Shown here in pieces: positions 1 through 64,000 of a stretch of DNA of 64,000 bases. Where the stretch lies: assembly GCF_949774925.1 (NCBI RefSeq), contig NZ_OX458932.1, positions 868,001 through 932,000 on the forward strand. The letters are read 5' to 3'. Below the pieces are notes generated by a model. The model worked only from the letters and a program-made list of their open reading frames with translations. It was not told the origin of the DNA and searched no databases. Origin of the DNA: Candidatus Methylacidiphilum fumarolicum. Its GTDB lineage: Bacteria > Verrucomicrobiota > Verrucomicrobiia > Methylacidiphilales > Methylacidiphilaceae. The translations under genes were made by a program, and so were the position numbers. How positions within the stretch are numbered: position 1 is the first letter of the stretch; each line of letters begins with the position of its first letter.

Positions 1-502
1 TGACCTGGCCGAACATTGTCATAACAAGCTCAGCAGCCATACTGGCTAAATAATTTCTTGATTCGTGAAGATCACCAAACAGCCCAAAAGAAAAATAGGT
101 CCATACCCTATAATAGGAAAGTTTGATCTGAGCAGCTTTTCTGAAATTACCTGTCAAAAGTCCCATTTTGACAGTAGAGATAGTACTTATTGTTTGCAAA
201 ATATCTAATATTCCTGGACAAAGCTTCCCTGTATCCTGACTAGTAAGTTCTTCCCGGAGAACTTTCAAATAATGATTTCTGTAAATGGAAAGGTTTTCAG
301 GAGTCCATGGCACGCCGCATCTATTCAAAATTTGTTTTGCGATCATGAGATCTGTTCTTCCCCGATAGTCTAATTCTTTGGGATGCATCTCTAGATTATA
401 CAGCTCATTGATTGTCCGAAAAATGGCTCTTACTCCGCTACCAGAGGAATGGATAAGAGTACCGTCGATATCCCATAGAATAATATGTTTTGTTGTTAAC
501 AT
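1..502 (-). CDS. HAD-family hydrolase (phosphoglycolate phosphatase-like), 3' end outside window
   Basis: The reading frame is open from an ATG at 502 to the left edge of the window, so the C-terminus is missing. The N-terminus contains WDIDGTLIHS, the HAD motif I with nucleophile Asp and acid/base Asp (DxDGT). About 110 residues later comes MGLLTGN, the motif II Thr in the form typical of phosphoglycolate-phosphatase-like members. Between them lies an alpha-helical cap region. The family hydrolyses small phosphate esters in the cytoplasm; the substrate cannot be read from the sequence. It is followed on the same strand, upstream, by fabI, with only a short gap. HAD motifs III and IV would lie outside the window. 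Confidence 0.8.
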   Translation of the reverse strand, partial: MLTTKHIILWDIDGTLIHSSGSGVRAIFRTINELYNLEMHPKELDYRGRTDLMIAKQILNRCGVPWTPENLSIYRNHYLKVLREELTSQDTGKLCPGILDILQTISTISTVKMGLLTGNFRKAAQIKLSYYRVWTYFSFGLFGDLHESRNYLASMAAELVMTMFGQV

Positions 503-535
503 GAGATGATAATGTTACAATTCCAGCCTTTAGCT

Positions 536-1318
536 TTAGAATCCAAGGATAGAGTATCCACAGTCAACGTAAATCGTTTGTCCTGTAATGGCTTTGGATT
601 CATCTGATGCTAGAAATAAAGCAACCGATGCAACTTCTTTAGCTTCTACATTTCTTTTCAATGGAGATTTTGCTTCACATTCTTTTAAAAACTTTGTAAA
701 TCCGCTGATTCCTCGTGCAGCTAATGTGTTTATTGGCCCAGGACTTAAAGCATTGACCCGTATCTGATCTTTCCCAAACTCATAGGCCAGATACCTTACG
801 GTGGATTCAAGAGCCGATTTTGCAGGCCCCATAATTTTGTAATTTGATATAACTTTTTCCGCGCCATAATAAGATAATGTCAAAATACTACCTCCATCTG
901 TGAACAAGGCTTTGGCTTCCCTTGCTAAGGCGATAAAAGAATAAACACTTATTTCAAAAGTTTTTATAAAATCTTCTCGAGTGGTCTCATAGAAGTTTTT
1001 TTCTAGCGCTTCTTTTGGAGCAAAAGCGATGGAGTGGAGTAGAAGATCGATTTTGGGAAAATGTTTTAAAGCCTCCGAAAAGAAAGATTTAATTTCTTGT
1101 TCATTACTGACATCACAGGGAAAAGCCAATGAAGGAGGACTGGAAGGGAGTTCAGAAAGGAGAGCTTCCACAGGTTTCTTTAGTCTTTCTCCTTGGTATC
1201 CAATGATCAAGTTGGCTCCGGCCTCGTGCCAGGTTTTGGCAACAGCCCAAGCGATGCTCCATTTATTAGCAACACCAAAGACAACTGCATTTTTTCCTAA
1301 TAGTGGCTTATAATTCAT
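536..1318 (-). CDS. fabI: Enoyl-[acyl-carrier-protein] reductase (NADH), FabI
   Basis: FabI carries out the last reduction of each fatty-acid elongation cycle. The 260-residue protein is a short-chain dehydrogenase of the FabI subtype. It has the altered nucleotide motif GVANKWSIAWA (residues 15-25), and the active-site pattern LSYYGAE...NY...MGPAK gives Tyr150, Tyr160 and Lys167, equivalent to E. coli Tyr146, Tyr156 and Lys163. The end IYVDCGYSILGF is the usual FabI tail. The frame is open 15 codons further upstream, but the ATG at 1318 begins the conserved fold (MNYKPLLGKN) and has AAGGA about 8 bases before it, so I chose it. No operon partner is certain. Confidence 0.95.
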   Translation of the reverse strand: MNYKPLLGKNAVVFGVANKWSIAWAVAKTWHEAGANLIIGYQGERLKKPVEALLSELPSSPPSLAFPCDVSNEQEIKSFFSEALKHFPKIDLLLHSIAFAPKEALEKNFYETTREDFIKTFEISVYSFIALAREAKALFTDGGSILTLSYYGAEKVISNYKIMGPAKSALESTVRYLAYEFGKDQIRVNALSPGPINTLAARGISGFTKFLKECEAKSPLKRNVEAKEVASVALFLASDESKAITGQTIYVDCGYSILGF

Positions 1319-1384
1319 AATAGGATCCTTAATGAAGAAAACAAAATAAAATATAAAGAGCAAATTTTAAATCAGTGACCTCCT

Positions 1385-1404
1385 CCCACTATTAAAAGGG
1401 TGGG
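1385..1404. repeat. Right-end hairpin of the outer IS605-type element
   Basis: CCCAC and GTGGG pair around a short A-rich loop just downstream of the tnpB remnant. The same core occurs at 5119-5138, at the other end of the element. IS200/IS605 transposases recognise subterminal hairpins instead of terminal inverted repeats, so this fits an end signal. Confidence 0.6.
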
Positions 1405-1413
1405 CTTCCCCTT

Positions 1414-2649
1414 TCATCGAAGGAAACTTACACAGATATGAGAATTGCTTCCCAGTATCCGTGCAGCGGCCTCCTTCTCCTGGGGCGTGAGTTCGGGCCG
1501 GTCCATCCCTACGACCTGATCAGGGCTCAAGCTACGCCCTTTTCTCAAAATAACCAAAGCGGCATTTATGTCGCGATCGCTAGTCCAAGAACAAGAACAA
1601 TTGAATGTTCTGTCTGAAAGCGACAGCTTCTGCCCTCTACCACAGGCAAAGCACTCTTGGGTAGTCGGTTCATATCTACCTACGAAGACAGGCGTTTCAA
1701 GGCTGTTCCTCAACCTCGATTTCAGTTCGCCTATCCCCGAGGCGTGAACCTCTGACAACCATAGAGCTTCGCCCACCCCTTAAGAAAATCATCTTGAAAG
1801 AACACTCTTTTATAGAGTTTAAGAAAGGCTATAATCTTGTTCTGAGCATCTTTTTTTTTGTTGTTTATCTTCTCGTATTCTCTTCTTAGAAGTTGCTGGT
1901 TTGTGTTTCTGTTTTTTGAACCGTTTTTCGACTTTGCAAATTTTCTTTGAATCCGCTTAAGCCTACCGGACTCATGAAGTTCAAAGTCTATCTTGATTCC
2001 ATTAGACAGAGTTAATTTTTAATCAATACCTAAATCTACTCCTACTTTTTCGCCAATAGGTTCACGACAGAAATTTTCTTTCGCAAGATAACAGGTCACA
2101 TGAAGGTAGTACCCACAGGGCCTCCCCACCAAAACAGCGTTTGCTATCCCTGCTTTGTCAGGGATCTGATGAAGCCCCAGGACGCGGAAACTTCCAAGCT
2201 TCTGTATCCTCATCCTGTTCTGGCGAAGTCCAGACTGTAGGTCACGTCGTACTGCTTTAAAGGAATGAAGTTCATTAACTTCTTGGGTTTGAGACGCCCA
2301 CCTTGTGACCGTTCTGTTTGAGCTTCGCAAGTGACCCGAGGTTATCTTTCAGCTTATCAGCTATCCCCTGCTTAATTTGAGAACCGAGAAAACCAAGTTT
2401 CCTTTCTTCGAAAACTTCCCCGACCTTCCCCTCCACGGTACCTACTTTGTTGGCCGGTAGGTTAAGTCTTTCCAAATCCGAGACCAACCAGTTATAGAAC
2501 CACTTAGCCTCCAAGAAAACTCTTCTTAGGTTTTCTATCTTCTTCTTGGAAAGATTTTGGAGTTTGAGTTGAAAAACGACAGGTCTTTGGGTCTTCCTGC
2601 GTTCCTTTGTCTTCTGAAGAGCATTCTTAATTAGCTCGGCTTTAGTCAC
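1414..2649 (-). pseudogene. tnpB: Frameshifted TnpB (RNA-guided nuclease family) of the outer element
   Basis: Three minus-strand pieces read in order as one TnpB. Residues from 2649 (MTKAELIKNALQ) give the N-terminal helical part. The piece ending near 2019 finishes in VGVDLGID, which carries the first catalytic Asp. The piece at 1776-1414 holds the zinc ribbon (CFACG...CSCSW) and the last catalytic motif, DRDINAAL. The pieces are in different frames with an unreadable section at about 1780-2020, so the gene is broken by frameshifts. Intact TnpB is a guide-RNA-directed DNA nuclease that helps IS605 elements persist. It sits 3 bases downstream of the tnpA tail that ends at 2653, the usual tnpA-tnpB order. 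Confidence 0.8.
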
Positions 2650-2652
2650 AGT

Positions 2653-2796
2653 TTACTTCCCTTTCTGGTCTTCGATGTACTTCTGGATGGTCTTTTCCGA
2701 AATGTGCCCTACCGATTCGCAGTGGTACGATCTCGTCCATATGGAAGGGAGGCGACTCTTGAGGCAAGGAATCTCTTCCCTCAACATCCGAGACGT
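2653..2796 (-). pseudogene. tnpA: 3' part of the outer element's tnpA, cut off by the insertion
   Basis: The last 47 codons read TSRMLREEIP...KYIEDQKGK. This is the C-terminal end of a Y1 transposase, with WTRSY, ESVGHISEKTI and the catalytic Tyr in QKYIEDQ. It is the continuation of the N-terminal piece at 4798-5055, which ends in QQLKGY: joining QLKGY to TSRMLRE recreates the standard family sequence. It is now in frame with the inserted element's tnpB, so it is read as the tail of that protein. Confidence 0.85.
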
Positions 2797-4299
2797 ATGA
2801 ACTACTCCATCCAAGCCTGACGGCTCTGGGATGGAGTTTCGCGCTTCCCTGCGGGCAGTTTCACCGGAGTATGCTCGGCTCGCGGACTTCCAGCCCGCAG
2901 CGAGGTTCCATCCGGCCAGAGCTTCCCGCTCCACGCATGGATCGGTTCCCGTCCATTCCTTTCCGTATACAACGACCTTCGGCCCCGGAAAGGCGAAGCC
3001 GTGATCCTTCTCCCATTTCGCCAAGCCCCAGTCGAGAAGCCCGAGCGCCGAGTTCTCGTCCCGATGGCAGGACGCTCCGCATGCGCACTCATGCCACCGG
3101 TCGCCGAGGGTCTTTTTCACAACGCCGCCGCATCGGTGACATCTCTGGCTTGGCTTCAACGTCCTCGCCTGTGCTTCCAGGTATCCGATACCAGCCTCTT
3201 CCGCTTTGTATCCGGCCATCGCCCCGAAAGCTCCGAACGATGCGTCCAACATCTCTCGATTCAGCCCGGCTTTTTGCCGCACACGTTTCCCGGGCTTTTT
3301 CCGGCTGCCCCGGGCCGAAGCCGTCATCCTTTTCGGCTCCAGCTCCTCCGTGATCAACAGTCCGCTGCGTCTCACCATCGCGGCGCTCTGCTTGTGCAGG
3401 AAATCCTTCCTGACGTTCGCCACCTTGGCGTGCATCCGGGCGAGCAGCTCGTACTGCTTGCGCAACCTCTTGGAAATGCGAAATCCCTTCCGTTTCCCGT
3501 GCTTGCGGATCGCCGCCTCCATCTTGCGGGAGATCGTCCGTCCGAGCTTCCTGAGCTTCTTAAGCGCCTTGCGCAGATGGCGCGGATTGGCGACCTCGGA
3601 AACGTCCGGCTCGCTCTTTCCCGGCTCCAACCTGGCGCTGGTCAGGAACCGCTCCGTGCCCAGGTCGAAAGCCTCGGCTCCACAGCCATGCTCCCGCGCC
3701 GGTCGACAGCGCATCGTGACCGACGCCTGCCATCGGCCGCCGGAAAGAAAGATCTCGCATGTCCTGGGTTCTCCGGGAGTACGGGCCTTGCCCCGGATCG
3801 GGATCTCCCCAATGCCGGAGAGACGAAGCTTCAGGTGAGCGCTTCGCTCTCTGGCGAGCAGCCGCCAGTCACCTTCGTGCTGCTTGAAGCCGAAACCGCT
3901 GAATCGCCCTGCCTGCTTGAAACGCGGGCATCCCGGCTTTTCGCCTTGCCGGACGCGGCGGAAGAACGCCTGAAAGGCGAGATCCAACCTCTTGAGCGTT
4001 ACCTGGGCGGATTGAGCGTTGATCGAGGCGAGAAGCGCGCTGCGGGAACGGAGTTCGGTGAGCCATCGGCACTGCTCGACGAAACCGATACGCCGCTTTT
4101 CCTCCTTCCACGCCCGCCTGCGCTCCTCCAAAGCTAGGTTCCAGAGGAAGCAATGGACCCAGCGAGTCCGCAAAAGCTCATCCCGGACGGTCTTGGATGG
4201 ATAGAGCCGGTAGGTGACCTTGAGTTCGACCGGGCCCAGAACGGGAAGACCAGCGGGTGATGCGATCATCATGAGGCGACGCTGGACAGTGGCCAGCAA
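2653..4299 (-). CDS. tnpB: TnpB-family nuclease of the inserted element, reading through into the host tnpA tail
   Basis: The 548-codon frame encodes a TnpB with all key positions visible. These are a first Asp in FDLGTERF (Asp212), Glu in ITEELEPK (about Glu318), a zinc ribbon CHRCGG...CACG (Cys387, 390, 405, 407) and a last Asp in HRDENSA (Asp414). TnpB proteins are RNA-guided DNA endonucleases encoded by IS200/IS605 elements. Family members usually end soon after the last motif, at about 400-430 residues. Here translation continues about 70 residues through the element's end hairpin and then 47 residues of the interrupted tnpA, so the last quarter is probably not functional TnpB. The true start could be the Met codons 10-11. 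tnpA diverges 21 bases away. Confidence 0.75.
   Translation of the reverse strand: MLATVQRRLMMIASPAGLPVLGPVELKVTYRLYPSKTVRDELLRTRWVHCFLWNLALEERRRAWKEEKRRIGFVEQCRWLTELRSRSALLASINAQSAQVTLKRLDLAFQAFFRRVRQGEKPGCPRFKQAGRFSGFGFKQHEGDWRLLARERSAHLKLRLSGIGEIPIRGKARTPGEPRTCEIFLSGGRWQASVTMRCRPAREHGCGAEAFDLGTERFLTSARLEPGKSEPDVSEVANPRHLRKALKKLRKLGRTISRKMEAAIRKHGKRKGFRISKRLRKQYELLARMHAKVANVRKDFLHKQSAAMVRRSGLLITEELEPKRMTASARGSRKKPGKRVRQKAGLNREMLDASFGAFGAMAGYKAEEAGIGYLEAQARTLKPSQRCHRCGGVVKKTLGDRWHECACGASCHRDENSALGLLDWGLAKWEKDHGFAFPGPKVVVYGKEWTGTDPCVEREALAGWNLAAGWKSASRAYSGETARREARNSIPEPSGLDGVVHTSRMLREEIPCLKSRLPSIWTRSYHCESVGHISEKTIQKYIEDQKGK
2804..2837. repeat. Left-end hairpin of the inserted element
   Basis: A 9-bp perfect stem (ACTCCATCC with GGATGGAGT) encloses a loop that can itself pair as AGCC/GGCT. 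It lies 7 bases inside the deduced insertion point. The loop resembles that of the right-end hairpin (AAGCC...GGCTCT), supporting both as transposase recognition ends. Confidence 0.65.
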
Positions 4300-4320
4300 T
4301 ATGGTCTATCATTTAGTGCA

Positions 4321-4737
4321 ATGACAGGTCAAGTGCGTTTGCACCTTCTGCATCACTGCGTTTACGCGCTGCACTACCATTTAGTTCTTGTCACAAAATA
4401 CCGCCGCAAGGCGCTCACCCGCCCCATGCTTGACCGGTTGCGTGCTATTGCGGAAATGCGCTGTGATGGATGGGGCGGACAGCTGCTTGAGTGCAACGGA
4501 GAATCTGACCACGTTCACTTGCTGGTTGCGTTGCCACCAAATCTTGGACTCAGCCGCTTCCTGAACAATCTCAAGACAACTTCTTCCAGGCTTCTCCGCA
4601 GAGAGTTTGCCACAACGGTCGCCCGTTTCTATCGTAAGGCAGTTCTTTGGAGCCGTTCCTACTGCGTTATCACGTGCGGGGGCGCCCCATTAACCGTCCT
4701 CAAACAGTGCATCGAACGGCAAGAAACGCCGGAATAG
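4321..4737 (+). CDS. tnpA: IS200/IS605 Y1 transposase TnpA with catalytic Tyr replaced by Cys
   Basis: The 138-residue protein has the small HUH transposase fold: HYHLVLVTKYRRKAL near the N-terminus, the HUH metal motif in SDHVHLLV, and a C-terminal WSRSY...CGGAPLTVLKQCIERQ. In relatives the C-terminal helix reads KxYIExQ, where Tyr is the nucleophile that cuts and joins single-stranded DNA. Here that codon (4708-4710) is TGC, Cys130. The protein is therefore probably unable to transpose its element by itself. It is divergent from tnpB, and the right-end hairpin starts at its stop codon. Start ATG at 4321. Confidence 0.85.
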   Translation: MTGQVRLHLLHHCVYALHYHLVLVTKYRRKALTRPMLDRLRAIAEMRCDGWGGQLLECNGESDHVHLLVALPPNLGLSRFLNNLKTTSSRLLRREFATTVARFYRKAVLWSRSYCVITCGGAPLTVLKQCIERQETPE

Positions 4738-4790
4738 GGCGGCCTTCACCACCAGCCAAGCCCAAGGCTCTGGCTGGAGCACTGGCCGCC
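4738..4790. repeat. Right-end hairpin of the inserted element
   Basis: GGCGGCC pairs with GGCCGCC at the base. Inside it, CCAGCC (4752-4757) pairs with GGCTGG (4772-4777). The loop shares its AAGCC...GGCTCT sequence with the left-end hairpin. It begins at the tnpA stop codon and ends about 8 bases before the deduced insertion point. Confidence 0.65.
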
Positions 4791-4797
4791 AGAGAGG

Positions 4798-5055
4798 GTA
4801 GCCTTTCAACTGCTGTACGATGAAGTGGGGGCTGTTCGTTGGAACGGTTTTCACGAACGCGTGTATATGGTCTGGCATGACCTCCATCTGCACAATCTCC
4901 ACTTCGATCTTTCTGGCTTTCTCGTGCAACAGCTCTTTTAGCCGTTCTGCCACTTCGCCCACCAAGACCTTGCGGCGGTACTTGGGGCACCAGATAAGGT
5001 GATAGCCAATGTTGTACACTACCTTTTTTGATCGCTTCCATCGTTTTCCGTCCAC
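4798..5055 (-). pseudogene. tnpA: 5' part of the outer element's tnpA
   Basis: From ATG 5055 the frame reads VVYNIGYHLIWCPKYRRKVL, the start of a Y1 IS200/IS605 transposase, and contains the HUH motif in MPDHIHAFVK. Homology stops after QQLKGY at 4798. The remaining codons down to 4690 belong to the inserted element read backwards. The missing C-terminal half, with the catalytic Tyr, is at 2653-2796. Confidence 0.85.
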
Positions 5056-5118
5056 ACTTACGTCGTACTACAACCATTAGAAACTTGCAACTTATCTAAC
5101 TATGAGATCGCCTTTCAT

Positions 5119-5138
5119 CCTACTCTTAAAAGAGTGGG
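5119..5138. repeat. Left-end hairpin of the outer IS605-type element
   Basis: CCTACTCTT pairs with AAGAGTGGG (one T-G pair) around a two-base loop, upstream of the tnpA start at 5055. The core matches the hairpin at 1385-1404 at the far end. Confidence 0.6.
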
Positions 5139-5150
5139 CTTTCTCGGCGC

Positions 5151-5729
5151 CCACTTGTAAATGTTTTATTTAGGAGGGTAAAGATTTTCTGAAATTTATC
5201 TTCTCAGGAATAGGAAAGGGAAGGGCTAGTATTAGATTAGTTTAGAAACATACTGCGAGCCCAATACATATAATAAGAAAATACTTTAAATTTTTAATTT
5301 GATGGGTTTGGTTTATTAATTTTTTTTTAGCTTTTATCCTTTTGCATTCCTTGAATAGTCTAACATAAAAAATGAGTAAAATGTTTGTTCATTTACCGTG
5401 TCTCAAATCGTCCAAAAGTTCTGACAGTTTACGATCGGAAGTGGATGGATAGGAAAATCATTTTGTAGCTAGCAGCAATACAAGTCATGCTATAATAACG
5501 TTAGCAAGAGTCGTTCATAGTCTCATCCAGAGCTAATTAATATGTTAAAACTGTTAATTTTTTTAATATTTTTTTCCAAAAAATCCTTTCAATATATTTT
5601 CTATATTAGGAGATTATATAGATTTATCATTGTCTTTTGAACACATTTCATTTATTAGTAGTATGGCACTTTTTGTGAATAATCGAAAAGTGATAGAGAT
5701 TCAGATCTATTGATCTGGATCGCAAAGGA
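5151..5729. other. AT-rich intergenic region without a recognisable gene
   Basis: There are 579 bases between the outer IS element and the glycosyltransferase/PHP gene. The stretch is strongly AT-rich with short T and A runs. I see no coding frame with protein-like composition, no tRNA and no clear hairpin-plus-T terminator. It presumably contains the promoter of the downstream gene, but I cannot place it. Confidence 0.5.
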
Positions 5730-7667
5730 ATGAAACGAATACTTATTTTGACTGCTGGTTTTGGAGAAGGTCATAATACTGCGGCACGGAATATACAGGA
5801 AGCTATTGAACATCTGGAGCCGGATGAAGCGATTGTTGATCGAATTGATCTTTTTGATACCTGTTATGGCAAGATCAGCGATCTGTTGCGACAAGGCTAT
5901 CTAACAGCCATTAATCGTGCCCCATTAATTTGGAGAGGGATTTATTCCATTTTTGATCGTACAAGTTTTATAGAAGACGTATTGGTGGCTTTTGCCAAAA
6001 TGAAGCAGGCCTTGGATTGGTTGCTGAGAGAAATGCAACCTGACGTCGTTCTGTCGACTTATCCTTTCTATAATTTTCTGATAGAAGAGATCTTTAAAGA
6101 TGGGAAAGAAAAGAACTTCGTTCAAATAACCGTCATCACTGATTCGATCACCGTCAATTCTTTTTGGTATAGGAGTTGGAGCGATTATTTTGTCGTACCT
6201 AATAAAGATACGGCCACCATTTTAAAGTCAGCAGGCATAGCTGAGGAAAGGATTCTTGAATTTGGTTTTCCTGTCCAACTTGAATTTTTGGAGTATGCTC
6301 AAAATTCCATGCTTTTGGAACCCATACGACAGCCCAAAATTTTATATATTATCAATTCGGGAAGAAAAAAAGCATCCAAAATTATCGATCAACTCTTATC
6401 CAGAAAGAAATGGGAAGCGACGATTGTTGTGGGGAAAGACGAAAAACTCTTTTACAATATTGCTGATCATATTAAAGGCTTTGAAGAACGGATTAAAGTT
6501 TTGGGATGGACAGATAAAATTCCCGAGCTTTTGCTCAGTCATCATGTGATTATCAGCAAAGCAGGTGGGGCTACAGTGCAGGAAGCTATTGCGGCTTGTT
6601 GCCCGATGATCATTCCACAAGTTGTTCCTGGTCAAGAAGAAGGAAATTATGAACTTTTACGAAGATACGAAGTGGCTTGTTTTGCTGAAAAGCCATCGGA
6701 TATCGGATCAGCTCTGGACTTTTTATTTGAAGACGAGGCTAAGCATTGGAAGAAATTAAAGAACAATCTTAAAAAGATCAGTAAGCCAGACAGTTCCCTT
6801 AAAATAGCTCGGTTTGTTCTAGAACAATCTGTCCTGGAAATAGCCCCTTCGAGGGTTTTCCCTTTTCCTGGGAAAAGGCTTGAGAATGTCAACTTTTCAG
6901 TAATCAAAACGAAAAGCTCTCAAGCTCTGCTATGTGATTTTCATATTCATTCGACTTATTCTGATGGGAGGTTATCTATAGGAGAGATTGTGGATTTTTA
7001 TGGACAGCGCGGTTTTGATTGTATCTGTGTGACCGATCATCTTGTTGACAGAAAGAGATTGATTGGTAAGTTCTGCGAGCTCACTGGGCTTGTATTGACA
7101 CCGACTAAAGTCGGGGAGTATTTCGAAACGATAGAGAAAGAAAAGAAAAGAGCATGGAAAAAATATGAAATGATTCTGTTCTGTGGAATAGAATTTAACA
7201 AAGACGGATATAGTGCAAAAACCTCAGCGCATCTACTGGGGATCGATCTTAAAAGCCCAATTGATCCATGCCTTTCGTTAAAGGACATTATTGCTGAGAT
7301 CCATAAACAAAATGGTCTAGCTGTTGCCTCTCATCCACACATTTTCCAAAGTGTTTGGGGGCCGAACACCCTATTTTTATGGGAAAATCAGGAAGAATAT
7401 GCTCCATTGCTAGATGCCTGGGAGGTGGCAAATCGGTATGATCTATTTTCTCCCGTGGGCTTAAAAAAACTCCCCTTTATTGCCAACAGTGATTTTCATA
7501 AGCCAAAGCACATCTATTCCTGGAAAACAATCCTCCATTGTGCAAAAGACGCGGATGAAATCAAAGAATGTATTCGTTCCAATAGGAATGTTGCCATAAC
7601 CCTTTACCGGGATCATAAATTTGGTACATTATTTCAAAAGAAGGACTTCGAGCTGGAAATCGCCTAA
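5730..7667 (+). CDS. Fusion of an MGDG-synthase/GT28-type glycosyltransferase with a PHP phosphoesterase domain
   Basis: Residues 1-170 match the N-terminal domain of diacylglycerol glycosyltransferases (MGDG synthase/UgtP type), starting ILILTAGFGEGHNTAAR. Residues 200-365 are the GT28 C-terminal domain with ISKAGGATVQEAI (about 275-287), the nucleotide-sugar binding loop. Residues 400-645 are a PHP domain with the metal ligands in CDFHIHSTYSDG (Asp403, His405, His407), TDH (436-437), SHPHIF and NSDFHKPKH. PHP domains hydrolyse phosphoesters in the cytoplasm. The first part probably makes a glycolipid at the inner membrane; the joint task is unknown. A stop-free single frame with no gap argues for a real fusion. 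birA follows within 8 bases, probably in the same transcript. Confidence 0.8.
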   Translation: MKRILILTAGFGEGHNTAARNIQEAIEHLEPDEAIVDRIDLFDTCYGKISDLLRQGYLTAINRAPLIWRGIYSIFDRTSFIEDVLVAFAKMKQALDWLLREMQPDVVLSTYPFYNFLIEEIFKDGKEKNFVQITVITDSITVNSFWYRSWSDYFVVPNKDTATILKSAGIAEERILEFGFPVQLEFLEYAQNSMLLEPIRQPKILYIINSGRKKASKIIDQLLSRKKWEATIVVGKDEKLFYNIADHIKGFEERIKVLGWTDKIPELLLSHHVIISKAGGATVQEAIAACCPMIIPQVVPGQEEGNYELLRRYEVACFAEKPSDIGSALDFLFEDEAKHWKKLKNNLKKISKPDSSLKIARFVLEQSVLEIAPSRVFPFPGKRLENVNFSVIKTKSSQALLCDFHIHSTYSDGRLSIGEIVDFYGQRGFDCICVTDHLVDRKRLIGKFCELTGLVLTPTKVGEYFETIEKEKKRAWKKYEMILFCGIEFNKDGYSAKTSAHLLGIDLKSPIDPCLSLKDIIAEIHKQNGLAVASHPHIFQSVWGPNTLFLWENQEEYAPLLDAWEVANRYDLFSPVGLKKLPFIANSDFHKPKHIYSWKTILHCAKDADEIKECIRSNRNVAITLYRDHKFGTLFQKKDFELEIA

Positions 7668-7674
7668 CGTTTCG

Positions 7675-8664
7675 ATGAATCGAACGACATTGCCTTCTTG
7701 TGCTGCTTCTTCCACGGAATTCCAACTATTAAAACGGCTTCTTGCCAATAGGAATTGCAAGCTTGCTTTCCGAGATCTTTTAGCAGCAGTTCAAGCAGAT
7801 GAAAAGGAAGTGTGGGAAAGTCTTTGCAGGTTGCAGGAACAAGGGTTTGTCATTAATTGCTCCCCTATAGTGGGGATATCTCTTGAGGATCCTTTACCAG
7901 ATATTCTCCATCCGGTAGAACTCAAGATTCTGTTGGCAAGACGGGAGTTTCACATCCATTGGAAACCAGAAATTTTCCAAGTAATTGGTTCGACGAATGA
8001 TGAAGTAATCAAGCAGGCAAAGAGAAAGGCTAAGGAAGGGCTTGTAGTCATCTCTGATAGGCAATTGCAGGGAAGAGGAAGGCAAGGTCGATCATGGGAA
8101 TCCTTCCTTCCCTTGGGTCTTTATATGACAGTACTATTGCGACCAAAGTGGCCAGTAGCCAATCCTCAACAATTGGCTATCTTAAGCTCTCTTTCTACGG
8201 CGGAAGCCTTATTTCAAATGGGCTTGCAAACTGTGGCTATTAAATGGCCTAATGATATCGTTGTTGCTACTAAAAAGCTTGGAGGAATACTGATAGAAAT
8301 AGATCGGGACGACGGTGGAGATTGGTTTGCTGCAATAGGCATTGGAATTAACCTGAATCAACAAACAATCCACTTTTCAGAATCCTTGCAAGGAAAAGCC
8401 ACTTCCTTTTACTTGGAGACGGGGAAAAAGGTGCGAAGAGTGGAGCTTTTGATAGAAATCCTCAATCGACTGGATTGGAATTTGCAACAATCTTTTGGCA
8501 CACTCAAGTCATTGTGGGAAAAAAGGATGGTCCATTTGAATGAGAAGGTTGCTTTCGAAGCAAATGGTCAAAAAATTGTTGGACGAGTGAAAGGTATAGA
8601 TGAAACAGGTTGTTTGCTTATAGAGAGTGCAAATGGAAGCATCCAAAAAATATTTTCAATTTGA
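7675..8664 (+). CDS. birA: Biotin--[acetyl-CoA-carboxylase] ligase, BirA
   Basis: The enzyme activates biotin with ATP and attaches it to the biotin carrier protein of acetyl-CoA carboxylase. The 329-residue protein has an N-terminal winged-helix-like region (about 13-70: FQLLKRLLANRNCKLAF...). This is followed by the ligase core with GRGRQGR (133-139, the biotinyl-AMP loop), KWPND (190-194) and GGILIE (203-208), and a C-terminal SH3-like domain. The N-terminal domain suggests it could also act as a transcriptional repressor, as in E. coli. The frame is open a little further upstream, overlapping the previous gene, but the ATG at 7675 lies after that gene's stop and gives the usual length. 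Confidence 0.92.
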   Translation: MNRTTLPSCAASSTEFQLLKRLLANRNCKLAFRDLLAAVQADEKEVWESLCRLQEQGFVINCSPIVGISLEDPLPDILHPVELKILLARREFHIHWKPEIFQVIGSTNDEVIKQAKRKAKEGLVVISDRQLQGRGRQGRSWESFLPLGLYMTVLLRPKWPVANPQQLAILSSLSTAEALFQMGLQTVAIKWPNDIVVATKKLGGILIEIDRDDGGDWFAAIGIGINLNQQTIHFSESLQGKATSFYLETGKKVRRVELLIEILNRLDWNLQQSFGTLKSLWEKRMVHLNEKVAFEANGQKIVGRVKGIDETGCLLIESANGSIQKIFSI

Positions 8665-8785
8665 GCTGATTCATGTTGCTCAAGTTGTGTCTTAAAATAG
8701 GAGCTAATGATCCAGTAAAAAAAAAGGTAGTTCAAAAGTAAAAAATGCCCTTTTTTATTTTCTAGAATTAAAATAGAATAATAGC

Positions 8786-8947
8786 ATGGTTGCAAATCCC
8801 AAAAGGTGGCCAGGATCCGGTGGAGGAGATCCTGGTGGCAGATGGGATAAAGAGAATAAAACGATAATTTTTATCTTTTTATTTTTGTTTATTCTTTACA
8901 TGTCGGCACTATTTTTTCGAATATGGAGAACGTTTGGATGGTGGTAG
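8786..8947 (+). CDS. Small membrane protein of 53 residues, unknown function
   Basis: ATG at 8786 opens a 53-codon frame ending in TAG at 8945. The product starts with a Gly/Pro-rich basic stretch (MVANPKRWPGSGGGDPGGRW), then a charged segment DKENK. A single hydrophobic segment of about 20 residues follows (TIIFIFLFLFILYMSALFF), ending in the basic RIWRTFGWW. The composition is that of a one-pass inner-membrane microprotein with the positive end outside the segment. I see no strong ribosome binding site. The gene lies alone between birA and a metallo-beta-lactamase gene. The Gly-rich head faintly recalls the N-terminus of HflK, but nothing firm can be said about function. Confidence 0.4.
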   Translation: MVANPKRWPGSGGGDPGGRWDKENKTIIFIFLFLFILYMSALFFRIWRTFGWW

Positions 8948-9045
8948 GATACGAGTTTTAAATGGCTAGTGATAGACAAATGTTCTTTGTTTGAATTCCT
9001 TTTCAGAGTTTTTTTTAAGCTAAACAGCACTAGGAGAAAATACAT

Positions 9046-9861
9046 ATGATTCCACTGGAAGACAACTATATCGATGTGATTGGAAAAGCGCAAAGAGGGC
9101 TTAACATCAGTGACGAAGAGCTAGCAAAAAGAGCGGCTGTGCCTTTTGAGAAACTCCAGAGGGTTAAAGAAGGAGAGTTGGATGAGGAGGTTTTAGCAAG
9201 AATTGCTCCAGTGCTTGGTCTTGGGAAGAAGGCACTTTTGGATCTGGCTAAAGGTTCATATTACCCAAAAGATCAAGGGGTTATTCCTGGCTTCTTTCAC
9301 TTTAATACAAGATGGGAAGATATGACCGTTAACAATTATCTTTTATGGGATACGATGACAAAAGAGGCCGCGGCTTTTGATACGGGAGGCAATTGCACCG
9401 AAATGCTTGATGCTATAAAAGTACATGGGTTGCGTGTAAAATTCATTTTGCTGACGCATACGCATGCTGATCACATCGCTGAGCTAGGAAGGCTTAAACG
9501 GGCTGTAGAGGCTCCTGCTTATTGCTGTCAACTTGAGATTATTCCTGGAGCTGAGCCGTTCTCTCCAGGCAAGACATTTCAATTAGGTAATTTGTCCATT
9601 AGCTCTTTTCTTACTAATGGTCATTCTCCCGGAGGGGTTTCTTACTATGTTACTGGAGGAAAGAGAAATCTAGTCATTGTGGGTGATTCGCTATTTGCTG
9701 GCTCAATGGGAGGTGGTAATTATTCCTATACAGAGGCCTTAAAGAACAACCGGGAAAAAATTTTAACCCTACCTGATGACACGATTATATGTCCTGGTCA
9801 TGGACCATTGACAACGGTAGGTGAAGAAAAAGTCCATAATCCTTTTTTTGCTTTCAATTGA
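9046..9861 (+). CDS. Metallo-beta-lactamase-fold hydrolase with an N-terminal helix-turn-helix-like domain
   Basis: The 271-residue protein has two parts. Residues 10-70 (LNISDEELAKRAAVPFEKLQRVKEG...) resemble a small XRE-type helix-turn-helix. Residues 80-271 are a metallo-beta-lactamase fold with THTHADH (about 139-145), TNGHSPGG, GDSLF and CPGHGP, the metal-ligand motifs of glyoxalase II-like hydrolases. It probably hydrolyses a thioester or similar small ester in the cytoplasm; the substrate is unknown. AGGAG lies 7 bases before the ATG. A DUF5069 gene follows after 92 bases. The helix-turn-helix could be structural instead of DNA binding, since its recognition helix is weakly basic. Confidence 0.8.
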   Translation: MIPLEDNYIDVIGKAQRGLNISDEELAKRAAVPFEKLQRVKEGELDEEVLARIAPVLGLGKKALLDLAKGSYYPKDQGVIPGFFHFNTRWEDMTVNNYLLWDTMTKEAAAFDTGGNCTEMLDAIKVHGLRVKFILLTHTHADHIAELGRLKRAVEAPAYCCQLEIIPGAEPFSPGKTFQLGNLSISSFLTNGHSPGGVSYYVTGGKRNLVIVGDSLFAGSMGGGNYSYTEALKNNREKILTLPDDTIICPGHGPLTTVGEEKVHNPFFAFN

Positions 9862-9898
9862 TCAGAAAGTTATGAAATGATGCATTTGAATCCAAGGC

Positions 9899-9921
9899 TT
9901 TTCTTTCCTAAGGAAAGAAAA
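9899..9921. promoter_or_regulatory. Perfect 10-bp hairpin in the leader of the DUF5069 gene
   Basis: TTTTCTTTCC pairs with GGAAAGAAAA around TAA, 23 bases before the strong AAAGGAGGT ribosome binding site of the next gene. There is no T run after it on the plus strand, so it is not a textbook terminator for the upstream gene. It may be an attenuating or mRNA-stabilising hairpin. Confidence 0.4.
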
Positions 9922-9953
9922 ATAACGAATATAAACTTAAAAAAGGAGGTACA

Positions 9954-10394
9954 ATGAAATTAGTTCCCTTAATTGGATCTGGAGTTGCCGGTCCACTTGG
10001 TGTGCTGCATTTGCCAAGAATGTGGCTGAAATGTAGCCTGGCTGCTAAAGGCATGCTAGCTGATGGTTATCCCGACCTAGGTAAAGGGTTTGATGCGATG
10101 ACCATGAGGGCCCTTAATCTCACTGAAGACGAAGTGCGAAATTACATTAGAACCAATCTGCCAAGCTATACGGAATTTGAGGCTTGGATCGTACAAAAAA
10201 ATGGTGGGAAGATTGATGGAGCCAAGGTTGCCGCTCACAACCGGGCTGTTTTGCAGTATCATCATGACGCAGAGACAAAGAAAGCCATTTTGGAGGAAGC
10301 AGGTCTCAAAGATGATGGGACTATGCCCGATGCAGTGACTTTGAACGCAATCGAGGATTATGCCTGTTTCCATAAATGGCTAAAAAGCCAATAA
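9954..10394 (+). CDS. DUF5069 domain protein
   Basis: The soluble 146-residue protein has LGVLHLPRMWLKC near the start, followed by a helical DGYPDLGKGFDAMTMRALNL region and ending EDYACFHKWLKSQ. This pattern fits the DUF5069 family, which has no assigned biochemical role. The ribosome binding site AAAGGAGGT lies 6 bases before the ATG and is the strongest seen in this stretch, suggesting high expression. A hairpin precedes it and a clear intrinsic terminator follows 28 bases after the stop, so it is probably a single-gene transcript. The family assignment is from memory of its pattern. Confidence 0.65.
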   Translation: MKLVPLIGSGVAGPLGVLHLPRMWLKCSLAAKGMLADGYPDLGKGFDAMTMRALNLTEDEVRNYIRTNLPSYTEFEAWIVQKNGGKIDGAKVAAHNRAVLQYHHDAETKKAILEEAGLKDDGTMPDAVTLNAIEDYACFHKWLKSQ

Positions 10395-10422
10395 AAATAG
10401 AAGCTTCTTTTTGAGGCTAAGA

Positions 10423-10460
10423 AAGGCTAAGAGCACTTTTCTCTTAGCCTTTTTATTTTT
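10423..10460 (+). terminator. Intrinsic terminator after the DUF5069 gene
   Basis: AAGGCTAAGAG (10423-10433) pairs perfectly with CTCTTAGCCTT (10441-10451) around CACTTTT, followed by a T-rich tract to 10460. An 11-bp stem plus T run is a textbook rho-independent terminator. Confidence 0.9.
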
Positions 10461-10474
10461 GTGTTTTATTGTTT

Positions 10475-10498
10475 ATATTAATAATTCATTATCAATAG
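10475..10498. promoter_or_regulatory. Possible Fur/Zur-family operator before the metal transporter operon
   Basis: The region just before the ATG at 10503 is an AT-rich imperfect palindrome. On the minus strand it reads TTGATAATGAATTATTAATA, resembling the GATAAT-type repeats bound by Fur-family regulators. A metal-uptake operon directly downstream makes such a site sensible. The match is partial and no regulator gene is nearby. Confidence 0.35.
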
Positions 10499-10502
10499 CA
10501 TC

Positions 10503-11480
10503 ATGCGATCATTGCAAAAAAGAGGGCTTAGGGTTTTGTTTTGGCTGTGGGGTATAGGGATAGGTGTTTGGCTTTTGTCTTTTAAGTCTTATGGATTGGA
10601 GAAACTGAAAATTCTTACTTCTATTGCGCCCCTCTATTGTTTTTGTGTCAACATTGGAGGGGATTATGTCACAGTGAAAAACTTGATCTTCTTTGGAGCT
10701 GAGCCGCACGAAGTTTCCCTATCAATGCGGCAGATGCAAGAGATTCAAGATTCGGATTTGATTGTTATTAATGGATTGGGGATGGAAAGTTGGCTAGAAA
10801 AGGGGCTCAGTTCAGAAGAAAAAGCAAAAAAAATTGTTGTTTCTTCCGTAGGGATTGAACCTATTCCTTCCATTGGCTCTTTTAATAAACTTCCAGCAAA
10901 TAGCCCTTACTCTTTTAACCCGCATGTTTGGCTTGATCCTAACTTAGCTATTCAGCAAGTGGTGAATATTAAAAAAGCGTTATGCCAACGGGATCCACTC
11001 CATACAGAGACCTACGAAAAAAATGCTGCTTCCTATATATTCAAATTAAAAGAAATCGACCGGATGTATCGAGAAAAGCTTCAAGAGGTCACACCAAAAA
11101 AAGCCTATTTTTTTGATGATTCTTTTATGTATCTGACAAAGCGTTACGATATCCTTATAGCAGGTATTCTTGAAGAGTGCGGCCAAAGAGAAGGTCTATC
11201 GCCTAAAAAACTTGCAACCGCCATTGAAGTAATGAGGAAGGAAAAGCTCCCTTTCTTTTATACTCCTTTTTCAAAGAAAGCCCTTGTTATGGAAATCATT
11301 AAAGAAAGCCAGACTCGCAGCGGAGAAATCGATTCGATGGAAAGCGCCAATCCTGATCCATCCCTTTATGAGACTATAGCAAAAAAAAATTTATCGGTTT
11401 TAGTAGAAGTTTTTGGAAAAAAGCACATTTCTTGGTTCCACCACTTTGAGGTCTATGCCGATGGAAAAGAGCAGAATTAA
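10503..11480 (+). CDS. znuA: Zinc/manganese ABC transporter, periplasmic metal-binding protein (ZnuA/TroA family)
   Basis: The 325-residue protein has an N-terminal membrane/signal segment (VLFWLWGIGIGVWLLSF) and the two-lobe cluster A-1 fold. Visible ligands are His69 in GAEPHEVS and His141 in NPHVWLDP. The third ligand position, usually His in zinc-binding members (vFHDAF), is Asp in YFFDDSFMY. Manganese binders such as PsaA also have an acidic residue there, so the metal may be Mn instead of Zn. There is no His-rich charge loop, unlike ZnuA of E. coli. The ATPase gene overlaps its 3' end and the permease follows, so the three form an operon. Confidence 0.85.
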   Translation: MRSLQKRGLRVLFWLWGIGIGVWLLSFKSYGLEKLKILTSIAPLYCFCVNIGGDYVTVKNLIFFGAEPHEVSLSMRQMQEIQDSDLIVINGLGMESWLEKGLSSEEKAKKIVVSSVGIEPIPSIGSFNKLPANSPYSFNPHVWLDPNLAIQQVVNIKKALCQRDPLHTETYEKNAASYIFKLKEIDRMYREKLQEVTPKKAYFFDDSFMYLTKRYDILIAGILEECGQREGLSPKKLATAIEVMRKEKLPFFYTPFSKKALVMEIIKESQTRSGEIDSMESANPDPSLYETIAKKNLSVLVEVFGKKHISWFHHFEVYADGKEQN

Positions 11481-12222
11481 AGCCCCAGAGCCAGTTTCTT
11501 TCTTCTCCAGCCAACAAAAGCTTCTTTTAAAGGCTGACTCCGTTACGATCGTTTATACAGAGGAATCGGCTGTCGAGGATGTCAGCATGGAAATAGAAAG
11601 AGGCAAGATTGTGGCTCTTATTGGACCGAATGGGGCAGGGAAGACAACGCTATTGAAATGCTTTGCTGGGATCATTCAACCCAAAAAGGGGAGTATTTGG
11701 CGCCAGCCTGGGCTTGTCATTGGTTATTTGCCTCAAAGACCGTCGATTCCGCGGTATCTACCGGTAACGGTTGAAGAGTTTATATCGCTGAGGCTTGGGA
11801 AATATCAGCTGCTGAATGGACTTTTTGGAGGAAAAGAAAGGAAAGAGAAGATTGCTGAGCTTTTGAAATGTTTTCAGGCTGAAGATTTGCTCGAAAGAAG
11901 ACTGCAAGAGCTTTCAGGAGGAGAAATGCAAAAGGTAATGGTTGCTTCTACCCTGGCAAAAAATCCGGACTTACTCCTATTAGATGAACCGTTAACTGGA
12001 ATAGATGCAACTGGTGGAATCGAATTTGATCAATTACTTCATGAGCTTAAAGAAAAAAAAGAAATAGGCACAGTGCTTGTGAGTCATGATTTGCAACTGG
12101 TCTCTCATATAGCCGATTGGATCTTTTTTTTGAACCATCGGGTTCTTGCTCAAGGAAAACCTTCCGATGTGCTACAGGAAGAAAAACTTGCTGCTGTCTA
12201 CAATCTTATTCATGGCAAATAG
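11455..12222 (+). CDS. znuC: Metal ABC transporter ATP-binding protein (ZnuC-like)
   Basis: This is the ATPase that powers Zn/Mn import at the inner membrane. The 255-residue protein has Walker A GPNGAGKTT (57-65), a Q-loop in YLPQR, the signature LSGGEMQKV, Walker B LLLLDEP and the switch His in VSHDLQL. The chosen ATG at 11455 overlaps the end of the binding-protein gene and has GAGG a few bases upstream. An in-frame start further upstream would add 14 unlikely residues. The permease gene overlaps or abuts its 3' end, so expression is likely coupled. Confidence 0.9.
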   Translation: MPMEKSRIKAPEPVSFFSSQQKLLLKADSVTIVYTEESAVEDVSMEIERGKIVALIGPNGAGKTTLLKCFAGIIQPKKGSIWRQPGLVIGYLPQRPSIPRYLPVTVEEFISLRLGKYQLLNGLFGGKERKEKIAELLKCFQAEDLLERRLQELSGGEMQKVMVASTLAKNPDLLLLDEPLTGIDATGGIEFDQLLHELKEKKEIGTVLVSHDLQLVSHIADWIFFLNHRVLAQGKPSDVLQEEKLAAVYNLIHGK

Positions 12223-12229
12223 GAAAAAG

Positions 12230-13096
12230 ATGGAAATTCTTTCTTTTGATTTTTTAAGACGTTCTTTACTAGGGGCGGCTCTAGCCGGGCCAACCTGTGC
12301 TCTTTTAGGAATTATCACAACTTCTCGCGGACAGGCCTTTTTCAGTGATTCCCTCTCCCATGCTTCCATCGCAGGGTATGGTCTGGGGCTACTTATTGAA
12401 CTCCTTGCCTTTAGATACTTTAACCTGAGCTTCCCTGAGACTTTCCTCTCCGCTTTTCTTTTTCTCTATTGTCTTGGGATCTCCCTTTGTTTTGCCTATT
12501 TTTTGAATAAATCCAAACTGGAGGCAGATACCCTACTTTCGATCATTTTTACAGGAAGTGTAGCCATAGGTATTCTACTATTAACTAAAATTGTTCGCTA
12601 TCCTTTGCTTGAATCCCTGCTTTTTGGAGATATCAACGCAAGTTCTTGGACCGATATTGGCCTTCTGGGAATGGTCGCTGTGATGACCTTTTCTTTCCTT
12701 CTATTTAATATGCCTGCTCTTTTGCTTACCATGATCGATGAGAATATGGCGATAAGCGAAGGGGTCGGAGTCAAAAAACTTAACTATTGGACGGTGCTGC
12801 TAATTGGAGGAGTGGTTGCTTTGAGCCTTAAACTGCTTGGAGCACTCCTCGTAAGTGCAATGATCGTTATTCCAGCAGCAGCGGGAAAAATGTGGGCATG
12901 GAATTTCCGTTCGCTTTTGTTGATTTCCCTTGTCAATGGGTTTTTGGGAGCTGTTGGAGGGGTCATTCTATCCTATTATATGGATGCGATGACAGGTCCA
13001 ACCATAGTGGGATGTGATATTTTTTTGTTACTATTGGCTCTATTGTTTAAAAATCTCTTTAAGAAAAAAAACTTAAAGCCTATACGGAATAGTTAG
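12230..13096 (+). CDS. znuB: Metal ABC transporter permease (ZnuB-like)
   Basis: The 288-residue polytopic membrane protein of the ABC-3 family has about eight hydrophobic segments. It carries the family pattern GIITTSRGQAFFSDSLSHASIAG near the N-terminus and GVVALSLKLLGALLVSAMIVIPAAAG in the second half. It forms the channel of the transporter with the two genes upstream. The start at 12230 has TAGGAAAAAG right before it; an ATG at 12212 inside the end of the ATPase gene is the alternative. Its last bases overlap the convergent HAD gene, leaving no room for a terminator between them. Confidence 0.9.
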   Translation: MEILSFDFLRRSLLGAALAGPTCALLGIITTSRGQAFFSDSLSHASIAGYGLGLLIELLAFRYFNLSFPETFLSAFLFLYCLGISLCFAYFLNKSKLEADTLLSIIFTGSVAIGILLLTKIVRYPLLESLLFGDINASSWTDIGLLGMVAVMTFSFLLFNMPALLLTMIDENMAISEGVGVKKLNYWTVLLIGGVVALSLKLLGALLVSAMIVIPAAAGKMWAWNFRSLLLISLVNGFLGAVGGVILSYYMDAMTGPTIVGCDIFLLLLALLFKNLFKKKNLKPIRNS

Positions 13097-13722
13097 AGGC
13101 TTTCTAATCTATCCATCGCCTCTTTTAGATTTTCAAACAGAAAAGAAGGATTGGCCGATAACAGTTTTTTTTTGGAGTTATAACCAGTCAACACGGCTGC
13201 GGAGAAAATACCGCCAGCATGGGCAGCTTCGATATCATGAACCATGTCTCCAAAAAATATCGTACTTTTTGGATCGATCTTTTCTTTTTCGATGATCTGC
13301 TTGATGGCAATTCTCTTATCATCTATTTCCGTATAAATGCGGTCAAAGTATTGTTCAATCCCTAACCGCTTGGCTTGTTTTATAAAATGACCCTGATGGA
13401 TAGTGCTTAAAAGGATTACTTGGTATTGCTTCTTTTGACAAAACTCTAAAAATTCAAGGGCATAGGGCAAGAGTGGAATTTTAACCTGGAACAGTTGGAA
13501 AATCGCATGGTAATGTTCGTTCATCTCCATGAAAGAAACTTCTGGTAAATAGCTCTTATAGAATTCCTTAAGCGGTAAAAAAAATGTTTCTTTGAATTCT
13601 TCAATCGAAAGTTTAGGCTTTCCGTATAAACCAAATATAAAATTCGAGGCTTTCAAGACAAAGGGCAGGTCATTAGCAAGAGTGCCTGACCAATCCAAAA
13701 ACACAGTTTGAATTTTTTTCAT
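13093..13722 (-). CDS. HAD-family hydrolase
   Basis: The 209-residue protein has motif I FLDWSGTLAND (nucleophile Asp; the second position is Ser in place of the usual Asp), motif II LLSTIHQG, a Lys region (DKRIAIKQII) and motif IV FFGDMVHDIEAA. The replacement of the second motif I Asp by Ser is unusual for a phosphatase, where that Asp is the acid/base; phosphonatase-type or pseudo-catalytic members can differ here. The substrate is unknown. It ends inside the 3' end of the convergent metal permease gene, and a LOG-family gene lies 34 bases upstream on the same strand. Confidence 0.8.
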   Translation of the reverse strand: MKKIQTVFLDWSGTLANDLPFVLKASNFIFGLYGKPKLSIEEFKETFFLPLKEFYKSYLPEVSFMEMNEHYHAIFQLFQVKIPLLPYALEFLEFCQKKQYQVILLSTIHQGHFIKQAKRLGIEQYFDRIYTEIDDKRIAIKQIIEKEKIDPKSTIFFGDMVHDIEAAHAGGIFSAAVLTGYNSKKKLLSANPSFLFENLKEAMDRLESL

Positions 13723-13756
13723 CGCTTTTGTTTTTTTTGAAAAGACGACTAAACAA

Positions 13757-14800
13757 TCAAAACAAATTCAATCGGTTAATCAATAATCTCAATCTGCCAT
13801 AGGATCGTTTGTCAAATGGGAAAACGATTCTGGGAAGATGGGCTATTTCCGGTTCATTCGATTCCTGTGGTAAAGCAGAAGACAAAGAAAAAGCATTTGG
13901 TTTTAAAATGATGTCAGAAAAATCTTTTTGGATCGATTCAAGAGCTTCTGTTGGAGGGATTCTGAAAATACGCAAGACTAGATTATCCCCAACAAACCGG
14001 TAAGAATGAAAGTTATGATAAAAAGAGAGGATTTCTTTTTTGGCTTCATGTAAGTCTTCAGTGACCAAGAATAAATTAAAATCTTCTGCAGATATAAGTC
14101 CTCTTTTCAAGAGATTGTTTGAAAGAAATTCGACAAAGTTTTTCCAATACGTCCCTCCGGGGACATCAATAAAAACAAAGGGGACAAGAGGAGCCTTTCC
14201 TGTTTGCAGAAGGGTAAGAGTTTCAAAACATTCATCCATAGTTCCAAACCCTCCGGGGAAAAGGGCAATGGCATGGGATTCTTTAACAAAATGCAGCTTT
14301 CGGTTAAAGAAATATCTAAAACTAATGAGTTTAGGATCACCATTTATCACTTCGTTGGGTTTTTGTTCGAAGGGTAGACGAATGTTAAGCCCAAAGCTTT
14401 TGTCCTTACCAGCCCCAAATTGAGCTGCTTCCATGATCCCTTCTCCGCCTCCAGTGATAACCATAAAGCCGCTCTCCACCATGATTTTTGAAAAATCTTT
14501 TGCACTGAGCCACTCAGGGGTTTGCGGTTTGATACGGGCTGAACCAAAAATTGTGACTTTTTTGAAGGAGCGATAAGGTTGAAAAATCGACTCTGCATAT
14601 CGAATTTCTTTCAAGGATTGATTGACAAGACGGACATCAGCATAAGGAGTGTTTTGGAATGAAAAGCGAAGCACGGTCGCAATCATTTCGAAATATTCTC
14701 GACGATTTTCTATGACTCCTGCGGCTTGGAGTAACTCTTCTATTTTTTTGTCGATTTCCGGTTTACCTGAACTGTATACAAAGCTTTTTTTTTCTGTCAC
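13757..14800 (-). CDS. LOG-family protein (nucleotide 5'-monophosphate phosphoribohydrolase-like, TIGR00730)
   Basis: The 347-residue protein has VTIFGSARI at the start of a Rossmann-like domain, then ITGGGEGIMEAA and the hallmark ALFPGGFGTMDECFE. These are the phosphate-binding and catalytic motifs of LOG proteins, which cleave the N-glycosidic bond of nucleoside monophosphates. It is longer than the roughly 190-residue minimal LOG form, with about 90 extra residues before and 70 after the core. The physiological substrate in bacteria is mostly unknown. It shares a 28-base divergent promoter region with the methyltransferase/MTHFR gene. Confidence 0.8.
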   Translation of the reverse strand: MTEKKSFVYSSGKPEIDKKIEELLQAAGVIENRREYFEMIATVLRFSFQNTPYADVRLVNQSLKEIRYAESIFQPYRSFKKVTIFGSARIKPQTPEWLSAKDFSKIMVESGFMVITGGGEGIMEAAQFGAGKDKSFGLNIRLPFEQKPNEVINGDPKLISFRYFFNRKLHFVKESHAIALFPGGFGTMDECFETLTLLQTGKAPLVPFVFIDVPGGTYWKNFVEFLSNNLLKRGLISAEDFNLFLVTEDLHEAKKEILSFYHNFHSYRFVGDNLVLRIFRIPPTEALESIQKDFSDIILKPNAFSLSSALPQESNEPEIAHLPRIVFPFDKRSYGRLRLLINRLNLF

Positions 14801-14828
14801 TTTATCTATAATGCCTTGTTAAAAAAGA

Positions 14829-16664
14829 ATGGCAACTCTAATAGATCGGCTTAATGAATCTCTGCTTATTGGCGATGGTGCTTTGGGGACCTATCTTTAT
14901 TCTCTTGGCATTCCTAGAGGCTATTGTATTGAAGAATTAAGCCTTTCTCATCCTGACTTATTGGAAAAGGTTCATAGGGACTATATCGATGCGGGGGCAA
15001 AAATTATCCGAACCAATACGGCCGAATCGAACGCCTATCACTTGTCGTTTTTCAAATTGGAAAAGAAGCTCAAAGAAATCGTTAGTCGCTCTGTGCAGCT
15101 AGCCAAAAAAGCTCTTGGATCCAGAGAAGGGTGGATTGCTGGCACAGTCGGTCCAATCTGGACTAAACCTACTGAATCGCCAATCGATATGGCTACAAGA
15201 CAAAGCCTCTATGAAGAGTTGATTGCCTCTCTTATTGAAGAAGGAGTGGATCTCCTTTTTTTTGAGACTTTTACCGAGCTTCCCGAGCTTTTGCTTGTAC
15301 TAGATATTGCTCGCAAAAAAGGAGCTGAGAAGCTCTTTGCTTTCATTGCCTCCTTTGAAGAAGGAAAATTGTCGAGTGGGGAAACCCTTGGAGAGGCTTT
15401 TTCGAAACTCAGACTTGCAGGAGCAACACTTGTGGGGATCAATGGCGCATGCGGTGTCCAAGCCTCGATTCATCTTTTAGAGGAGATTGAGCTAAAGGCT
15501 GGAGATTTTCTGGGTGCCTATCCGAATGCTGGTAAACCTGAATTTTATGATGGGACATTTACCTACTCTGCCAGTCCTTCGTATTTTGGAGAGAATGTTG
15601 CAAGATTTGCTGAAGAGGGGGTATGTCTGCTAGGAGGAGATTATGGCACGGAGCCAGCGCATATCGCAGCCATGGCTCAAAGAGCCGCAACCATTAAGCC
15701 TCTCAAAGAAAAACCTCCTAAAAGAAGACCTCGCTATCTGGTCTCCGAACAGGAGGTTTTACCGCAGATTGAACCATCCCTTCTTGATCTATTAGCTCTA
15801 AAGCCTGTTTTCATGGTCGAGTATGATTCTCCTAAGACTTTAGCAATCGGAAAGTTTCTTGAGGGAGTCAAGGCAATTGAAAAAGCCGGAGCTGATGCGA
15901 TAACATTGGCTGATAACTCGCTGGCGATTTTAAGGATCAGTAACTTTGCAGCAGCCATTCATGTTAGAAGAGTTTCCAAAATGATTCCTATCCTTCATGT
16001 AGCTTGTCGGGATAGGAATCTTTTAGGATTGCAATCGGAGTTGATGGGGCTTGGAACCTTAGGGTTCAGACATATACTGGCCCTGACGGGAGATCCAGCA
16101 AAATCTGGCGATCATCCGGGAGCTACTTCAGTCTATGATCTTAATTCTGTTGGATTAATCCGACTGCTTGCTAGCTTAAATAGAGGGTTTAACGCTGCTG
16201 GAAAAGATCTGAAAGGTAAAACGGATTTTATAATTGGCTGTGCTTTTAATCCGAATACTACCCAGTTTGAGGCTCAGGTAAAAAAATTGGAAGCTAAGCT
16301 AGCAGCTGGTGCGCAGTTTGTTATGACACAACCCGTATTCGATATCCAGCTTATCAAAAAGACCTATAATTATTTGAAGCCTTTGGGCATCCCCGTATTT
16401 ATCGGGCTAATGCCCCTTTTAAACTATCGAAACGCCGAGTTCCTTCATAATGAAGTACCGGGGATCTCTATACCTGAAGCTGTACGTGAAAAATTGAAAG
16501 CATTAGATGGGGAAAAGGCTACGGAGTTAGGGGTGGGATTTGCACAATTACTTGGGGAAGAAATTCTTTCGCTTTTCAAATGCGTCTATCTAATCACTCC
16601 TTTTCTTCGGTATGATATTTCGGTCAGGCTTTTGGAATTACTCTACAGTAGGAAAAAATCTTAG
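14829..16664 (+). CDS. Homocysteine S-methyltransferase-like/methylenetetrahydrofolate reductase fusion lacking zinc cysteines
   Basis: The layout of this 611-residue protein is that of YitJ-type bifunctional enzymes. Residues 1-290 are a homocysteine methyltransferase-like barrel, starting IGDGALGTYLYSLG. Residues 310-611 are a methylenetetrahydrofolate reductase barrel with HVACRDRN and LALTGDP. The second half should reduce methylene-THF to methyl-THF with FAD. In the first half the zinc site that binds homocysteine is normally Cys in a GxNC motif plus a GGCCG motif. Here these read VGINGACG and GGDYGTEP, so Gly206, Asp271 and Tyr272 replace the three Cys; a Cys at 208 is offset by two. 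Methyl transfer as usually understood is therefore doubtful. Confidence 0.85.
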   Translation: MATLIDRLNESLLIGDGALGTYLYSLGIPRGYCIEELSLSHPDLLEKVHRDYIDAGAKIIRTNTAESNAYHLSFFKLEKKLKEIVSRSVQLAKKALGSREGWIAGTVGPIWTKPTESPIDMATRQSLYEELIASLIEEGVDLLFFETFTELPELLLVLDIARKKGAEKLFAFIASFEEGKLSSGETLGEAFSKLRLAGATLVGINGACGVQASIHLLEEIELKAGDFLGAYPNAGKPEFYDGTFTYSASPSYFGENVARFAEEGVCLLGGDYGTEPAHIAAMAQRAATIKPLKEKPPKRRPRYLVSEQEVLPQIEPSLLDLLALKPVFMVEYDSPKTLAIGKFLEGVKAIEKAGADAITLADNSLAILRISNFAAAIHVRRVSKMIPILHVACRDRNLLGLQSELMGLGTLGFRHILALTGDPAKSGDHPGATSVYDLNSVGLIRLLASLNRGFNAAGKDLKGKTDFIIGCAFNPNTTQFEAQVKKLEAKLAAGAQFVMTQPVFDIQLIKKTYNYLKPLGIPVFIGLMPLLNYRNAEFLHNEVPGISIPEAVREKLKALDGEKATELGVGFAQLLGEEILSLFKCVYLITPFLRYDISVRLLELLYSRKKS

Positions 16665-17959
16665 TGTTGACAAGGAATGGCTGGAGGCTCTTCGCGGTGA
16701 ATGGAGATTTTTTCGATCCATCGGATTCTTTCGAAAACAGATGGATGGCTTTCGTAGAACATGGAATAGAGTGGATCAGAATCGTAAGTTAAGTAATTTG
16801 TAGAAACGATTTTTTTCAGTGCCTCGATAAGTGGTTCCGCGGCCCATTTCAAGGCAGCGAAGGCATCTGATTCTTTTTCAGCCTTTCTCAAAAGCCAGTT
16901 TTTTAAAGGTTCTAGCGGATAGAGGAAAAGAGGCATGAGCACGATTGCCAGTCCAAAAGTGGAGGGAGACCAGTTTGGATCCAGGCTAAATGCAGCTATC
17001 CAGGTTTTATGGGTATCAAGTAGGTTAAGGAAAAGAAACATGACCAATCCTCCCAAAAGGGTTATAAGTCGGCTTTTCCAGAGATGACCTAGCCGGTAAT
17101 GAGCTAATTCATGGAAAAGTACTGCGATAAGTTCCTCCCGGTCTAATTGATTGGTCAACGTGTCGTAGAGTATAATGCGGCGGTGTTTCCCGAAACCTGT
17201 CAAAAAAGCGTTGCTGTGGAGGGAGCGTTTGCTTCCTTCCATAACAAAGATCTGATGGATGGGAAAACCATTTTTTTTGAATACTTTTTCTATTTTATCT
17301 TTTAAATCTTTATCTTCCAAGGGCTTTAAACGGTAGAAAAGGGGAATTATCCACACAGGAAGCATCCATTCTATAAGAAAAAGGAGTATAATCCAAATGG
17401 CCCAACAGTATAGCCACCACAAGGAAGATAATTCTTTTATCCAGAGAAATAATAGAAAAAGTGGGCATAAGAAGAAAAGGGAGAGAATCCAATGGCCAAC
17501 CTGATCAAAAAGGAATAAAATTGGGGTAGTTCGATTGAATCCAAATCGAGATTCAATCCCAAAAGTTCTAATGGCAGAAAATAGTGTTCTTAGGGTATCT
17601 TCCAGCCAGAGGATGGAGATCAAAAAACAGCAGCCTGACCAGATCTTTGGAAAAGGAAAAATCTTCCAAAATTCTTCAAACATTCTCAGTCCTCCAAAAG
17701 GAATCCAAAAAAGGAACAAAAGATAGAAAAAGACAGAACGAAGTTGCGCCAATTTGATTTTTTGGTTGGCATAAAGGTAAGAATCGGATGAGGAACTCAA
17801 AGAGGCAAAAGAAGTATGGTTGAAGAAGGAGGAGTTCTGTGAAGTCTTTTTTTTCGAAAGATATTTGAGTTGTCTGCTGCTTAGCCAGTAGTCCCAAGCG
17901 AGTTCGGCACTGGCAATAAGAACAACCGACCAAACAAAACTTTGCCCAAGGATAAACAT
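16661..17959 (-). CDS. M48 metalloprotease, Ste24/CAAX-protease-like membrane protein
   Basis: The 432-residue membrane zinc protease has several hydrophobic segments (5-25, 75-90, 105-120, 155-200, 300-315, 325-345). The zinc motif HELAHYRLGH lies at about 283-292, with a third ligand region KAEKESDAFAALKW further on, matching the Ste24 order of segments. Such enzymes cleave membrane or lipid-modified proteins; bacterial members are thought to serve envelope quality control. The 3' end overlaps the end of the convergent methyltransferase/MTHFR gene by 4 bases. ATG at 17959; no alternative start looks better. Confidence 0.88.
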   Translation of the reverse strand: MFILGQSFVWSVVLIASAELAWDYWLSSRQLKYLSKKKTSQNSSFFNHTSFASLSSSSDSYLYANQKIKLAQLRSVFFYLLFLFWIPFGGLRMFEEFWKIFPFPKIWSGCCFLISILWLEDTLRTLFSAIRTFGIESRFGFNRTTPILFLFDQVGHWILSLFFLCPLFLLFLWIKELSSLWWLYCWAIWIILLFLIEWMLPVWIIPLFYRLKPLEDKDLKDKIEKVFKKNGFPIHQIFVMEGSKRSLHSNAFLTGFGKHRRIILYDTLTNQLDREELIAVLFHELAHYRLGHLWKSRLITLLGGLVMFLFLNLLDTHKTWIAAFSLDPNWSPSTFGLAIVLMPLFLYPLEPLKNWLLRKAEKESDAFAALKWAAEPLIEALKKIVSTNYLTYDSDPLYSMFYESHPSVFERIRWIEKISIHREEPPAIPCQH

Positions 17960-18113
17960 CTTTTTATAAAGGCATTTTAAGCAATTTCTTTACCAATAAT
18001 TATGATAAAATAAATTTGGACGAACTAAAAATAAAAAAGTGGCTTATAAATTAATAGATTTATTTGTGTATTTTCTTAATTCTTAAAGGAAAAACGGTCT
18101 AGAAACAGAAAAG

Positions 18114-18731
18114 ATGGCAGAGAAAATTAGTTGTTTTTTGCTCTATTCTTTTTTTTACTTTTGGCTCATTGCTAGTTCTTTTGCAGTGCCCAAAGAAGAG
18201 AAAAAGGAGGCCAAATCTCCTGCTCCTGCAGCAAAAATATTTGTAGTAGCTGAATATGGGCCAAAACTTCCTCCAGAAAATCTCCAGAACAATGTCGATC
18301 GATATATGGAAAAAGTCTCACGCACGTTCGATGCCTACGTGCAAAGGTCGGCAGCAAAAAAGAGGATGCATCTTTTGCCATTTAGCTTTACTCCCTTACA
18401 TGGTTTTGTAGCTCTTGGCTTCTATGTTAGCCCTTTGGGGGTGATTACTGAAAAAGTGTTTTTTACCGACTCTGGAGAAATGGCTGATTTGATAGAACAA
18501 TGTTTGAGAGAAGCCTTAGTGAAGATGGCGGTTTTGGATCCACCTTCAAAAGAACTACAGCAAGAGATTGGATCTGGGTTTTGGAAGTTTTTTTGTTGTT
18601 GGTGGCCTGCGCAATATGAGGGGTTAAATGATGATCTGGAAAACGCTGCCAGATTATTTAATAAGGGAGGCAATTTCGGTCCAGGAGCGGGAGGAGGCGT
18701 TCCTTTGGAATTTCATCAAAGAAAAAAATAA
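18114..18731 (+). CDS. Secreted protein of unknown function
   Basis: The 205-residue protein starts with a signal peptide (CFLLYSFFYFWLIASSFA) followed by a Lys/Glu/Pro-rich linker (PKEEKKEAKSPAPAA). The next 120 residues have alternating strands and a helix (FYVSPLGVITEKVFF...IEQCLREALVKMAVLDPP), loosely recalling TonB C-terminal domains, but no decisive motif is visible. The tail is Gly-rich. It probably acts in the periplasm. A DsbA-like gene starts 37 bases downstream, so the two may be co-transcribed and the second could help fold the first. No family is recognised with confidence. Confidence 0.6.
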   Translation: MAEKISCFLLYSFFYFWLIASSFAVPKEEKKEAKSPAPAAKIFVVAEYGPKLPPENLQNNVDRYMEKVSRTFDAYVQRSAAKKRMHLLPFSFTPLHGFVALGFYVSPLGVITEKVFFTDSGEMADLIEQCLREALVKMAVLDPPSKELQQEIGSGFWKFFCCWWPAQYEGLNDDLENAARLFNKGGNFGPGAGGGVPLEFHQRKK

Positions 18732-18768
18732 GCCTTTAGAAGTTGAGGGTGGAGTAGCTTTTTTAGCT

Positions 18769-19908
18769 ATGGATAAGATATTTTTCCTTTTTTTATTTTG
18801 TTTTTTTACCATTGTAGCGTTGCTTTGGGGACATCCAGCCGGAACTCTTTCTAATGGAGAGAGAGCCAGCGCCGAAGGTCCAGGAAAATACTTGTTTCCC
18901 TTAGTAGGAGATTGGATAAAGGGTCCTGTTCGGGCGCCTGCTTTTTTGATCGAATATGTCGACTTTCAATGCCCCGTTTGTAAAAGATATAATGAAATCA
19001 ACAAGCAACTTTTGAAAGATTATCAGGGAAGGCTATTAATCATTTATAGACATAAACCTTCTCCTACGCATCCTTACAGTTTTATAGCTGCATTAAGCGC
19101 TGAAGCCGCTGGCAAAGAAGGATGTTTTTGGCAAATGACTGATCTACTTTTTGAAAAACAGGATGAATGGGCTAATGCCCAAGATCCATGGAAATTATTT
19201 AGACAATATGCTCAATCCTTAAACATAGACGACGAACACTTTTTAAGGAACTTGAAAGATCCACAGCTGCAAAAGAAAATCTATAAGGATATCCAGAGTT
19301 CTCTTGCTTTAGGAGCGACGACGATTCCCTCTTTTTTCTTGAACGCTGAAAGGATTCCAAATCCTCAGTCATACGAAGATTTTAAAATACTCATTGAGGC
19401 TTCTCTTATTAAATCTAAAAAGACGCAAGTTCATGAGCATGCTGATATTCGAGTGGTGCTTGATGGGAAGCCAGTGGATTTTTCTTTGCCTAAATTTCAG
19501 TCGAAATACGGTCAGGAGCTTGATCCCTATGTCCATTTGCATCATGGTAATGGGAAGGTGCTCCATAAACATAAAAATGGGATCAACCTCGGGTATTTTT
19601 TTAAAACCCTTGGCATGGATTTTGGAAAAGATCATTTTACCTTGGATACAGGAAAGAGATTTGAGCCCAGTGGCAATAAAGTTCTCCTCCTTTTTGTCAA
19701 TGGTCGAAAAGAGCCCTTAATGGATGCTTATGAACCTAAGGATCTTGACAGAATCCTTCTCTATTTTGGACCAAACTCTGAGGAACTGATTGCTAAGGAA
19801 TTGGCTCTTGTGAGTGATGAGGCCTGCATCTATTCTTTAAAATGCCCACAACGAGGAATGCCTCCAGAAGAAGAATGTACTGGGCAACTTGGTTCGGATT
19901 GTCAATGA
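18769..19908 (+). CDS. Secreted DsbA-like thioredoxin-fold protein with an extra C-terminal domain
   Basis: The protein of about 379 residues has a signal peptide (residues 1-20), a thioredoxin-fold domain with the active site FQCPVC (Cys68 and Cys71), and the cis-proline loop GATTIPSFF near residue 185. This identifies a periplasmic thiol oxidoreductase. A C-terminal part of about 150 residues follows, His-rich around VHEHAD and VHLHHGNGKVLHKHK, and may bind metal. It ends with several Cys (ACIYSLKCPQ...EEECTG). The start at 18769 begins the signal peptide; the frame is open far upstream but overlaps the previous gene. It is translationally coupled to the Mut7-C gene through an ATGATGA overlap. 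A paralogue lacking the extra domain is at 40172-40867. Confidence 0.82.
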   Translation: MDKIFFLFLFCFFTIVALLWGHPAGTLSNGERASAEGPGKYLFPLVGDWIKGPVRAPAFLIEYVDFQCPVCKRYNEINKQLLKDYQGRLLIIYRHKPSPTHPYSFIAALSAEAAGKEGCFWQMTDLLFEKQDEWANAQDPWKLFRQYAQSLNIDDEHFLRNLKDPQLQKKIYKDIQSSLALGATTIPSFFLNAERIPNPQSYEDFKILIEASLIKSKKTQVHEHADIRVVLDGKPVDFSLPKFQSKYGQELDPYVHLHHGNGKVLHKHKNGINLGYFFKTLGMDFGKDHFTLDTGKRFEPSGNKVLLLFVNGRKEPLMDAYEPKDLDRILLYFGPNSEELIAKELALVSDEACIYSLKCPQRGMPPEEECTGQLGSDCQ

Positions 19909-20702
19909 TGAAAAATGCTGAGTCTGTCTCAATGGCAGCAGATGATGCGGCCAAGGAATTAGAATTGACCTTTCGCTTTTATTCTTTGCTGAATGATTTT
20001 CTTCCAGTCTGGAAAAGACAAAAAGAAATAAAAAAAGCCTTTGGCAAACATACCACTTTAAAAGATGCCATTGAGTCTTTTGGAGTGCCCCATACCGAAA
20101 TTGGACTCATCCTCTGTAATAGTCTTCCTGCTACTTTCGAACAAAAAGTTATAGATGGTGCTCTTGTGAGCGTTTTTCCCCATTTTAAAACGATCGACGT
20201 TGGAAAATTAGCTCCAATTCTTTTTGAAAGGCCAAAGCAATTTAAATTCATTCTTGATGTGCACTTAGGGACCCTAGCTCGATATTTGCGACTACTTGGC
20301 TTTGATACGCTCTACAACAATAGCTATTCTGATGAGCAACTGGCAGATATTGCCTATGCAGAGGAAAGAATTTTATTGACGAGAGATCCTGGGCTTTTGA
20401 AAAGAAAAAAAGTCAAGCAAGGCTATTTTGTCCGAGCCATTGAACCCAGACTGCAAGCTATAGAAATTTTAAGGGAATTCCATTTAAAAGAAAAACTTCA
20501 TCCTTTTGGAAGGTGCCTCCGCTGTAATGGCCTACTTCAATCTGTAAACAAAATAGAAATTAAAAATGTTGTTCCTCCAAAAGTCTCTGAAACACAAAGT
20601 TCATTTCTAAAATGTCAACGTTGTGGTAGAATTTATTGGCCAGGTAGCCATTATCATAGGATGAAGGCACTAGTTCTTTGGCTTAAGCTCCATGCTTACT
20701 AA
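19905..20702 (+). CDS. Mut7-C RNase-fold protein with an N-terminal ubiquitin-like domain
   Basis: The 265-residue protein starts with a ubiquitin-like/MoaD-like region (about 15-100: ELTFRFYSLLNDFLP...). A Mut7-C domain follows, with FILDVHLGTLARYLRLLGFDT and LLTRDPGLLKRK, the acidic residues of the PIN-related nuclease fold. It ends in a zinc ribbon (CLRCNG...CQRCGRIYWPG). This Mut7-C-ubiquitin architecture is known but its substrate is not. The start ATG overlaps the stop of the DsbA-like gene (ATGATGA), so translation is coupled, an odd pairing of a cytoplasmic RNase-like protein with a periplasmic oxidoreductase. Confidence 0.85.
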   Translation: MMKNAESVSMAADDAAKELELTFRFYSLLNDFLPVWKRQKEIKKAFGKHTTLKDAIESFGVPHTEIGLILCNSLPATFEQKVIDGALVSVFPHFKTIDVGKLAPILFERPKQFKFILDVHLGTLARYLRLLGFDTLYNNSYSDEQLADIAYAEERILLTRDPGLLKRKKVKQGYFVRAIEPRLQAIEILREFHLKEKLHPFGRCLRCNGLLQSVNKIEIKNVVPPKVSETQSSFLKCQRCGRIYWPGSHYHRMKALVLWLKLHAY

Positions 20703-20937
20703 CTTCTTTGGGAATGGCATGATTTTTTGCTTTTCTCCTTAAAAGTAGAAATGAATCGTTGGGAGGGTATTCCATATAAATATTAACCTGTAACAGGGAA
20801 TTGAGGGAATATTAAAAAGGTAAACTTCGTATATTTTTTCTAGATTTCTAGATAAAAATATGATATGTTTTCAATTGTTTTTTGCGTTTTTTTGGGGAAT
20901 ATAATTATAAGTTTAAGTCTTTATTTTATAGAGGGAT

Positions 20938-21747
20938 ATGAAAAAAAAGCAAGAGAAGTATAAAAAATTCTTTGATCTTCTATCCCAATTAAAAAGTATG
21001 TTTTGTCCTGGATATCTGAGAGGGAATCTTCGCTCTTTTAACTTAATAAGTGATATTATCAAAGCCCTTTATGCAGTCTTAATAGAAAGGAAAAAGAATA
21101 TCGTTTATGATCTATCAGTTGTAGTTCAAAATGAGATTGAAGAATTTTTCAGGATTCTAGGACTGGGTGAGCTCTGTATTTTTTATTCCCAATCTGGAGC
21201 TGTGTTTGCTGCTCAGCAAACCTTGTTTTCCGGAGTCTGGTGGGTAGAAAAGAAAGTAAGCCCTGATAAAACTTCTAGTTTGAGTGTTGAAATCGGATTA
21301 ATCCCTCGATTTGTAACTGTAGAACAAGAAGAACGTCTGCAAAACTTGGATTTGGACACTATGCTACCATCCCTCCAATCAACGAGCGTAGGATTACAGG
21401 CACTCATCAGTTCTTTAGTGAGGAATACTAATGAAAACTATTTGGCTACGAACGAAAAAAAGATTCAATTAAATCTTCTTCCCTTAGTTCCTCAGGATAA
21501 AAAAGCATTGTTTAACCTGTTGCCGAAAACTGAAATTACAATTTATTCTCAACAAAAGCAGGCTTGGGTTTTTGGGACTCCATGGAAAAATATTTGGTGG
21601 ATTGAAGAGCTTACCGATGAGGAAATAAATAGGAGGGAGTTAGGTCTGCTTGTCTGCGAATTTCCTTATTCATTGTTTCCTGTTAGCTCAGAACTTAGAA
21701 TAAGCGCTCGAAGACTAGAAAAAATTGCTGCTCAGCTAAAACCATAA
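20938..21747 (+). CDS. HupH/HyaF-like hydrogenase maturation protein
   Basis: The 269-residue soluble protein can be aligned by eye with the HupH/HyaF C-terminal domain. Matching points are a GxGE strand (LGLGELCIFY), FSGVWWVEKK, an IPRFV helix start, IQLNLLPLVPQDKKALF (the INLSLLPLxPxD block), IYSQ...WVFGT...WWIEEL (the equivalent of VWWVQYFN), and a final alpha-helix. HupH/HyaF helps process uptake [NiFe]-hydrogenase. The N-terminal 60 residues are basic and specific to this protein. No structural hydrogenase genes are nearby, but a HupD-type protease and hypA occur at 27.5-28.3 kb on the same strand, which supports the call. Confidence 0.55.
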   Translation: MKKKQEKYKKFFDLLSQLKSMFCPGYLRGNLRSFNLISDIIKALYAVLIERKKNIVYDLSVVVQNEIEEFFRILGLGELCIFYSQSGAVFAAQQTLFSGVWWVEKKVSPDKTSSLSVEIGLIPRFVTVEQEERLQNLDLDTMLPSLQSTSVGLQALISSLVRNTNENYLATNEKKIQLNLLPLVPQDKKALFNLLPKTEITIYSQQKQAWVFGTPWKNIWWIEELTDEEINRRELGLLVCEFPYSLFPVSSELRISARRLEKIAAQLKP

Positions 21748-21896
21748 TTTCACGAAATCTTCTTTTTTTCCCTTTCTTATGCTCTAAAATATTAGTCACA
21801 ACTTATTTTTTTAGAGCATCAATCCCTCAATTACTGGATAGGAAATAATCGACTGACAGGCAAAAATCTTTATGGAATGACGAGCTTTAAAGCTGA

Positions 21897-23426
21897 ATGA
21901 AAAAACTAATTTTTCTCTGTACCTTTTCCCTAGGCCTTTTTCTACTCTTTGTTTTCTTTGGTGCTTCTAAATACAAAACCACAGGAAAACAGGCTAAAGC
22001 TAAAGAGAATGTTTCTTTTTTCTCTAGGCTTGTAAAGAAAGCAAAAGAACTTTCATTTACACCTTATTCACAGCCTTCACCGGTTCCTGTCCAACTTTCC
22101 AATCTCAGTTATGACCAGTGGTTTGGTATTAGTTTTAAAGACCAAAGAGGAATCATTCCCAATGAAAGTCGGTTTGTGATTAAGCCTTTTCCCTTAGGAT
22201 ATCTTTTCTGTCAGCCTGTTTTTCTCCACTTGATTACTGCCAATGGCGAAGAAAAAAACTATGATTTTGAGCCATCACTTTTTGATTTTAAGAATGTGGA
22301 GCTGGGGAAATTGCCAAAAAACCTTGGATTTTCTGGCTTTAGAGTATTTTATGATTCGAAAGAAAAAGGGGGATGGTTGGAACTTTTTTCGATTGTTGGG
22401 GCCAGCTATTTTCGCAGCTTGGGACTGGGACAGACGTGGGGTCTTTCAGCACGGGCTATTGCTGTCAATACCACAGGAAGCAGTAAAGAAGAATTTCCCT
22501 ATTTTAGGGAATTTTGGATTGAAGAACCGAAAAAAGAGGATCGGTCCCTTTCTTTTTATGCCTTACTTGATGGAGAAAGTCTTACAGGAGCCTTTCATTT
22601 TTTATTTAGTCCAGGCGAAACGAGTAAAGTAGAGATTGAAAATTATATTTTTTTGAGAAAGACAGTGGAAAAATTGGGAATTGCTCCCCTAACGAGCATG
22701 TTTCTACAGGGTGAAAATAGTCCACTTCTCTATAATCCTTTGCATCCAGAAGAACACGATTCCGATGGGCTTTCTCTTCAGTTGGATACTGGTGAATGGA
22801 TTTGGAGACCTTTGCAAAATCCACCCTTCTTTTCTTCCTTTGATTTCCCGATTAGGGGAAAGCTTCTTGGTTTTGGATTGATGCAAAGAGATAGAAACTT
22901 CGACCATTATAAATCACTCCTTCTGCATTATGAATCTAGGCCCAGTGCTTGGATTGTCCCTAGTCAAGGATGGGAAGGGGGACATGTGGAACTTGTCGAG
23001 CTTCCCTCGACAACAGAAACCAAAGACAACATTGTCTGCTACTTTGTTTCCAACACCCCTGCCCTTTCACAGAAGCAGTTTCACTATGCTTATACGATTT
23101 TTTGGGGTAGGGATGTGATAGCTGGCTCGGAGATTGGTCGTGTTGTTTCCACTCGCTATGCACAACTTGACAAAACCATCCGAGAGTATATTGTTGATTT
23201 CTTTATTCCAGGATTTTCTGAAGGGTTGGATCCACAGCCTATTCTTCTTGTTGGAGAAGGTGCTAAACTGATTGAACTTAAAATAGAAAGAAATTCATAT
23301 GTCAATGGGTTTCGGTTATCTTTTAAAATTCAAAGGCAAGAAGCAGGACCCATCCCGCTAAAAGCTTATCTTGAAGCAAAAGACTTTCCTTTGACTGAGA
23401 CTTGGGATTATGTCGATTTTCCATAA
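21897..23426 (+). CDS. opgG: Periplasmic glucan biosynthesis protein OpgG/MdoG, copy 1
   Basis: OpgG builds or modifies osmoregulated periplasmic glucans in the periplasm. The 509-residue protein starts with a signal/anchor segment (LIFLCTFSLGLFLLFVFFGA). It shows the family's order of conserved blocks: LSYDQWFGISFK, FPLGYLFCQPVFLH, LGFSGFRVFY, FLGASYFR-like VGASYFRSLG, GLSARAIAVNT, FREFWIEEP, IAPLTSMF, HDSDGL, and RDRNFDHY. Its stop lies just before the start of the second copy, and opgH follows, so all are in one operon. The two copies differ considerably and so are old paralogues, not a recent duplication. Confidence 0.92.
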   Translation: MKKLIFLCTFSLGLFLLFVFFGASKYKTTGKQAKAKENVSFFSRLVKKAKELSFTPYSQPSPVPVQLSNLSYDQWFGISFKDQRGIIPNESRFVIKPFPLGYLFCQPVFLHLITANGEEKNYDFEPSLFDFKNVELGKLPKNLGFSGFRVFYDSKEKGGWLELFSIVGASYFRSLGLGQTWGLSARAIAVNTTGSSKEEFPYFREFWIEEPKKEDRSLSFYALLDGESLTGAFHFLFSPGETSKVEIENYIFLRKTVEKLGIAPLTSMFLQGENSPLLYNPLHPEEHDSDGLSLQLDTGEWIWRPLQNPPFFSSFDFPIRGKLLGFGLMQRDRNFDHYKSLLLHYESRPSAWIVPSQGWEGGHVELVELPSTTETKDNIVCYFVSNTPALSQKQFHYAYTIFWGRDVIAGSEIGRVVSTRYAQLDKTIREYIVDFFIPGFSEGLDPQPILLVGEGAKLIELKIERNSYVNGFRLSFKIQRQEAGPIPLKAYLEAKDFPLTETWDYVDFP

Positions 23427-23430
23427 GCAG

Positions 23431-24945
23431 ATGAAAGCCTGGATGTTGATTACTTTTTTTTACCTGGCCTTTTCTTTCTTCCTTCCTTCTGAAGGTTTAT
23501 CTCAAACGAACTTATGGGAAGAAATCAAAATAAAGGCTAGAGGTCTATCGAATCTACCTTTTCGTGAGCCACGAAGCCGCCTTCCTAGCTGGTTGGAAAA
23601 ACTCTCCTATGCCCAATGGGAAGCGATCCGATTTGATGCTAATAGCAGTCTTTGGAGAGAAGAAAATCTTCCTTTTGAAATTCAGTTTTATCATTTGGGT
23701 TCCATTTTTAAGATGCCTGTTACTATCTTTGAAGTAGTACGTGGCCAGGAAAAGAAAATTGAATTTTTGGAAAAATCTTTTTTTTATGGGCCATCCATAG
23801 AGAAAAAGCCGATAGAAAGGGACATCGGTTTTGCTGGCTTTTCAGTTTATAGTTCAGATCGGCAAAAAAATGAATATTGCATGATTGCGAAATTTCTCGG
23901 TGCTTGTTTTTTCCAGGGACTCCCTTGTGGGCAAGTCCCAGGAATAACAGCTAGAACAATTGCTATTAATACAGGTTTGGCCGATGGCGAGGAGTTTCCT
24001 TTTTTTAGGGAGTTTTGGCTTGTAAAGCCAAAAAAAGAGGATTCTGAGCTCGAACTCTACTCAATTGTGGATTCACCTAGTATCACTCAAGCCTGTCGGT
24101 TTATTATTCTATCTGAGGGCTTTTCTACTGTGTGTAAAATTGATACACAACTATTTTTTCGTTCCTCTCCCAAAAAAATTGGGATAGCTCCTCTATCTGC
24201 CATGTTTGAGTATGGAGAAAATGGTCCCAAAGTCCTGTCGGATTATAGACCACAGGTTCATGAGGCTGACGGACTACTTATTGCTTCTGCTACTGGAGAT
24301 TGGACATGGACCCCTTTGGAAAATCCTTCACGGCTGGTTTTAAAGGAAATAGCTAAAGGCCAACTTTTGGGATTTGGATTGGTGCAAAGGAATAGACTTT
24401 ATGATCATTACCAGGATATCCATAGAAGCTTTCAGGATATGCCCTCTGCGTGGGTACAGTTAAACAGTGGATTTTTAGAAGATGGGAGAGTTGAATTGGT
24501 GGAGGTTCCCCTCAAAGATGATTTGAACAAAAATATTCTTCTTTTCTGGACTCCATCTAAAACCCCTTTTGCTGGTCAGTCACTGAGCTTTAGTTATTCA
24601 ATCAGTTGGCTTAGAGGAGAGGTACCGGCTGAGGGAAAATTGGGCAAAGTTATTTCGGCAAGAGTGGACCGAACGAAAATATCTCAGGGTAAAACAGCTG
24701 TTTTACTCAGTTTTAAGGGAGAATCACTGGAAGAGAATGCTGCCTTGGGATTTAATCCAGTGGTTCATGTTCTGTCGGGAGGCGAGCTCCTTTACGCTAC
24801 TGTTGGATGGGAGGCTCAAGAAAAAACGGCGCTGTTAGAAGTGCAAATCCAGGAAAATGGGAGAGAACCATTGCGAGTAGAAGGTTGGCTTGAAAAAAAA
24901 GGGAACAAACTAACCGAAAGGTGGTATCAAGAATTTTTCAAATGA
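23431..24945 (+). CDS. opgG: Periplasmic glucan biosynthesis protein OpgG/OpgD, copy 2
   Basis: A second family member of about 504 residues lies directly behind copy 1 with the same blocks: LSYAQWEAIRFD, FYHLGSIFKMPV, IGFAGFSVYS, GACFFQGLP, GITARTIAINT, FREFWLVKP, IAPLSAMF, HEADGL, RNRLYDHY. The start at 23431 leads straight into a signal peptide (MKAWMLITFFYLAFSFFLPS). An in-frame ATG at 23410, overlapping copy 1, is the alternative. In E. coli the paralogue OpgD adjusts glucan chain structure, and this copy may play that part. The next small gene starts inside its stop (ATGA overlap). Confidence 0.9.
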   Translation: MKAWMLITFFYLAFSFFLPSEGLSQTNLWEEIKIKARGLSNLPFREPRSRLPSWLEKLSYAQWEAIRFDANSSLWREENLPFEIQFYHLGSIFKMPVTIFEVVRGQEKKIEFLEKSFFYGPSIEKKPIERDIGFAGFSVYSSDRQKNEYCMIAKFLGACFFQGLPCGQVPGITARTIAINTGLADGEEFPFFREFWLVKPKKEDSELELYSIVDSPSITQACRFIILSEGFSTVCKIDTQLFFRSSPKKIGIAPLSAMFEYGENGPKVLSDYRPQVHEADGLLIASATGDWTWTPLENPSRLVLKEIAKGQLLGFGLVQRNRLYDHYQDIHRSFQDMPSAWVQLNSGFLEDGRVELVEVPLKDDLNKNILLFWTPSKTPFAGQSLSFSYSISWLRGEVPAEGKLGKVISARVDRTKISQGKTAVLLSFKGESLEENAALGFNPVVHVLSGGELLYATVGWEAQEKTALLEVQIQENGREPLRVEGWLEKKGNKLTERWYQEFFK

Positions 24946-25334
24946 AGGATAATCAGCTGGCATCTTTTCTAAAAGAGAGGCTTCTTTTCTATGCGAGCCT
25001 TTGCTCGTGTGAAGAAAAGGAGGCTAGGCAAGCTCTAGAGGAGGCTTTTAGCTCTGCGGATAATCCTGAAGGAGTTTTTGATACATTTAGAGTATTTTGT
25101 TCTGGCACCAAAAATAAAGAAGCCTTTCTTAGGCAGTGGATTGAGATGGAGCTGCATCAGTTCTTTATCTACAAAGAAGAGAGGTTTTGCTTTGATCCAA
25201 CCTTTTCTAAACCCTTAGCAGTAGCGATGCTGCCGATTAAAAGGAGGTCGATGAAGGCTTCTGTTCTCTTGGAACCAAACCAGTTTCTGAAAATTGTTGC
25301 ATTTTTTGGACGCTTACAAAGAAAGTCTGCTTAG
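24942..25334 (+). CDS. Small protein resembling the detached N-terminal region of OpgH
   Basis: The 130-residue protein starts at an ATG overlapping the stop of the second opgG (ATGA). It is soluble and helical. Its C-terminal third, PLAVAMLPIKRRSMKASVLL...FFGRL, resembles by eye the stretch of OpgH that precedes the first transmembrane segment, AMPEATRSSM...FWDRL in E. coli OpgH. The next gene starts just after that region (at RRRILLLFL). The gap is 22 bases and the frame differs, so this is either a naturally split OpgH made as two chains or an old frameshift. Codon usage looks intact, favouring a real protein. Confidence 0.6.
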   Translation: MKDNQLASFLKERLLFYASLCSCEEKEARQALEEAFSSADNPEGVFDTFRVFCSGTKNKEAFLRQWIEMELHQFFIYKEERFCFDPTFSKPLAVAMLPIKRRSMKASVLLEPNQFLKIVAFFGRLQRKSA

Positions 25335-25356
25335 CTTTTTATAAAGAAAAACCTCG

Positions 25357-27435
25357 ATGATACGGCAAAGCTCATGGGAAAGGATTGCGCTGAGGCGAAG
25401 GATTTTACTACTTTTTCTAGTAATAATTCCTACCATAATAGCCAGTGAGTTCATGGCGGAAATTCTTCCATACAAGGGGTCTAATCCCCTGGAAATAGCT
25501 ATCATTATTCTTTTTGGAATTCTCTTTGGTTGGATATCAATCGGTTTATGGACGGCGATTGCAGGATTTCTGCTACTTGTTGGAAATAAAGAGAAAGTTA
25601 AAGCAACGCGGATTGAATCTATATCTATTATGGCAGAAACCAAAGTGGCTGTCTTAATGCCCATTTATTGTGAAAAAGTTGAAAGGATATGTGCCGGGAT
25701 CGAAGCCATTTATAGGTCCATAGAAGAAAATGGGAAACTTTCCTTTTTTGATTTTTTTATCCTTAGCGATTCGGATAGTCCAGATAACCAGATCGAAGAG
25801 GAGATTGGCTGGGCGAATCTTTGCAGAAAAGTCAACGGCATAGGCAAAATTTTTTATAGGGTAAGAAGAGTACGGTTAAAAAAGAAAAGTGGGAATATCG
25901 CTGAATTTTGTAGGCGCTGGGCTGCTTATTACAAATACTTAATCGTTCTGGATGCGGACAGTCTCATGGGAGGGCATACAATGATAAGGCTTGTGGAAAT
26001 CATGGAATCCAATCCATCTGTTGGATTGGTTCAAACAGTTCCTAAAGCGGTTGGTGCCAGTTCTCTTTTTTCTCGAATAGAACAATTTTCAAGCCATCTT
26101 TTGGGTTCCATGTTTGCTGCTGGCATTCATTATTGGCAGCTTGGAGATGGCCAATATTGGGGACATAATGCAATTATCCGGACCGAGCCCTTCATAAAAT
26201 ATTGTGGCTTGCCAAAACTATCTGATAGGCTGCCATTTGGGGGAGAAATCCTCAGCCATGATTTTGTCGAATCGGCCCTTTTGAGAAAATCAGGCTATTC
26301 GGTTTGGTTAGCTTATGAGCTTGAGGATAGCTATGAAGAGCTGCCTCCAACCCTTCTTGACGAATTGAAAAGAGACAGGAGGTGGTGTCAAGGCAATCTC
26401 CAACATCTTCGACTCATCTTTTCTAAAGGCTTGTTTATCTTTAATCGATTTCTTTTCCTTAATGGGGTGATGGCCTATGGTTCCGCGGTGCTTTGGGGAG
26501 GATTTCTAGTGCTTACTACTCTAGAAAGCCTGCTTCATATTTTTATCGTTCCAAACTACTTCCCTCAAGGGTTAAGCCTTTTCCCTAGTTGGCCTGTGTT
26601 TCATGCTGATTGGGCAGCGCTGCTTTTTCTGTTTACTCTTTTGGTATTATTAATGCCGAAGCTCTTAGGGGTGCTTCTTGTGATTTGGGCTAGGGAATTG
26701 GAAAAATATGGGGGGCTAAAAAATCTTCTAGAAAGTGTATTCCTAGAAATTCTGTTTTCGACCTTGATTGCACCTATCAAAGCACTTTTCCATGGACTTT
26801 TTATTTTGTCTGCTTTCTTGGGAAAAAGGGTCAGCTGGGGCAAACAGATACGGGAAGGAGCTGAATTTTCTTGGAAAGATGGATTGTATCACTTTTTCCC
26901 TGTGACTATTATTGGCATGGCTCTTGGGATTAGTACCTACCTATTAAATCCTTCAAGTTTCTGGTGGCTTTTACCTGTTATTTTTTCTTTTTTGCTTTCC
27001 ATTCCTCTAGCTGTGCTTTCCAGTAAGATCTCTTTAGGAAAGAAGGCAAAAGAAAAAGGGATCTTTATGGTTCCGGTCGAGTCAGATCCAACCCCTGTGA
27101 TTGTTGCCTTAAGAAAAGCGCTGGACGAAAAGGCTTCTTATGTAAGAAGAGGACTTTCAATTTATGGCTTTAGATCTGCAGTCGTTGATCCGTTGATCCA
27201 TGCCCTGCATTTAGCCTGCGTTGGTTTGTCAAAATGCAAAAAGGAGTCTATGGAGATTAAGGAATGGAAACAACAATTAATTGAACGCTCACTTCAAAAT
27301 GGCCCTGAGTCCTTATCCTCTTTCGAAAAAAAAGCGCTCTTAAGAGATCCCTATAGCTTGAGCCTTCTTCATAAGAAAATATGGACTGCCGATCCACCCA
27401 TCTGGAAGCTCTGGGTGGGAGATTCCGAAAGGTAG
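25357..27435 (+). CDS. opgH: Glucans biosynthesis glucosyltransferase OpgH/MdoH
   Basis: This inner-membrane family-2 glycosyltransferase polymerises UDP-glucose into the backbone of periplasmic glucans. The 692-residue protein has two N-terminal membrane segments (LLLFLVIIPTIIAS; AIIILFGILFGWISIGLWT). The catalytic domain carries AVLMPIYCE, ILSDSDSPD, VLDADSLM, the acceptor motif SHDFVE and the processive signature KRDRRWCQGN. At least four more membrane segments follow (VLWGGFLVLTTLESL, LLFLFTLLVLLMPKLLGVLL and others). It is shorter than E. coli OpgH at the N-terminus; the missing part seems to be the small gene just upstream. ATG 25357 is the first good start. Confidence 0.94.
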   Translation: MIRQSSWERIALRRRILLLFLVIIPTIIASEFMAEILPYKGSNPLEIAIIILFGILFGWISIGLWTAIAGFLLLVGNKEKVKATRIESISIMAETKVAVLMPIYCEKVERICAGIEAIYRSIEENGKLSFFDFFILSDSDSPDNQIEEEIGWANLCRKVNGIGKIFYRVRRVRLKKKSGNIAEFCRRWAAYYKYLIVLDADSLMGGHTMIRLVEIMESNPSVGLVQTVPKAVGASSLFSRIEQFSSHLLGSMFAAGIHYWQLGDGQYWGHNAIIRTEPFIKYCGLPKLSDRLPFGGEILSHDFVESALLRKSGYSVWLAYELEDSYEELPPTLLDELKRDRRWCQGNLQHLRLIFSKGLFIFNRFLFLNGVMAYGSAVLWGGFLVLTTLESLLHIFIVPNYFPQGLSLFPSWPVFHADWAALLFLFTLLVLLMPKLLGVLLVIWARELEKYGGLKNLLESVFLEILFSTLIAPIKALFHGLFILSAFLGKRVSWGKQIREGAEFSWKDGLYHFFPVTIIGMALGISTYLLNPSSFWWLLPVIFSFLLSIPLAVLSSKISLGKKAKEKGIFMVPVESDPTPVIVALRKALDEKASYVRRGLSIYGFRSAVVDPLIHALHLACVGLSKCKKESMEIKEWKQQLIERSLQNGPESLSSFEKKALLRDPYSLSLLHKKIWTADPPIWKLWVGDSER

Positions 27436-27473
27436 AATGAAAAACAAAGCGAACTGTGTTAGAATACTTCCTA

Positions 27474-27953
27474 ATGGCTATTGCGATTATTGGTTGCGGT
27501 CAATTGCTTAGAAAAGATGATGGGCTTGGACCTGAGTTGATTCGAAGGCTTGCTTCATTGCATCCACCGCTGCCAGTAAAACTCATTGATTATGGAACAT
27601 CGGGCTTTTCGCTCTTAGATGATTTGGAGGAATACGATTCTTTAATTGTGATCGATGGACTAATGAGTGGATCTACCCCTGGAACTATTTTTATGGTTGG
27701 AGGGGAGCAGCTTGAAAAGTTGTTAGAGACAGGTCCCTATGCCGATCTGCATTCTTTCCGCTGGGATGATGCCTTGAAATGGGGTAAATGGCTCTATAAG
27801 GAAAGGTTCCCTAAAAATATCAAAATCTATTTGGTTGAGGTTAAAGAGGTGGGCTATGGGATCGGTCTTTCAGAACCAGTAAAAGAAGCAATTGAGAGAC
27901 TTGTAGAAATGTTCAAAAAAGAGTTTAGTTCAGGAGAAAACGAGATTAGCTAA
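27474..27953 (+). CDS. Hydrogenase maturation protease (HupD/HyaD family)
   Basis: The protease clips the C-terminal tail of the [NiFe]-hydrogenase large subunit after nickel insertion. The 159-residue protein starts [20 protein letters not shown], with the metal-sensing acidic residue in DDGLG. Then come [24 protein letters not shown] with the second Asp, and [10 protein letters not shown] with the His ligand, all expected of this family. The start at 27474 gives the standard length; a GTG at 27456 would add six residues. It lies four bases before hypA and is in one operon with it, downstream of opgH. Confidence 0.88.
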
Positions 27954-27957
27954 ATCT

Positions 27958-28299
27958 ATGCATGAACTCTCCCTGTGCGAATCATTGGTTTCTTTGCTTG
28001 AAGAAAAGGCTCTGGAATTAGGATTTCATAAGGTCAAAAAAATTGTCTTAAAGACAGGTCCCTTAGCCCTTATTGAACCAGAAGCGATGAAGTTTTCCTT
28101 TTCGATTGCTTCTAAAGGAACAATTGCCGAAGGAGCCGAACTTCATATTGAAGAAATTCTTGTCAAAGCTTACTGCTTAAGTTGTCAAAAGGAAGGATTT
28201 GTAGGAAAAATTGGCGAGAGCTGTCCTAACTGTGAGGGAGTCATGATCCTATCCGAAGAGGGCAAAGAATTAACAGTAGATAGTATAGAGGTGGAATAA
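27958..28299 (+). CDS. hypA: Hydrogenase nickel-insertion protein HypA
   Basis: HypA is the nickel-delivering maturation factor for [NiFe]-hydrogenase. The 113-residue protein starts [11 protein letters not shown] with the N-terminal nickel-binding His2. It has the pattern [19 protein letters not shown] and a zinc site CLSCQK...CPNCEG. The length is typical. It is four bases downstream of the maturation protease and two bases upstream of the endonuclease V-like gene, so all three probably share a transcript. Confidence 0.95.
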
Positions 28300-28301
28300 A
28301 C

Positions 28302-28994
28302 GTGGATGGGTGGCCTACAACCATAGAAGAGTTGATTTCGGAACAAAAAAGAATAGCCATGCTTTCTTTTTCAAATTGGGAAAAACCTTCCAAACCATTT
28401 GTCTGTGCTGCAGTCTTCATCTGTTACGGACAACCAAAAAGTGGACCTGGTAAAAAATTCGATCAAGGGTGGGTGGCTGCCATTGCCCTTTTTCCAGATG
28501 GACAAGTAAAGACTTTTGCTATTTCTGAAAGAGCTTTTTTCGATTATATTCCAGGGTTGCTTGCTTTAAGAGATGGACCATTATTAGAAAAAGCTGTTGT
28601 TGGACTTAATCTTCGCCCTGAGCTTCTTTTTGTGAATGCAACTTCAAGGGATCATCCTCACAGAGCGGGTCTGGCTCTGCATTTGGGTTATAAGCTGGAT
28701 ATTCCCACGGTGGGGATCACAAGAAAACCTTTAATAGCCAAAGGCGCTCTTCCAGGAAAGAACAGAGGAGATAGATCCGAACTTCGAATCGGGAACGAAA
28801 CTGTTGCCTTTTGGCTTAGGACGCAAGAGAACAAAGCGCCGCTTGTTGTGCATCCAGGCTACCGACTCGATTGGGAGACAGCGATAGAGATTGTTCTTCG
28901 CTATACCCTAAAATATAGGACTCCAGAACCATTAAGACTTGCTAGAAAAGCAGCTAGGTTATGTCGTGCAGGATTCGTGCGTTCAGCTCTGTGA
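28302..28994 (+). CDS. Endonuclease V homologue with altered catalytic residues
   Basis: The 230-residue protein keeps the endonuclease V scaffold: YIPGLLALRDGP, the HP block HPHRAGLALHLG, IPTVGITRKPL, and the end YRTPEPLRLARKAAR. The family cuts DNA or RNA next to deaminated bases using three acidic residues and a His. Aligned to E. coli Nfi, all four are changed. The first Asp (GADVGF) falls in CAAVFICYG, Glu of FREYP is Asp in LRDGP, Asp of VDGHG is Asn in VNATS, and His of TGHR is Tyr in PGYR. It therefore looks like a non-catalytic relative. The GTG start has GAGGTGG 8 bases upstream. It follows hypA directly. Confidence 0.8.
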   Translation: MDGWPTTIEELISEQKRIAMLSFSNWEKPSKPFVCAAVFICYGQPKSGPGKKFDQGWVAAIALFPDGQVKTFAISERAFFDYIPGLLALRDGPLLEKAVVGLNLRPELLFVNATSRDHPHRAGLALHLGYKLDIPTVGITRKPLIAKGALPGKNRGDRSELRIGNETVAFWLRTQENKAPLVVHPGYRLDWETAIEIVLRYTLKYRTPEPLRLARKAARLCRAGFVRSAL

Positions 28995-29077
28995 TCATGG
29001 ATTCTTATATTTTGTTCAGAAGAACAGGTTGTTTCTGATAGAAAAAAAGTTACAATTATTAAAAAAGGAGCGAACCT

Positions 29078-29380
29078 ATGCCCACTTTTATTATCCTCAG
29101 CCGATTAACTCCAGAAAGTATGAAAGAGCCATCAGAAATCAAAAATTTATCGAAGGTTGTTTCCAGTAAGATCAAAGAGGAATGCCCAGGGATAAAATGG
29201 AAGGAAAGCTATGCGACACTAGGAGAATATGACATTGTGGACATTGTTGAGGCAAAAGATGTAGCTGAGGTGGAAAAAGCAGCGATGATACTCCGGGGGT
29301 ATGGAAAAGAAATCACTGAAACGATGTCAGCCGTTCCCTGGGATGAATTTGTTTCATCTATGGCTATTCATAAGAAATAA
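29078..29380 (+). CDS. GYD-domain protein
   Basis: The 100-residue protein starts MPTFIILSRLTPE, with a short ferredoxin-like pattern containing ESYATLGEYDIVDIVEAKD, characteristic of GYD-domain proteins. These are small cytoplasmic proteins of unknown function. AAAAGGAG lies 8 bases before the ATG. It is on the same strand as the endonuclease V-like gene, 83 bases downstream, probably with its own leader. Nothing about regulation or partners is visible. Confidence 0.75.
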   Translation: MPTFIILSRLTPESMKEPSEIKNLSKVVSSKIKEECPGIKWKESYATLGEYDIVDIVEAKDVAEVEKAAMILRGYGKEITETMSAVPWDEFVSSMAIHKK

Positions 29381-29543
29381 TTGATTGAAAGAAGAAGCCT
29401 TTCTTTTTACTCGCGCGTGATTTCGAAAGGACTTTTGTCTGTACGGATTCCTACACAAACAGGCTGGCAGATTTTACCAACTGCTATTTGTTCTCTGAAT
29501 GCAACTTCGAAATGAATCGTTGGTTTTGTCCAGTGGATAGAAA

Positions 29544-30771
29544 GAGTAAAGAATAGTTATGGATATTGCGATGCCAATCTAGTTGTTAAATGTCTGCCTG
29601 GCATGCCCATAACCTGTATTCACCGAAGAAGTTTGGCGCGCTAATCGTTCGCAGCGTCAACAGGCAGTAACAAAAGGCGGTGGGAAGGAGTATTGCCCGC
29701 CAAACGGACTTGGGCAAAACGGTGAACACACGGCTGGGGGATTGAAAGCAGAGGACTAAACTACAAGAGAAAGGATTTCCTCAGGTCTGATGGAGATGGG
29801 GGAGATCTCCAGGATTGTGGTCGCTCACAAGGACTAGCTAGTCTGGTTCAGTTTCGAATGACCCCTAGAAGTTTTGCCCCTCTCTTAGGACCAAAATCCT
29901 CGTCATGAACGGGCGAATCCCTTTCTCTCGAGGAAGAGATGCCCAAGGATCTCCTTTTGATCATTTCCTACTTTCCCCAGCCCTCTTTTCGGTTTGTGCC
30001 AATACAAAAAGAAAAAAACCAGAGGCCATAGGGAAACCTGGGGAAGCCGGATGAGGCGAGGCGGCGAACAATCCAGGGCGGAAAGCCTGCGGCTGAACAC
30101 GAAGAAGTGTGAGATGCTAGGGGATCTTTGCCTTCGCTACGCAATCGAGGGAAAGCAGTTTCTTGTCTCTTTCTCTGGCTTAGATCGCTTCGCGGAAAGA
30201 CTCTCGAAAACGTGGGAAGTGAGACAAGCTTGTGGTGGAAGGCTACCCGAGCCCCTAGCAGATTGCAGGCAAAAGTGTGGAAGGTAGCCCTCTGAGACGA
30301 CTAGGAAACGATCGAAAAGTGTGGGTTAGCCTCCTCTGCGATGATCAACCCAAAGATCTGGCAATGCCTGAGATGGACAGAAGGAGCAAAGCGGGTTGTT
30401 TTCTAGATATTCCATTCTCTGCAGCAGCTTGTTTCTATGTTAGGAAAAAGAGAGCTGCCCGCTTCTAAATTTCACATGAAAAAAGAGAGGCAAGATACCA
30501 TTCTTTTGAGCTTGCGAAAGGGCAATCGGAAAGCTGCCAAGAGTGAGGCTGACTCACTCAATTGGATGCGAGGAATGGAGATACCGGACTTTTGAAGAGA
30601 AGGAAAGACAGTATATCCCGTTCATGAGTCTTGAAGGTGGTAAAAGGATGGTCATTGCTTTATTTGCTAACTTAAAGATTTGGGGCATGATGTGTCTTGT
30701 TTCCAAGGAAAAGGAGGCGGGAATTCCCTACGGGGCGTCACTACAAATTCCGAAGCGATTATAGGGGGAAG
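29544..30771 (+). repeat. 1.23-kb repeat, left copy (inverted relative to 58801-60044)
   Basis: This segment is nearly identical, in opposite orientation, to 58801-60044. Matching short frames include one giving MEGSPLRRLGNDRKVW at 30277 and 59307 and one giving MRLTHSIGCEEW at 30543 and 59029. The copies differ by a 13-base tandem duplication and scattered changes. It is GC-richer than its surroundings. No frame has a recognisable protein domain, so it may be a decayed or non-autonomous mobile element, or a structured RNA. The start and end were set where the two copies stop matching. Confidence 0.85.
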
Positions 30772-30929
30772 CGTCACAAGCCCAAAACTCATGGTCTCTT
30801 CCCATAGGGCTCGCAGGAATTAACAATAAGTTTTATCAATAGAGGAGGCAACAACCAGTTAAAATAAAAAAGATGAAAAGGAATGCTTGCAATTCTTCAA
30901 AAGCTGAATAAGGAAAAAGAGACAAATTA

Positions 30930-31002
30930 TGCCGCGTGGTGCAATTGGTAGCACATCAGACTCTGGATCTGAGTGTTCTAGGTTCGAATCCTAGCGCGGC
31001 AG
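30930..31002 (+). tRNA. tRNA-Gln (anticodon CTG)
   Basis: A complete cloverleaf can be drawn: acceptor TGCCGCG/CGCGGCA with discriminator G, a D-arm with GGTAGC, anticodon stem TCAGA/TCTGA with loop CTCTGGA giving anticodon CTG, and a T-arm with GGTTCGAATCC. The CCA end is not encoded. It lies 158 bases after the left copy of the 1.23-kb repeat. Confidence 0.95.
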
Positions 31003-31490
31003 CAGGGTTTGAAAAGGTTTTTTTTCAAGGCTTTTATCAAGTCTCTCTCCCCCAATATTAGCCTACGCACGCCATTAGGAGTTATTGATCAATCAATCAA
31101 GAAAACAAGGATAGAGAATCTGTTGGAAAGGGGGGCTGAGATGCTGCTTTTACATATTGATTTTTTGCGCGATAAAAATACAGACTGGATTTTTCTTCTC
31201 TTGATGAACGAAGAGCTTGGGGGATTGAGAGTCGGTCAGTGCGAGAAGGGCCTTGGACCTGTTCTCATTAGAGTGCAAAACTCAGCCACTCAATGAGTTG
31301 TTGAGCACCAGTTATCTAGAGCATATATTCCATTTATCCCTGGTCCTTGCCAATTATAAGAGCAATAAAATCTATCGATCAATTCAGGATTGTTTTTAAA
31401 GCCTTCAAACATCTCTTAGTAATGAAGAACAGCCAAAGACTTTGTAACGCTCTAGCAGAAGAGGAAAGGCTAAAGAAAATAGGAAACTCT
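31003..31490. other. Intergenic region after tRNA-Gln
   Basis: No supported gene lies between the tRNA and the methyltransferase start. A 95-codon frame from a TTG at 31009 begins just after the tRNA and has neither a ribosome binding site nor a recognisable fold, so I do not call it. The promoter of the methyltransferase probably lies here. Confidence 0.4.
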
Positions 31491-32435
31491 ATGTTTTTAA
31501 ATTACAAACAACAAAACAAAAATTCACCCCCTTTTCTACTGCTAAAAAAGCAGAAGAAAAAAAGGACAAAAACATATTTAAAAATAATCTTGTTGATTGT
31601 ATCTAGTATTAATTTTTTTTCTTTAAAATTATTTTCCTATAATCCTATAACGAATGATTCTCTTGAACTTGCTAGGCTTTACGATAAGCTGAGTACGCCT
31701 CAATACATTCAAGGAAAAGAACTCATAAAACTTTTAAAGGTTACTCCAGGAAGTTTTGTTCTTGATTTAGGTTGTGGAACAGGAAGACTAGCTGCCTATT
31801 TGAGAGAACTCGTTGGCCCTAAGGGATGGATTATTGGAATGGATCCGTCCCCTTATCGAATAGAGATTGCAAAACAAAAGATGAAAAAAGGGCTTTCCTT
31901 TCAACTTGGCGGGAGTGAGGATCTGGGAGTATTTAAAGACAATTTTTTTGATTTTGTATATTTGAACAGTGTTTTTTATTGGATTAGAGACAAAGAAACA
32001 GCCTTAGTCGAAATTTACAGGATTTTAAAACCAGGAGGGAAATTGGGAATAACTTCTGGTTATAAATTTGAAAATTCTCCTCTCCTGAAAATTGTTAATG
32101 AGGCTATCATGGAGGTGATGGGTAAAGAATTTGCAAGCGGGGAGATGAATGAGGATTCTTTTGGTAAAGAAGACTTTAAGGAGTTACTTAAAGAAAGTGG
32201 ATTTCTTATTATCCATTTTGAGCAAAAAGAATATACAGACTATTTTTCAAGCCCCAAAGAAGTTATTCAGTTTTTTAAAGCAAGCAGCAATGGAAATTTA
32301 CTAGAAGATATTCCTCAAACAAAGCGAGCCTTCATTTTATCAAAAATCGAAACGAGGTTAGAAAGGCTACGTTCTTCGAAAGGAATTAAAATTATTCATT
32401 GGACAATGTTAGCGGTGTGTCAAAAACCCTTATAA
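31491..32435 (+). CDS. SAM-dependent methyltransferase (class I) with an N-terminal hydrophobic segment
   Basis: The roughly 314-residue protein has the class I SAM-binding motif FVLDLGCGTGRLAAYL, the acidic loop IGMDPSPYR, motif DFVYLNSVFYWIRD and the hinge RILKPGGKLGIT. This family methylates small molecules, lipids or proteins; the substrate is not evident. Before the catalytic domain is a basic stretch and one hydrophobic segment (IILLIVSSINFFSLKLF), suggesting membrane attachment or export. The chosen ATG at 31491 has AGGAAA 6 bases upstream; the frame is open to 31347 but without a better start. It stands alone between intergenic stretches. Confidence 0.75.
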   Translation: MFLNYKQQNKNSPPFLLLKKQKKKRTKTYLKIILLIVSSINFFSLKLFSYNPITNDSLELARLYDKLSTPQYIQGKELIKLLKVTPGSFVLDLGCGTGRLAAYLRELVGPKGWIIGMDPSPYRIEIAKQKMKKGLSFQLGGSEDLGVFKDNFFDFVYLNSVFYWIRDKETALVEIYRILKPGGKLGITSGYKFENSPLLKIVNEAIMEVMGKEFASGEMNEDSFGKEDFKELLKESGFLIIHFEQKEYTDYFSSPKEVIQFFKASSNGNLLEDIPQTKRAFILSKIETRLERLRSSKGIKIIHWTMLAVCQKPL

Positions 32436-32917
32436 ATCAGTGTTGCTGAGTATGTGGCACCATTGACTGTCGTTTTTCTCCAGATGATAGCTTTGCATTC
32501 GAGTTGGAAAAAATCAAAAATTGTGAGGATCTTCTAAACTACTATAAAGGTTCATCGAATCACTTTTTTGATCACCTTAGTCATCCAGAAGCAAAGTCTT
32601 TAGTTTTCTCTAATTGATTGTTGAAGACGAAATAAAAAAGAAACGAAAAAAATCGAATAAGCTTTTCAAAGAAGCCAACTGAAAGAACGTCGTACCAATT
32701 TGAAAATTCGAAGCTTGATGTACAGTGAGTTATGAAATGATTCCCAAACATGGGATCGATTCCACCGTCTGTAAAGAATATGAAATAAAACTGATTGAGT
32801 TCGGGGAAGGGGCCCTTTCCCTATTTGTTAATCCAAACAGGTAAGGGCCCGCTTTCAGGGAAAATTTTTATGCCAATGAGTTTTTCTTTTGTAAGGAAAT
32901 TCTAAGGTGACATTTAA
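32436..32917. other. Intergenic region with possible gene remnants
   Basis: There are 482 bases between two convergent genes. One short frame without a start (around 32455-32615) and a 35-codon ATG frame (32737-32844, MIPKHGIDSTVCKEYE...) look faintly protein-like, but no family is recognised. They may be decayed genes. Confidence 0.3.
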
Positions 32918-33502
32918 TTAGCTTATGGCTTTTCCAACTTCATTAGCTTCTTTAACCTCGACAAGCTTTCCAGATTTCACATCATAGATAAAACCATAGA
33001 TTGGAATAGACGAGGGGACTAAAGGATGATGGCGCACCCTAAGCACGTCTTCAACAACGCTTTGCGATAGGTTTTTTATTGTCAACCATCGGATATATTT
33101 TCCTTCTAGAGAGCCCTTTCCCTTGCCAACGTCTTTCCATTGACCGTTTTCAAGGACAGCCGTTTCTAAGCTTTTTTCTAAAAGATCTTCCATGATGCTA
33201 TCTGAAAATGTTTCCATGCCACAGTCTGTATGGTGAATAATAAACCATTCTTTGGTTCCTAAGAGCTTATAAGAAATAACCAGAGAACGGATAGCGTCAT
33301 CACTGGCTCTGCCTCCAGCATTTCTAATAACATGGGCGTCTCCTTCTTTTAACCCAGCAAACTTTGCCGGATCCAATCTTGCATCCATACAAGTAAGAAT
33401 TGCAAAATGCCGCGAAGGCGGCATGGCCAATTGTGCTTTATCTCCAAAAGTTGCTACATATTGCTCATTTGCCTTTAACACTTCTTGATATATTTGACTC
33501 AT
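32918..33502 (-). CDS. Beta-carbonic anhydrase
   Basis: This zinc enzyme interconverts CO2 and bicarbonate. The 194-residue protein has the zinc and active-site motif CMDARLD (Cys38, Asp40, Arg42) and the HxxC zinc pair HTDC (His91, Cys94). It also has [15 protein letters not shown], diagnostic of the family. No signal peptide is seen, so it is cytoplasmic. In a methanotroph that fixes CO2 it could supply CO2/bicarbonate, though no carboxysome or Rubisco gene is nearby. The length and start are typical. Confidence 0.92.
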
Positions 33503-33641
33503 AATCTCTCTCCTTTAACTGGTTATACATACTCTTTTCATGTAATAACATCAATTGCACTTTTTAAGTAAAAAATGAAAGCAAAATTTTTAAAAAGCAT
33601 TTCTAGTGAATGCTGTTGATAATTTTTATGTTTGGGATTTT

Positions 33642-34070
33642 TTAATTGGCAAGATGGGGCTTTGTTCCCGTAGAACAGTCCTGTATAGCTAAAACCATTA
33701 GACTACCTCCACCTACAGGAAAAGCAAAGGCAGGCCAAAATCCGGCAACGGCAAATACCATGGGCTTATTTTTGTCGATAATAATCAGTGCATTGCTGTG
33801 GTGTTGCTTAGCAGTCCTGATAAAATCTCTTAGGATGCCATTGTTACTTCGAAAGGCGTCTAGTAAGCTTCCCTTATGAATTATGATTCCTTGTGGTATG
33901 TATTTTTCGGGAGTCCCATACACATAGATTTTAAACTTTGTCTTAGGTTCTATGTAAAACGCTCCCCCCTGACCTTTTATTATCTTTAATGGATAGTAAT
34001 CCAACCATTTGTCGTTAGCCATCAAAAGAGATATTGGAGCTAAGAGAAAAATGAGGATTAATTTTTTCAC
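33642..34070 (-). CDS. Secreted protein of unknown function
   Basis: The 142-residue protein starts with a signal peptide (MKKLILIFLLAPISLLMAND). The mature part is small and beta-rich, with LDYYPLKIIKGQGGAFYIEP, a helical FRSNNGILRDFIRTAKQHHS, and a Gly/Phe-rich AGFWPAFAFPVGGGSLMV near the end. A single Cys is in IQDCSTG. No family is recognised. It probably sits in the periplasm or on the outer envelope. It is isolated: the carbonic anhydrase gene is 139 bases downstream on the same strand. Confidence 0.6.
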   Translation of the reverse strand: MKKLILIFLLAPISLLMANDKWLDYYPLKIIKGQGGAFYIEPKTKFKIYVYGTPEKYIPQGIIIHKGSLLDAFRSNNGILRDFIRTAKQHHSNALIIIDKNKPMVFAVAGFWPAFAFPVGGGSLMVLAIQDCSTGTKPHLAN

Positions 34071-34576
34071 CTATCCATGATACATTGGTTTAGTTCAAAG
34101 CTTGATACGGATGTACTTCTTTTAACAATCATGTTGTCTATAAAATTTAGAGTTGTGCATGTCAATGGAATTGAAGGAAGAATCCTTTGGATAAGGTTTA
34201 CCTACATTTCAAATTTGATTAACAATTCGGTGGATTCATTAACTAGATAAAGATCCTTAGCAATTAAAAAAAAGGGAAATGAACCTATTTAAATCTATTG
34301 TAAATCAACAAGGTGAGCATGATCCATTATTTTAAAACCTGCCCGTAAATAGATAATGAACATTTGTCCTGCAGTAGCCTTGGGTGAGATCATTATGACT
34401 GTCGCATGAGAAGAACTTTGCTGTCCGTAATGGATCTTTTTAGAGAGAAGTCGCAATCGAGCATGAATAGGAAAAAAAGAAAGTTTGCACAAATATTCTT
34501 CAAGCCTTTGCTTTCTTTTAGCCTTGAGATTGATTGAGAAAGGGATAGGAATTCCCAGCATAAAAACAATAATAAT
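34071..34576. other. Intergenic region with one doubtful 88-codon frame
   Basis: A minus-strand frame at 34295-34561 (MLGIPIPFSINLKAKRK...) starts just after the SRPBCC gene's stop and ends YLRAGFKIMDHAHLVDL, which weakly resembles an acetyltransferase fragment. No clear domain is visible. The rest is AT-rich with no gene. Confidence 0.3.
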
Positions 34577-35017
34577 CTAAGGAAGGGATTCTAGTCTATT
34601 TTTGAGGGCATTGTTCATCGATTCAAATCCTTTTCTCACTCTTTTTTCCATCATTTTCCAAAGTATAGGTAAAAGGATTCCATTGAATGTTTCATGATGA
34701 AGGAAGATCACGCTAAAGGGTCGATGTTGTGTCCATTCAAGAGTATGGATGCCCTTTAAGAAAAAAGGATGGATCAAATAACATTCCCAGCGAATAAGAG
34801 AAGGGGGAGATATCATCAGGATTTTTCCAGTCATTAAGACTGGGAAAGAAGATGGAGCTTGAATCAGCAATCTAAGAGTTTGTCCAGACTCAAACTTTTT
34901 GAACCAAATTTTCTTTATAAATGGATTCCAATCTGGATAGGCAGAAAAGTTTGATAGACAGTCCCAAAGAGCTTCTTTTTTTGCCTTGATTTCAATCTCT
35001 GTTGAGATTGTATACAT
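34577..35017 (-). CDS. SRPBCC-domain protein (polyketide cyclase/dehydrase-like)
   Basis: The 146-residue protein starts with the helix-grip pattern STEIEIKAKKEALWDCLSNFSAYPDWNPF, typical of SRPBCC ligand-binding domains. It is followed by strands GKILMISPPSLIRWECYL and a long C-terminal helix (KMMEKRVRKGFESMNNALKNRL). These domains bind hydrophobic ligands; the ligand is unknown. It is transcribed in the same direction as nrdG and nrdD, 24 bases downstream of nrdG, and may be the tail of that operon. Confidence 0.75.
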   Translation of the reverse strand: MYTISTEIEIKAKKEALWDCLSNFSAYPDWNPFIKKIWFKKFESGQTLRLLIQAPSSFPVLMTGKILMISPPSLIRWECYLIHPFFLKGIHTLEWTQHRPFSVIFLHHETFNGILLPILWKMMEKRVRKGFESMNNALKNRLESLP

Positions 35018-35041
35018 CGATTGTTTAGATCCGTATTTTTT

Positions 35042-35734
35042 TTAATAATTTCTAATAATTACTTTTTTGATTTTCGTAAGGGCATAATTTTTCCATTTTT
35101 CAATTATGTCGAAGTCGATTGGGTGTTTTGTACTGTACGATGGATCGACGAGTGGGGAGGCAGGAAGGAATTTTTGAAGAACATATTTTTTTGCCCCTGA
35201 GATAGTTGTTACCATGGACTTAAAATCTTCAAAAGTTATGTCTTCGCTGACAAGGGTTGTTCGAAATTCGTAATCTGTATTTCCTTTTAGAAGTAAGGAA
35301 ATGCTTTGAGTTATTTGTTTTTTTTCAATCGTAGATCGAGTGCTTTCTGTATACTTTTCAAGAGGAGCTTTGAAGTCCATAGCTACATAATCGATAATTT
35401 TAATCATTTTTTCTAAGACTTCAGGATGGCTTCCATTGGTATCGAGCTTAACCAAAAAGCCCATTTTTTTTATACCCCATACAAATTCCTCTAGATCTTC
35501 CTGAATGGTTGGTTCTCCTCCAGTTATAACGACTCCATCGATCTTCGCTCTTCTAGCTTCTAAAAAGTGCCACACTTTAGCCATGGGAACAAGTGTTCCG
35601 TATTGTTCAGGAATAACAAGCTGGGGGACATAGCAATAGGGACAGCGAAAGTTACATCCTTGAGTGAAAACTACGGCTGCTGTTTTGCCTGGAAAATCAA
35701 TAAGACTGAATGCATCAATGCCACCGATTTTCAT
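35042..35734 (-). CDS. nrdG: Anaerobic ribonucleoside-triphosphate reductase activating protein (radical SAM)
   Basis: NrdG makes the glycyl radical on NrdD. The 230-residue protein has GIDAFSLIDFPGKTAAVVFTQ followed by CNFRCPYC, the three-Cys cluster motif of radical-SAM enzymes (CxxxCxxC). A TGGEPT SAM-binding motif follows. Its start overlaps the 3' end of nrdD by 20 bases, so the two are translationally coupled. The length is close to that of the longer, stand-alone activase form. Confidence 0.9.
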   Translation of the reverse strand: MKIGGIDAFSLIDFPGKTAAVVFTQGCNFRCPYCYVPQLVIPEQYGTLVPMAKVWHFLEARRAKIDGVVITGGEPTIQEDLEEFVWGIKKMGFLVKLDTNGSHPEVLEKMIKIIDYVAMDFKAPLEKYTESTRSTIEKKQITQSISLLLKGNTDYEFRTTLVSEDITFEDFKSMVTTISGAKKYVLQKFLPASPLVDPSYSTKHPIDFDIIEKWKNYALTKIKKVIIRNY

Positions 35735-37550
35735 CTAGTAGATAAGTTTTCCGAAGTTTAAATTCTTCCTGCTTTCCAGGGTTCCACAGATCAACGGGTC
35801 TTAAATAACCTACAACTCGAGAATAGACTTCACAAGGCTTTCCACAACGTGGACAATGGGATTGTTCTCCTGAAAGATACCCATGTTCTGGACAGATTGA
35901 GAAAGTGGGAGTTAAGGTAAAATACGGAATCTTGTACTTTGAACAGACAGTCCGGACAAAGGAGCCAATTGATTCTGGTTCGTCAATTTTTTGCCCAAGA
36001 AAAAAATGAAGGACTGTGCCCCCAGTATAGCGTAACTGAAGATCTTCCTGATGCTCCAGGGCGACAAATGGGTCAGTAGTAAAATTCACAGGAAGTTGGG
36101 TTGAGTTGGTATAGAAAGGAGCGGCTCCTTTTTTAACTGCCTCTTCGTTGGCAACGAGAATCTGAGGGTATTTTCTTTTATCGATTCGGGCCAATCGATA
36201 ACTTGTTGCTTCGGCGGGAGTAGCTTCTAAGTTATAGTTGTTTTGGGTTTCTTTTTGGAAAGAAAGTAAAATTTCTCTCATCACATCAAGAACTTTTATG
36301 GCAAAAGCTTTTGCTTCAGGATCGGCAATGCTTTTTCCAAGGAAATTAAGGCAAGCTTCATTCATCCCCACAAGCCCTATGGTTGAAAAATGGTTGGCCC
36401 AGTAGGAGCCAAACCGTTGATAAATCCCTTTTAAGTAAAACTTGCTATAAGGATATAATCCCTTTTCCATCCACCCCTCAATTGCCTTTCTTTTGGCTTC
36501 AAGTGCCTTTTTTGCTAATTCCATGAGGTCTCGAAGTCTTGAAAAAAAATCAGATTCATTCTTAGAAAGATATCCAATCCGCGGTAAATTGATTGTGATC
36601 ACGCCGATAGATCCTGTTAAAGGATTGGAACCAAAAAGGCCTCCTCCTCTTCGTGCAAGTTGCGTTAAATCTAGTCTTAATCGACAACACATGCTTCGGA
36701 CTTCGTCGACTTTTAGTTCCGAATTGATGAAATTGGCGAAATAAGGAATGCCGTATTTTGCTGTCATTTTCCAAAGAGCCTGAGTGGCTTTAGAGTCCCA
36801 TGGAAATTCAGAGCTAATATTGTATGTGGGGATAGGGAAGGTAAAAACTCTTCCTCGAGCATCTCCTTCCAAAAACATTTCACAAAATACCCGATTGAAA
36901 AAATCCATCTCTTCTTGAAATTCTCCATAGGTTTCTCTTCTGGTTTTCCCACCTATCCGAACAGGCTCGTTTTGGAAAAAATGAGGTGGACGCAAGTCTA
37001 TCGTCAAATTGGTAAAGGGAGCTTGAAATCCTACGCGTGTGGGGACATTTAAGTTGAATAGAAATTGTTGGAGTTGTTGTCTAAGATCTTTTTCTTTAAG
37101 ATTATCATAACGAATATAAGGCGAAAGAAGCGTATCGAAATTCGATAAAGCCTGTGCGCCAGCAGCTTCTCCTTGTAAAGTATAAAAAAAATTGATAATC
37201 TGGTTCAAAGCTGAGCTCAAATGTAATGGAGGACCACTTTCCAGTTTGGCTGCAGCCCCCATAAATCCTTTTTCAAGAAGATCTACAAGATCCCAACCCA
37301 TACAATATACGCCAAGGACTTGAAGGTTATGGATATGAATATCCCCTTGCTCAAAGGCTTCTTTGACATCATGAGGATAAATTTTATGCAACCAATAGCT
37401 TTTGGAAATTTTTGAAGAAATATAAAAGTTGAGTCCTTGAAGGGAATAAGTCATGTTGCTGTTTTCCTTAACCTCCCAGTCCTCTTGGGAAAGATATTTA
37501 TCCACAAGATTTATTTCTTCACACAAGATGGGGCTTGGCTGCTGTTTCAT
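35715..37550 (-). CDS. nrdD: Anaerobic ribonucleoside-triphosphate reductase
   Basis: This oxygen-sensitive class III reductase makes deoxynucleotides without oxygen. The 611-residue protein has the family core (GDIHIHNLQVLGVYCMGWDL; NVPTRVGFQAPFTNL; GIPYFANF; CRLRLDL). It has a zinc site CPEHG...CPRCGKPC near the C-terminus and the glycyl-radical region RVVGYLRPV about 30 residues before the end. It lacks the ATP-cone seen in some longer members. nrdG follows with a 20-base overlap. In a nominally aerobic methanotroph this pair points to DNA synthesis under oxygen limitation. Confidence 0.93.
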   Translation of the reverse strand: MKQQPSPILCEEINLVDKYLSQEDWEVKENSNMTYSLQGLNFYISSKISKSYWLHKIYPHDVKEAFEQGDIHIHNLQVLGVYCMGWDLVDLLEKGFMGAAAKLESGPPLHLSSALNQIINFFYTLQGEAAGAQALSNFDTLLSPYIRYDNLKEKDLRQQLQQFLFNLNVPTRVGFQAPFTNLTIDLRPPHFFQNEPVRIGGKTRRETYGEFQEEMDFFNRVFCEMFLEGDARGRVFTFPIPTYNISSEFPWDSKATQALWKMTAKYGIPYFANFINSELKVDEVRSMCCRLRLDLTQLARRGGGLFGSNPLTGSIGVITINLPRIGYLSKNESDFFSRLRDLMELAKKALEAKRKAIEGWMEKGLYPYSKFYLKGIYQRFGSYWANHFSTIGLVGMNEACLNFLGKSIADPEAKAFAIKVLDVMREILLSFQKETQNNYNLEATPAEATSYRLARIDKRKYPQILVANEEAVKKGAAPFYTNSTQLPVNFTTDPFVALEHQEDLQLRYTGGTVLHFFLGQKIDEPESIGSFVRTVCSKYKIPYFTLTPTFSICPEHGYLSGEQSHCPRCGKPCEVYSRVVGYLRPVDLWNPGKQEEFKLRKTYLLDENRWH

Positions 37551-37620
37551 TACCTTTTTAATTTGTCTAGAGGAGAGGATATTCCAAAAACATCGTTTTG
37601 AGATTCTTACAGCTTAGCTC

Positions 37621-38001
37621 TCACACAACTTCCTGCATAATCTCCTTTAATATGTTTTCAACTTCCTCTGCTATTTTGTATAATTGAGGAGCTTGAAACA
37701 TTTCGATCAAAAGACGGGGAGAAAGGGTTGCTACTATCCTTTTGTCTTTTTTTTCGTAAATGGCTATTCTACAAGGAAGTGCAGTTGAAACTTCCGGGTT
37801 TTTCTCCAGGACTATTCTTGCAAACTTTGGTGAGCAAATTTCTAAGATAAGACATTGGTAGGATATAGGAAATCCCTTTATTTCTAAGGTTTTGGAGATA
37901 TCATGAACTGTCAACACTCCAAAATTCTTGGCTTTGGATTTTTCTTCCAATGCCTCTTTTAATGCTTCAATGCTTTTGCTACTTTCGTATTCAATCAGCA
38001 T
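37621..38001 (-). CDS. DUF302 domain protein
   Basis: The 126-residue protein has the DUF302 pattern: KSIEALKEALEEKSKAKNFGVLTVHDISKTLEIKG, then YQCLILEICSPKFARIVLEKNPEVSTALPCRIAIYEKKDKRIVATLSP. The family forms small dimers with a heme/metal-like pocket in some members but has no established role. No signal peptide is visible. It is 70 bases upstream of nrdD on the same strand and may be part of that transcript. Confidence 0.75.
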   Translation of the reverse strand: MLIEYESSKSIEALKEALEEKSKAKNFGVLTVHDISKTLEIKGFPISYQCLILEICSPKFARIVLEKNPEVSTALPCRIAIYEKKDKRIVATLSPRLLIEMFQAPQLYKIAEEVENILKEIMQEVV

Positions 38002-38214
38002 AATGGATGTCTTATTATAAAAGTTAATCCTTATTTGTTTTTTTTCAATATGATCGTAAGAGAGAGGTGGTCTGTTATCAAATCGCTCTATAAATTATTT
38101 TTCTAAACTGATTTCAATGATTATTTTCAAACAGTGAAGATAAATACTTGCATATTTTATAGTTTTTTTAGCAAATAGAAACTCAGCCAATAAAGATCAA
38201 CAGGAGAAAATTCA

Positions 38215-39249
38215 TTGAGGATAGCCCAGGTTGCCTCTCTTTATGAGCCTGTTCCTCCCCCACGGTATGGAGGTACAGAAAGGATAATCTCCTATTTGAC
38301 TGAAGAACTTGTCAGCCAAGGACATGAAGTAAGCCTTTTTGCAAGTGGGGATTCAAAAACCTCAGCCCGTTTAATTTCTATAATTCCTAGAGCCCTTTGG
38401 GAAGATGTTACTCCCTGTGCCAATCCTTCTATGTATCATATCCTTTTACTTGAGGAAGTAATTAAACATAAAGAAGAATTTGATATTATTCATTTCCATA
38501 CGGACTTTTTTCATTTTCCAATTTTTCGAAGGATGAATGTTCCTCACTTAACAACCCCTCATGGAAGAATGGATTTCCCGGAATATATCCGTTTTTTTTC
38601 TAATTTTAACGATATGCCTCTTTCTTCGATTTCCTATTCGCAGAAAAAGCCATTGCCTCTTGCCCGTTGGATAGGAACAGTGCATCATGGTCTTCCATTA
38701 TCTCTTTATCAATTAAACGAAAATCCATCTGATTATATTGTTTTTTTAGGGAGGATTTCTCCAGAAAAAGGGGTAGATGATGCCTTGCAAATAGCAAGGA
38801 AGGCGGGAGTAAAGTTGAAAATCGCTGCTCGTGTAGGGCTTGGAGATGATGCTTATTTTGAAAAACTATTACCTGAATTTAAAAAAGAAAATATAGAATA
38901 TTTAGGCGAAATCACGGATAAGGAAAAAAATGAATTATTAGGTGGAGCGTTAGCCTTGGTATTTCCTGTTTGCTGGCCTGAACCATTTGGGTTGTCAATG
39001 ATTGAATCAATGGCTTGCGGCACTCCAGTAATTGCTTATCCATGTGGATCAATTCCTGAGGTAGTCGATCATGGTATTACAGGTTGGATTGTTAAAGATG
39101 TGGATGAGGCGGTTGGTGCTTTACGCCAGATTCACAAAATAGACAGAAAGAAATGTCGGCAGAGGTTCGAAATGAGGTTTTCAGCTCGAAAAATGGCCGA
39201 ATCGTATCTTACTTTATATCGAAAGCTGATTGCAGGACACTCACAGTAG
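38215..39249 (+). CDS. Family-4 glycosyltransferase (GT-B fold)
   Basis: The 344-residue protein starts MRIAQVASLYEPVPPPRYGGTERI, the GT4 N-terminal pattern with the GG loop. It contains VFLGRISPEKGVDDAL and the nucleotide-sugar motif FPVCWPEPFGLSMIESMACGTPVIAY with the E-x7-E pattern. The donor and acceptor sugars are unknown; such enzymes commonly build envelope polysaccharides or sucrose-like solutes. The start is TTG at 38215, with AGGAG about 8 bases before it; there is no ATG nearby. It faces an IS remnant at its 3' side. Confidence 0.85.
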   Translation: MRIAQVASLYEPVPPPRYGGTERIISYLTEELVSQGHEVSLFASGDSKTSARLISIIPRALWEDVTPCANPSMYHILLLEEVIKHKEEFDIIHFHTDFFHFPIFRRMNVPHLTTPHGRMDFPEYIRFFSNFNDMPLSSISYSQKKPLPLARWIGTVHHGLPLSLYQLNENPSDYIVFLGRISPEKGVDDALQIARKAGVKLKIAARVGLGDDAYFEKLLPEFKKENIEYLGEITDKEKNELLGGALALVFPVCWPEPFGLSMIESMACGTPVIAYPCGSIPEVVDHGITGWIVKDVDEAVGALRQIHKIDRKKCRQRFEMRFSARKMAESYLTLYRKLIAGHSQ

Positions 39250-39408
39250 GAGATTCAAGCTGATATTTTTGAGTTGTAGGCTATTCCAAGACTGGCTTTC
39301 TAAGAGAACCATTTTTTTTAGAGTTTGAGTACTTTTCTTCCTCCTAACCCATGTTTGGTGAAAATTTCGTAAGTTATCGATTATCAATGGTCCTTTTTTC
39401 AATGTGTC

Positions 39409-40079
39409 ACTATGTGGGAGTTTTAGAGGTTCTTTTTTTGGATTTCCAAGGCTCTAAGGAGCTGATTTTCAGGGCGGAAAGGATCTGACGGGCCTGTCGG
39501 TTTCCTGCCGTGACCCCGCGGTGTTTGGTGCCTCCAACCTCTGCCTCGACGACGTGGACGGTACGGAGGTGAGTCAAGGCCTCTTCGGTGGAAAAGGGGA
39601 GCTTGGCTAGCTTTAGCTTTTTCTCCAAGAGTCGGTCGAGCAAGAAGGCCAAGGCAGCAACAAAGACATGGGCCTGGGACGGCTCTCGGATCATGGTGAT
39701 AGATCGGACGCGTCTCTAGGACATCCTTTAGCTTCCGAAAGACCCACTCCACTTGGCTAAGCTCCTTATAGGCACCCACGGCCTCCACCGCGGAGAGATG
39801 TTTTTCTTCTGTCATCGTCTTCCGCTGCTCCCCCTTTAAAAGCTTCACGAGCCGGTCCACATGCGGAGCCAAAAGCTCCCACCGCTCAAGATTGGCAATC
39901 GTCCGCTGCTTAATCTTCCCTCGATCGTAGTAGCTCTCCACCAGCTGAACATAGTGGACCACCTTCCCGCTTGGTCGCCGAATCGGCACAATCCGCAAAA
40001 ACATGAAGAGACATTATTTCGAAACGCCAACACATGCAAGTTTAATCGATCAATAACTTAAGAAAAGTTATTCATAGTG
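39409..40079 (-). mobile_element. Deletion derivative of an IS1634-like insertion sequence
   Basis: The GC-rich segment carries the start and end of a DDE transposase gene with the middle missing. CACTATG at 39409 and its complement CATAGTG at 40073-40079 could be remnants of terminal inverted repeats. The size (about 0.67 kb) is far below that of a full IS1634 element. Confidence 0.5.
39423..40004 (-). pseudogene. Transposase remnant, IS1634-like, internally deleted and frameshifted
   Basis: From 40004 the frame gives RIVPIRRPSGKVVHYVQL and ESYYDRGKIKQRTIANLER, the N-terminus of IS1634/IS1549-type transposases. It then jumps to KELSQVEWVFRKLKDVL and ETRPIYHH, the C-terminal part with the last catalytic Glu (VEWVFR). 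The intervening 300 or so residues are missing. A second frame at 39410-39694 continues AHVFVAALAFLLDRLLEKKL, so there is also a frameshift near 39700. The gene cannot make an active enzyme. Confidence 0.65.
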
Positions 40080-40171
40080 TAGCACTATGTTTTTTGCAAA
40101 AATCGCTTCCTCTCCTCTGGAGCACCCCCAAAATCATCCCATTTTCACCAAACATGGGCTAATTATTAAGC

Positions 40172-40867
40172 CTAGGATTTGTCCGATTTGCGTTTAATTA
40201 ACTCGGCTTCGATCAAGGTAGAGAATTCTTCTAAATTGGAGGGATTGGAAATTTTTTCTCCGTTGATGAAAAAATTTGGATTTCCATCTACTCCAACTCT
40301 AATAGCAGAAAGGCAGTCGGCAAGAATCCTCTTTCGAAGAGGGATCCCTTCTACTCCTTGGAGATCTTTTTTGAATTGTTCTTCGTTTAATCCCAATTTT
40401 TTGGCATATTGGAGGAAGGCTTCAGTACAGGAAGATTTGAACGACCATTCTTTTTGATTGGTGAGGAGTAAATTAACCATTTCCCAGAATTTGCCTTGTC
40501 TGCCTGCAGCTTCAGCGGCCATGGAAGCTGGAAAAGCTTCAGGATGGGAGATAGAAGGATTGTGACGGATGATCCAGGAGAGTTTATCTCCATATTTTCT
40601 TTTCAGTTCTTGGAGGATAGGATAATAGGCTGCACAAATTGGGCATTCAAAATCGATATATTCAATGATCACAACTGGAGCATTCCTATCTCCCTGTATC
40701 CAGTCAATAGATAGGGGTTTAAGCAGTTTTAATCTTCCTTCTGGGGACAAAGGGGGAAGAGGGGTAGGAGGAACAGGTTCGGAATTTTTGGATGCTCTCA
40801 GAGAAGAATAAGAGAAAAAAAAGAGTGGTAAGAAAATAATAAGAATCTTTCTGTATGACTTCATCAT
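40172..40867 (-). CDS. Secreted DsbA-like thioredoxin-fold protein
   Basis: The 231-residue protein starts with a signal peptide (IFLPLFFFSYSSLRA), a Pro-rich linker, and the thioredoxin fold with active site FECPIC (Cys75, Cys78) and cis-Pro loop VGVDGNPNFF. It aligns well over its length with the first domain of the DsbA-like protein at 18769-19908 (shared DWIxG...EYxDFxCPxC) but lacks the C-terminal domain. It probably makes or reshuffles disulfides in the periplasm. Either of two adjacent Met codons (40867 or 40864) may be the start. Confidence 0.82.
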   Translation of the reverse strand: MMKSYRKILIIFLPLFFFSYSSLRASKNSEPVPPTPLPPLSPEGRLKLLKPLSIDWIQGDRNAPVVIIEYIDFECPICAAYYPILQELKRKYGDKLSWIIRHNPSISHPEAFPASMAAEAAGRQGKFWEMVNLLLTNQKEWSFKSSCTEAFLQYAKKLGLNEEQFKKDLQGVEGIPLRKRILADCLSAIRVGVDGNPNFFINGEKISNPSNLEEFSTLIEAELIKRKSDKS

Positions 40868-40988
40868 GGTAAGGAATAAAGACTAATGGATAGCTATGAA
40901 TTAGCTTTTGTAAAGGATTCAAATTTTATCTTTTTTAAAGATTTTTTCTTATTTTAAATTACGATTTTCCTTTACATTTAAAATAGGT

Positions 40989-41285
40989 ATGACATTCCAA
41001 GAATTTCTCGAACTTATAGAAAAAGAGGACACTCCTCCATCATCGCTTTCAGCGCCACTTCAGGCTCTTTTTTACGAAAAAAAAGGCCAATGGGCACGTG
41101 CGCACAACTTAATCCAACGGCATGAAGACACTGATTCCTGCTGGGTCCATGCTTTTCTTCATCGCAAAGAAGGGGATATACCTAACAGCAAATATTGGTA
41201 TGCAAGAGCAGGAAAAGCCATGGGAAAAGATTTTGATTCCGAATGGAAGGAAATTGTTCGATCTCTGATAGAAAAAAGGATCTGA
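40989..41285 (+). CDS. Small conserved protein of unknown function
   Basis: The 98-residue cytoplasmic protein contains WARAHNLIQRHEDTDSCWVHAFLHRKEGD and SKYWYARAGK, a His/Trp-rich pattern I recognise as a recurring family of small bacterial proteins without assigned function. No signal peptide or membrane segment is present. It lies between two oppositely oriented genes, and its own promoter must be in the 121-base AT-rich gap upstream. A typical Shine-Dalgarno sequence is not obvious. Confidence 0.65.
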   Translation: MTFQEFLELIEKEDTPPSSLSAPLQALFYEKKGQWARAHNLIQRHEDTDSCWVHAFLHRKEGDIPNSKYWYARAGKAMGKDFDSEWKEIVRSLIEKRI

Positions 41286-41313
41286 ACCGATCAGTGATAT
41301 TTCATAATTAGTG

Positions 41314-42102
41314 TTAGAGAACAATTTGTAACGCTGGATTAGCTGGGTTTATTGCTTGAATATAAGGCAGGGGAAGAGCAGCAGAAAGAATTTTGTTTTT
41401 AACAGTTGATTCGGCAAGATCCGTTCGGTTGCAGTCCTCACTTAAGTGAGCCAAAAACAGGTTTTGTGTTCCTTCTTTAACTAATTGAGTAGCTATTTCT
41501 GCTGTAGCCTCGTTGGAAAGATGCCCATGCCTGGAAATAATCCTTTGTTTGACCGACCACGGTCTTTTTGTGTCTGTTTGAAGAAGAGACAAATCATGAT
41601 TAGATTCCAAGATCATAGTATGAACGCCTAGGATCTTTTCTCTAACCAATTTAGTAATATAACCTAGATCTGTGAGAAGGCCAATAGTTCCTTTGGAATG
41701 GTGAAAAAGAAAGCCCACAGGATCAGCAGCATCATGGGGAACAGGAAAGCTTTCGATCTCTATTTCATCTAGAACAATGTTGCAGCCAGGCTCAAAGGGT
41801 TTCCAATCGACGGCTTTTTCTTTCAAGTCCATCATTTTCTTTAAGCTTTTCCAGGTTAGCTCGTTGCAATAAAGGGGAAAAGGAATTCTTTTCAAAAGCA
41901 CTGGCAGTCCGATGACATGATCAGAATGTTCATGAGTAATGAAAATTCCATTTATGGATTCCAATGGAATATTTAAATTTGCAAGCTGAATAGCCAGATG
42001 CTTGAACCGAATACCGGGGTCCAATAAAAACCGGAACTTATCGGTTTCCAACAAATAAGCATTGCCTTTGCTTCCGCTAGCAAGGACTCGTATGCTAACC
42101 AT
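41314..42102 (-). CDS. Metallo-beta-lactamase-fold hydrolase, YycJ/WalJ-like
   Basis: The 262-residue protein starts VSIRVLASGSKGNAYLLE, the signature N-terminus of YycJ/WalJ proteins. It has the metal motif THEHSDH, then FPVPHDAADPVGF, LLTDLGY, ESNHD and LAHLSEDCN. These cytoplasmic proteins are thought to be nucleases involved in DNA repair or cell-wall-linked regulation. The start GSKGN region and length match the family. rpoN is divergent, 93 bases away. Confidence 0.88.
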   Translation of the reverse strand: MVSIRVLASGSKGNAYLLETDKFRFLLDPGIRFKHLAIQLANLNIPLESINGIFITHEHSDHVIGLPVLLKRIPFPLYCNELTWKSLKKMMDLKEKAVDWKPFEPGCNIVLDEIEIESFPVPHDAADPVGFLFHHSKGTIGLLTDLGYITKLVREKILGVHTMILESNHDLSLLQTDTKRPWSVKQRIISRHGHLSNEATAEIATQLVKEGTQNLFLAHLSEDCNRTDLAESTVKNKILSAALPLPYIQAINPANPALQIVL

Positions 42103-42195
42103 TTTTTGACTATTTCATGTTAAAAATTTTTTCTCCAGAAAAAAAAAGAAAAAAAATTGGCCTGGAAAATGCTTCAAATTTATGTAGGATAAGCT

Positions 42196-43581
42196 GTGTC
42201 AACATCTTTAGGTCTATATCAATCTGTTAAGTTGCATCAGACATTGTCGCCACAGATGCAACATTCTTTGAACATATTGCAGGCACCTGCAGTAGAACTC
42301 TCTACTCTTATCCAACAAGAGTTGCTTGCCAATCCGATGCTTGAAATTTCAGAAGAAAAGCCTTTAGAAAATCCTGATGCATTGTCGATTGATCAGTGGA
42401 TTCAGGAAGAGGAAAAATGGTACGAATATCTAGGTTCAAATTTCGAAGGATTCCAACGTTCGGTAGAAGATGAAAAAAGACGTCAGTTTTTTTTCGATTC
42501 ACAGACCGCTTCAGAATCCATGACTACCGAATTATCGAAGCAACTTGCTCTAGTTTGTAATGATAAAACCCTTTTAAAAGCAGCCAACCATATTATTGGC
42601 AATTTGGATGAAAAAGGTTATTTGAGAGCAGAATTAGAAGAAATAGCGACTGATTTAGGAATGCCATATAGTCTAATTGAAGAAGCCTTATCTTTAGTCC
42701 AATCTTTGGATCCACCTGGTATAGCTGCTAGAAACCTCTCCGAATGTCTTTTATTGCAACTAAAAGCTCAAGGGAAGGAAAATTCCTTGGAGTTCCGTAT
42801 TGTTAAAGAATGTTTGCCGCTTTTAGAAAGGAAAAAATTTAATGAAATTGCCAAACAGCTAAAAGTAAGTCTTAAACAAGTTCAAGAAGCGGTGGCTACG
42901 ATTCGCTCCCTAGAACCTTTTCCTGGTTCAAAGTTTGGGAATGATGAAAAAGAAAAGATTATTCTTGTAGACCTTATTATAGTGAGGGAAGGAGAAAGCT
43001 GGAAGGTATACTTCAATGAGGAATTGATGCCTCGGTTACGATTGAATCATTATTATAAAAACTTGTTGAGTGATAAAGACAAAGATCCCAGCTTGAAAAA
43101 TTATTTGAAGGAAAAAATGCGTTCCGGTCTCTTCTTGATCAAATGTTTAAGGATGCGGGAAAATACTCTTTTAAGGGTAGCCGAAGCAATCGTAGAGAGT
43201 CAGCAGGAGTTTTTTCAACATGGGCCTGGATTTTTGAAGCCATTGACAATGAGTGAAGTTGCAAAAAAAACTGGTGTCCATGAAACAACAGTTAGCCGCG
43301 CGATTGCTAACAAATATGTTCAGACCCCTTATGGAATATTTGAGCTTAAATATTTCTTTAATTCTGGATTTCAAAAAACAACTGGTGAGTTTGTCGCAAA
43401 TCAGACCATTAAAGAATCGATCGAAAGACTTATTCGCAACGAGGATCCTCAGGCCCCGTTGTCTGATCAACAGATCGTTGAGGCTCTAGCAAAGATGGGA
43501 ATAAAAATGGCCAGAAGAACTATCGCAAAATATAGGACTCATTTGAAAATCTTGCCCAGTCATTTAAGACGAAAAAGCTAA
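42196..43581 (+). CDS. rpoN: RNA polymerase sigma-54 factor
   Basis: Sigma-54 directs transcription from -24/-12 promoters and needs an enhancer-binding ATPase to open them. The 461-residue protein has a Gln-rich region I (LHQTLSPQMQHSLNILQ), an acidic linker, the core-binding domain, the helix-turn-helix (ETTVSRAIANKYVQTPYGIFELKYFF) and the RpoN box ARRTIAKYR (439-447). The start is GTG at 42196. Sigma-54 often controls nitrogen and envelope genes; no activator gene is in the window. Confidence 0.95.
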   Translation: MSTSLGLYQSVKLHQTLSPQMQHSLNILQAPAVELSTLIQQELLANPMLEISEEKPLENPDALSIDQWIQEEEKWYEYLGSNFEGFQRSVEDEKRRQFFFDSQTASESMTTELSKQLALVCNDKTLLKAANHIIGNLDEKGYLRAELEEIATDLGMPYSLIEEALSLVQSLDPPGIAARNLSECLLLQLKAQGKENSLEFRIVKECLPLLERKKFNEIAKQLKVSLKQVQEAVATIRSLEPFPGSKFGNDEKEKIILVDLIIVREGESWKVYFNEELMPRLRLNHYYKNLLSDKDKDPSLKNYLKEKMRSGLFLIKCLRMRENTLLRVAEAIVESQQEFFQHGPGFLKPLTMSEVAKKTGVHETTVSRAIANKYVQTPYGIFELKYFFNSGFQKTTGEFVANQTIKESIERLIRNEDPQAPLSDQQIVEALAKMGIKMARRTIAKYRTHLKILPSHLRRKS

Positions 43582-43704
43582 AGAAAGAGATGCAATGCTT
43601 GTTATTCAAACATAGAATTTCTACTAAGGGCTTTATAATTATAAAACGGCGCGGGAATACTCATTCCCTTTAGGGGATTGGAGTGAGAGCACCGCAAACT
43701 ACGG

Positions 43705-44075
43705 TTATTTGCCTTGGCATGCCGCGATGTAACGACGAATGACTTCTACCGATACTGCCCTAGCCGTTCCCACATAATAGGCTTGCGTCCATAGATTTTC
43801 CCGGCAACGAAGGGTCTTGAGCTTCGGGAAGCACTCCTGAGAGCCCCACGGGACGTGTAACCCTTGAGGGGTCCCACGATCGTTGAAGGCGACCAACGAG
43901 GTGGGACCGATACGAACAATGCACATGGTCGATATCCGTTTCCAAAGCTGGGAGCCGAAAGCCGTGTTGCCGGCAGCATTCGGCGAGCAGAGCCTTGCAG
44001 GCCGCCTTCACATCACCGAATAGAATTCTGCGACGGTATTTCGGTATCCATACAAAGTGATAGGCGAGCTGATAA
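43705..44075 (-). pseudogene. tnpA: Frameshifted TnpA of the IS605-type element
   Basis: Pieces in two frames give YQLAYHFVWIPKYRRRILF and DIDHVHCS (HUH motif). Then, in another frame, come LWTQAYYVGTARAVSVEVIRRYIAAC, which contains the catalytic Tyr. The frame changes at about 43920 and no proper start codon precedes the first piece, so the gene is dead. An intact Y1 transposase would be about 140 residues. Confidence 0.75.
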
Positions 44076-44116
44076 TGCCCCCATCATGTTTTTCCGGTTT
44101 GTCATGTATCAGTCAT

Positions 44117-45322
44117 ACTGCTATGCATAGTATCTGTGGAAGGGGTCCACATCCTATCCTTGAAGCGTATCTCCAAAAGGGAGGCTCTCCACCATCGGCA
44201 AGGCCAGGGGGAGGCGGCAAAGGTCTGGGTGGCGTGCCGGAACATGCATCTTAAGGCTCGCCAGATGAATGCGCCATGGCCCAGACGCGATAAATATCCA
44301 AAGCCACCGCCCGAGGATGTTACGCCTTGCATTCCCAAAGCGTCCAACAGGTCTTTCGCATCTTCGATGCCAGCCGTGGAAGCAGTTCGCAGGAACCGCC
44401 GCGATGGTCGCAGGGAAATCCGTTATCTATACAAGGACAAAGGCTTTTTCTCCCTGATGTGGCCAGCTCAAGCAATGGGACCAGAGGAAAAGCGGATCGT
44501 CCTCCCCATGGGATGAGGCAGGTCGTCTCTGAGATTGCCACGTCCAGCTTGGCTTTTGTGCAAATCCGCTTGCCTGATCGTATGGAATGGCCTGCACAAC
44601 GAATGGCACATAACCTTGGTCGAATCGGCAGCTGACTCGGACTCGCAAGAGACTACGGAGCGGTGTGTCACGGTGGATTTCGGTCAAATTCATTAGGCCG
44701 CCGTGGTCTCCAACGACGGCAATGCCCTGGTCGTTTCCGGGCGAAGAATGCGAATCATCAAACAGCTACACAGTAAGCGACTCGGAGAAATCCAGAAAAA
44801 GCGCTTCCGATGTAAGAAGGGTAGTCGACACGCTTACGCAAGCTTGGACGAGCCAGAGCGAAGCACACGCTGCTTCATAAACGCAGGATTTGCGACCTGC
44901 GTCACAAAGGTATCCGGAAGATCATAGACTTTTACCTGTATCATGGAATTCAATCCATCTTCACTGGTAACCCGGATGGGGCGCGCCGCGACGCCTGCGG
45001 ACGCCGTCACAGCCAGCGGATGAGCCAGTGGGAATACGGCAAGGATTTAGACTATTTGATACAGAAAAGAGAGCAAGTCCGCATCGCGTGCTTCACCGGA
45101 GACGAGGGGGTCAGGTCCAGCCGGTGTGCGGAATGCAGCCATCGCCATAAGCCTCGTGGGCGGAACTGGTGGTGTCCGAAATGTGGCTTTCAGGACCACC
45201 GGGATGTGGTCGGCGGCGTCAACAGGCACCTATTTGGCCTTTGGTCAGGTGGTGCCATTTCCAATGTGCATCGCGTATCTGAGACCTGGCCCTCTACGAG
45301 GGCGGGCCGCCAGGATGAATAA
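44117..45322 (+). pseudogene. tnpB: Degraded TnpB of the IS605-type element
   Basis: Only scattered pieces read as TnpB. One is SGRRMRIIKQLHSKRLGEIQKKR near 44740. Another, in a different frame, is the zinc ribbon CAECSH...CPKCGFQDHRDVVGGVN near 45120-45215. The last catalytic motif (DRDxNAA) reads HRDVVGGVN, so it is altered. Several frameshifts separate the pieces. Because the element is divergent, tnpA and tnpB shared a promoter region near 44100. Confidence 0.65.
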
Positions 45323-45410
45323 CCGGCAGCCTGGAAGCAGGTGTAGCCTGGACAACAGGCCAACGTTGTTTAGCTGAAGTACGGCCTCAAACGGCTATGA
45401 TTCGTCAGCG

Positions 45411-45427
45411 GGTTCCCCACGGGAACC
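45411..45427. repeat. Right-end hairpin of the decayed IS605-type element
   Basis: GGTTCCC and GGGAACC pair perfectly around CAC, and the flanking bases (GCG.../...CGC) extend the stem. It lies downstream of the tnpB remnant, where the transposase recognition hairpin of such elements is expected. Confidence 0.55.
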
Positions 45428-45483
45428 GCCCACAAGTCGTGCGTGCTAGCTAGAAGCTCACCAGTTTCAGCGGGTTGAAAGTG

Positions 45484-45696
45484 TCACTTTCTAATCAACC
45501 AGAAAATAAAACTTAGAATAATGCTAATAAGAATGGAAGTAGTAAGAGGAAAATAAAAAGTAAAATTGCCTTTTTCAATTTTAATATCTCCAGGCAATCT
45601 GCCTATCCATCCTTTTCCAAATCCAAGTCCAATGATTAAGCCTATAACAATGAGAAAAATTCCAAGAAAAACAAGAATTTTCCCGATTTCTTGCAT
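45484..45696 (-). CDS. DUF2905 family membrane protein
   Basis: The 70-residue protein is nearly all membrane: a first segment (LVFLGIFLIVIGLIIGLG), the conserved loop FGKGWIGRLPGDIKIEKGNFTFYFPL, and a second segment (TSILISIILSFIFWLI). This loop and arrangement are typical of DUF2905, a two-segment inner-membrane family of unknown role. ATG 45696 chosen; a TTG slightly upstream would add three residues. It is downstream of alaS on the same strand. Confidence 0.88.
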   Translation of the reverse strand: MQEIGKILVFLGIFLIVIGLIIGLGFGKGWIGRLPGDIKIEKGNFTFYFPLTTSILISIILSFIFWLIRK

Positions 45697-45782
45697 ATTT
45701 AACAATATTTATAAACCCACTTTTTAGCAACTGCGTGCATCCTTCTTCTTTAGAATAACGGAAATAAAACTGATACGGATCT

Positions 45783-48530
45783 TTATCCTAAAAACTCATT
45801 AATAGCTTTTCGGGCTTTTTCAAAAATAAGATTTAGATTGAGATCTTTTTTGTCTTTGCAACCCCCTTGGGCAATGGTGGCTGACCCTCCTCCTTTTCCT
45901 TCCAATGGAAGGAGAATCTTTGAAAGGACCGCTTTTGCTTGTATCTTTTGGGTTAAGGAAGGAGAAATCCCAACAAAAAAATTAATTTTCTCTTCCCACC
46001 GGCTAGAGAGCACCGCTATGCCTTCGACTCTTTTGTTTAGCTCATTCCAGAGGATTGGTAAATAGGAAGAAGGTTTTATTCCACAATCATAGAATATAAC
46101 TGGAACCGAGCCAAATTTTTCTGCCCTAGCCTGGAGCTCCATTACTTGACTTTTGGCTTCCAATCGAAAAGATTCTTCCTGTTTTTTTGCCTTTTGTTTT
46201 TCTTTTTCTCGAATGTCTTTTTCAAGTTCAGCAATTTCTTCGCTCCTCCTCTGGAAGAGCTCAATCAAGGATTGGAAATCCAACGACTCTGTAAACTTTG
46301 GAAGCTTACGTAAAGAAGGATCTTTGCTGAAAAGCAGATTCCATTTCCTGTCTTGTTCTTCTGCCTGTGCCTTTAAAAATTTTAACAGAGCTTTGCCGCA
46401 TGCTGCTTCTATTCTCCTAATGCCTGCAGAAACTCCACATTCACCAAGTATTTTAAAGTAGCCTAATTCACCGGTTGATTTAGCATGCGTTCCTCCGCAT
46501 AGCTCTTTTGAATAATTCCCAATGGATACAATCCTTACCTTTTCCCCATATTTTTCACCGAAGAGCTGTAAAATGCTTGGGTTATTTTTAATTTTTTCAT
46601 AATTTTCTTCTTCCCAGTAGACTGGATCATTAAGCTCAATTTTTTCATTAATAAGCTCTTCGATTGCTCTAAGTTCTTCTTTGCTGAGAGGGCCAGAATG
46701 AGCAAAATCGAATCTTAACCTATCAGGTCCTACATAACTGCCCCTTTGGAAAGTTTCAGGTCCGAGGACTTTACGCAATGCCCAATGGAGAAGATGAGTA
46801 GCCGTATGATGCGCGGCAATATTCTTTCGTCTTTCTTTGTCAACTTGAAGGAATACACGACTTCCCGGTTTGAGATCGTCAGTAAAGGCCAGTCTATGGA
46901 GATGAGCCCCACTAGCCGATTTAATGGTGTCAAGCACTTCAATTCTTTTCTGATCGACCAATATAAAGCCTTTGTCCCCTACTTGCCCTCCCATTTCTGC
47001 ATAAAAGGGAGTACGATCGAATATAGCACGGTTAGCAGAAAGCAAAGCGACAACTTCGGCTTCTGCTTCCAACTCCTCATAGCCCACAAATTCAGAGGTT
47101 TTTGTCAAGCTGACAATGTCTTCTTCGTGTGCTACAATCGATCTTTGTCTTTGCTCTTCCATGTATTGTTCAAAACCTTTAGTGTCGACACTAAAGCCAT
47201 GCTCTTTGGCGAGGAGTTGAGTTAAATCCAAGGGAAAACCATAGGTGTCATAAAGAATAAAAGCCTCTTTACCAAGTATTTCTTTTCTGTTTTCCGATAG
47301 CATCTTTTGCTTTATCTCCTCGAATACAGCCATGCCATGGGAGAGAGTTTTAGCAAAAAGTTCTTCTTCAGAACTAACAACTTCTTCAATTCGTCGTTGT
47401 TTATCGATCAGCTCAATATAGTAATGTCCCATGGTCTGGACAAGGGGATCGACGAGTTCAAAAAGAAAAGGAGGTTTTAGTCCAAGAACAAGACCAAATC
47501 GAGTGGCTCTTCTTAAAAGCCTTCGCAGGACATGCCCTCTACCCAAATTGCTTGGAAGGATGCCATCTGCAATAGCAAAGGCAATGGCACGAAGGTGATC
47601 AACGATAACCCGAAAAGCAATATCTTGCCGGATCGTTAAGTCCTGAACGGTATTCTCCGTTGGAATGGTGCCTTTATAGGAAATTTTTGAAATGTCTTCT
47701 AGTTTTCGAATAAGAGGAATGAAAAGGTCTGTATTGTAGTTAGAAATGGGAGCGTCAAACTTTTGAAAATAGGAGGTTCCTTTAAAAATGGCACAAATGC
47801 GTTCTAGTCCCATGCCTGTATCTACGTGCCTGGAGGGAAGCAAAGAAAAGGATCCATCTTCCTTAGCATCCAGCTGTATGAAGACCAAATTCCATATTTC
47901 AATACAGTAGGGACTGTTTTTATTGATTAAAGTTCCTTCAGAGTTGCCTTCTGGCGTAAGGTCAATATGAATTTCCGAACAGGGCCCACATGGTCCTGTT
48001 TCTCCCATCATCCAAAAATTATCCTTTTTTGACCCAAACTGGATGTGCACAAGAGGGTTAAGCCCGGATTTTTGAAAAAGCCCAAACCAAATTCTAAAGG
48101 AGTCTTCATCAAATTCAGCAGGATCTTCAGGGGCAGGTTTATAAACTGTTGCATAAATCCTTTCTTTTGGAATTTTCCATACTTCAGTCAAAAGCTCCCA
48201 GGCCCAATGGATGGCTTCGTTTTTAAAATAATCATTAAAGGACCAATTCCCCAGCATTTCAAAAAAAGTGTGGTGGTAGGTATCATAGCCAACTTCTTCT
48301 AAATCGTTATGTTTTCCCCCCGCACGGAGGCATTTTTGGCTGTTGGCCACTCGAGGAGGAACATAGGGGCATTTCTGTTTGCCTAAAAAAATGGGAACGA
48401 AAGGATTCATTCCCGCATTAGTAAAAAGAAGATTAGGGGATTCTGGTACAAGACTGGCTGAAGGAAGGATTGTGTGTCCTCTTTCTTTAAAAAAATCAAG
48501 AAAACTTTGTCGAATTTCATTCGAATTCAT
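45783..48530 (-). CDS. alaS: Alanyl-tRNA synthetase
   Basis: AlaRS charges tRNA-Ala. The protein has the class II aminoacylation core (IRQSFLDFFKERGHTILPS; FTNAGMNPFVPIFLG; TYHHTFFEMLGNWSFNDYF; MGETGPCGPCSEIH; GLERI). The editing domain follows with HTATHLLHWAL and CGGTHAKSTG, then a C-terminal domain with GGGSATIAQGG. The length (about 915 residues) is slightly above average. I start it at the ATG at 48530; a TTG at 48548 is also in frame. yebC is 30 bases upstream, so the two are likely co-transcribed. Confidence 0.97.
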   Translation of the reverse strand: MNSNEIRQSFLDFFKERGHTILPSASLVPESPNLLFTNAGMNPFVPIFLGKQKCPYVPPRVANSQKCLRAGGKHNDLEEVGYDTYHHTFFEMLGNWSFNDYFKNEAIHWAWELLTEVWKIPKERIYATVYKPAPEDPAEFDEDSFRIWFGLFQKSGLNPLVHIQFGSKKDNFWMMGETGPCGPCSEIHIDLTPEGNSEGTLINKNSPYCIEIWNLVFIQLDAKEDGSFSLLPSRHVDTGMGLERICAIFKGTSYFQKFDAPISNYNTDLFIPLIRKLEDISKISYKGTIPTENTVQDLTIRQDIAFRVIVDHLRAIAFAIADGILPSNLGRGHVLRRLLRRATRFGLVLGLKPPFLFELVDPLVQTMGHYYIELIDKQRRIEEVVSSEEELFAKTLSHGMAVFEEIKQKMLSENRKEILGKEAFILYDTYGFPLDLTQLLAKEHGFSVDTKGFEQYMEEQRQRSIVAHEEDIVSLTKTSEFVGYEELEAEAEVVALLSANRAIFDRTPFYAEMGGQVGDKGFILVDQKRIEVLDTIKSASGAHLHRLAFTDDLKPGSRVFLQVDKERRKNIAAHHTATHLLHWALRKVLGPETFQRGSYVGPDRLRFDFAHSGPLSKEELRAIEELINEKIELNDPVYWEEENYEKIKNNPSILQLFGEKYGEKVRIVSIGNYSKELCGGTHAKSTGELGYFKILGECGVSAGIRRIEAACGKALLKFLKAQAEEQDRKWNLLFSKDPSLRKLPKFTESLDFQSLIELFQRRSEEIAELEKDIREKEKQKAKKQEESFRLEAKSQVMELQARAEKFGSVPVIFYDCGIKPSSYLPILWNELNKRVEGIAVLSSRWEEKINFFVGISPSLTQKIQAKAVLSKILLPLEGKGGGSATIAQGGCKDKKDLNLNLIFEKARKAINEFLG

Positions 48531-48559
48531 CAACTTATTATTTTTCAAAAAGTTAATCG

Positions 48560-49306
48560 TTAATTCAGTTCTAAAAATTCTTGAGGCACATCGAAATTGG
48601 CATACACATTTTGAACATCATCTTGATCCTCAAGAACTTCTAGAAGGCGAAAAAGGGATTTGGCTGTTTCTTTATCGCTTAGAAGAATTGAATTTTTGGG
48701 CAAATAAACTATTTGAGAAGACTTAACAACAATTCCAGCCTTTTCCAAGCACTTGAGCAGTTCATCTAATTTCTCAGGAAAAGCAATCACTTCAATTTCA
48801 CCCTCTTTTTGTTGCACTTCTTCAGCCTCAGCTTCTACTGCTACTTCGAACACCTTGTCAAAATCGCATTTATCCTTTTCAATAAGAATTTTGCCCCTTC
48901 TTTGAAACAACCAACTAACGCTTCCAGCAGCACCCAGATTGCCTCCATATTTAGAAAAAAGATTTCGTATTTCGGAGGTGGTTCTGTTTCGGTTATCTGT
49001 TGCTGCTTCAACAAGAATGGCTATACCTCCTGGGCCGTAGCCTTCGTAAAGCACTTCTTCATAGTGACTCCCCGATATTTCTCCTGTTCCTTTTTGGATG
49101 GCTCGAATGATGTTTTCTTGAGGAACCCCTTCATCACGAGCAGTTGCAATAGCCCTCCGAAGCCTCGAATTGAATGCTGGATCTCCTCCTCCAATTCGAG
49201 CCGCTATAGAAATTTCTCTGGAGAGCTTACTAAAAAGCTTTCCTTTTCTTATATCAGATAAACCTTTCTGATGCTTGACCTTTGCCCAGTGACTATGTCC
49301 TGCCAT
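48560..49306 (-). CDS. yebC: YebC/PmpR family protein
   Basis: The 248-residue protein starts MAGHSHWAKVKHQKG, the invariant start of YebC-like proteins. It continues with the three-domain pattern: SRLRRAIATARDEGVPQENIIRAI, YEGYGPGGIAILVEAATDNRNRT, and YLPKNSILLSDKETAKSLF near the end. The family binds DNA or ribosomes; some members act as transcription factors and others relieve ribosome stalling at proline runs. Start and length are canonical. It is the upstream partner of alaS. Confidence 0.96.
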   Translation of the reverse strand: MAGHSHWAKVKHQKGLSDIRKGKLFSKLSREISIAARIGGGDPAFNSRLRRAIATARDEGVPQENIIRAIQKGTGEISGSHYEEVLYEGYGPGGIAILVEAATDNRNRTTSEIRNLFSKYGGNLGAAGSVSWLFQRRGKILIEKDKCDFDKVFEVAVEAEAEEVQQKEGEIEVIAFPEKLDELLKCLEKAGIVVKSSQIVYLPKNSILLSDKETAKSLFRLLEVLEDQDDVQNVYANFDVPQEFLELN

Positions 49307-49413
49307 ATTTGATCAATTGCGTTGTTTTTTAAACTACTTCTTTTATTATGCTTTGATAATTTAAATGTATTTAACCTTTATATATTAACCTACAAGGATA
49401 TTGGATGAAAGTT

Positions 49414-50550
49414 TTATAATCCCAACAGTTCCGCTTGCCAGGGACAAAGCTTATCATTTTCAATTAATCTTTGTCGAATCGTTTTAGGGTCCATGGCCAT
49501 TTCGCTTAAAAGGGCTTTAGAAGCTATTAGACCAGGATCTAAACCAAGGGAAGAAGCAATCTTGTTGCGTTTGTTTTTTAGTTCTTCAAATCTTTTGGAA
49601 GATTCTTTATCCATGAAGTAAAACGGTTTTGAGACGAGCGGTTCTTTGTGAGGCCCATTTTGTTTTCCTTTTTCTATCGCTTGCAATAGGCTATAACGGA
49701 TGCTTTTTTCTAGCTGTTTAACAGCAGGAATTTTTAAAACTGATTCCCCTTGAGAGGAGATGGAACTTATTTGAATGAGATCTTCAGTTCTTATGATTTT
49801 AAAAGGCGGAATGCCTTTTGATAGGGCTAGTTCTTGGCGCCATCGCTGTATTTCAAGCAGAATAGATTGACCAAACGGATCGAGTTTTTGAAATCCTTCG
49901 ATTCTTTCAGGATCTTTATATGGTGGTTTAGAAAGAGATTTTTCAATTTTTCTTCGAATTCTTTCACAGCTTTGTTCCATCCATTCAGATCTTCCTAAAC
50001 TTTTAAGAAGTTTTGATAAAATGTCCTTAAGTTTTTCAAGATAAAGGACATCTTTGGCCGTGTAATGAACAAGGGATAAGGGTAAAGGTCTTCTGGACCA
50101 ATCGGCTTTTTGATGTTCTTTGGACAATTTAACTTGAAAAAATAGGGAAACTAGATCAGCATAACCAACAGAATCAAATCCGCAAAGCTTAGCAGCGATA
50201 TGGGTATCGAAGATTTTTTGTGGCTGAGGGCATCCGGCCCTTCTTAGCATCTTTAAATCATAATCCATTCCATGACAAATCCACTCACAGCCACTGAGCA
50301 TTTTCCAAAGAGACGAGAGATCGCCTTTTAAGCAATCGACAACGGCAAGAAAACCCTCTTGGCATAAGGAAATAACGCAAAGTTTTTCTGGATAATGGTG
50401 AAGACTATCTCCCTCAATATCAATGGCGATTGGTTTTAAAGGATCTAATATGGATAAATATTCTTGGAGCGAATTGTTCTCCTCAATCCATTGTACTTTT
50501 CGATTCGTGGTTGAGAAAGAGAGCAAGTTTAATTGCTTATTTTGTTCCAT
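49414..50550 (-). CDS. rnd: Ribonuclease D
   Basis: RNase D trims the 3' ends of tRNAs and other small RNAs. The 378-residue protein has the DEDD exonuclease motifs AIDIEGDS, WICHGMDYDL and YTAKDVLYL (DEDDy type). An HRDC-like helical region follows in the middle (GQSILLEIQRWRQELALSKGIPPFKI). The C-terminal part is also helical. No nearby tRNA gene shares its strand. Start ATG at 50550, length typical. Confidence 0.9.
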   Translation of the reverse strand: MEQNKQLNLLSFSTTNRKVQWIEENNSLQEYLSILDPLKPIAIDIEGDSLHHYPEKLCVISLCQEGFLAVVDCLKGDLSSLWKMLSGCEWICHGMDYDLKMLRRAGCPQPQKIFDTHIAAKLCGFDSVGYADLVSLFFQVKLSKEHQKADWSRRPLPLSLVHYTAKDVLYLEKLKDILSKLLKSLGRSEWMEQSCERIRRKIEKSLSKPPYKDPERIEGFQKLDPFGQSILLEIQRWRQELALSKGIPPFKIIRTEDLIQISSISSQGESVLKIPAVKQLEKSIRYSLLQAIEKGKQNGPHKEPLVSKPFYFMDKESSKRFEELKNKRNKIASSLGLDPGLIASKALLSEMAMDPKTIRQRLIENDKLCPWQAELLGL

Positions 50551-50729
50551 TATTATCTTATAAAATAAAGACGAGCCATTTTAAGAAAAAGAAATTTCTT
50601 TTCTTTATAAAAAAATATCTATAGATTTAGATCACTTATCAAGGAATAAAACGACTTGGTGAACCGGGGTATATCTTTTTTTGGCTTTGAACAATAATAA
50701 AAGAAATAGGGAAGAAAAGAAAGATAAAG

Positions 50730-51917
50730 ATGAAAAGTTTTATACCAAGAGTTGAAAAGACATTTTCTGGTATGGAGTTATCTCTTGAAGAAATTAAACG
50801 CTATGGGCGTCATCTGATCATGCCGGAGGTAACTCTAGAAGGACAAAAAAAACTTAAAGCGGCAAAAGTGTTAGCTGTGGGGACAGGGGGACTAGGTTCT
50901 CCGCTGCTTCTCTATCTGGCCTCTGCTGGGATTGGAACTTTAGGTATTGTGGATTTTGATGTTGTTGATCATTCGAATCTGCATAGACAGGTCATTCATA
51001 AAACAAAAAATGTAGGAAAACCAAAAATAGAATCAGCTATCGAGACTATTTTAGAAATAAATCCAAATGTCAAAGTTGTACCCTATGAGATGGCATTAAG
51101 ATCTGAAAATGCCTTAGAGATAATCAAGGAATATGATTGTGTTGTTGATGGTACCGATAACTTTCCAACCCGTTACTTAGTGAACGATGCCTGTGTGCTT
51201 TTAGGCAAACCTAATGTGTATGGTTCGATTTTCCGATTTGAGGGACAATCTACTGTTTTCTGGGCTGAAAAGGGGCCATGTTATCGGTGCCTTTATCCAG
51301 AACCTCCTGAACCTGGAATGGTTCCAAGTTGTGCTGAAGGAGGAGTATTAGGAGTGCTACCGGGAGTTATTGGGGTTTTGCAGGCCATTGAAACAGTCAA
51401 ATTAATTCTTGGCATAGGCAAACCATTAATTGGTCGGTTACTTCATTTTGATGCTTTGCAAATGCGTTTTCGGGAATATGTCCTAAGAAAAGATCCTGAT
51501 TGTCCATTATGTGGGAAGAACCCAACCATAAAAGAGTTGATTGATTATGAAGCTTTTTGTGGCTTAAACAATCAACCGCCTGTGGATCTTAATAATGGCA
51601 TACCTTCCATTTCCGTTGAGGAGCTGAAACGAGCATTGGACAATGGAGAGGATTTTATTTTGATTGATGTTCGAGAAGAGCATGAATATCAGATAGCAAA
51701 AATTCCCAATGCTAAACTTATACCGTTGGGACAGTTGCATGCTAGGCTTCATGAATTAGATAGTTCTAGAAAAATCATCGTTCATTGCAAATTGGGCGGA
51801 AGAAGTATGAAAGCTTGTCGTATGCTTTTAAATGCTGGCTTTAAGAACATTTGGAATGTTCATGGAGGCATCGATGCATGGAGTCAGTTAATTGACCCGA
51901 CTGTTCCTCGCTATTAA
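50730..51917 (+). CDS. moeB: Molybdopterin-synthase adenylyltransferase with rhodanese domain (MoeB/MoeZ type)
   Basis: The enzyme activates the C-terminal Gly of a ubiquitin-like sulfur carrier with ATP and can pass sulfur to it. Residues 20-250 are an E1-like fold with AVGTGGLGSPLLLYLASAGIG (ATP loop), DNFPTRY, and two CxxC zinc pairs (CYRCLYP; CPLCGK). Residues 280-395 are a rhodanese domain with the active Cys in VHCKLGGRSMKA. This composition is that of MoeZ-type enzymes used for molybdenum cofactor, thiamine or cysteine synthesis. No sulfur carrier gene is adjacent. Confidence 0.9.
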   Translation: MKSFIPRVEKTFSGMELSLEEIKRYGRHLIMPEVTLEGQKKLKAAKVLAVGTGGLGSPLLLYLASAGIGTLGIVDFDVVDHSNLHRQVIHKTKNVGKPKIESAIETILEINPNVKVVPYEMALRSENALEIIKEYDCVVDGTDNFPTRYLVNDACVLLGKPNVYGSIFRFEGQSTVFWAEKGPCYRCLYPEPPEPGMVPSCAEGGVLGVLPGVIGVLQAIETVKLILGIGKPLIGRLLHFDALQMRFREYVLRKDPDCPLCGKNPTIKELIDYEAFCGLNNQPPVDLNNGIPSISVEELKRALDNGEDFILIDVREEHEYQIAKIPNAKLIPLGQLHARLHELDSSRKIIVHCKLGGRSMKACRMLLNAGFKNIWNVHGGIDAWSQLIDPTVPRY

Positions 51918-52629
51918 TAAGAAATAAGAGCCATTTCCTATTCTGGGCTCATCATAATATCCACTACCACTGCTGATTGAAGGTATCGGCATTGAGCCTT
52001 GCATGGTTGGGAAATAGCCTGAAATGTCTAGGGCAAAACCTTTTTCTTCTGAGTCGATTATAGGGACTTTCGATTGAGACTTTTGAGAATCCCCCATGGG
52101 TAAGTAGATTGTTGCTCTATTGAAATAGTTATCGATGGGTGAAGAACAGGGAGGAAATAGCACTTCAGTAACCGACAAGCTGATAAAGTGGATTGGCTAA
52201 AAAGCCTGAAGCACGGTAGAGGCTCTATTTTCAAAATGTCGGCCTTTGATTGGTCGATTGAAGCACAAAATAAATTTGGCTATCCCTAGGATAAAACGGT
52301 GCTAAAAGAATAAGGCCTTTTTTGAACTTTCAGTTGGTTTTAGTGTTCTTTTATAAATAGAGGGATGCTTGTCTTTTTTAATTTTTATCTTTTGTGATTA
52401 TTGATTGGCTTGTCGTTCCTGATTATAATTGAAAGAACAGATAAATGATCGCGAAAAAAGATACTTTTATTCCAGCTGGGGCAACATTAAAATTTAGGCC
52501 TTTTTTTTGCGAAAAAGGGAGGGATAAAAAGTTCGTTTTTATTCGTAATGATTTTTGATTTGTTATTTAACGAATGCGAATACTATTTTTTAATAACCAT
52601 TCCAATGAATGACTGAAGGGAGGTGGTTA
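51918..52629. other. Intergenic region between moeB and clpS
   Basis: This is about 710 bases without a convincing gene. A minus-strand frame (51888-52178) would give 96 residues starting MSVTEVLFPP but has no recognisable domain and overlaps the 3' end of moeB. The half near clpS is very AT-rich and likely carries its promoter. Confidence 0.4.
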
Positions 52630-52935
52630 ATGGCGGTAGAGCAATTAACAAGTCCTGATGTAATAAAAGAAGAGTCGGTCGAAGAGAAGGTTAAGGAGGC
52701 CTTCGACCAACTTTGGGGAGTTATTGTCTGGAATGACCCAATTAATTTAATGAGTTATGTTGTTTATGTGTTCCAGAGAGTGCTTAAGATGAGCAAGCAG
52801 GACGCTACACGTCATATGCTGGAGGTGCATAATAAAGGGAAAAGCATGGTAGCAAAAGAAACTAAGGAAAAAGCTGAGCTATTGGTTCACCAATTACAAG
52901 GGTTTGGTTTGCAAGCAACAATGGAGAAAACGTGA
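52630..52935 (+). CDS. clpS: ATP-dependent Clp protease adaptor ClpS
   Basis: ClpS delivers N-end-rule substrates to ClpAP. The 101-residue protein has a flexible acidic head and the core VIVWNDPINLMSYVVYVFQRVLKM...MLEVHNKGKSMVA, with the ND(P) and H residues that bind the substrate's N-terminal residue. The start at 52630 has GGGAGGTGG directly before it. The next gene overlaps its stop, so the two are coupled. Confidence 0.94.
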   Translation: MAVEQLTSPDVIKEESVEEKVKEAFDQLWGVIVWNDPINLMSYVVYVFQRVLKMSKQDATRHMLEVHNKGKSMVAKETKEKAELLVHQLQGFGLQATMEKT

Positions 52936-53441
52936 AGATTAGGGAGGAAAATGAAGAATTGGTTATTCTTTTCGAACCGACCGAAAGAGAATTACTTGTA
53001 AGTTCTCTTTTTGAGCTCAGGAAACATTATCAGCAAGAAATTTCGCAACTTCCTGAATCATTAAGGAAGTTTTGGCAGGGTGAACTCAGCCGAGATCCAC
53101 AGCTTCAGTCTGAATTTGATGATCTCATAGAAGATTTATCAGCCGAAAGAATCGAGTTGCGTTCGGAAAGACTTCGTTTGTTAGAAGAATGGCTTTCTAG
53201 GGATAGCCCCTTACGTAATCCATCCAAAGGATTTTTGCGTATAGCTAAAAAGGATATAGATCAATTTTTATGCCTATTAAATGATCGCCGATTAACTCTA
53301 GCTATAATCCATGGAATAACTGAGGAACAAATGGACTGGGATCCATTTTTAATAAAATCCAAGCCCTTGCAGCAAGCAATTTGGGAAATTCATTTTTTAG
53401 CTTATCTTCAAGAAAATTGTATTTCTTATTTAATGGGTTAA
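52932..53441 (+). CDS. DUF2017-like protein coupled to clpS
   Basis: The 169-residue soluble, helical, acidic protein has the pattern FEPTERELLVSSLFELRKHYQ, a long charged middle, and RRLTLAIIHGITEEQMDWDP near the end. A clpS-DUF2017 pair is known from actinobacteria, and this protein resembles DUF2017 in layout. Its GTG start overlaps the stop of clpS by 4 bases, implying a joint role with the adaptor, perhaps as a modulator. The family call is tentative. Confidence 0.5.
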   Translation: MKIREENEELVILFEPTERELLVSSLFELRKHYQQEISQLPESLRKFWQGELSRDPQLQSEFDDLIEDLSAERIELRSERLRLLEEWLSRDSPLRNPSKGFLRIAKKDIDQFLCLLNDRRLTLAIIHGITEEQMDWDPFLIKSKPLQQAIWEIHFLAYLQENCISYLMG

Positions 53442-53462
53442 CGTTGCTCAGGTTTTTGAAAA

Positions 53463-55922
53463 TTACTTAGGAAGACAAGGCGAAAGATTCCAAATGGTTG
53501 TAGCATATTGTTTAATTGACCGGTCGCTAGAGAACCAACCAAGAGAGGCAGTGTTGAGAATAGCTTTTGAAACCCATGTTTCTTGGTCTTTGTATTCTTG
53601 ATCCACCTTCGATTGCGTTTCTTTGTAAGAGTGAAAATCAGCTAAAACATAAAAAGGATCCCCTCCGTCAATTAGACTATGAACGATAGGATGAAGCACA
53701 GAAGGAGGTTCTAGAGGAGTAAATTCTCCACTTCCTAACCAATCCAATAGATATTTAATTTCTGGATCTGTCTCATAAATTTTTCTTGAAGAATACCCGG
53801 CAGCAGCTAATTGAGCAATCTCTTCAGCTTTAAGACCAAAGATGAAAATATTTTCTTCTCCAACTGCCTCTCTAATTTCAATATTTGCTCCATCCAGAGT
53901 CCCAACTGTTAGAGCTCCATTTAAGGCAAGTTTCATATTTCCCGTTCCAGAAGCTTCTTTGCCTGCTGTTGAAATTTGTTCGGAAACATCAGCTGCAGGA
54001 ATAATTTTACATGCTGACCAAATACCGTAGTTAGGAATGAAATAGACTCTAATTTTTTTATTCGCACGGGGATCGTTGTTAATTTTATAGCTAACGGCAT
54101 TGATCGCTTTGATGATGCACTTGGCAAGATCGTATCCTGGAGCGGCTTTCCCAGCAATTAGAAAAACTCGTGGATGGATATCCAGATTAGGATTATCTAG
54201 TATCCTACGGTAAAGAGAGAGAATTTGTAGCAAATTGAGATGTTGCCTTTTATATTCATGAATTCGTTTAATCTGAACATCGAAAATAGCCTCTGGATCC
54301 AGAATAAAATTGTATCGGCTTTTCAGCAAGTTTGCCAATTCTATTTTATTGGCTTGCTTGACTAGTTTGTACTCTTCTTGAAAATCAGGATCTAAAACAA
54401 AGCTTTTAAGCGCTTTTAGTTTTTCTAAATCGGCAGGCCAATCTTCTCCTATGGCTTTAGTGATAAGGTTAGAAAGCCTAGGGTTGGAGGCTAATAACCA
54501 GAGTCGTGGGGTGATGCCATTGGTCACGTTTCGGAATTTCTGTGGAAACAAAAGATAAAAAGGGTGGAAAAGACTTTTTTTAAGCAACTCACTGTGAAGG
54601 GAGGATACCCCATTGATAGAATAACTGCCACAAATTGCAAGATTAGCCATTCGAACAAGCTTTGGATAGGTTTCTTCGATGATTGATATCTGACGTATAA
54701 TTTTATCTCTTTCTGGTATGTCTATGGGGATGCTATCCAAAAGATGTTTGTTAATTTCATAAATGATTAGAAGATGCCTAGGTAATACTCTCTCAAAGAG
54801 TGGAACGGACCATTTTTCCAGAGCTTCAGGCAATAAAGTATGGTTTGTATAAGCAAAGCTTTGAGATACCAGCTTCCAAGCTTGATCCCAAGACAAGTTG
54901 TGTTCATCAAGAAAAATACGCATCAGCTCCGCAACGGCTATAGAAGGATGGGTATCATTTAGATGAATTACCACTTTTGAAGGAAAATCGTTGAAATTAG
55001 AGTGCTCCTTCAAAAACCTTCGGACGATATCATGGAGAGAGCAGGAAACAAAAAAATATTGTTGAATTAAACGCAACTCTCTCCCAATCTCTGTTTTGTC
55101 ATTGGGATAGAGAACTTTGGAGATAGACTCGCAAAAGTTTTTTTCTGCAACCGCTTCAAAATATCCACCACGGTTGAAAGCTTCAAGATCAAACTCAACG
55201 GTAGATTTCGATCTCCATAAGCGTAAGACATTAACAACAGGACTATTATAACCAGGTATGAGATAATCATAGGGGACTCCTAAAATATCCTTTCCCCCCA
55301 CCCATACAGGCTTTTGACCATTCCAATCTATATTTCCATAGAGTCTGATAACTTGAGATAATCGTGGCCGAATAATCTCCCAAGGAACTCCAAATCTTGT
55401 CCAGTCATCGGGTCTTTCCACTTGGTAGCCGTTGATGATTTCTTGATGAAAAAGGCCAAATTCATAGTGCAGACCATAACCAAAGGCCGGGTAACGCAAA
55501 GTCGATAAACTATCAAGAAAACAGGCAGCAAGCCTTCCTAACCCCCCATTGCCTAGCCCTATTTGAGGTTCTTCTTCAAAGATTTGATCTATATCTAATC
55601 CAAGTCCGATTAAAGCCTTCTTGGTTTGTTCAACAATTCCAAGGTTTATTAGATTTTGATGCAAAAGCCTGCCCAAAAAATACTCCAGTGATAAAAAATA
55701 AAGCCTTTTTACCTTCTCTATTTTCTGCGTTCTGTAAGCAGCAAGAAATCGGTCAACAATATGATCTTGACACATCATAGCTGTTGAAATCCACCAATCA
55801 AAAGGAGTTGCTGTGTCAGGAGATCGAGCCAGACTGAGCCTAAGATGAGTAAGGATCGATTCTCGTATGCCTTCAGGAGTAGTATCCGTGGCAAATCTCC
55901 ATTGCCCATTATGAGATGTCAT
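53463..55922 (-). CDS. glgP: Glycogen/starch/alpha-glucan phosphorylase
   Basis: The enzyme releases glucose-1-phosphate from glycogen. The 819-residue protein has the whole family outline: LSLEYFLGRLLHQNL, GLGNGGLGRLAACFLDSL, a large N-terminal domain, HLNDTHPSIAVAELMR, NGITPRLWL, IHEYKRQHLN and the PLP-binding region EASGTGNMKLALNGALT (Lys that holds pyridoxal phosphate). Length and start are typical. It converges with the clpS/DUF2017 pair, with a gap of 21 bases, and has its own promoter region in the AT-rich gap before 55922. Confidence 0.97.
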   Translation of the reverse strand: MTSHNGQWRFATDTTPEGIRESILTHLRLSLARSPDTATPFDWWISTAMMCQDHIVDRFLAAYRTQKIEKVKRLYFLSLEYFLGRLLHQNLINLGIVEQTKKALIGLGLDIDQIFEEEPQIGLGNGGLGRLAACFLDSLSTLRYPAFGYGLHYEFGLFHQEIINGYQVERPDDWTRFGVPWEIIRPRLSQVIRLYGNIDWNGQKPVWVGGKDILGVPYDYLIPGYNSPVVNVLRLWRSKSTVEFDLEAFNRGGYFEAVAEKNFCESISKVLYPNDKTEIGRELRLIQQYFFVSCSLHDIVRRFLKEHSNFNDFPSKVVIHLNDTHPSIAVAELMRIFLDEHNLSWDQAWKLVSQSFAYTNHTLLPEALEKWSVPLFERVLPRHLLIIYEINKHLLDSIPIDIPERDKIIRQISIIEETYPKLVRMANLAICGSYSINGVSSLHSELLKKSLFHPFYLLFPQKFRNVTNGITPRLWLLASNPRLSNLITKAIGEDWPADLEKLKALKSFVLDPDFQEEYKLVKQANKIELANLLKSRYNFILDPEAIFDVQIKRIHEYKRQHLNLLQILSLYRRILDNPNLDIHPRVFLIAGKAAPGYDLAKCIIKAINAVSYKINNDPRANKKIRVYFIPNYGIWSACKIIPAADVSEQISTAGKEASGTGNMKLALNGALTVGTLDGANIEIREAVGEENIFIFGLKAEEIAQLAAAGYSSRKIYETDPEIKYLLDWLGSGEFTPLEPPSVLHPIVHSLIDGGDPFYVLADFHSYKETQSKVDQEYKDQETWVSKAILNTASLGWFSSDRSIKQYATTIWNLSPCLPK

Positions 55923-56150
55923 TGTAAAAAAGTATTTTCTAAGCAGATGCTTTTAATTTTTAATAAAATAAATTAATAAATTTTAAAATATTCAAAAGTT
56001 TTCTTTTTAGATTCTTTCCTCGATGGAATTTTTTCTTTTTTATATCAGGTTGTAAATTTTTTTTTTATATTGTTGAAAAATCAAGAAAAATAGGCATAAT
56101 GTGAGTGATAAATTCATTAAAAAAAATAATTATATATTTTTGTTATTGAT

Positions 56151-57494
56151 ATGAGTAAAATAGAAAACTTTTTCGAAAGAAAGCCTGAGCCACCTCCTAT
56201 ACCTGTCGAGGAGTACCGTGGGAATGGCCATAAATCAGCCACTTCTGGATTTATAAAAGAAGAAAAAAAGCCCTTTCGAAAAAAAGAAACTAAAAAAATA
56301 TTGTTTTTGATTAGCGGATTTTGTCTTTTCATTCTGACATTATCTTTCTTGATTTATATATTTACGAAGCCTTATCCCGGATCTACGACAAACGATGAGA
56401 TAAATTCTTCTGAGATCGCCTATTCAAAATACCTTTTCTGGAACGAACAGATAAGTCATTATATGCAGTCTAATATTACTCCTTTTCAACCTCTTAAGGA
56501 GTTTAATCGGCCAAATTTCTGGCAAATCTATCATGATTTGCCTAACAGCAAAGCTGTAAAAGCTGCATTGTTGAGGCATCTTCCGGCTGGTTTTGCACTA
56601 CTTAAAATAGATCCAGTCCAATTCGAAAGAACAAAGGATTACGTTCAGGTCACTTATAATGTTAAGGTTCTTCCATCCTATACAGAATGGATTATACCAA
56701 GGGGCAAGGCCATGCTACCTGCCTCAAACGAAGATAAAATCCAAAAAAAGTTAGTCCGCCTTGTTCTTTTTACCCATGATTTGCCCCCAGGATTTATTTA
56801 TTTTTTTGGAGAAAAGAAAATTTTAGCAAAAGCCCAAGAACCTTTTGAATTTTCCTGGACAGTGAAAAAAGCTGTTGTGCAAGGTGGGCTATGGCGCATT
56901 CTTGAGGTGGAACCGACTCCATTTGAAGGGCCAGAAAGCCTTTTGCATTCATTTCAAAAATCCATTGAAGCTGAAGAGCTTTATTCCGTTAAATCAGATC
57001 CTGTTTTGAATCAATTGATGCAAGAACAGGATCAGAGCTGGCAGGCTTTTTTTGCAAGAATTAATCAGATTCGCGATCAAGTGATCGATTATCGCAATCA
57101 GCTTATAAAGGATATTCCAGGTATTCCTCAAATGGGTAAGCCCTTTGCTTCTGGTTCAGGTACGCCGACTACGACACTTGAGGGTGCCGGAATTGGTCTT
57201 TTGGGAGGGGCACTCATTGGAGGATTGGCTGGTGGAGGTCTGGGTGCAGGCATAGGTGCTGGTCTGGGACTGTTAGGTGGAGGCTTGGGTGGTTATCTTT
57301 ACAGTCATGAACGGAGAAAAAGCATCTATAGAAGAAAGCTTGCTGAACGAAGGGAAAAAATTAAAGAAGTAAATGAAAAGGTTGAGGCCTATAGAGACAA
57401 ATTAGTAAAGGAATATGAAGAAGAGTTAAAAGAAAAAATTCAAGCAAGACAAACTCAATATCAAGGGATATCTAATAGCTCTCCAAAATTTTAG
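56151..57494 (+). CDS. Membrane-anchored protein with a glycine-zipper segment, unknown function
   Basis: The 447-residue protein has a Pro-rich head, one hydrophobic anchor (ILFLISGFCLFILTLSFLIY, about 50-70), and a large outer domain of 270 residues without a recognised fold. Then comes a Gly-rich run of about 40 residues (GAGIGLLGGALIGGLAGG and GLGAGIGAGLGLLGGGLGG, about 345-382) that matches the glycine-zipper type of membrane-penetrating segment. It is followed by a basic coiled-coil tail (ERREKIKEVNEKVEAYRDKL). Glycine zippers occur in pore-forming or oligomeric membrane proteins, so an envelope or pore role is possible. No partner gene is evident. Confidence 0.65.
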   Translation: MSKIENFFERKPEPPPIPVEEYRGNGHKSATSGFIKEEKKPFRKKETKKILFLISGFCLFILTLSFLIYIFTKPYPGSTTNDEINSSEIAYSKYLFWNEQISHYMQSNITPFQPLKEFNRPNFWQIYHDLPNSKAVKAALLRHLPAGFALLKIDPVQFERTKDYVQVTYNVKVLPSYTEWIIPRGKAMLPASNEDKIQKKLVRLVLFTHDLPPGFIYFFGEKKILAKAQEPFEFSWTVKKAVVQGGLWRILEVEPTPFEGPESLLHSFQKSIEAEELYSVKSDPVLNQLMQEQDQSWQAFFARINQIRDQVIDYRNQLIKDIPGIPQMGKPFASGSGTPTTTLEGAGIGLLGGALIGGLAGGGLGAGIGAGLGLLGGGLGGYLYSHERRKSIYRRKLAERREKIKEVNEKVEAYRDKLVKEYEEELKEKIQARQTQYQGISNSSPKF

Positions 57495-58249
57495 AAAGCT
57501 GCAAGCTAGACAGAAATTTTACTCAATTCATTTAGAAGGGCTCAAGCCAATTGATTGTGACAATCTATTCTCTTCACTCTAAAAAGGAAAGCTTCATCAG
57601 CACATAGGAGCAGCCGCATAAGCCTTGGGCCTTTTCATCCCTAGACTGAGGCGATGGGAAAATAGAAAGTAGGTTGGATGCCGAACAAACCATGTAACCT
57701 TCAACATTTTGATTGGGCGAAAATATGTACAGAACGGTTTTTATGCTGCGGATAGTATGAACCGTCGGTTGAGAATGGCTACGTCCTCCTCTTCAGCTAG
57801 GAATAGAAAGGGGATTTGGAGTGGTAGAAGCAAGCTATACAGACTATATTGCAATAGGGGCCAGGCTGGATATAACCGAGAACGTACCCCAGATGGCGAT
57901 CATTTACGGGGATGTAATATTACTTTGCAGAGCTAGGGAATCTGACCCTGGTTCCATGATCTTGAGCCTGCGGAGATGTCGACTTTGGCGCGCATATGGT
58001 CAACCTTAGCAAAACAGGAAGTTAGCTTTACAGCTGTCTAGGCTGAAATAAGGAAGCCAGGAGAAAACTGAAAACATATGGCTCATATAGCTATATGGTG
58101 ACCAATTTGAAAATATCCATTCGCATATGGCTGTTTCTCATGCATCCTGGGGAAGGTGTTCTTGTTTTATTCTGGAAAGCTAAGTGAAAATTATTTTCTT
58201 TTTTTATCACTTTTTATAGATTTAAACTAATCTCTTCATCATTTTTATT
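57495..58249. other. Long intergenic region before tRNA-Leu
   Basis: There are about 755 bases with no supported gene. One short plus-strand frame at 57821-58009 reads GARLDITENVPQMAIIYGDV, which vaguely resembles the end of a left-handed beta-helix acetyltransferase. It could be a gene remnant, but the evidence is too thin to call. Confidence 0.35.
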
Positions 58250-58332
58250 GCGCTCGTGGCGGAATTGGCAGACGCGCTAGATTCAGGTTCTAGTGGGTAT
58301 CCCCCATGGGAGTTCAAATCTCCCCGAGCGCA
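58250..58332 (+). tRNA. tRNA-Leu (anticodon CAG)
   Basis: A class II cloverleaf with a long variable arm: acceptor GCGCTCG/CGAGCGC, discriminator A, D-arm GGAATTGGCAGAC, anticodon stem CTAGA/TCTAG around TTCAGGT (anticodon CAG), variable arm pairing GGG...CCC, and T-arm GAGTTCAAATCTC. The CCA end is not encoded. Confidence 0.95.
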
Positions 58333-58360
58333 CTATTCATGATTTTTTTTTGCTATTTTA

Positions 58361-58700
58361 AAATTATAAATAAACGCGAGAATACCCATCTCATTTAGGC
58401 GATTGGGATGAGAGCGCCGCACTTTAGTATTATGGCTATTTTCTTTGATATTCCGCAGTGTATATATATATGAGATTTGATATAGAAGGCAGAGTATAAG
58501 TCCGCATCGCGTGCTTCACCGGTGACGAGTGCGTAATGTTCAGCTGGTGTCCTGATGAGGTCATCGCCATAAGCCCAATGGACGGAATTGGTGATATCCG
58601 AAGTGTGGCTATCAGGGCCGCCGGGATGTAGTTGGTGGCGTTAATATGCACCCGCTGGCCTTTGGCCAGGTGGTGCTGTTTCTTCTCTTCCTCCATATGA
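58361..58700 (+). mobile_element. Short remnant of the IS605-type element at 43640-45455
   Basis: The first part (58361-58460) resembles the left end of the element at 43636-43710, including AATTATAAA, a GCG-rich start and an end hairpin (58391 onward). The second part (58490-58685) resembles the tnpB zinc-ribbon region around 45070-45250 (for example GTCCGCATCGCGTGCTTCAC). The middle 1.3 kb is deleted. Many point changes show it is old. Confidence 0.6.
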
Positions 58701-58800
58701 TATTTAGAGAGCTTAGAGAGCAACTCCCCAAACCCTCTTCCCTATTTCTTTCCGTGATCATCTGTGCAAACTTCAGAAAGTAGAGCCACTATCCCGACCA

Positions 58801-60044
58801 CTTCTCCCTATAATCGCTTCGGAATTTGTAGTGACGCCCCGTAGGGAATTCCCGCCTCCTTTTCCTTGGAAACAAGACACATCATGCCCCAAATCTTTAA
58901 GTTAGCAAATAAAGCAATGACCATCCTTTTACCACCTTCAAGACTCATGAACGGGATATACTGTCTTTCCTTCTCTTCAAAAGTCCGGTATCTCCATTCC
59001 TCGCATCCAATTGAGTGAGTCAGCCTCACTCTTGGCAGCTTTCCGATTGCCCTTTCGCAAGTCCTTTCGCAAGCTCAAAAGAATGGTAGCTAGCCTCTCT
59101 TTTTTCATGTGAAATTTAGAAGCGGGCGGCTCTCTTTTTCCTAACATAGAAACAAGCTGCTGCAGAGAATGGAATATCTAGAAAACAACCCGCTTTGCTC
59201 CTTCTGTCCATCTCAGGCACCGCCGGATCTTTGGGTTGATCATCGCAGAGGAGGCTAACCCACACTTTTCGATCGTTTCCTAGTCGTCTCAGAGGGCTAC
59301 CTTCCACACTTTTGCCTGCAATCTGCTAGGGGCTCGGGTAGCCTTCCACCACAAGCTTGTCTCACTTCCCGCGTTTTCGAGAGTCTTTCCGCGAAGCGAT
59401 CTAAGCCAGAGAAAGAGACAAGAAACTGCTTTCCCTCGATTGCGTAGCGAAGGCAAAGATCCCCTAGCATCTCACACTTCTTCGTGTTCAGCCGCAGGCT
59501 TTCCCCCCTGGATTGTTCGCCGCCTCGCCTCATCCGGCTTCCCCAGGTTTCCCTATGGCCTCTGGTTTTTTTCTTTTTGTATTGGCACAAACCGAAAAGA
59601 GGGCTAGGGAAAGTAGGAAATGATCAAAAGGAGATCATCCTTGGGCATCTCTTCCTCGAGAGAAAGGGATTCGCCCGTTCATGACGAGGATTTTGGTCCT
59701 AAGAGAGGGGCAAAACTTCTAGGGGTCATTCGAAACTGAACCAGACTAGCTAGTCCTTGTGAGCGACCACAATCCTGGAGATCTCCCCCATCTCCATCAG
59801 ACCTGAGGAAATCCTTTCTCTTGTAGTTTAGTCCTCTGCTTTCAACCCCCCCAGCCGTGTGTTCACCGTTTTGCCCAAGTCCGTTTGGCGGGCAATACTC
59901 CTTCCCACCGCCTTTTGTTACTGCCTATTGACGCTGCGAACGATTAGCGCGCCAAGCTTCTTCGGTGAATACAGGTTATAGGTTCGTCAGGCAGACATTT
60001 AACAACTAGATTGGCATCGCAATATCCATAACTATTCTTTACTC
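58801..60044 (-). repeat. 1.23-kb repeat, right copy (inverted relative to 29544-30771)
   Basis: Reverse-complement copy of 29544-30771, slightly longer because of a 13-base duplication near 59050-59070. It begins about 470 bases after tRNA-Leu. A short frame on the plus strand (59484-59684, starting MFSRRLSPL) matches 29903-30100 of the other copy. No recognised protein is encoded. Confidence 0.85.
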
Positions 60045-60813
60045 CTCAATGGTTAGGGGAATAATGGACTGTCCATCTTTTCAGCTTTGATCTATAAATT
60101 GCTTCGTTTCTTTTTCTCTATTTGCTGACTATAGATACAATGCTCTGAAGGGCTCTGGCTCAAGAGAGCAAAGGGGAAGATCTTTTAAATGAGTGCTATG
60201 GATGTTATCAGTAGTATCTATCGATCTGACTATTCCTTGTTCTGTGCTAATCTCTGCTAGATTCTCTATAGTGGTTCATAATAATGAAACGGTGCGATTT
60301 TGAAGGATAGGGATTAATGCGGCCTGATCTTTATAAACACAAGATGGTTTTTTGCACATTCGTCTTCATGCGACCAGACAAACGGTCATTGCTATATGGC
60401 ATCTCTTTTTCTGTTGCAATGGGTAGGAATGGATTTTCTTATATTTAACTATCGTTACTCATGGAGTTCAAATAAAGGCTTACCACCGAAATAAGCATTA
60501 CATAAAATCAATAAGAATCTCGATTAGCTGCCATTGTATAATTTCTGGTGCTTCTTTTATTGTTTAGTTGAGAATTCTGTTTGGAGAAGAAAAAAAGCCA
60601 TAGCAATGAGAAGATAATGGGGATTGTAGTTGGAGATATTATTTCTAGAAAGATAAAAACAACAAAGTTTTTTATGAAAAAAGATCAGAGAAATGAAAAA
60701 AGAAAAGTTTAAAAAAGAAAGCAGGTGCGTTTTCAATTATTAGAGTGTCTTTTATTGTTTCAAATAGCGTTATTTTTGGAGCAAATCTAACTAGGAAAGA
60801 AAGAAGATGGACA
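60045..60813. other. AT-rich intergenic region before the cupin gene
   Basis: About 770 bases without a supported gene, tRNA or clear terminator. Base composition is AT-rich throughout, with several poly-A runs near 60690. The cupin promoter is probably in the last 150 bases. Confidence 0.45.
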
Positions 60814-61194
60814 ATGAAAAATCAATTCTTTGTCAAAGAGCTCAACGCTGAAGAATTTTTTGTTGCCCAAGACGGCTCTTTATTGAATGAACTATTTCAT
60901 CCGGACAAAATAGGCTTAAGGCTGCCTTTCTCTATTGCCTACGGGAAATTAGAGCCGAGGGAATCAACAAAGCCTCATAGCCTCAGTCAACCAGAAATCT
61001 ACCTTTTTATAAGTGGAGAAGGGATTTTTAAGACAAATAATCAGAGAAGTTATCCAGTAAAAGCTTTAAGTCTTGTTTATGTTCCTCCTGGCAATATGCA
61101 ATGGATAGAAAATACAGCGGAGAGCCCTCTTTGTTTTTTTTGTATTGTTAGTCCCCCTTGGAAAGCGGAGTGGGAAAAAGAAGAAAGTGTATGA
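60814..61194 (+). CDS. Cupin-domain protein
   Basis: The 126-residue single-domain cupin has the first cupin motif in STKPHSLSQPEIYLFISGEGIFK (His/Glu metal positions H...E) and the second in YVPPGNMQWIENTAES. The second motif has Gln where many cupins have His, so a full metal site is uncertain. Such proteins can be isomerases, oxygenases or sensors. The start at 60814 is preceded by GAAAGAAGAT; an open frame further upstream (60745) lacks a good site. The Mg transporter gene follows after 119 bases. Confidence 0.8.
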   Translation: MKNQFFVKELNAEEFFVAQDGSLLNELFHPDKIGLRLPFSIAYGKLEPRESTKPHSLSQPEIYLFISGEGIFKTNNQRSYPVKALSLVYVPPGNMQWIENTAESPLCFFCIVSPPWKAEWEKEESV

Positions 61195-61313
61195 AATCGC
61201 TTTTTGTCTTGAAAAAAAATAAAATCCATACTATGGCTTTCCTTCCTTTTCCATTTTATTTTTTTTCATCTTTGTTTGGTCTTTAAAATTTCGGAGATTC
61301 ATAAATATATTCG

Positions 61314-64000
61314 ATGGATTCGTATCTATTGATAATGAGAAATACAAGGAAAGACAAAAAGCTTATCGAAAAAAGGAATTGGAGAGCTATTTTCTTTGAG
61401 CTCTTCCTTGGAAAGGTACGCCTTGGCGAAAGGAAAAAAGAAGCTTTTCTGAAAGAGAAGGAAGCAAGCATATTTGAAAGGCTCAAGAAAGCAAGCCAGG
61501 TACCTCTTTCAGATCTCTATACTGAATTAAAGACGCGTCCAGAAGGACTCACAGAGAAGGAAGTTGAAGAACGATTGGAAAAATACGGCTATAACGAGAT
61601 CAAACAAGAAGAAATACCTAGCTGGTTCATTTTGCTTCTACAAAGTTATTTTAATCCTTTTGCTCTTCTTTTGACTTTTCTTGCTTTGGTTGCAGGATCA
61701 GTGGGAGAAAAAGAAAGCGTCCTTATCATGATGATTATGGTCGTGGTGAGCGTGGTATTGCGATTTAGTCAAGAGTTTCAGTCAAGCAGAGCTGCCGAAA
61801 GACTCAAAGCTATGGTAAGGACAACCGCATCGGTAAAGAGAACATGGGATAAGGAACAAGATCCAGAGGCATCGTTAGTCCCTAGCCACGAATCAAGCCA
61901 AGTAAGAGAGGTGCCTATTAGCCAAATTGTTCCAGGAGACATTCTCCAATTGTCTGCAGGAGATATGATCCCTGCCGATGTTCGACTGATTTTTACAAGA
62001 GATCTTTTTGTCAGCCAGGGAGTTCTCACAGGCGAATCCATGCCTGTAGAAAAATATGACACGGTTTATCCTGCTTCCCTTAATGAACAAAAAAGAACGG
62101 ATCCCTTTTCTCTACCTAACATTGCTTATCTGGGTACAAATGTTATTAGCGGAACGGCGACTGCCGTTGTCTTAGCAACAGGTGAAAATACCTATTTTGG
62201 CGCTTTTTCGAAGAGTCTCAGGGGTTATAGGACAATGACCAGTTTTGATGTCGGGGTAAACCGTATCAGCTGGTTACTGCTTCAGGTCATTGGAACATTA
62301 ATACCGGTGATTTTTCTCATTAATGGCTTTACCAAAGGCAGTTGGATGGATGCCTTCCTTTTTTCTCTGGCAGTTGGCGTTGGACTCACGCCAACAATGC
62401 TACCCGTGATCGTTAGTGGTTGTCTGGCAAGAGGTGCGCTTTTACTTTCAAAAAATAAGGTCGTCACTAAAAGACTGAATGCGATTCAGAATATAGGAGC
62501 GATGAATATCCTTTGTACGGATAAAACAGGAACTTTAACCCATAACAAGATTATTTTGGAAAAATATCTTGATCCGGAAGGTAACGAGAACGAAGAGGTT
62601 TTGAAATATGCGTATATCAATAGTTATTATCAAAGCGGTTTACGCAATCTTCTTGACCAAGCCGTCCTGGATAAAAAGGAAGAAGGTAAAAAATTCATTT
62701 TTCACTATACAAAAGTTGATGAGATTCCTTTTGATTTTACAAGGCGCCGAATGTCCGTAGTGGCAAGAGAAATCACCACAGGAAAAGATCTTTTGATAAC
62801 AAAGGGAGCCGTTGAGGAAATGATTGCTATCTGTGGAAGCCTATTAAAGGATGGAAAAGTAATAGAATTAACTCCAGACATTAAGAAGAAAGCTCTGGCT
62901 CTTCGGGATGATTTAAATAGTGATGGATTAAGAGTTCTTGCGGTTGCTTTTAGGGAATTGCCTCTTGAAATGACTAGACCTGTTTCAGTGAACGATGAAG
63001 AGGGAATGACCCTCTGTGGCTTTATTGCTTTTCTGGATCCTCCAAAGCATGATGCGGAAGATGCTGTGCGGGCACTGAAGAACTATGGAGTGGAAGTTAA
63101 AATTATTACTGGAGACAATGAATTAGTTACACGAAGAATCTGCGATTGGATTGGATTGGAAGTCAGAGGGGTCATGCGTGGCTCTGAAATAGAAAACTTA
63201 ACCGATGATGAATTGATTACAGCAGCTGAAAAAGCAAATATTTTTGTCAAAATGTCCCCTCTACAGAAGGCACGAGTGATTCGAGCCTTAAGGACTGGGG
63301 GACATATTGTGGGATTTTTAGGGGATGGGATCAACGATGCTCAAGCTTTGAGAGAAGCAGATGTGGGAATATCTGTGGATACGGCCGTTGATATAGCTAA
63401 GGAGTCGGCTGATATCATTCTTTTAGAAAAAAGCCTGATCGTTTTAGAACAAGCCGTTATTGAAGGCAGGGTAATGTTTGGCAATATGGTGAAGTACATA
63501 AAAATGGCGGTGAGTTCTAATTTCGGTAATGTATTGAGCATCCTAGGCTCAGGAATTTTACTCCCCTTTTTACCCATGAGCCCCCTTCAAATCTTAATTC
63601 TTAATTTGATTTATGATCTTTCGCAAACATTGATTCCTTGGGATAGAATGGATGAGGACTTTATTGCCAAGCCTAGGAAATGGGAGGCTGAGGGGATTCT
63701 TAGGTTTATGTTCATCATTGGACCGATTAGTTCGGTTTTTGATTATGTGACTTATGGAGTCATGTGGTTTGTTTTTGGAGCAAATTCCATCGAAAATCAA
63801 AGTCTGTTTCATACCGGTTGGTTTGTTGAATCTTTACTTTCACAAAGCTTGATCGTTCATATGATAAGAACGAGAAAAATTCCTTTTATCCAAAGTATTG
63901 CCACAAAACCGCTGGTTTTGGCTACTGCTGTTGTCATCGTCATTGGTCATCTTATACCATATAGTTTTTTCGGAGAAGCCGCGGGACTTGTTCCATTGCC
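61314..64000 (+). CDS. mgtA: Magnesium-translocating P-type ATPase (MgtA-like), 3' end outside window
   Basis: The gene encodes a P-type ATPase that imports Mg2+ using ATP. The frame is open from 61314 to the window's end (at least 895 residues). Visible parts are an N-terminal basic region, the actuator loop LTGESMPVEK, the phosphorylation motif CTDKTGTLT (Asp403, codon 62520-62522), the nucleotide-binding region, and the hinge GDGINDAQALREADVGIS. The last membrane segments include LIYDLSQTLIPWDRMD, typical of the P-IIIB Mg type. Starts at 61314 or 61335 are possible and neither has a strong ribosome site; a stop at 61302 bounds the frame. The last residues are cut off. Confidence 0.93.
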   Translation, partial: MDSYLLIMRNTRKDKKLIEKRNWRAIFFELFLGKVRLGERKKEAFLKEKEASIFERLKKASQVPLSDLYTELKTRPEGLTEKEVEERLEKYGYNEIKQEEIPSWFILLLQSYFNPFALLLTFLALVAGSVGEKESVLIMMIMVVVSVVLRFSQEFQSSRAAERLKAMVRTTASVKRTWDKEQDPEASLVPSHESSQVREVPISQIVPGDILQLSAGDMIPADVRLIFTRDLFVSQGVLTGESMPVEKYDTVYPASLNEQKRTDPFSLPNIAYLGTNVISGTATAVVLATGENTYFGAFSKSLRGYRTMTSFDVGVNRISWLLLQVIGTLIPVIFLINGFTKGSWMDAFLFSLAVGVGLTPTMLPVIVSGCLARGALLLSKNKVVTKRLNAIQNIGAMNILCTDKTGTLTHNKIILEKYLDPEGNENEEVLKYAYINSYYQSGLRNLLDQAVLDKKEEGKKFIFHYTKVDEIPFDFTRRRMSVVAREITTGKDLLITKGAVEEMIAICGSLLKDGKVIELTPDIKKKALALRDDLNSDGLRVLAVAFRELPLEMTRPVSVNDEEGMTLCGFIAFLDPPKHDAEDAVRALKNYGVEVKIITGDNELVTRRICDWIGLEVRGVMRGSEIENLTDDELITAAEKANIFVKMSPLQKARVIRALRTGGHIVGFLGDGINDAQALREADVGISVDTAVDIAKESADIILLEKSLIVLEQAVIEGRVMFGNMVKYIKMAVSSNFGNVLSILGSGILLPFLPMSPLQILILNLIYDLSQTLIPWDRMDEDFIAKPRKWEAEGILRFMFIIGPISSVFDYVTYGVMWFVFGANSIENQSLFHTGWFVESLLSQSLIVHMIRTRKIPFIQSIATKPLVLATAVVIVIGHLIPYSFFGEAAGLVPL

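Follow-up and report, generated by a model that had tools for sequence, protein, structure and literature searches.

Replacement of the EndoV metal site in an endonuclease V subfamily of Methylacidiphilaceae suggests a possible pseudo-nuclease

Endonuclease V (EndoV) binds metal through D43 and D110 together with residue 89, while K139 and H214 hold the 5' phosphate and residues G83, L85, G111, G113, G121 and L142 form the base pocket (PMC4650699); EndoV columns are numbered here as in T. maritima EndoV. In T. maritima EndoV, the D43A mutation abolishes activity but leaves DNA binding and scanning (PMC6300609), and mouse D52A shows no cleavage together with a stronger substrate shift (PMC4842958). 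Endo_dU (formerly DUF99; PF01949) lacks the first DEDD Asp, carries H, R or K in fourth place and cleaves dU-DNA all the same (PMC11585767), so loss of this Asp alone is no proof of lost cleavage in related proteins. No paper combining 'endonuclease V' and 'Methylacidiphilum' was found in the open-access literature.

The window, a 64,000-nucleotide stretch of the Candidatus Methylacidiphilum fumarolicum genome, encodes one protein of this kind. It is a clear EndoV homologue with a likeness far beyond chance, scoring 124.9 bits against the Pfam Endonuclease_5 profile (PF04493; E=4.3e-36; cut-off 23.4 bits) and E=2e-27 against PDB entry 6ozf (T. maritima EndoV). The likeness to described EndoVs (Nfi; T. 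maritima 2w35, S. avermitilis 3goc) extends over the full length and places the protein in the same family. Unlike them, it falls far under the NCBIfam equivalog cut-offs (PRK11617, 123.5 of 230 bits; Thermotogales model, 113 of 300). Automatic pipelines may label the subfamily endonuclease V, so its annotation calls for care. A profile search found no second PF04493 match in the 2.48 Mb source genome. The nearest named relative, in a scan of genome contigs with patterns reaching close relatives only, belongs to Methylacidiphilum sp. Yel (94% identity), and orthologues in genomes G024, G026 and G027 start at the identical position. An AlphaFold2 model computed from two rows, the window protein and its 94% identical relative L002, had a pLDDT of 35 and was set aside. 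The features considered below are as follows.

28302..28994, + strand: EndoV-like gene, an open reading frame of 230 aa with a GTG start and the PF04493 match
28288..28294, + strand: ribosome-binding site gaggtgg, read from the sequence, overlapping the end of hypA
28416..28418, + strand: F39 codon, at the catalytic D43 position of T. maritima EndoV; Phe throughout the family members
28572..28574, + strand: D91 codon, at the E89 position; Glu in G025 and the other two genera
28635..28637, + strand: N112 codon, at the D110 position; Asn in members except G019 and G022
28647..28655, + strand: R116-D117-H118, where H118 is the retained H116 and D117, at the A115 position of T. maritima, is a new residue that all subfamily members share
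28722..28724, + strand: R141 codon, at the phosphate-holding K139 position; Arg in all members
28851..28853, + strand: H184 codon, at the S182 position; His in all members
28944..28946, + strand: R215 codon, at the phosphate-holding H214 position; Arg in all members

The GTG start, the coordinates and a good ribosome site directly behind hypA were as the initial annotation had them, with gaggtgg lying about 8 bases 5' of the GTG and the hypA stop only 2 bases from the start of the gene. Aligned by MAFFT with a T. maritima row that matches the PDB sequence over residues 42-218, the window protein carries F39 for D43, D91 for E89, N112 for D110 and R215 for H214. Thus none of the three metal-binding residues D43, E89 and D110 is present as such, and both phosphate-holding positions, K139 and H214 (H or D), are Arg in all members, K139 being R141 in the window protein. 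H116, Y80, P82, R88 and H125 are retained in the MAFFT alignment. We considered misalignment of the D43 column and rejected it: profile-profile alignment by hhalign (the subfamily against ordinary EndoVs) gave the same placement for all four columns, with D43 on F39, and the aligned first strand holds no acidic residue in any member.

The gene was then followed through 13 genomes from three genera of the family, which consists of acidophilic methane oxidizers. Twelve of them carry it, with two copies in G025, a frameshifted copy in G022 and none in G018; in the other families of the order no EndoV-like gene was detected save one weak remote match in G037. D43 is Phe, and K139 and H214 are Arg, in every family member read, including the third-genus member, the N-terminal piece of which sits on another contig. 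The other two columns are less uniform. E89 became Asp only in G000, G024, G026 and G027, Methylacidiphilum genomes that include the source of the window, and is Glu in both copies of G025, in all second-genus members and in the third genus; D110 is Asn everywhere but in G019 and the frameshifted G022 copy, which have Asp. In the wedge (PYIP), the Tyr and the second Pro are kept, while the first Pro survives only in G019, being D, A or R elsewhere, and the third residue is I, V or E. G111 is Ala in all members and G113 is Ser or Ala in the genus of the window. Invariant in the subfamily are the wedge residues Y80 and P82, the pocket residues G83, L85, G121 and L142, and R88, H116 and R171, and the new invariant residues include D117, T140, W57, W171 and R219. 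Compared with EndoV, the subfamily thus keeps the wedge Tyr-x-Pro-Gly, R88, H116, H125, G136 and R171, but differs by D43F, mostly D110N, K139R, H214R, G111A, S182H and a mostly lost P79.

Ordinary EndoVs, as read from genome samples of the phylum or class (288, 387 and 384 genomes), from five plasmid-borne sequences and from E. coli and T. maritima, retain D43, E89, D110, H116 and K139, the exceptions being remote sequences from G037 and G271 that align poorly in the D110-H116 region. These two proteins (L014 in G037 and L076 in G271) are EndoV/DUF99-like, with a D43-like Asp, REL(P), GxAK and a changed D110-H116 region, and are possibly another divergent branch. Beyond Verrucomicrobiota, where sampling was thin (plasmids, phages, PDB and E. 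coli), phage and plasmid records gave more distant EndoVs only, the five plasmid sequences read being all ordinary, and viral contigs scanned for subfamily and ordinary EndoV motifs contained no EndoV. In the tree, all 12 rows of the subfamily group together as a single clade (support 100/100) on a long stem of 1.63. Given the residues kept in the outgroups and the single clade, the pattern has, within this sampling, one origin that predates the diversification of the family. Motifs resembling (N/D)-A-T-x-R-D-H-P may occur in other phyla as well, in which case the clade would be both wider and older.

These columns qualify the claim in the initial annotation that all four catalytic positions are changed. 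It holds for the window protein and its sub-lineage (D43F, E89D, D110N, H214R) and not for all homologues: alignment of the family returned normal residues at the E89 and D110 columns, where the changes are conservative (Asp and Asn) and not common to all members, and none at D43 or H214. The four listed changes were real; K139R and the retained H116 had been overlooked. As to a catalytic His at H214, the window protein does have Arg there, but the column is not strictly His, since E. coli Nfi and about half of the ordinary relatives have Asp.

Absence from G018 and the frameshift in G022 indicate that the gene is dispensable. In G022, a nearly complete second-genus genome, the middle stretch and the C-terminal part of the gene (L040; G022:C1:503743-504412) lie in other frames. 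These two cases, together with an AAG-type glycosylase in all genomes beside which the protein would be redundant, could point to a slowly decaying remnant. We regard this as very unlikely, because most pairwise comparisons give a dN/dS of 0.12-0.30 (about 0.1-0.3 among intact members; distant pairs are saturated and without value) and several pocket columns underwent a single change and have stayed fixed since. The frame is also open in ten further genomes and in both pieces of the G028 gene, which is split at a contig end, and in G025 the second copy is intact (97% identical) while the adjoining hypA copy is broken. The dN/dS values are similar to or somewhat above those of the neighbours hycI, hypA and mdoH. 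Ordinary EndoVs have 38 invariant columns; the subfamily keeps 19 of them unchanged, varies at 12 and carries a fixed replacement in every member at the other seven (A16L, D43F, F87L, G111A, K139R, G144A and S182H). Family-wide D43F, purifying selection and a single clade therefore support the view that the protein is conserved rather than decayed and that its canonical metal site is disabled.

The best explanation, to which we assign a probability of about 0.5, is that the family-restricted protein is a pseudo-nuclease derived from EndoV which grips nucleic acid without cutting it. Catalytic Mg2+ would not be bound in the EndoV manner, and nucleic acid would therefore be gripped and left uncut, so that the protein probably holds nucleic acid instead of cutting it in the usual mode. 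The wedge Tyr and the base pocket could probe for deaminated or distorted sites while the Arg pair (K139R and H214R) would act as a clamp on the backbone phosphate. It is plausible that the window protein binds deaminated nucleic acid, and it might protect, mark or hand over such sites in cells already equipped with UDG and an AAG-type glycosylase. Because UDG (PF03167) and AAG (PF02245) are present in 13 of 13 family genomes, loss of inosine cutting would be tolerable. Like the laboratory mutants T. maritima D43A and mouse D52A, the subfamily has lost the first Asp; unlike them, its change is natural, lineage-wide and accompanied by further fixed changes, and those mutants bind without cutting (PMC6300609, PMC4842958), as the subfamily would under this reading. 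Somewhat more tentatively, and as one joint reading, the proteins could form a natural pseudo-EndoV clade maintained by selection throughout the family, a counterpart of the D43A binding-only mutants, that either reads deaminated or distorted nucleic acid uncut or cuts through a site made of D117, H118 and H184. If the protein binds without cutting, it would give a clear example of an RNase H-like repair nuclease that has become a binder, and would serve as a natural reader of nucleic acid that is deaminated or distorted.

The main rival is an active nuclease of unconventional kind, in which D117, H118, H184 and Arg141/Arg215 would replace D43, E89 and D110 in a rebuilt site, perhaps with a dU substrate as for Endo_dU. 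The window protein lacks the first DEDD Asp (F39) and has a basic fourth residue (R215), the incomplete DEDD set with which Endo_dU cuts dU-DNA (PMC11585767), and a fixed new Asp and His (A115D and S182H) lie near the old site in sequence within strongly conserved surroundings. A match to PF01949 also covers the C-terminal half, but at 20.3 bits it is weak and under the cut-off of 32.7, and the profile search gave no PF01949 match above cut-off among the family genomes. Unlike Endo_dU, the subfamily has the EndoV layout and an N-terminal region absent from Endo_dU. Furthermore, UDG is already in every family genome, and positions 89 (D/E) and 110 (N/D) vary in a way that working-site residues do not. 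We therefore consider cleavage by a rebuilt site doubtful; should it occur, the subfamily would be the second EndoV-like branch, after Endo_dU, to dispense with the first Asp and would help to define this unexplained chemistry.

Probing for deaminated sites by the putative pseudo-nuclease need not extend to inosine, the recognition of which may be lost too in view of G111A, the G113 change and the loss of P79. The altered pocket (G111A, G113S/A) and wedge, together with features absent from ordinary EndoVs (a Gly-rich loop following strand 1 and the new invariant residues W57 and W171), could instead reflect a fold repurposed for a task that has nothing to do with damaged bases, such as binding a different RNA, a nucleotide or a partner protein. 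Invariance of Y80, P82, G83, L85, G121, L142, R88, H116 and R171 in the subfamily argues against such a role and makes it unlikely in our estimation.

The order mdoGH-hycI-hypA-endoV-GYD is common to G000, G026 and G027. In G024, endoV follows mdoH and precedes GYD without hycI or hypA between them, and the other genera have none of the mdoGH, hycI, hypA and GYD neighbours in common. Given these differences, gene order tells little about function, and we rejected a link to hydrogenase maturation via hypA, since neither G024 nor the other genera preserve the neighbourhood. The GYD-domain protein directly 3' of the EndoV-like gene (29078-29380) has 100% protein identity among G000, G026 and G027 and 93-94% in G024 and G025, and is far more conserved than its neighbours. 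In G025 the hypA-endoV segment is duplicated (L037:6949-11807), with the broken hypA copy beside the intact second endoV and a NADH dehydrogenase-like gene (9398-10675, - strand) separating the two endoV copies. Elsewhere in the window, at 39410-40004, the overlapping frames 39423-40004 and 39410-39694 (- strand) look like a broken transposase remnant.
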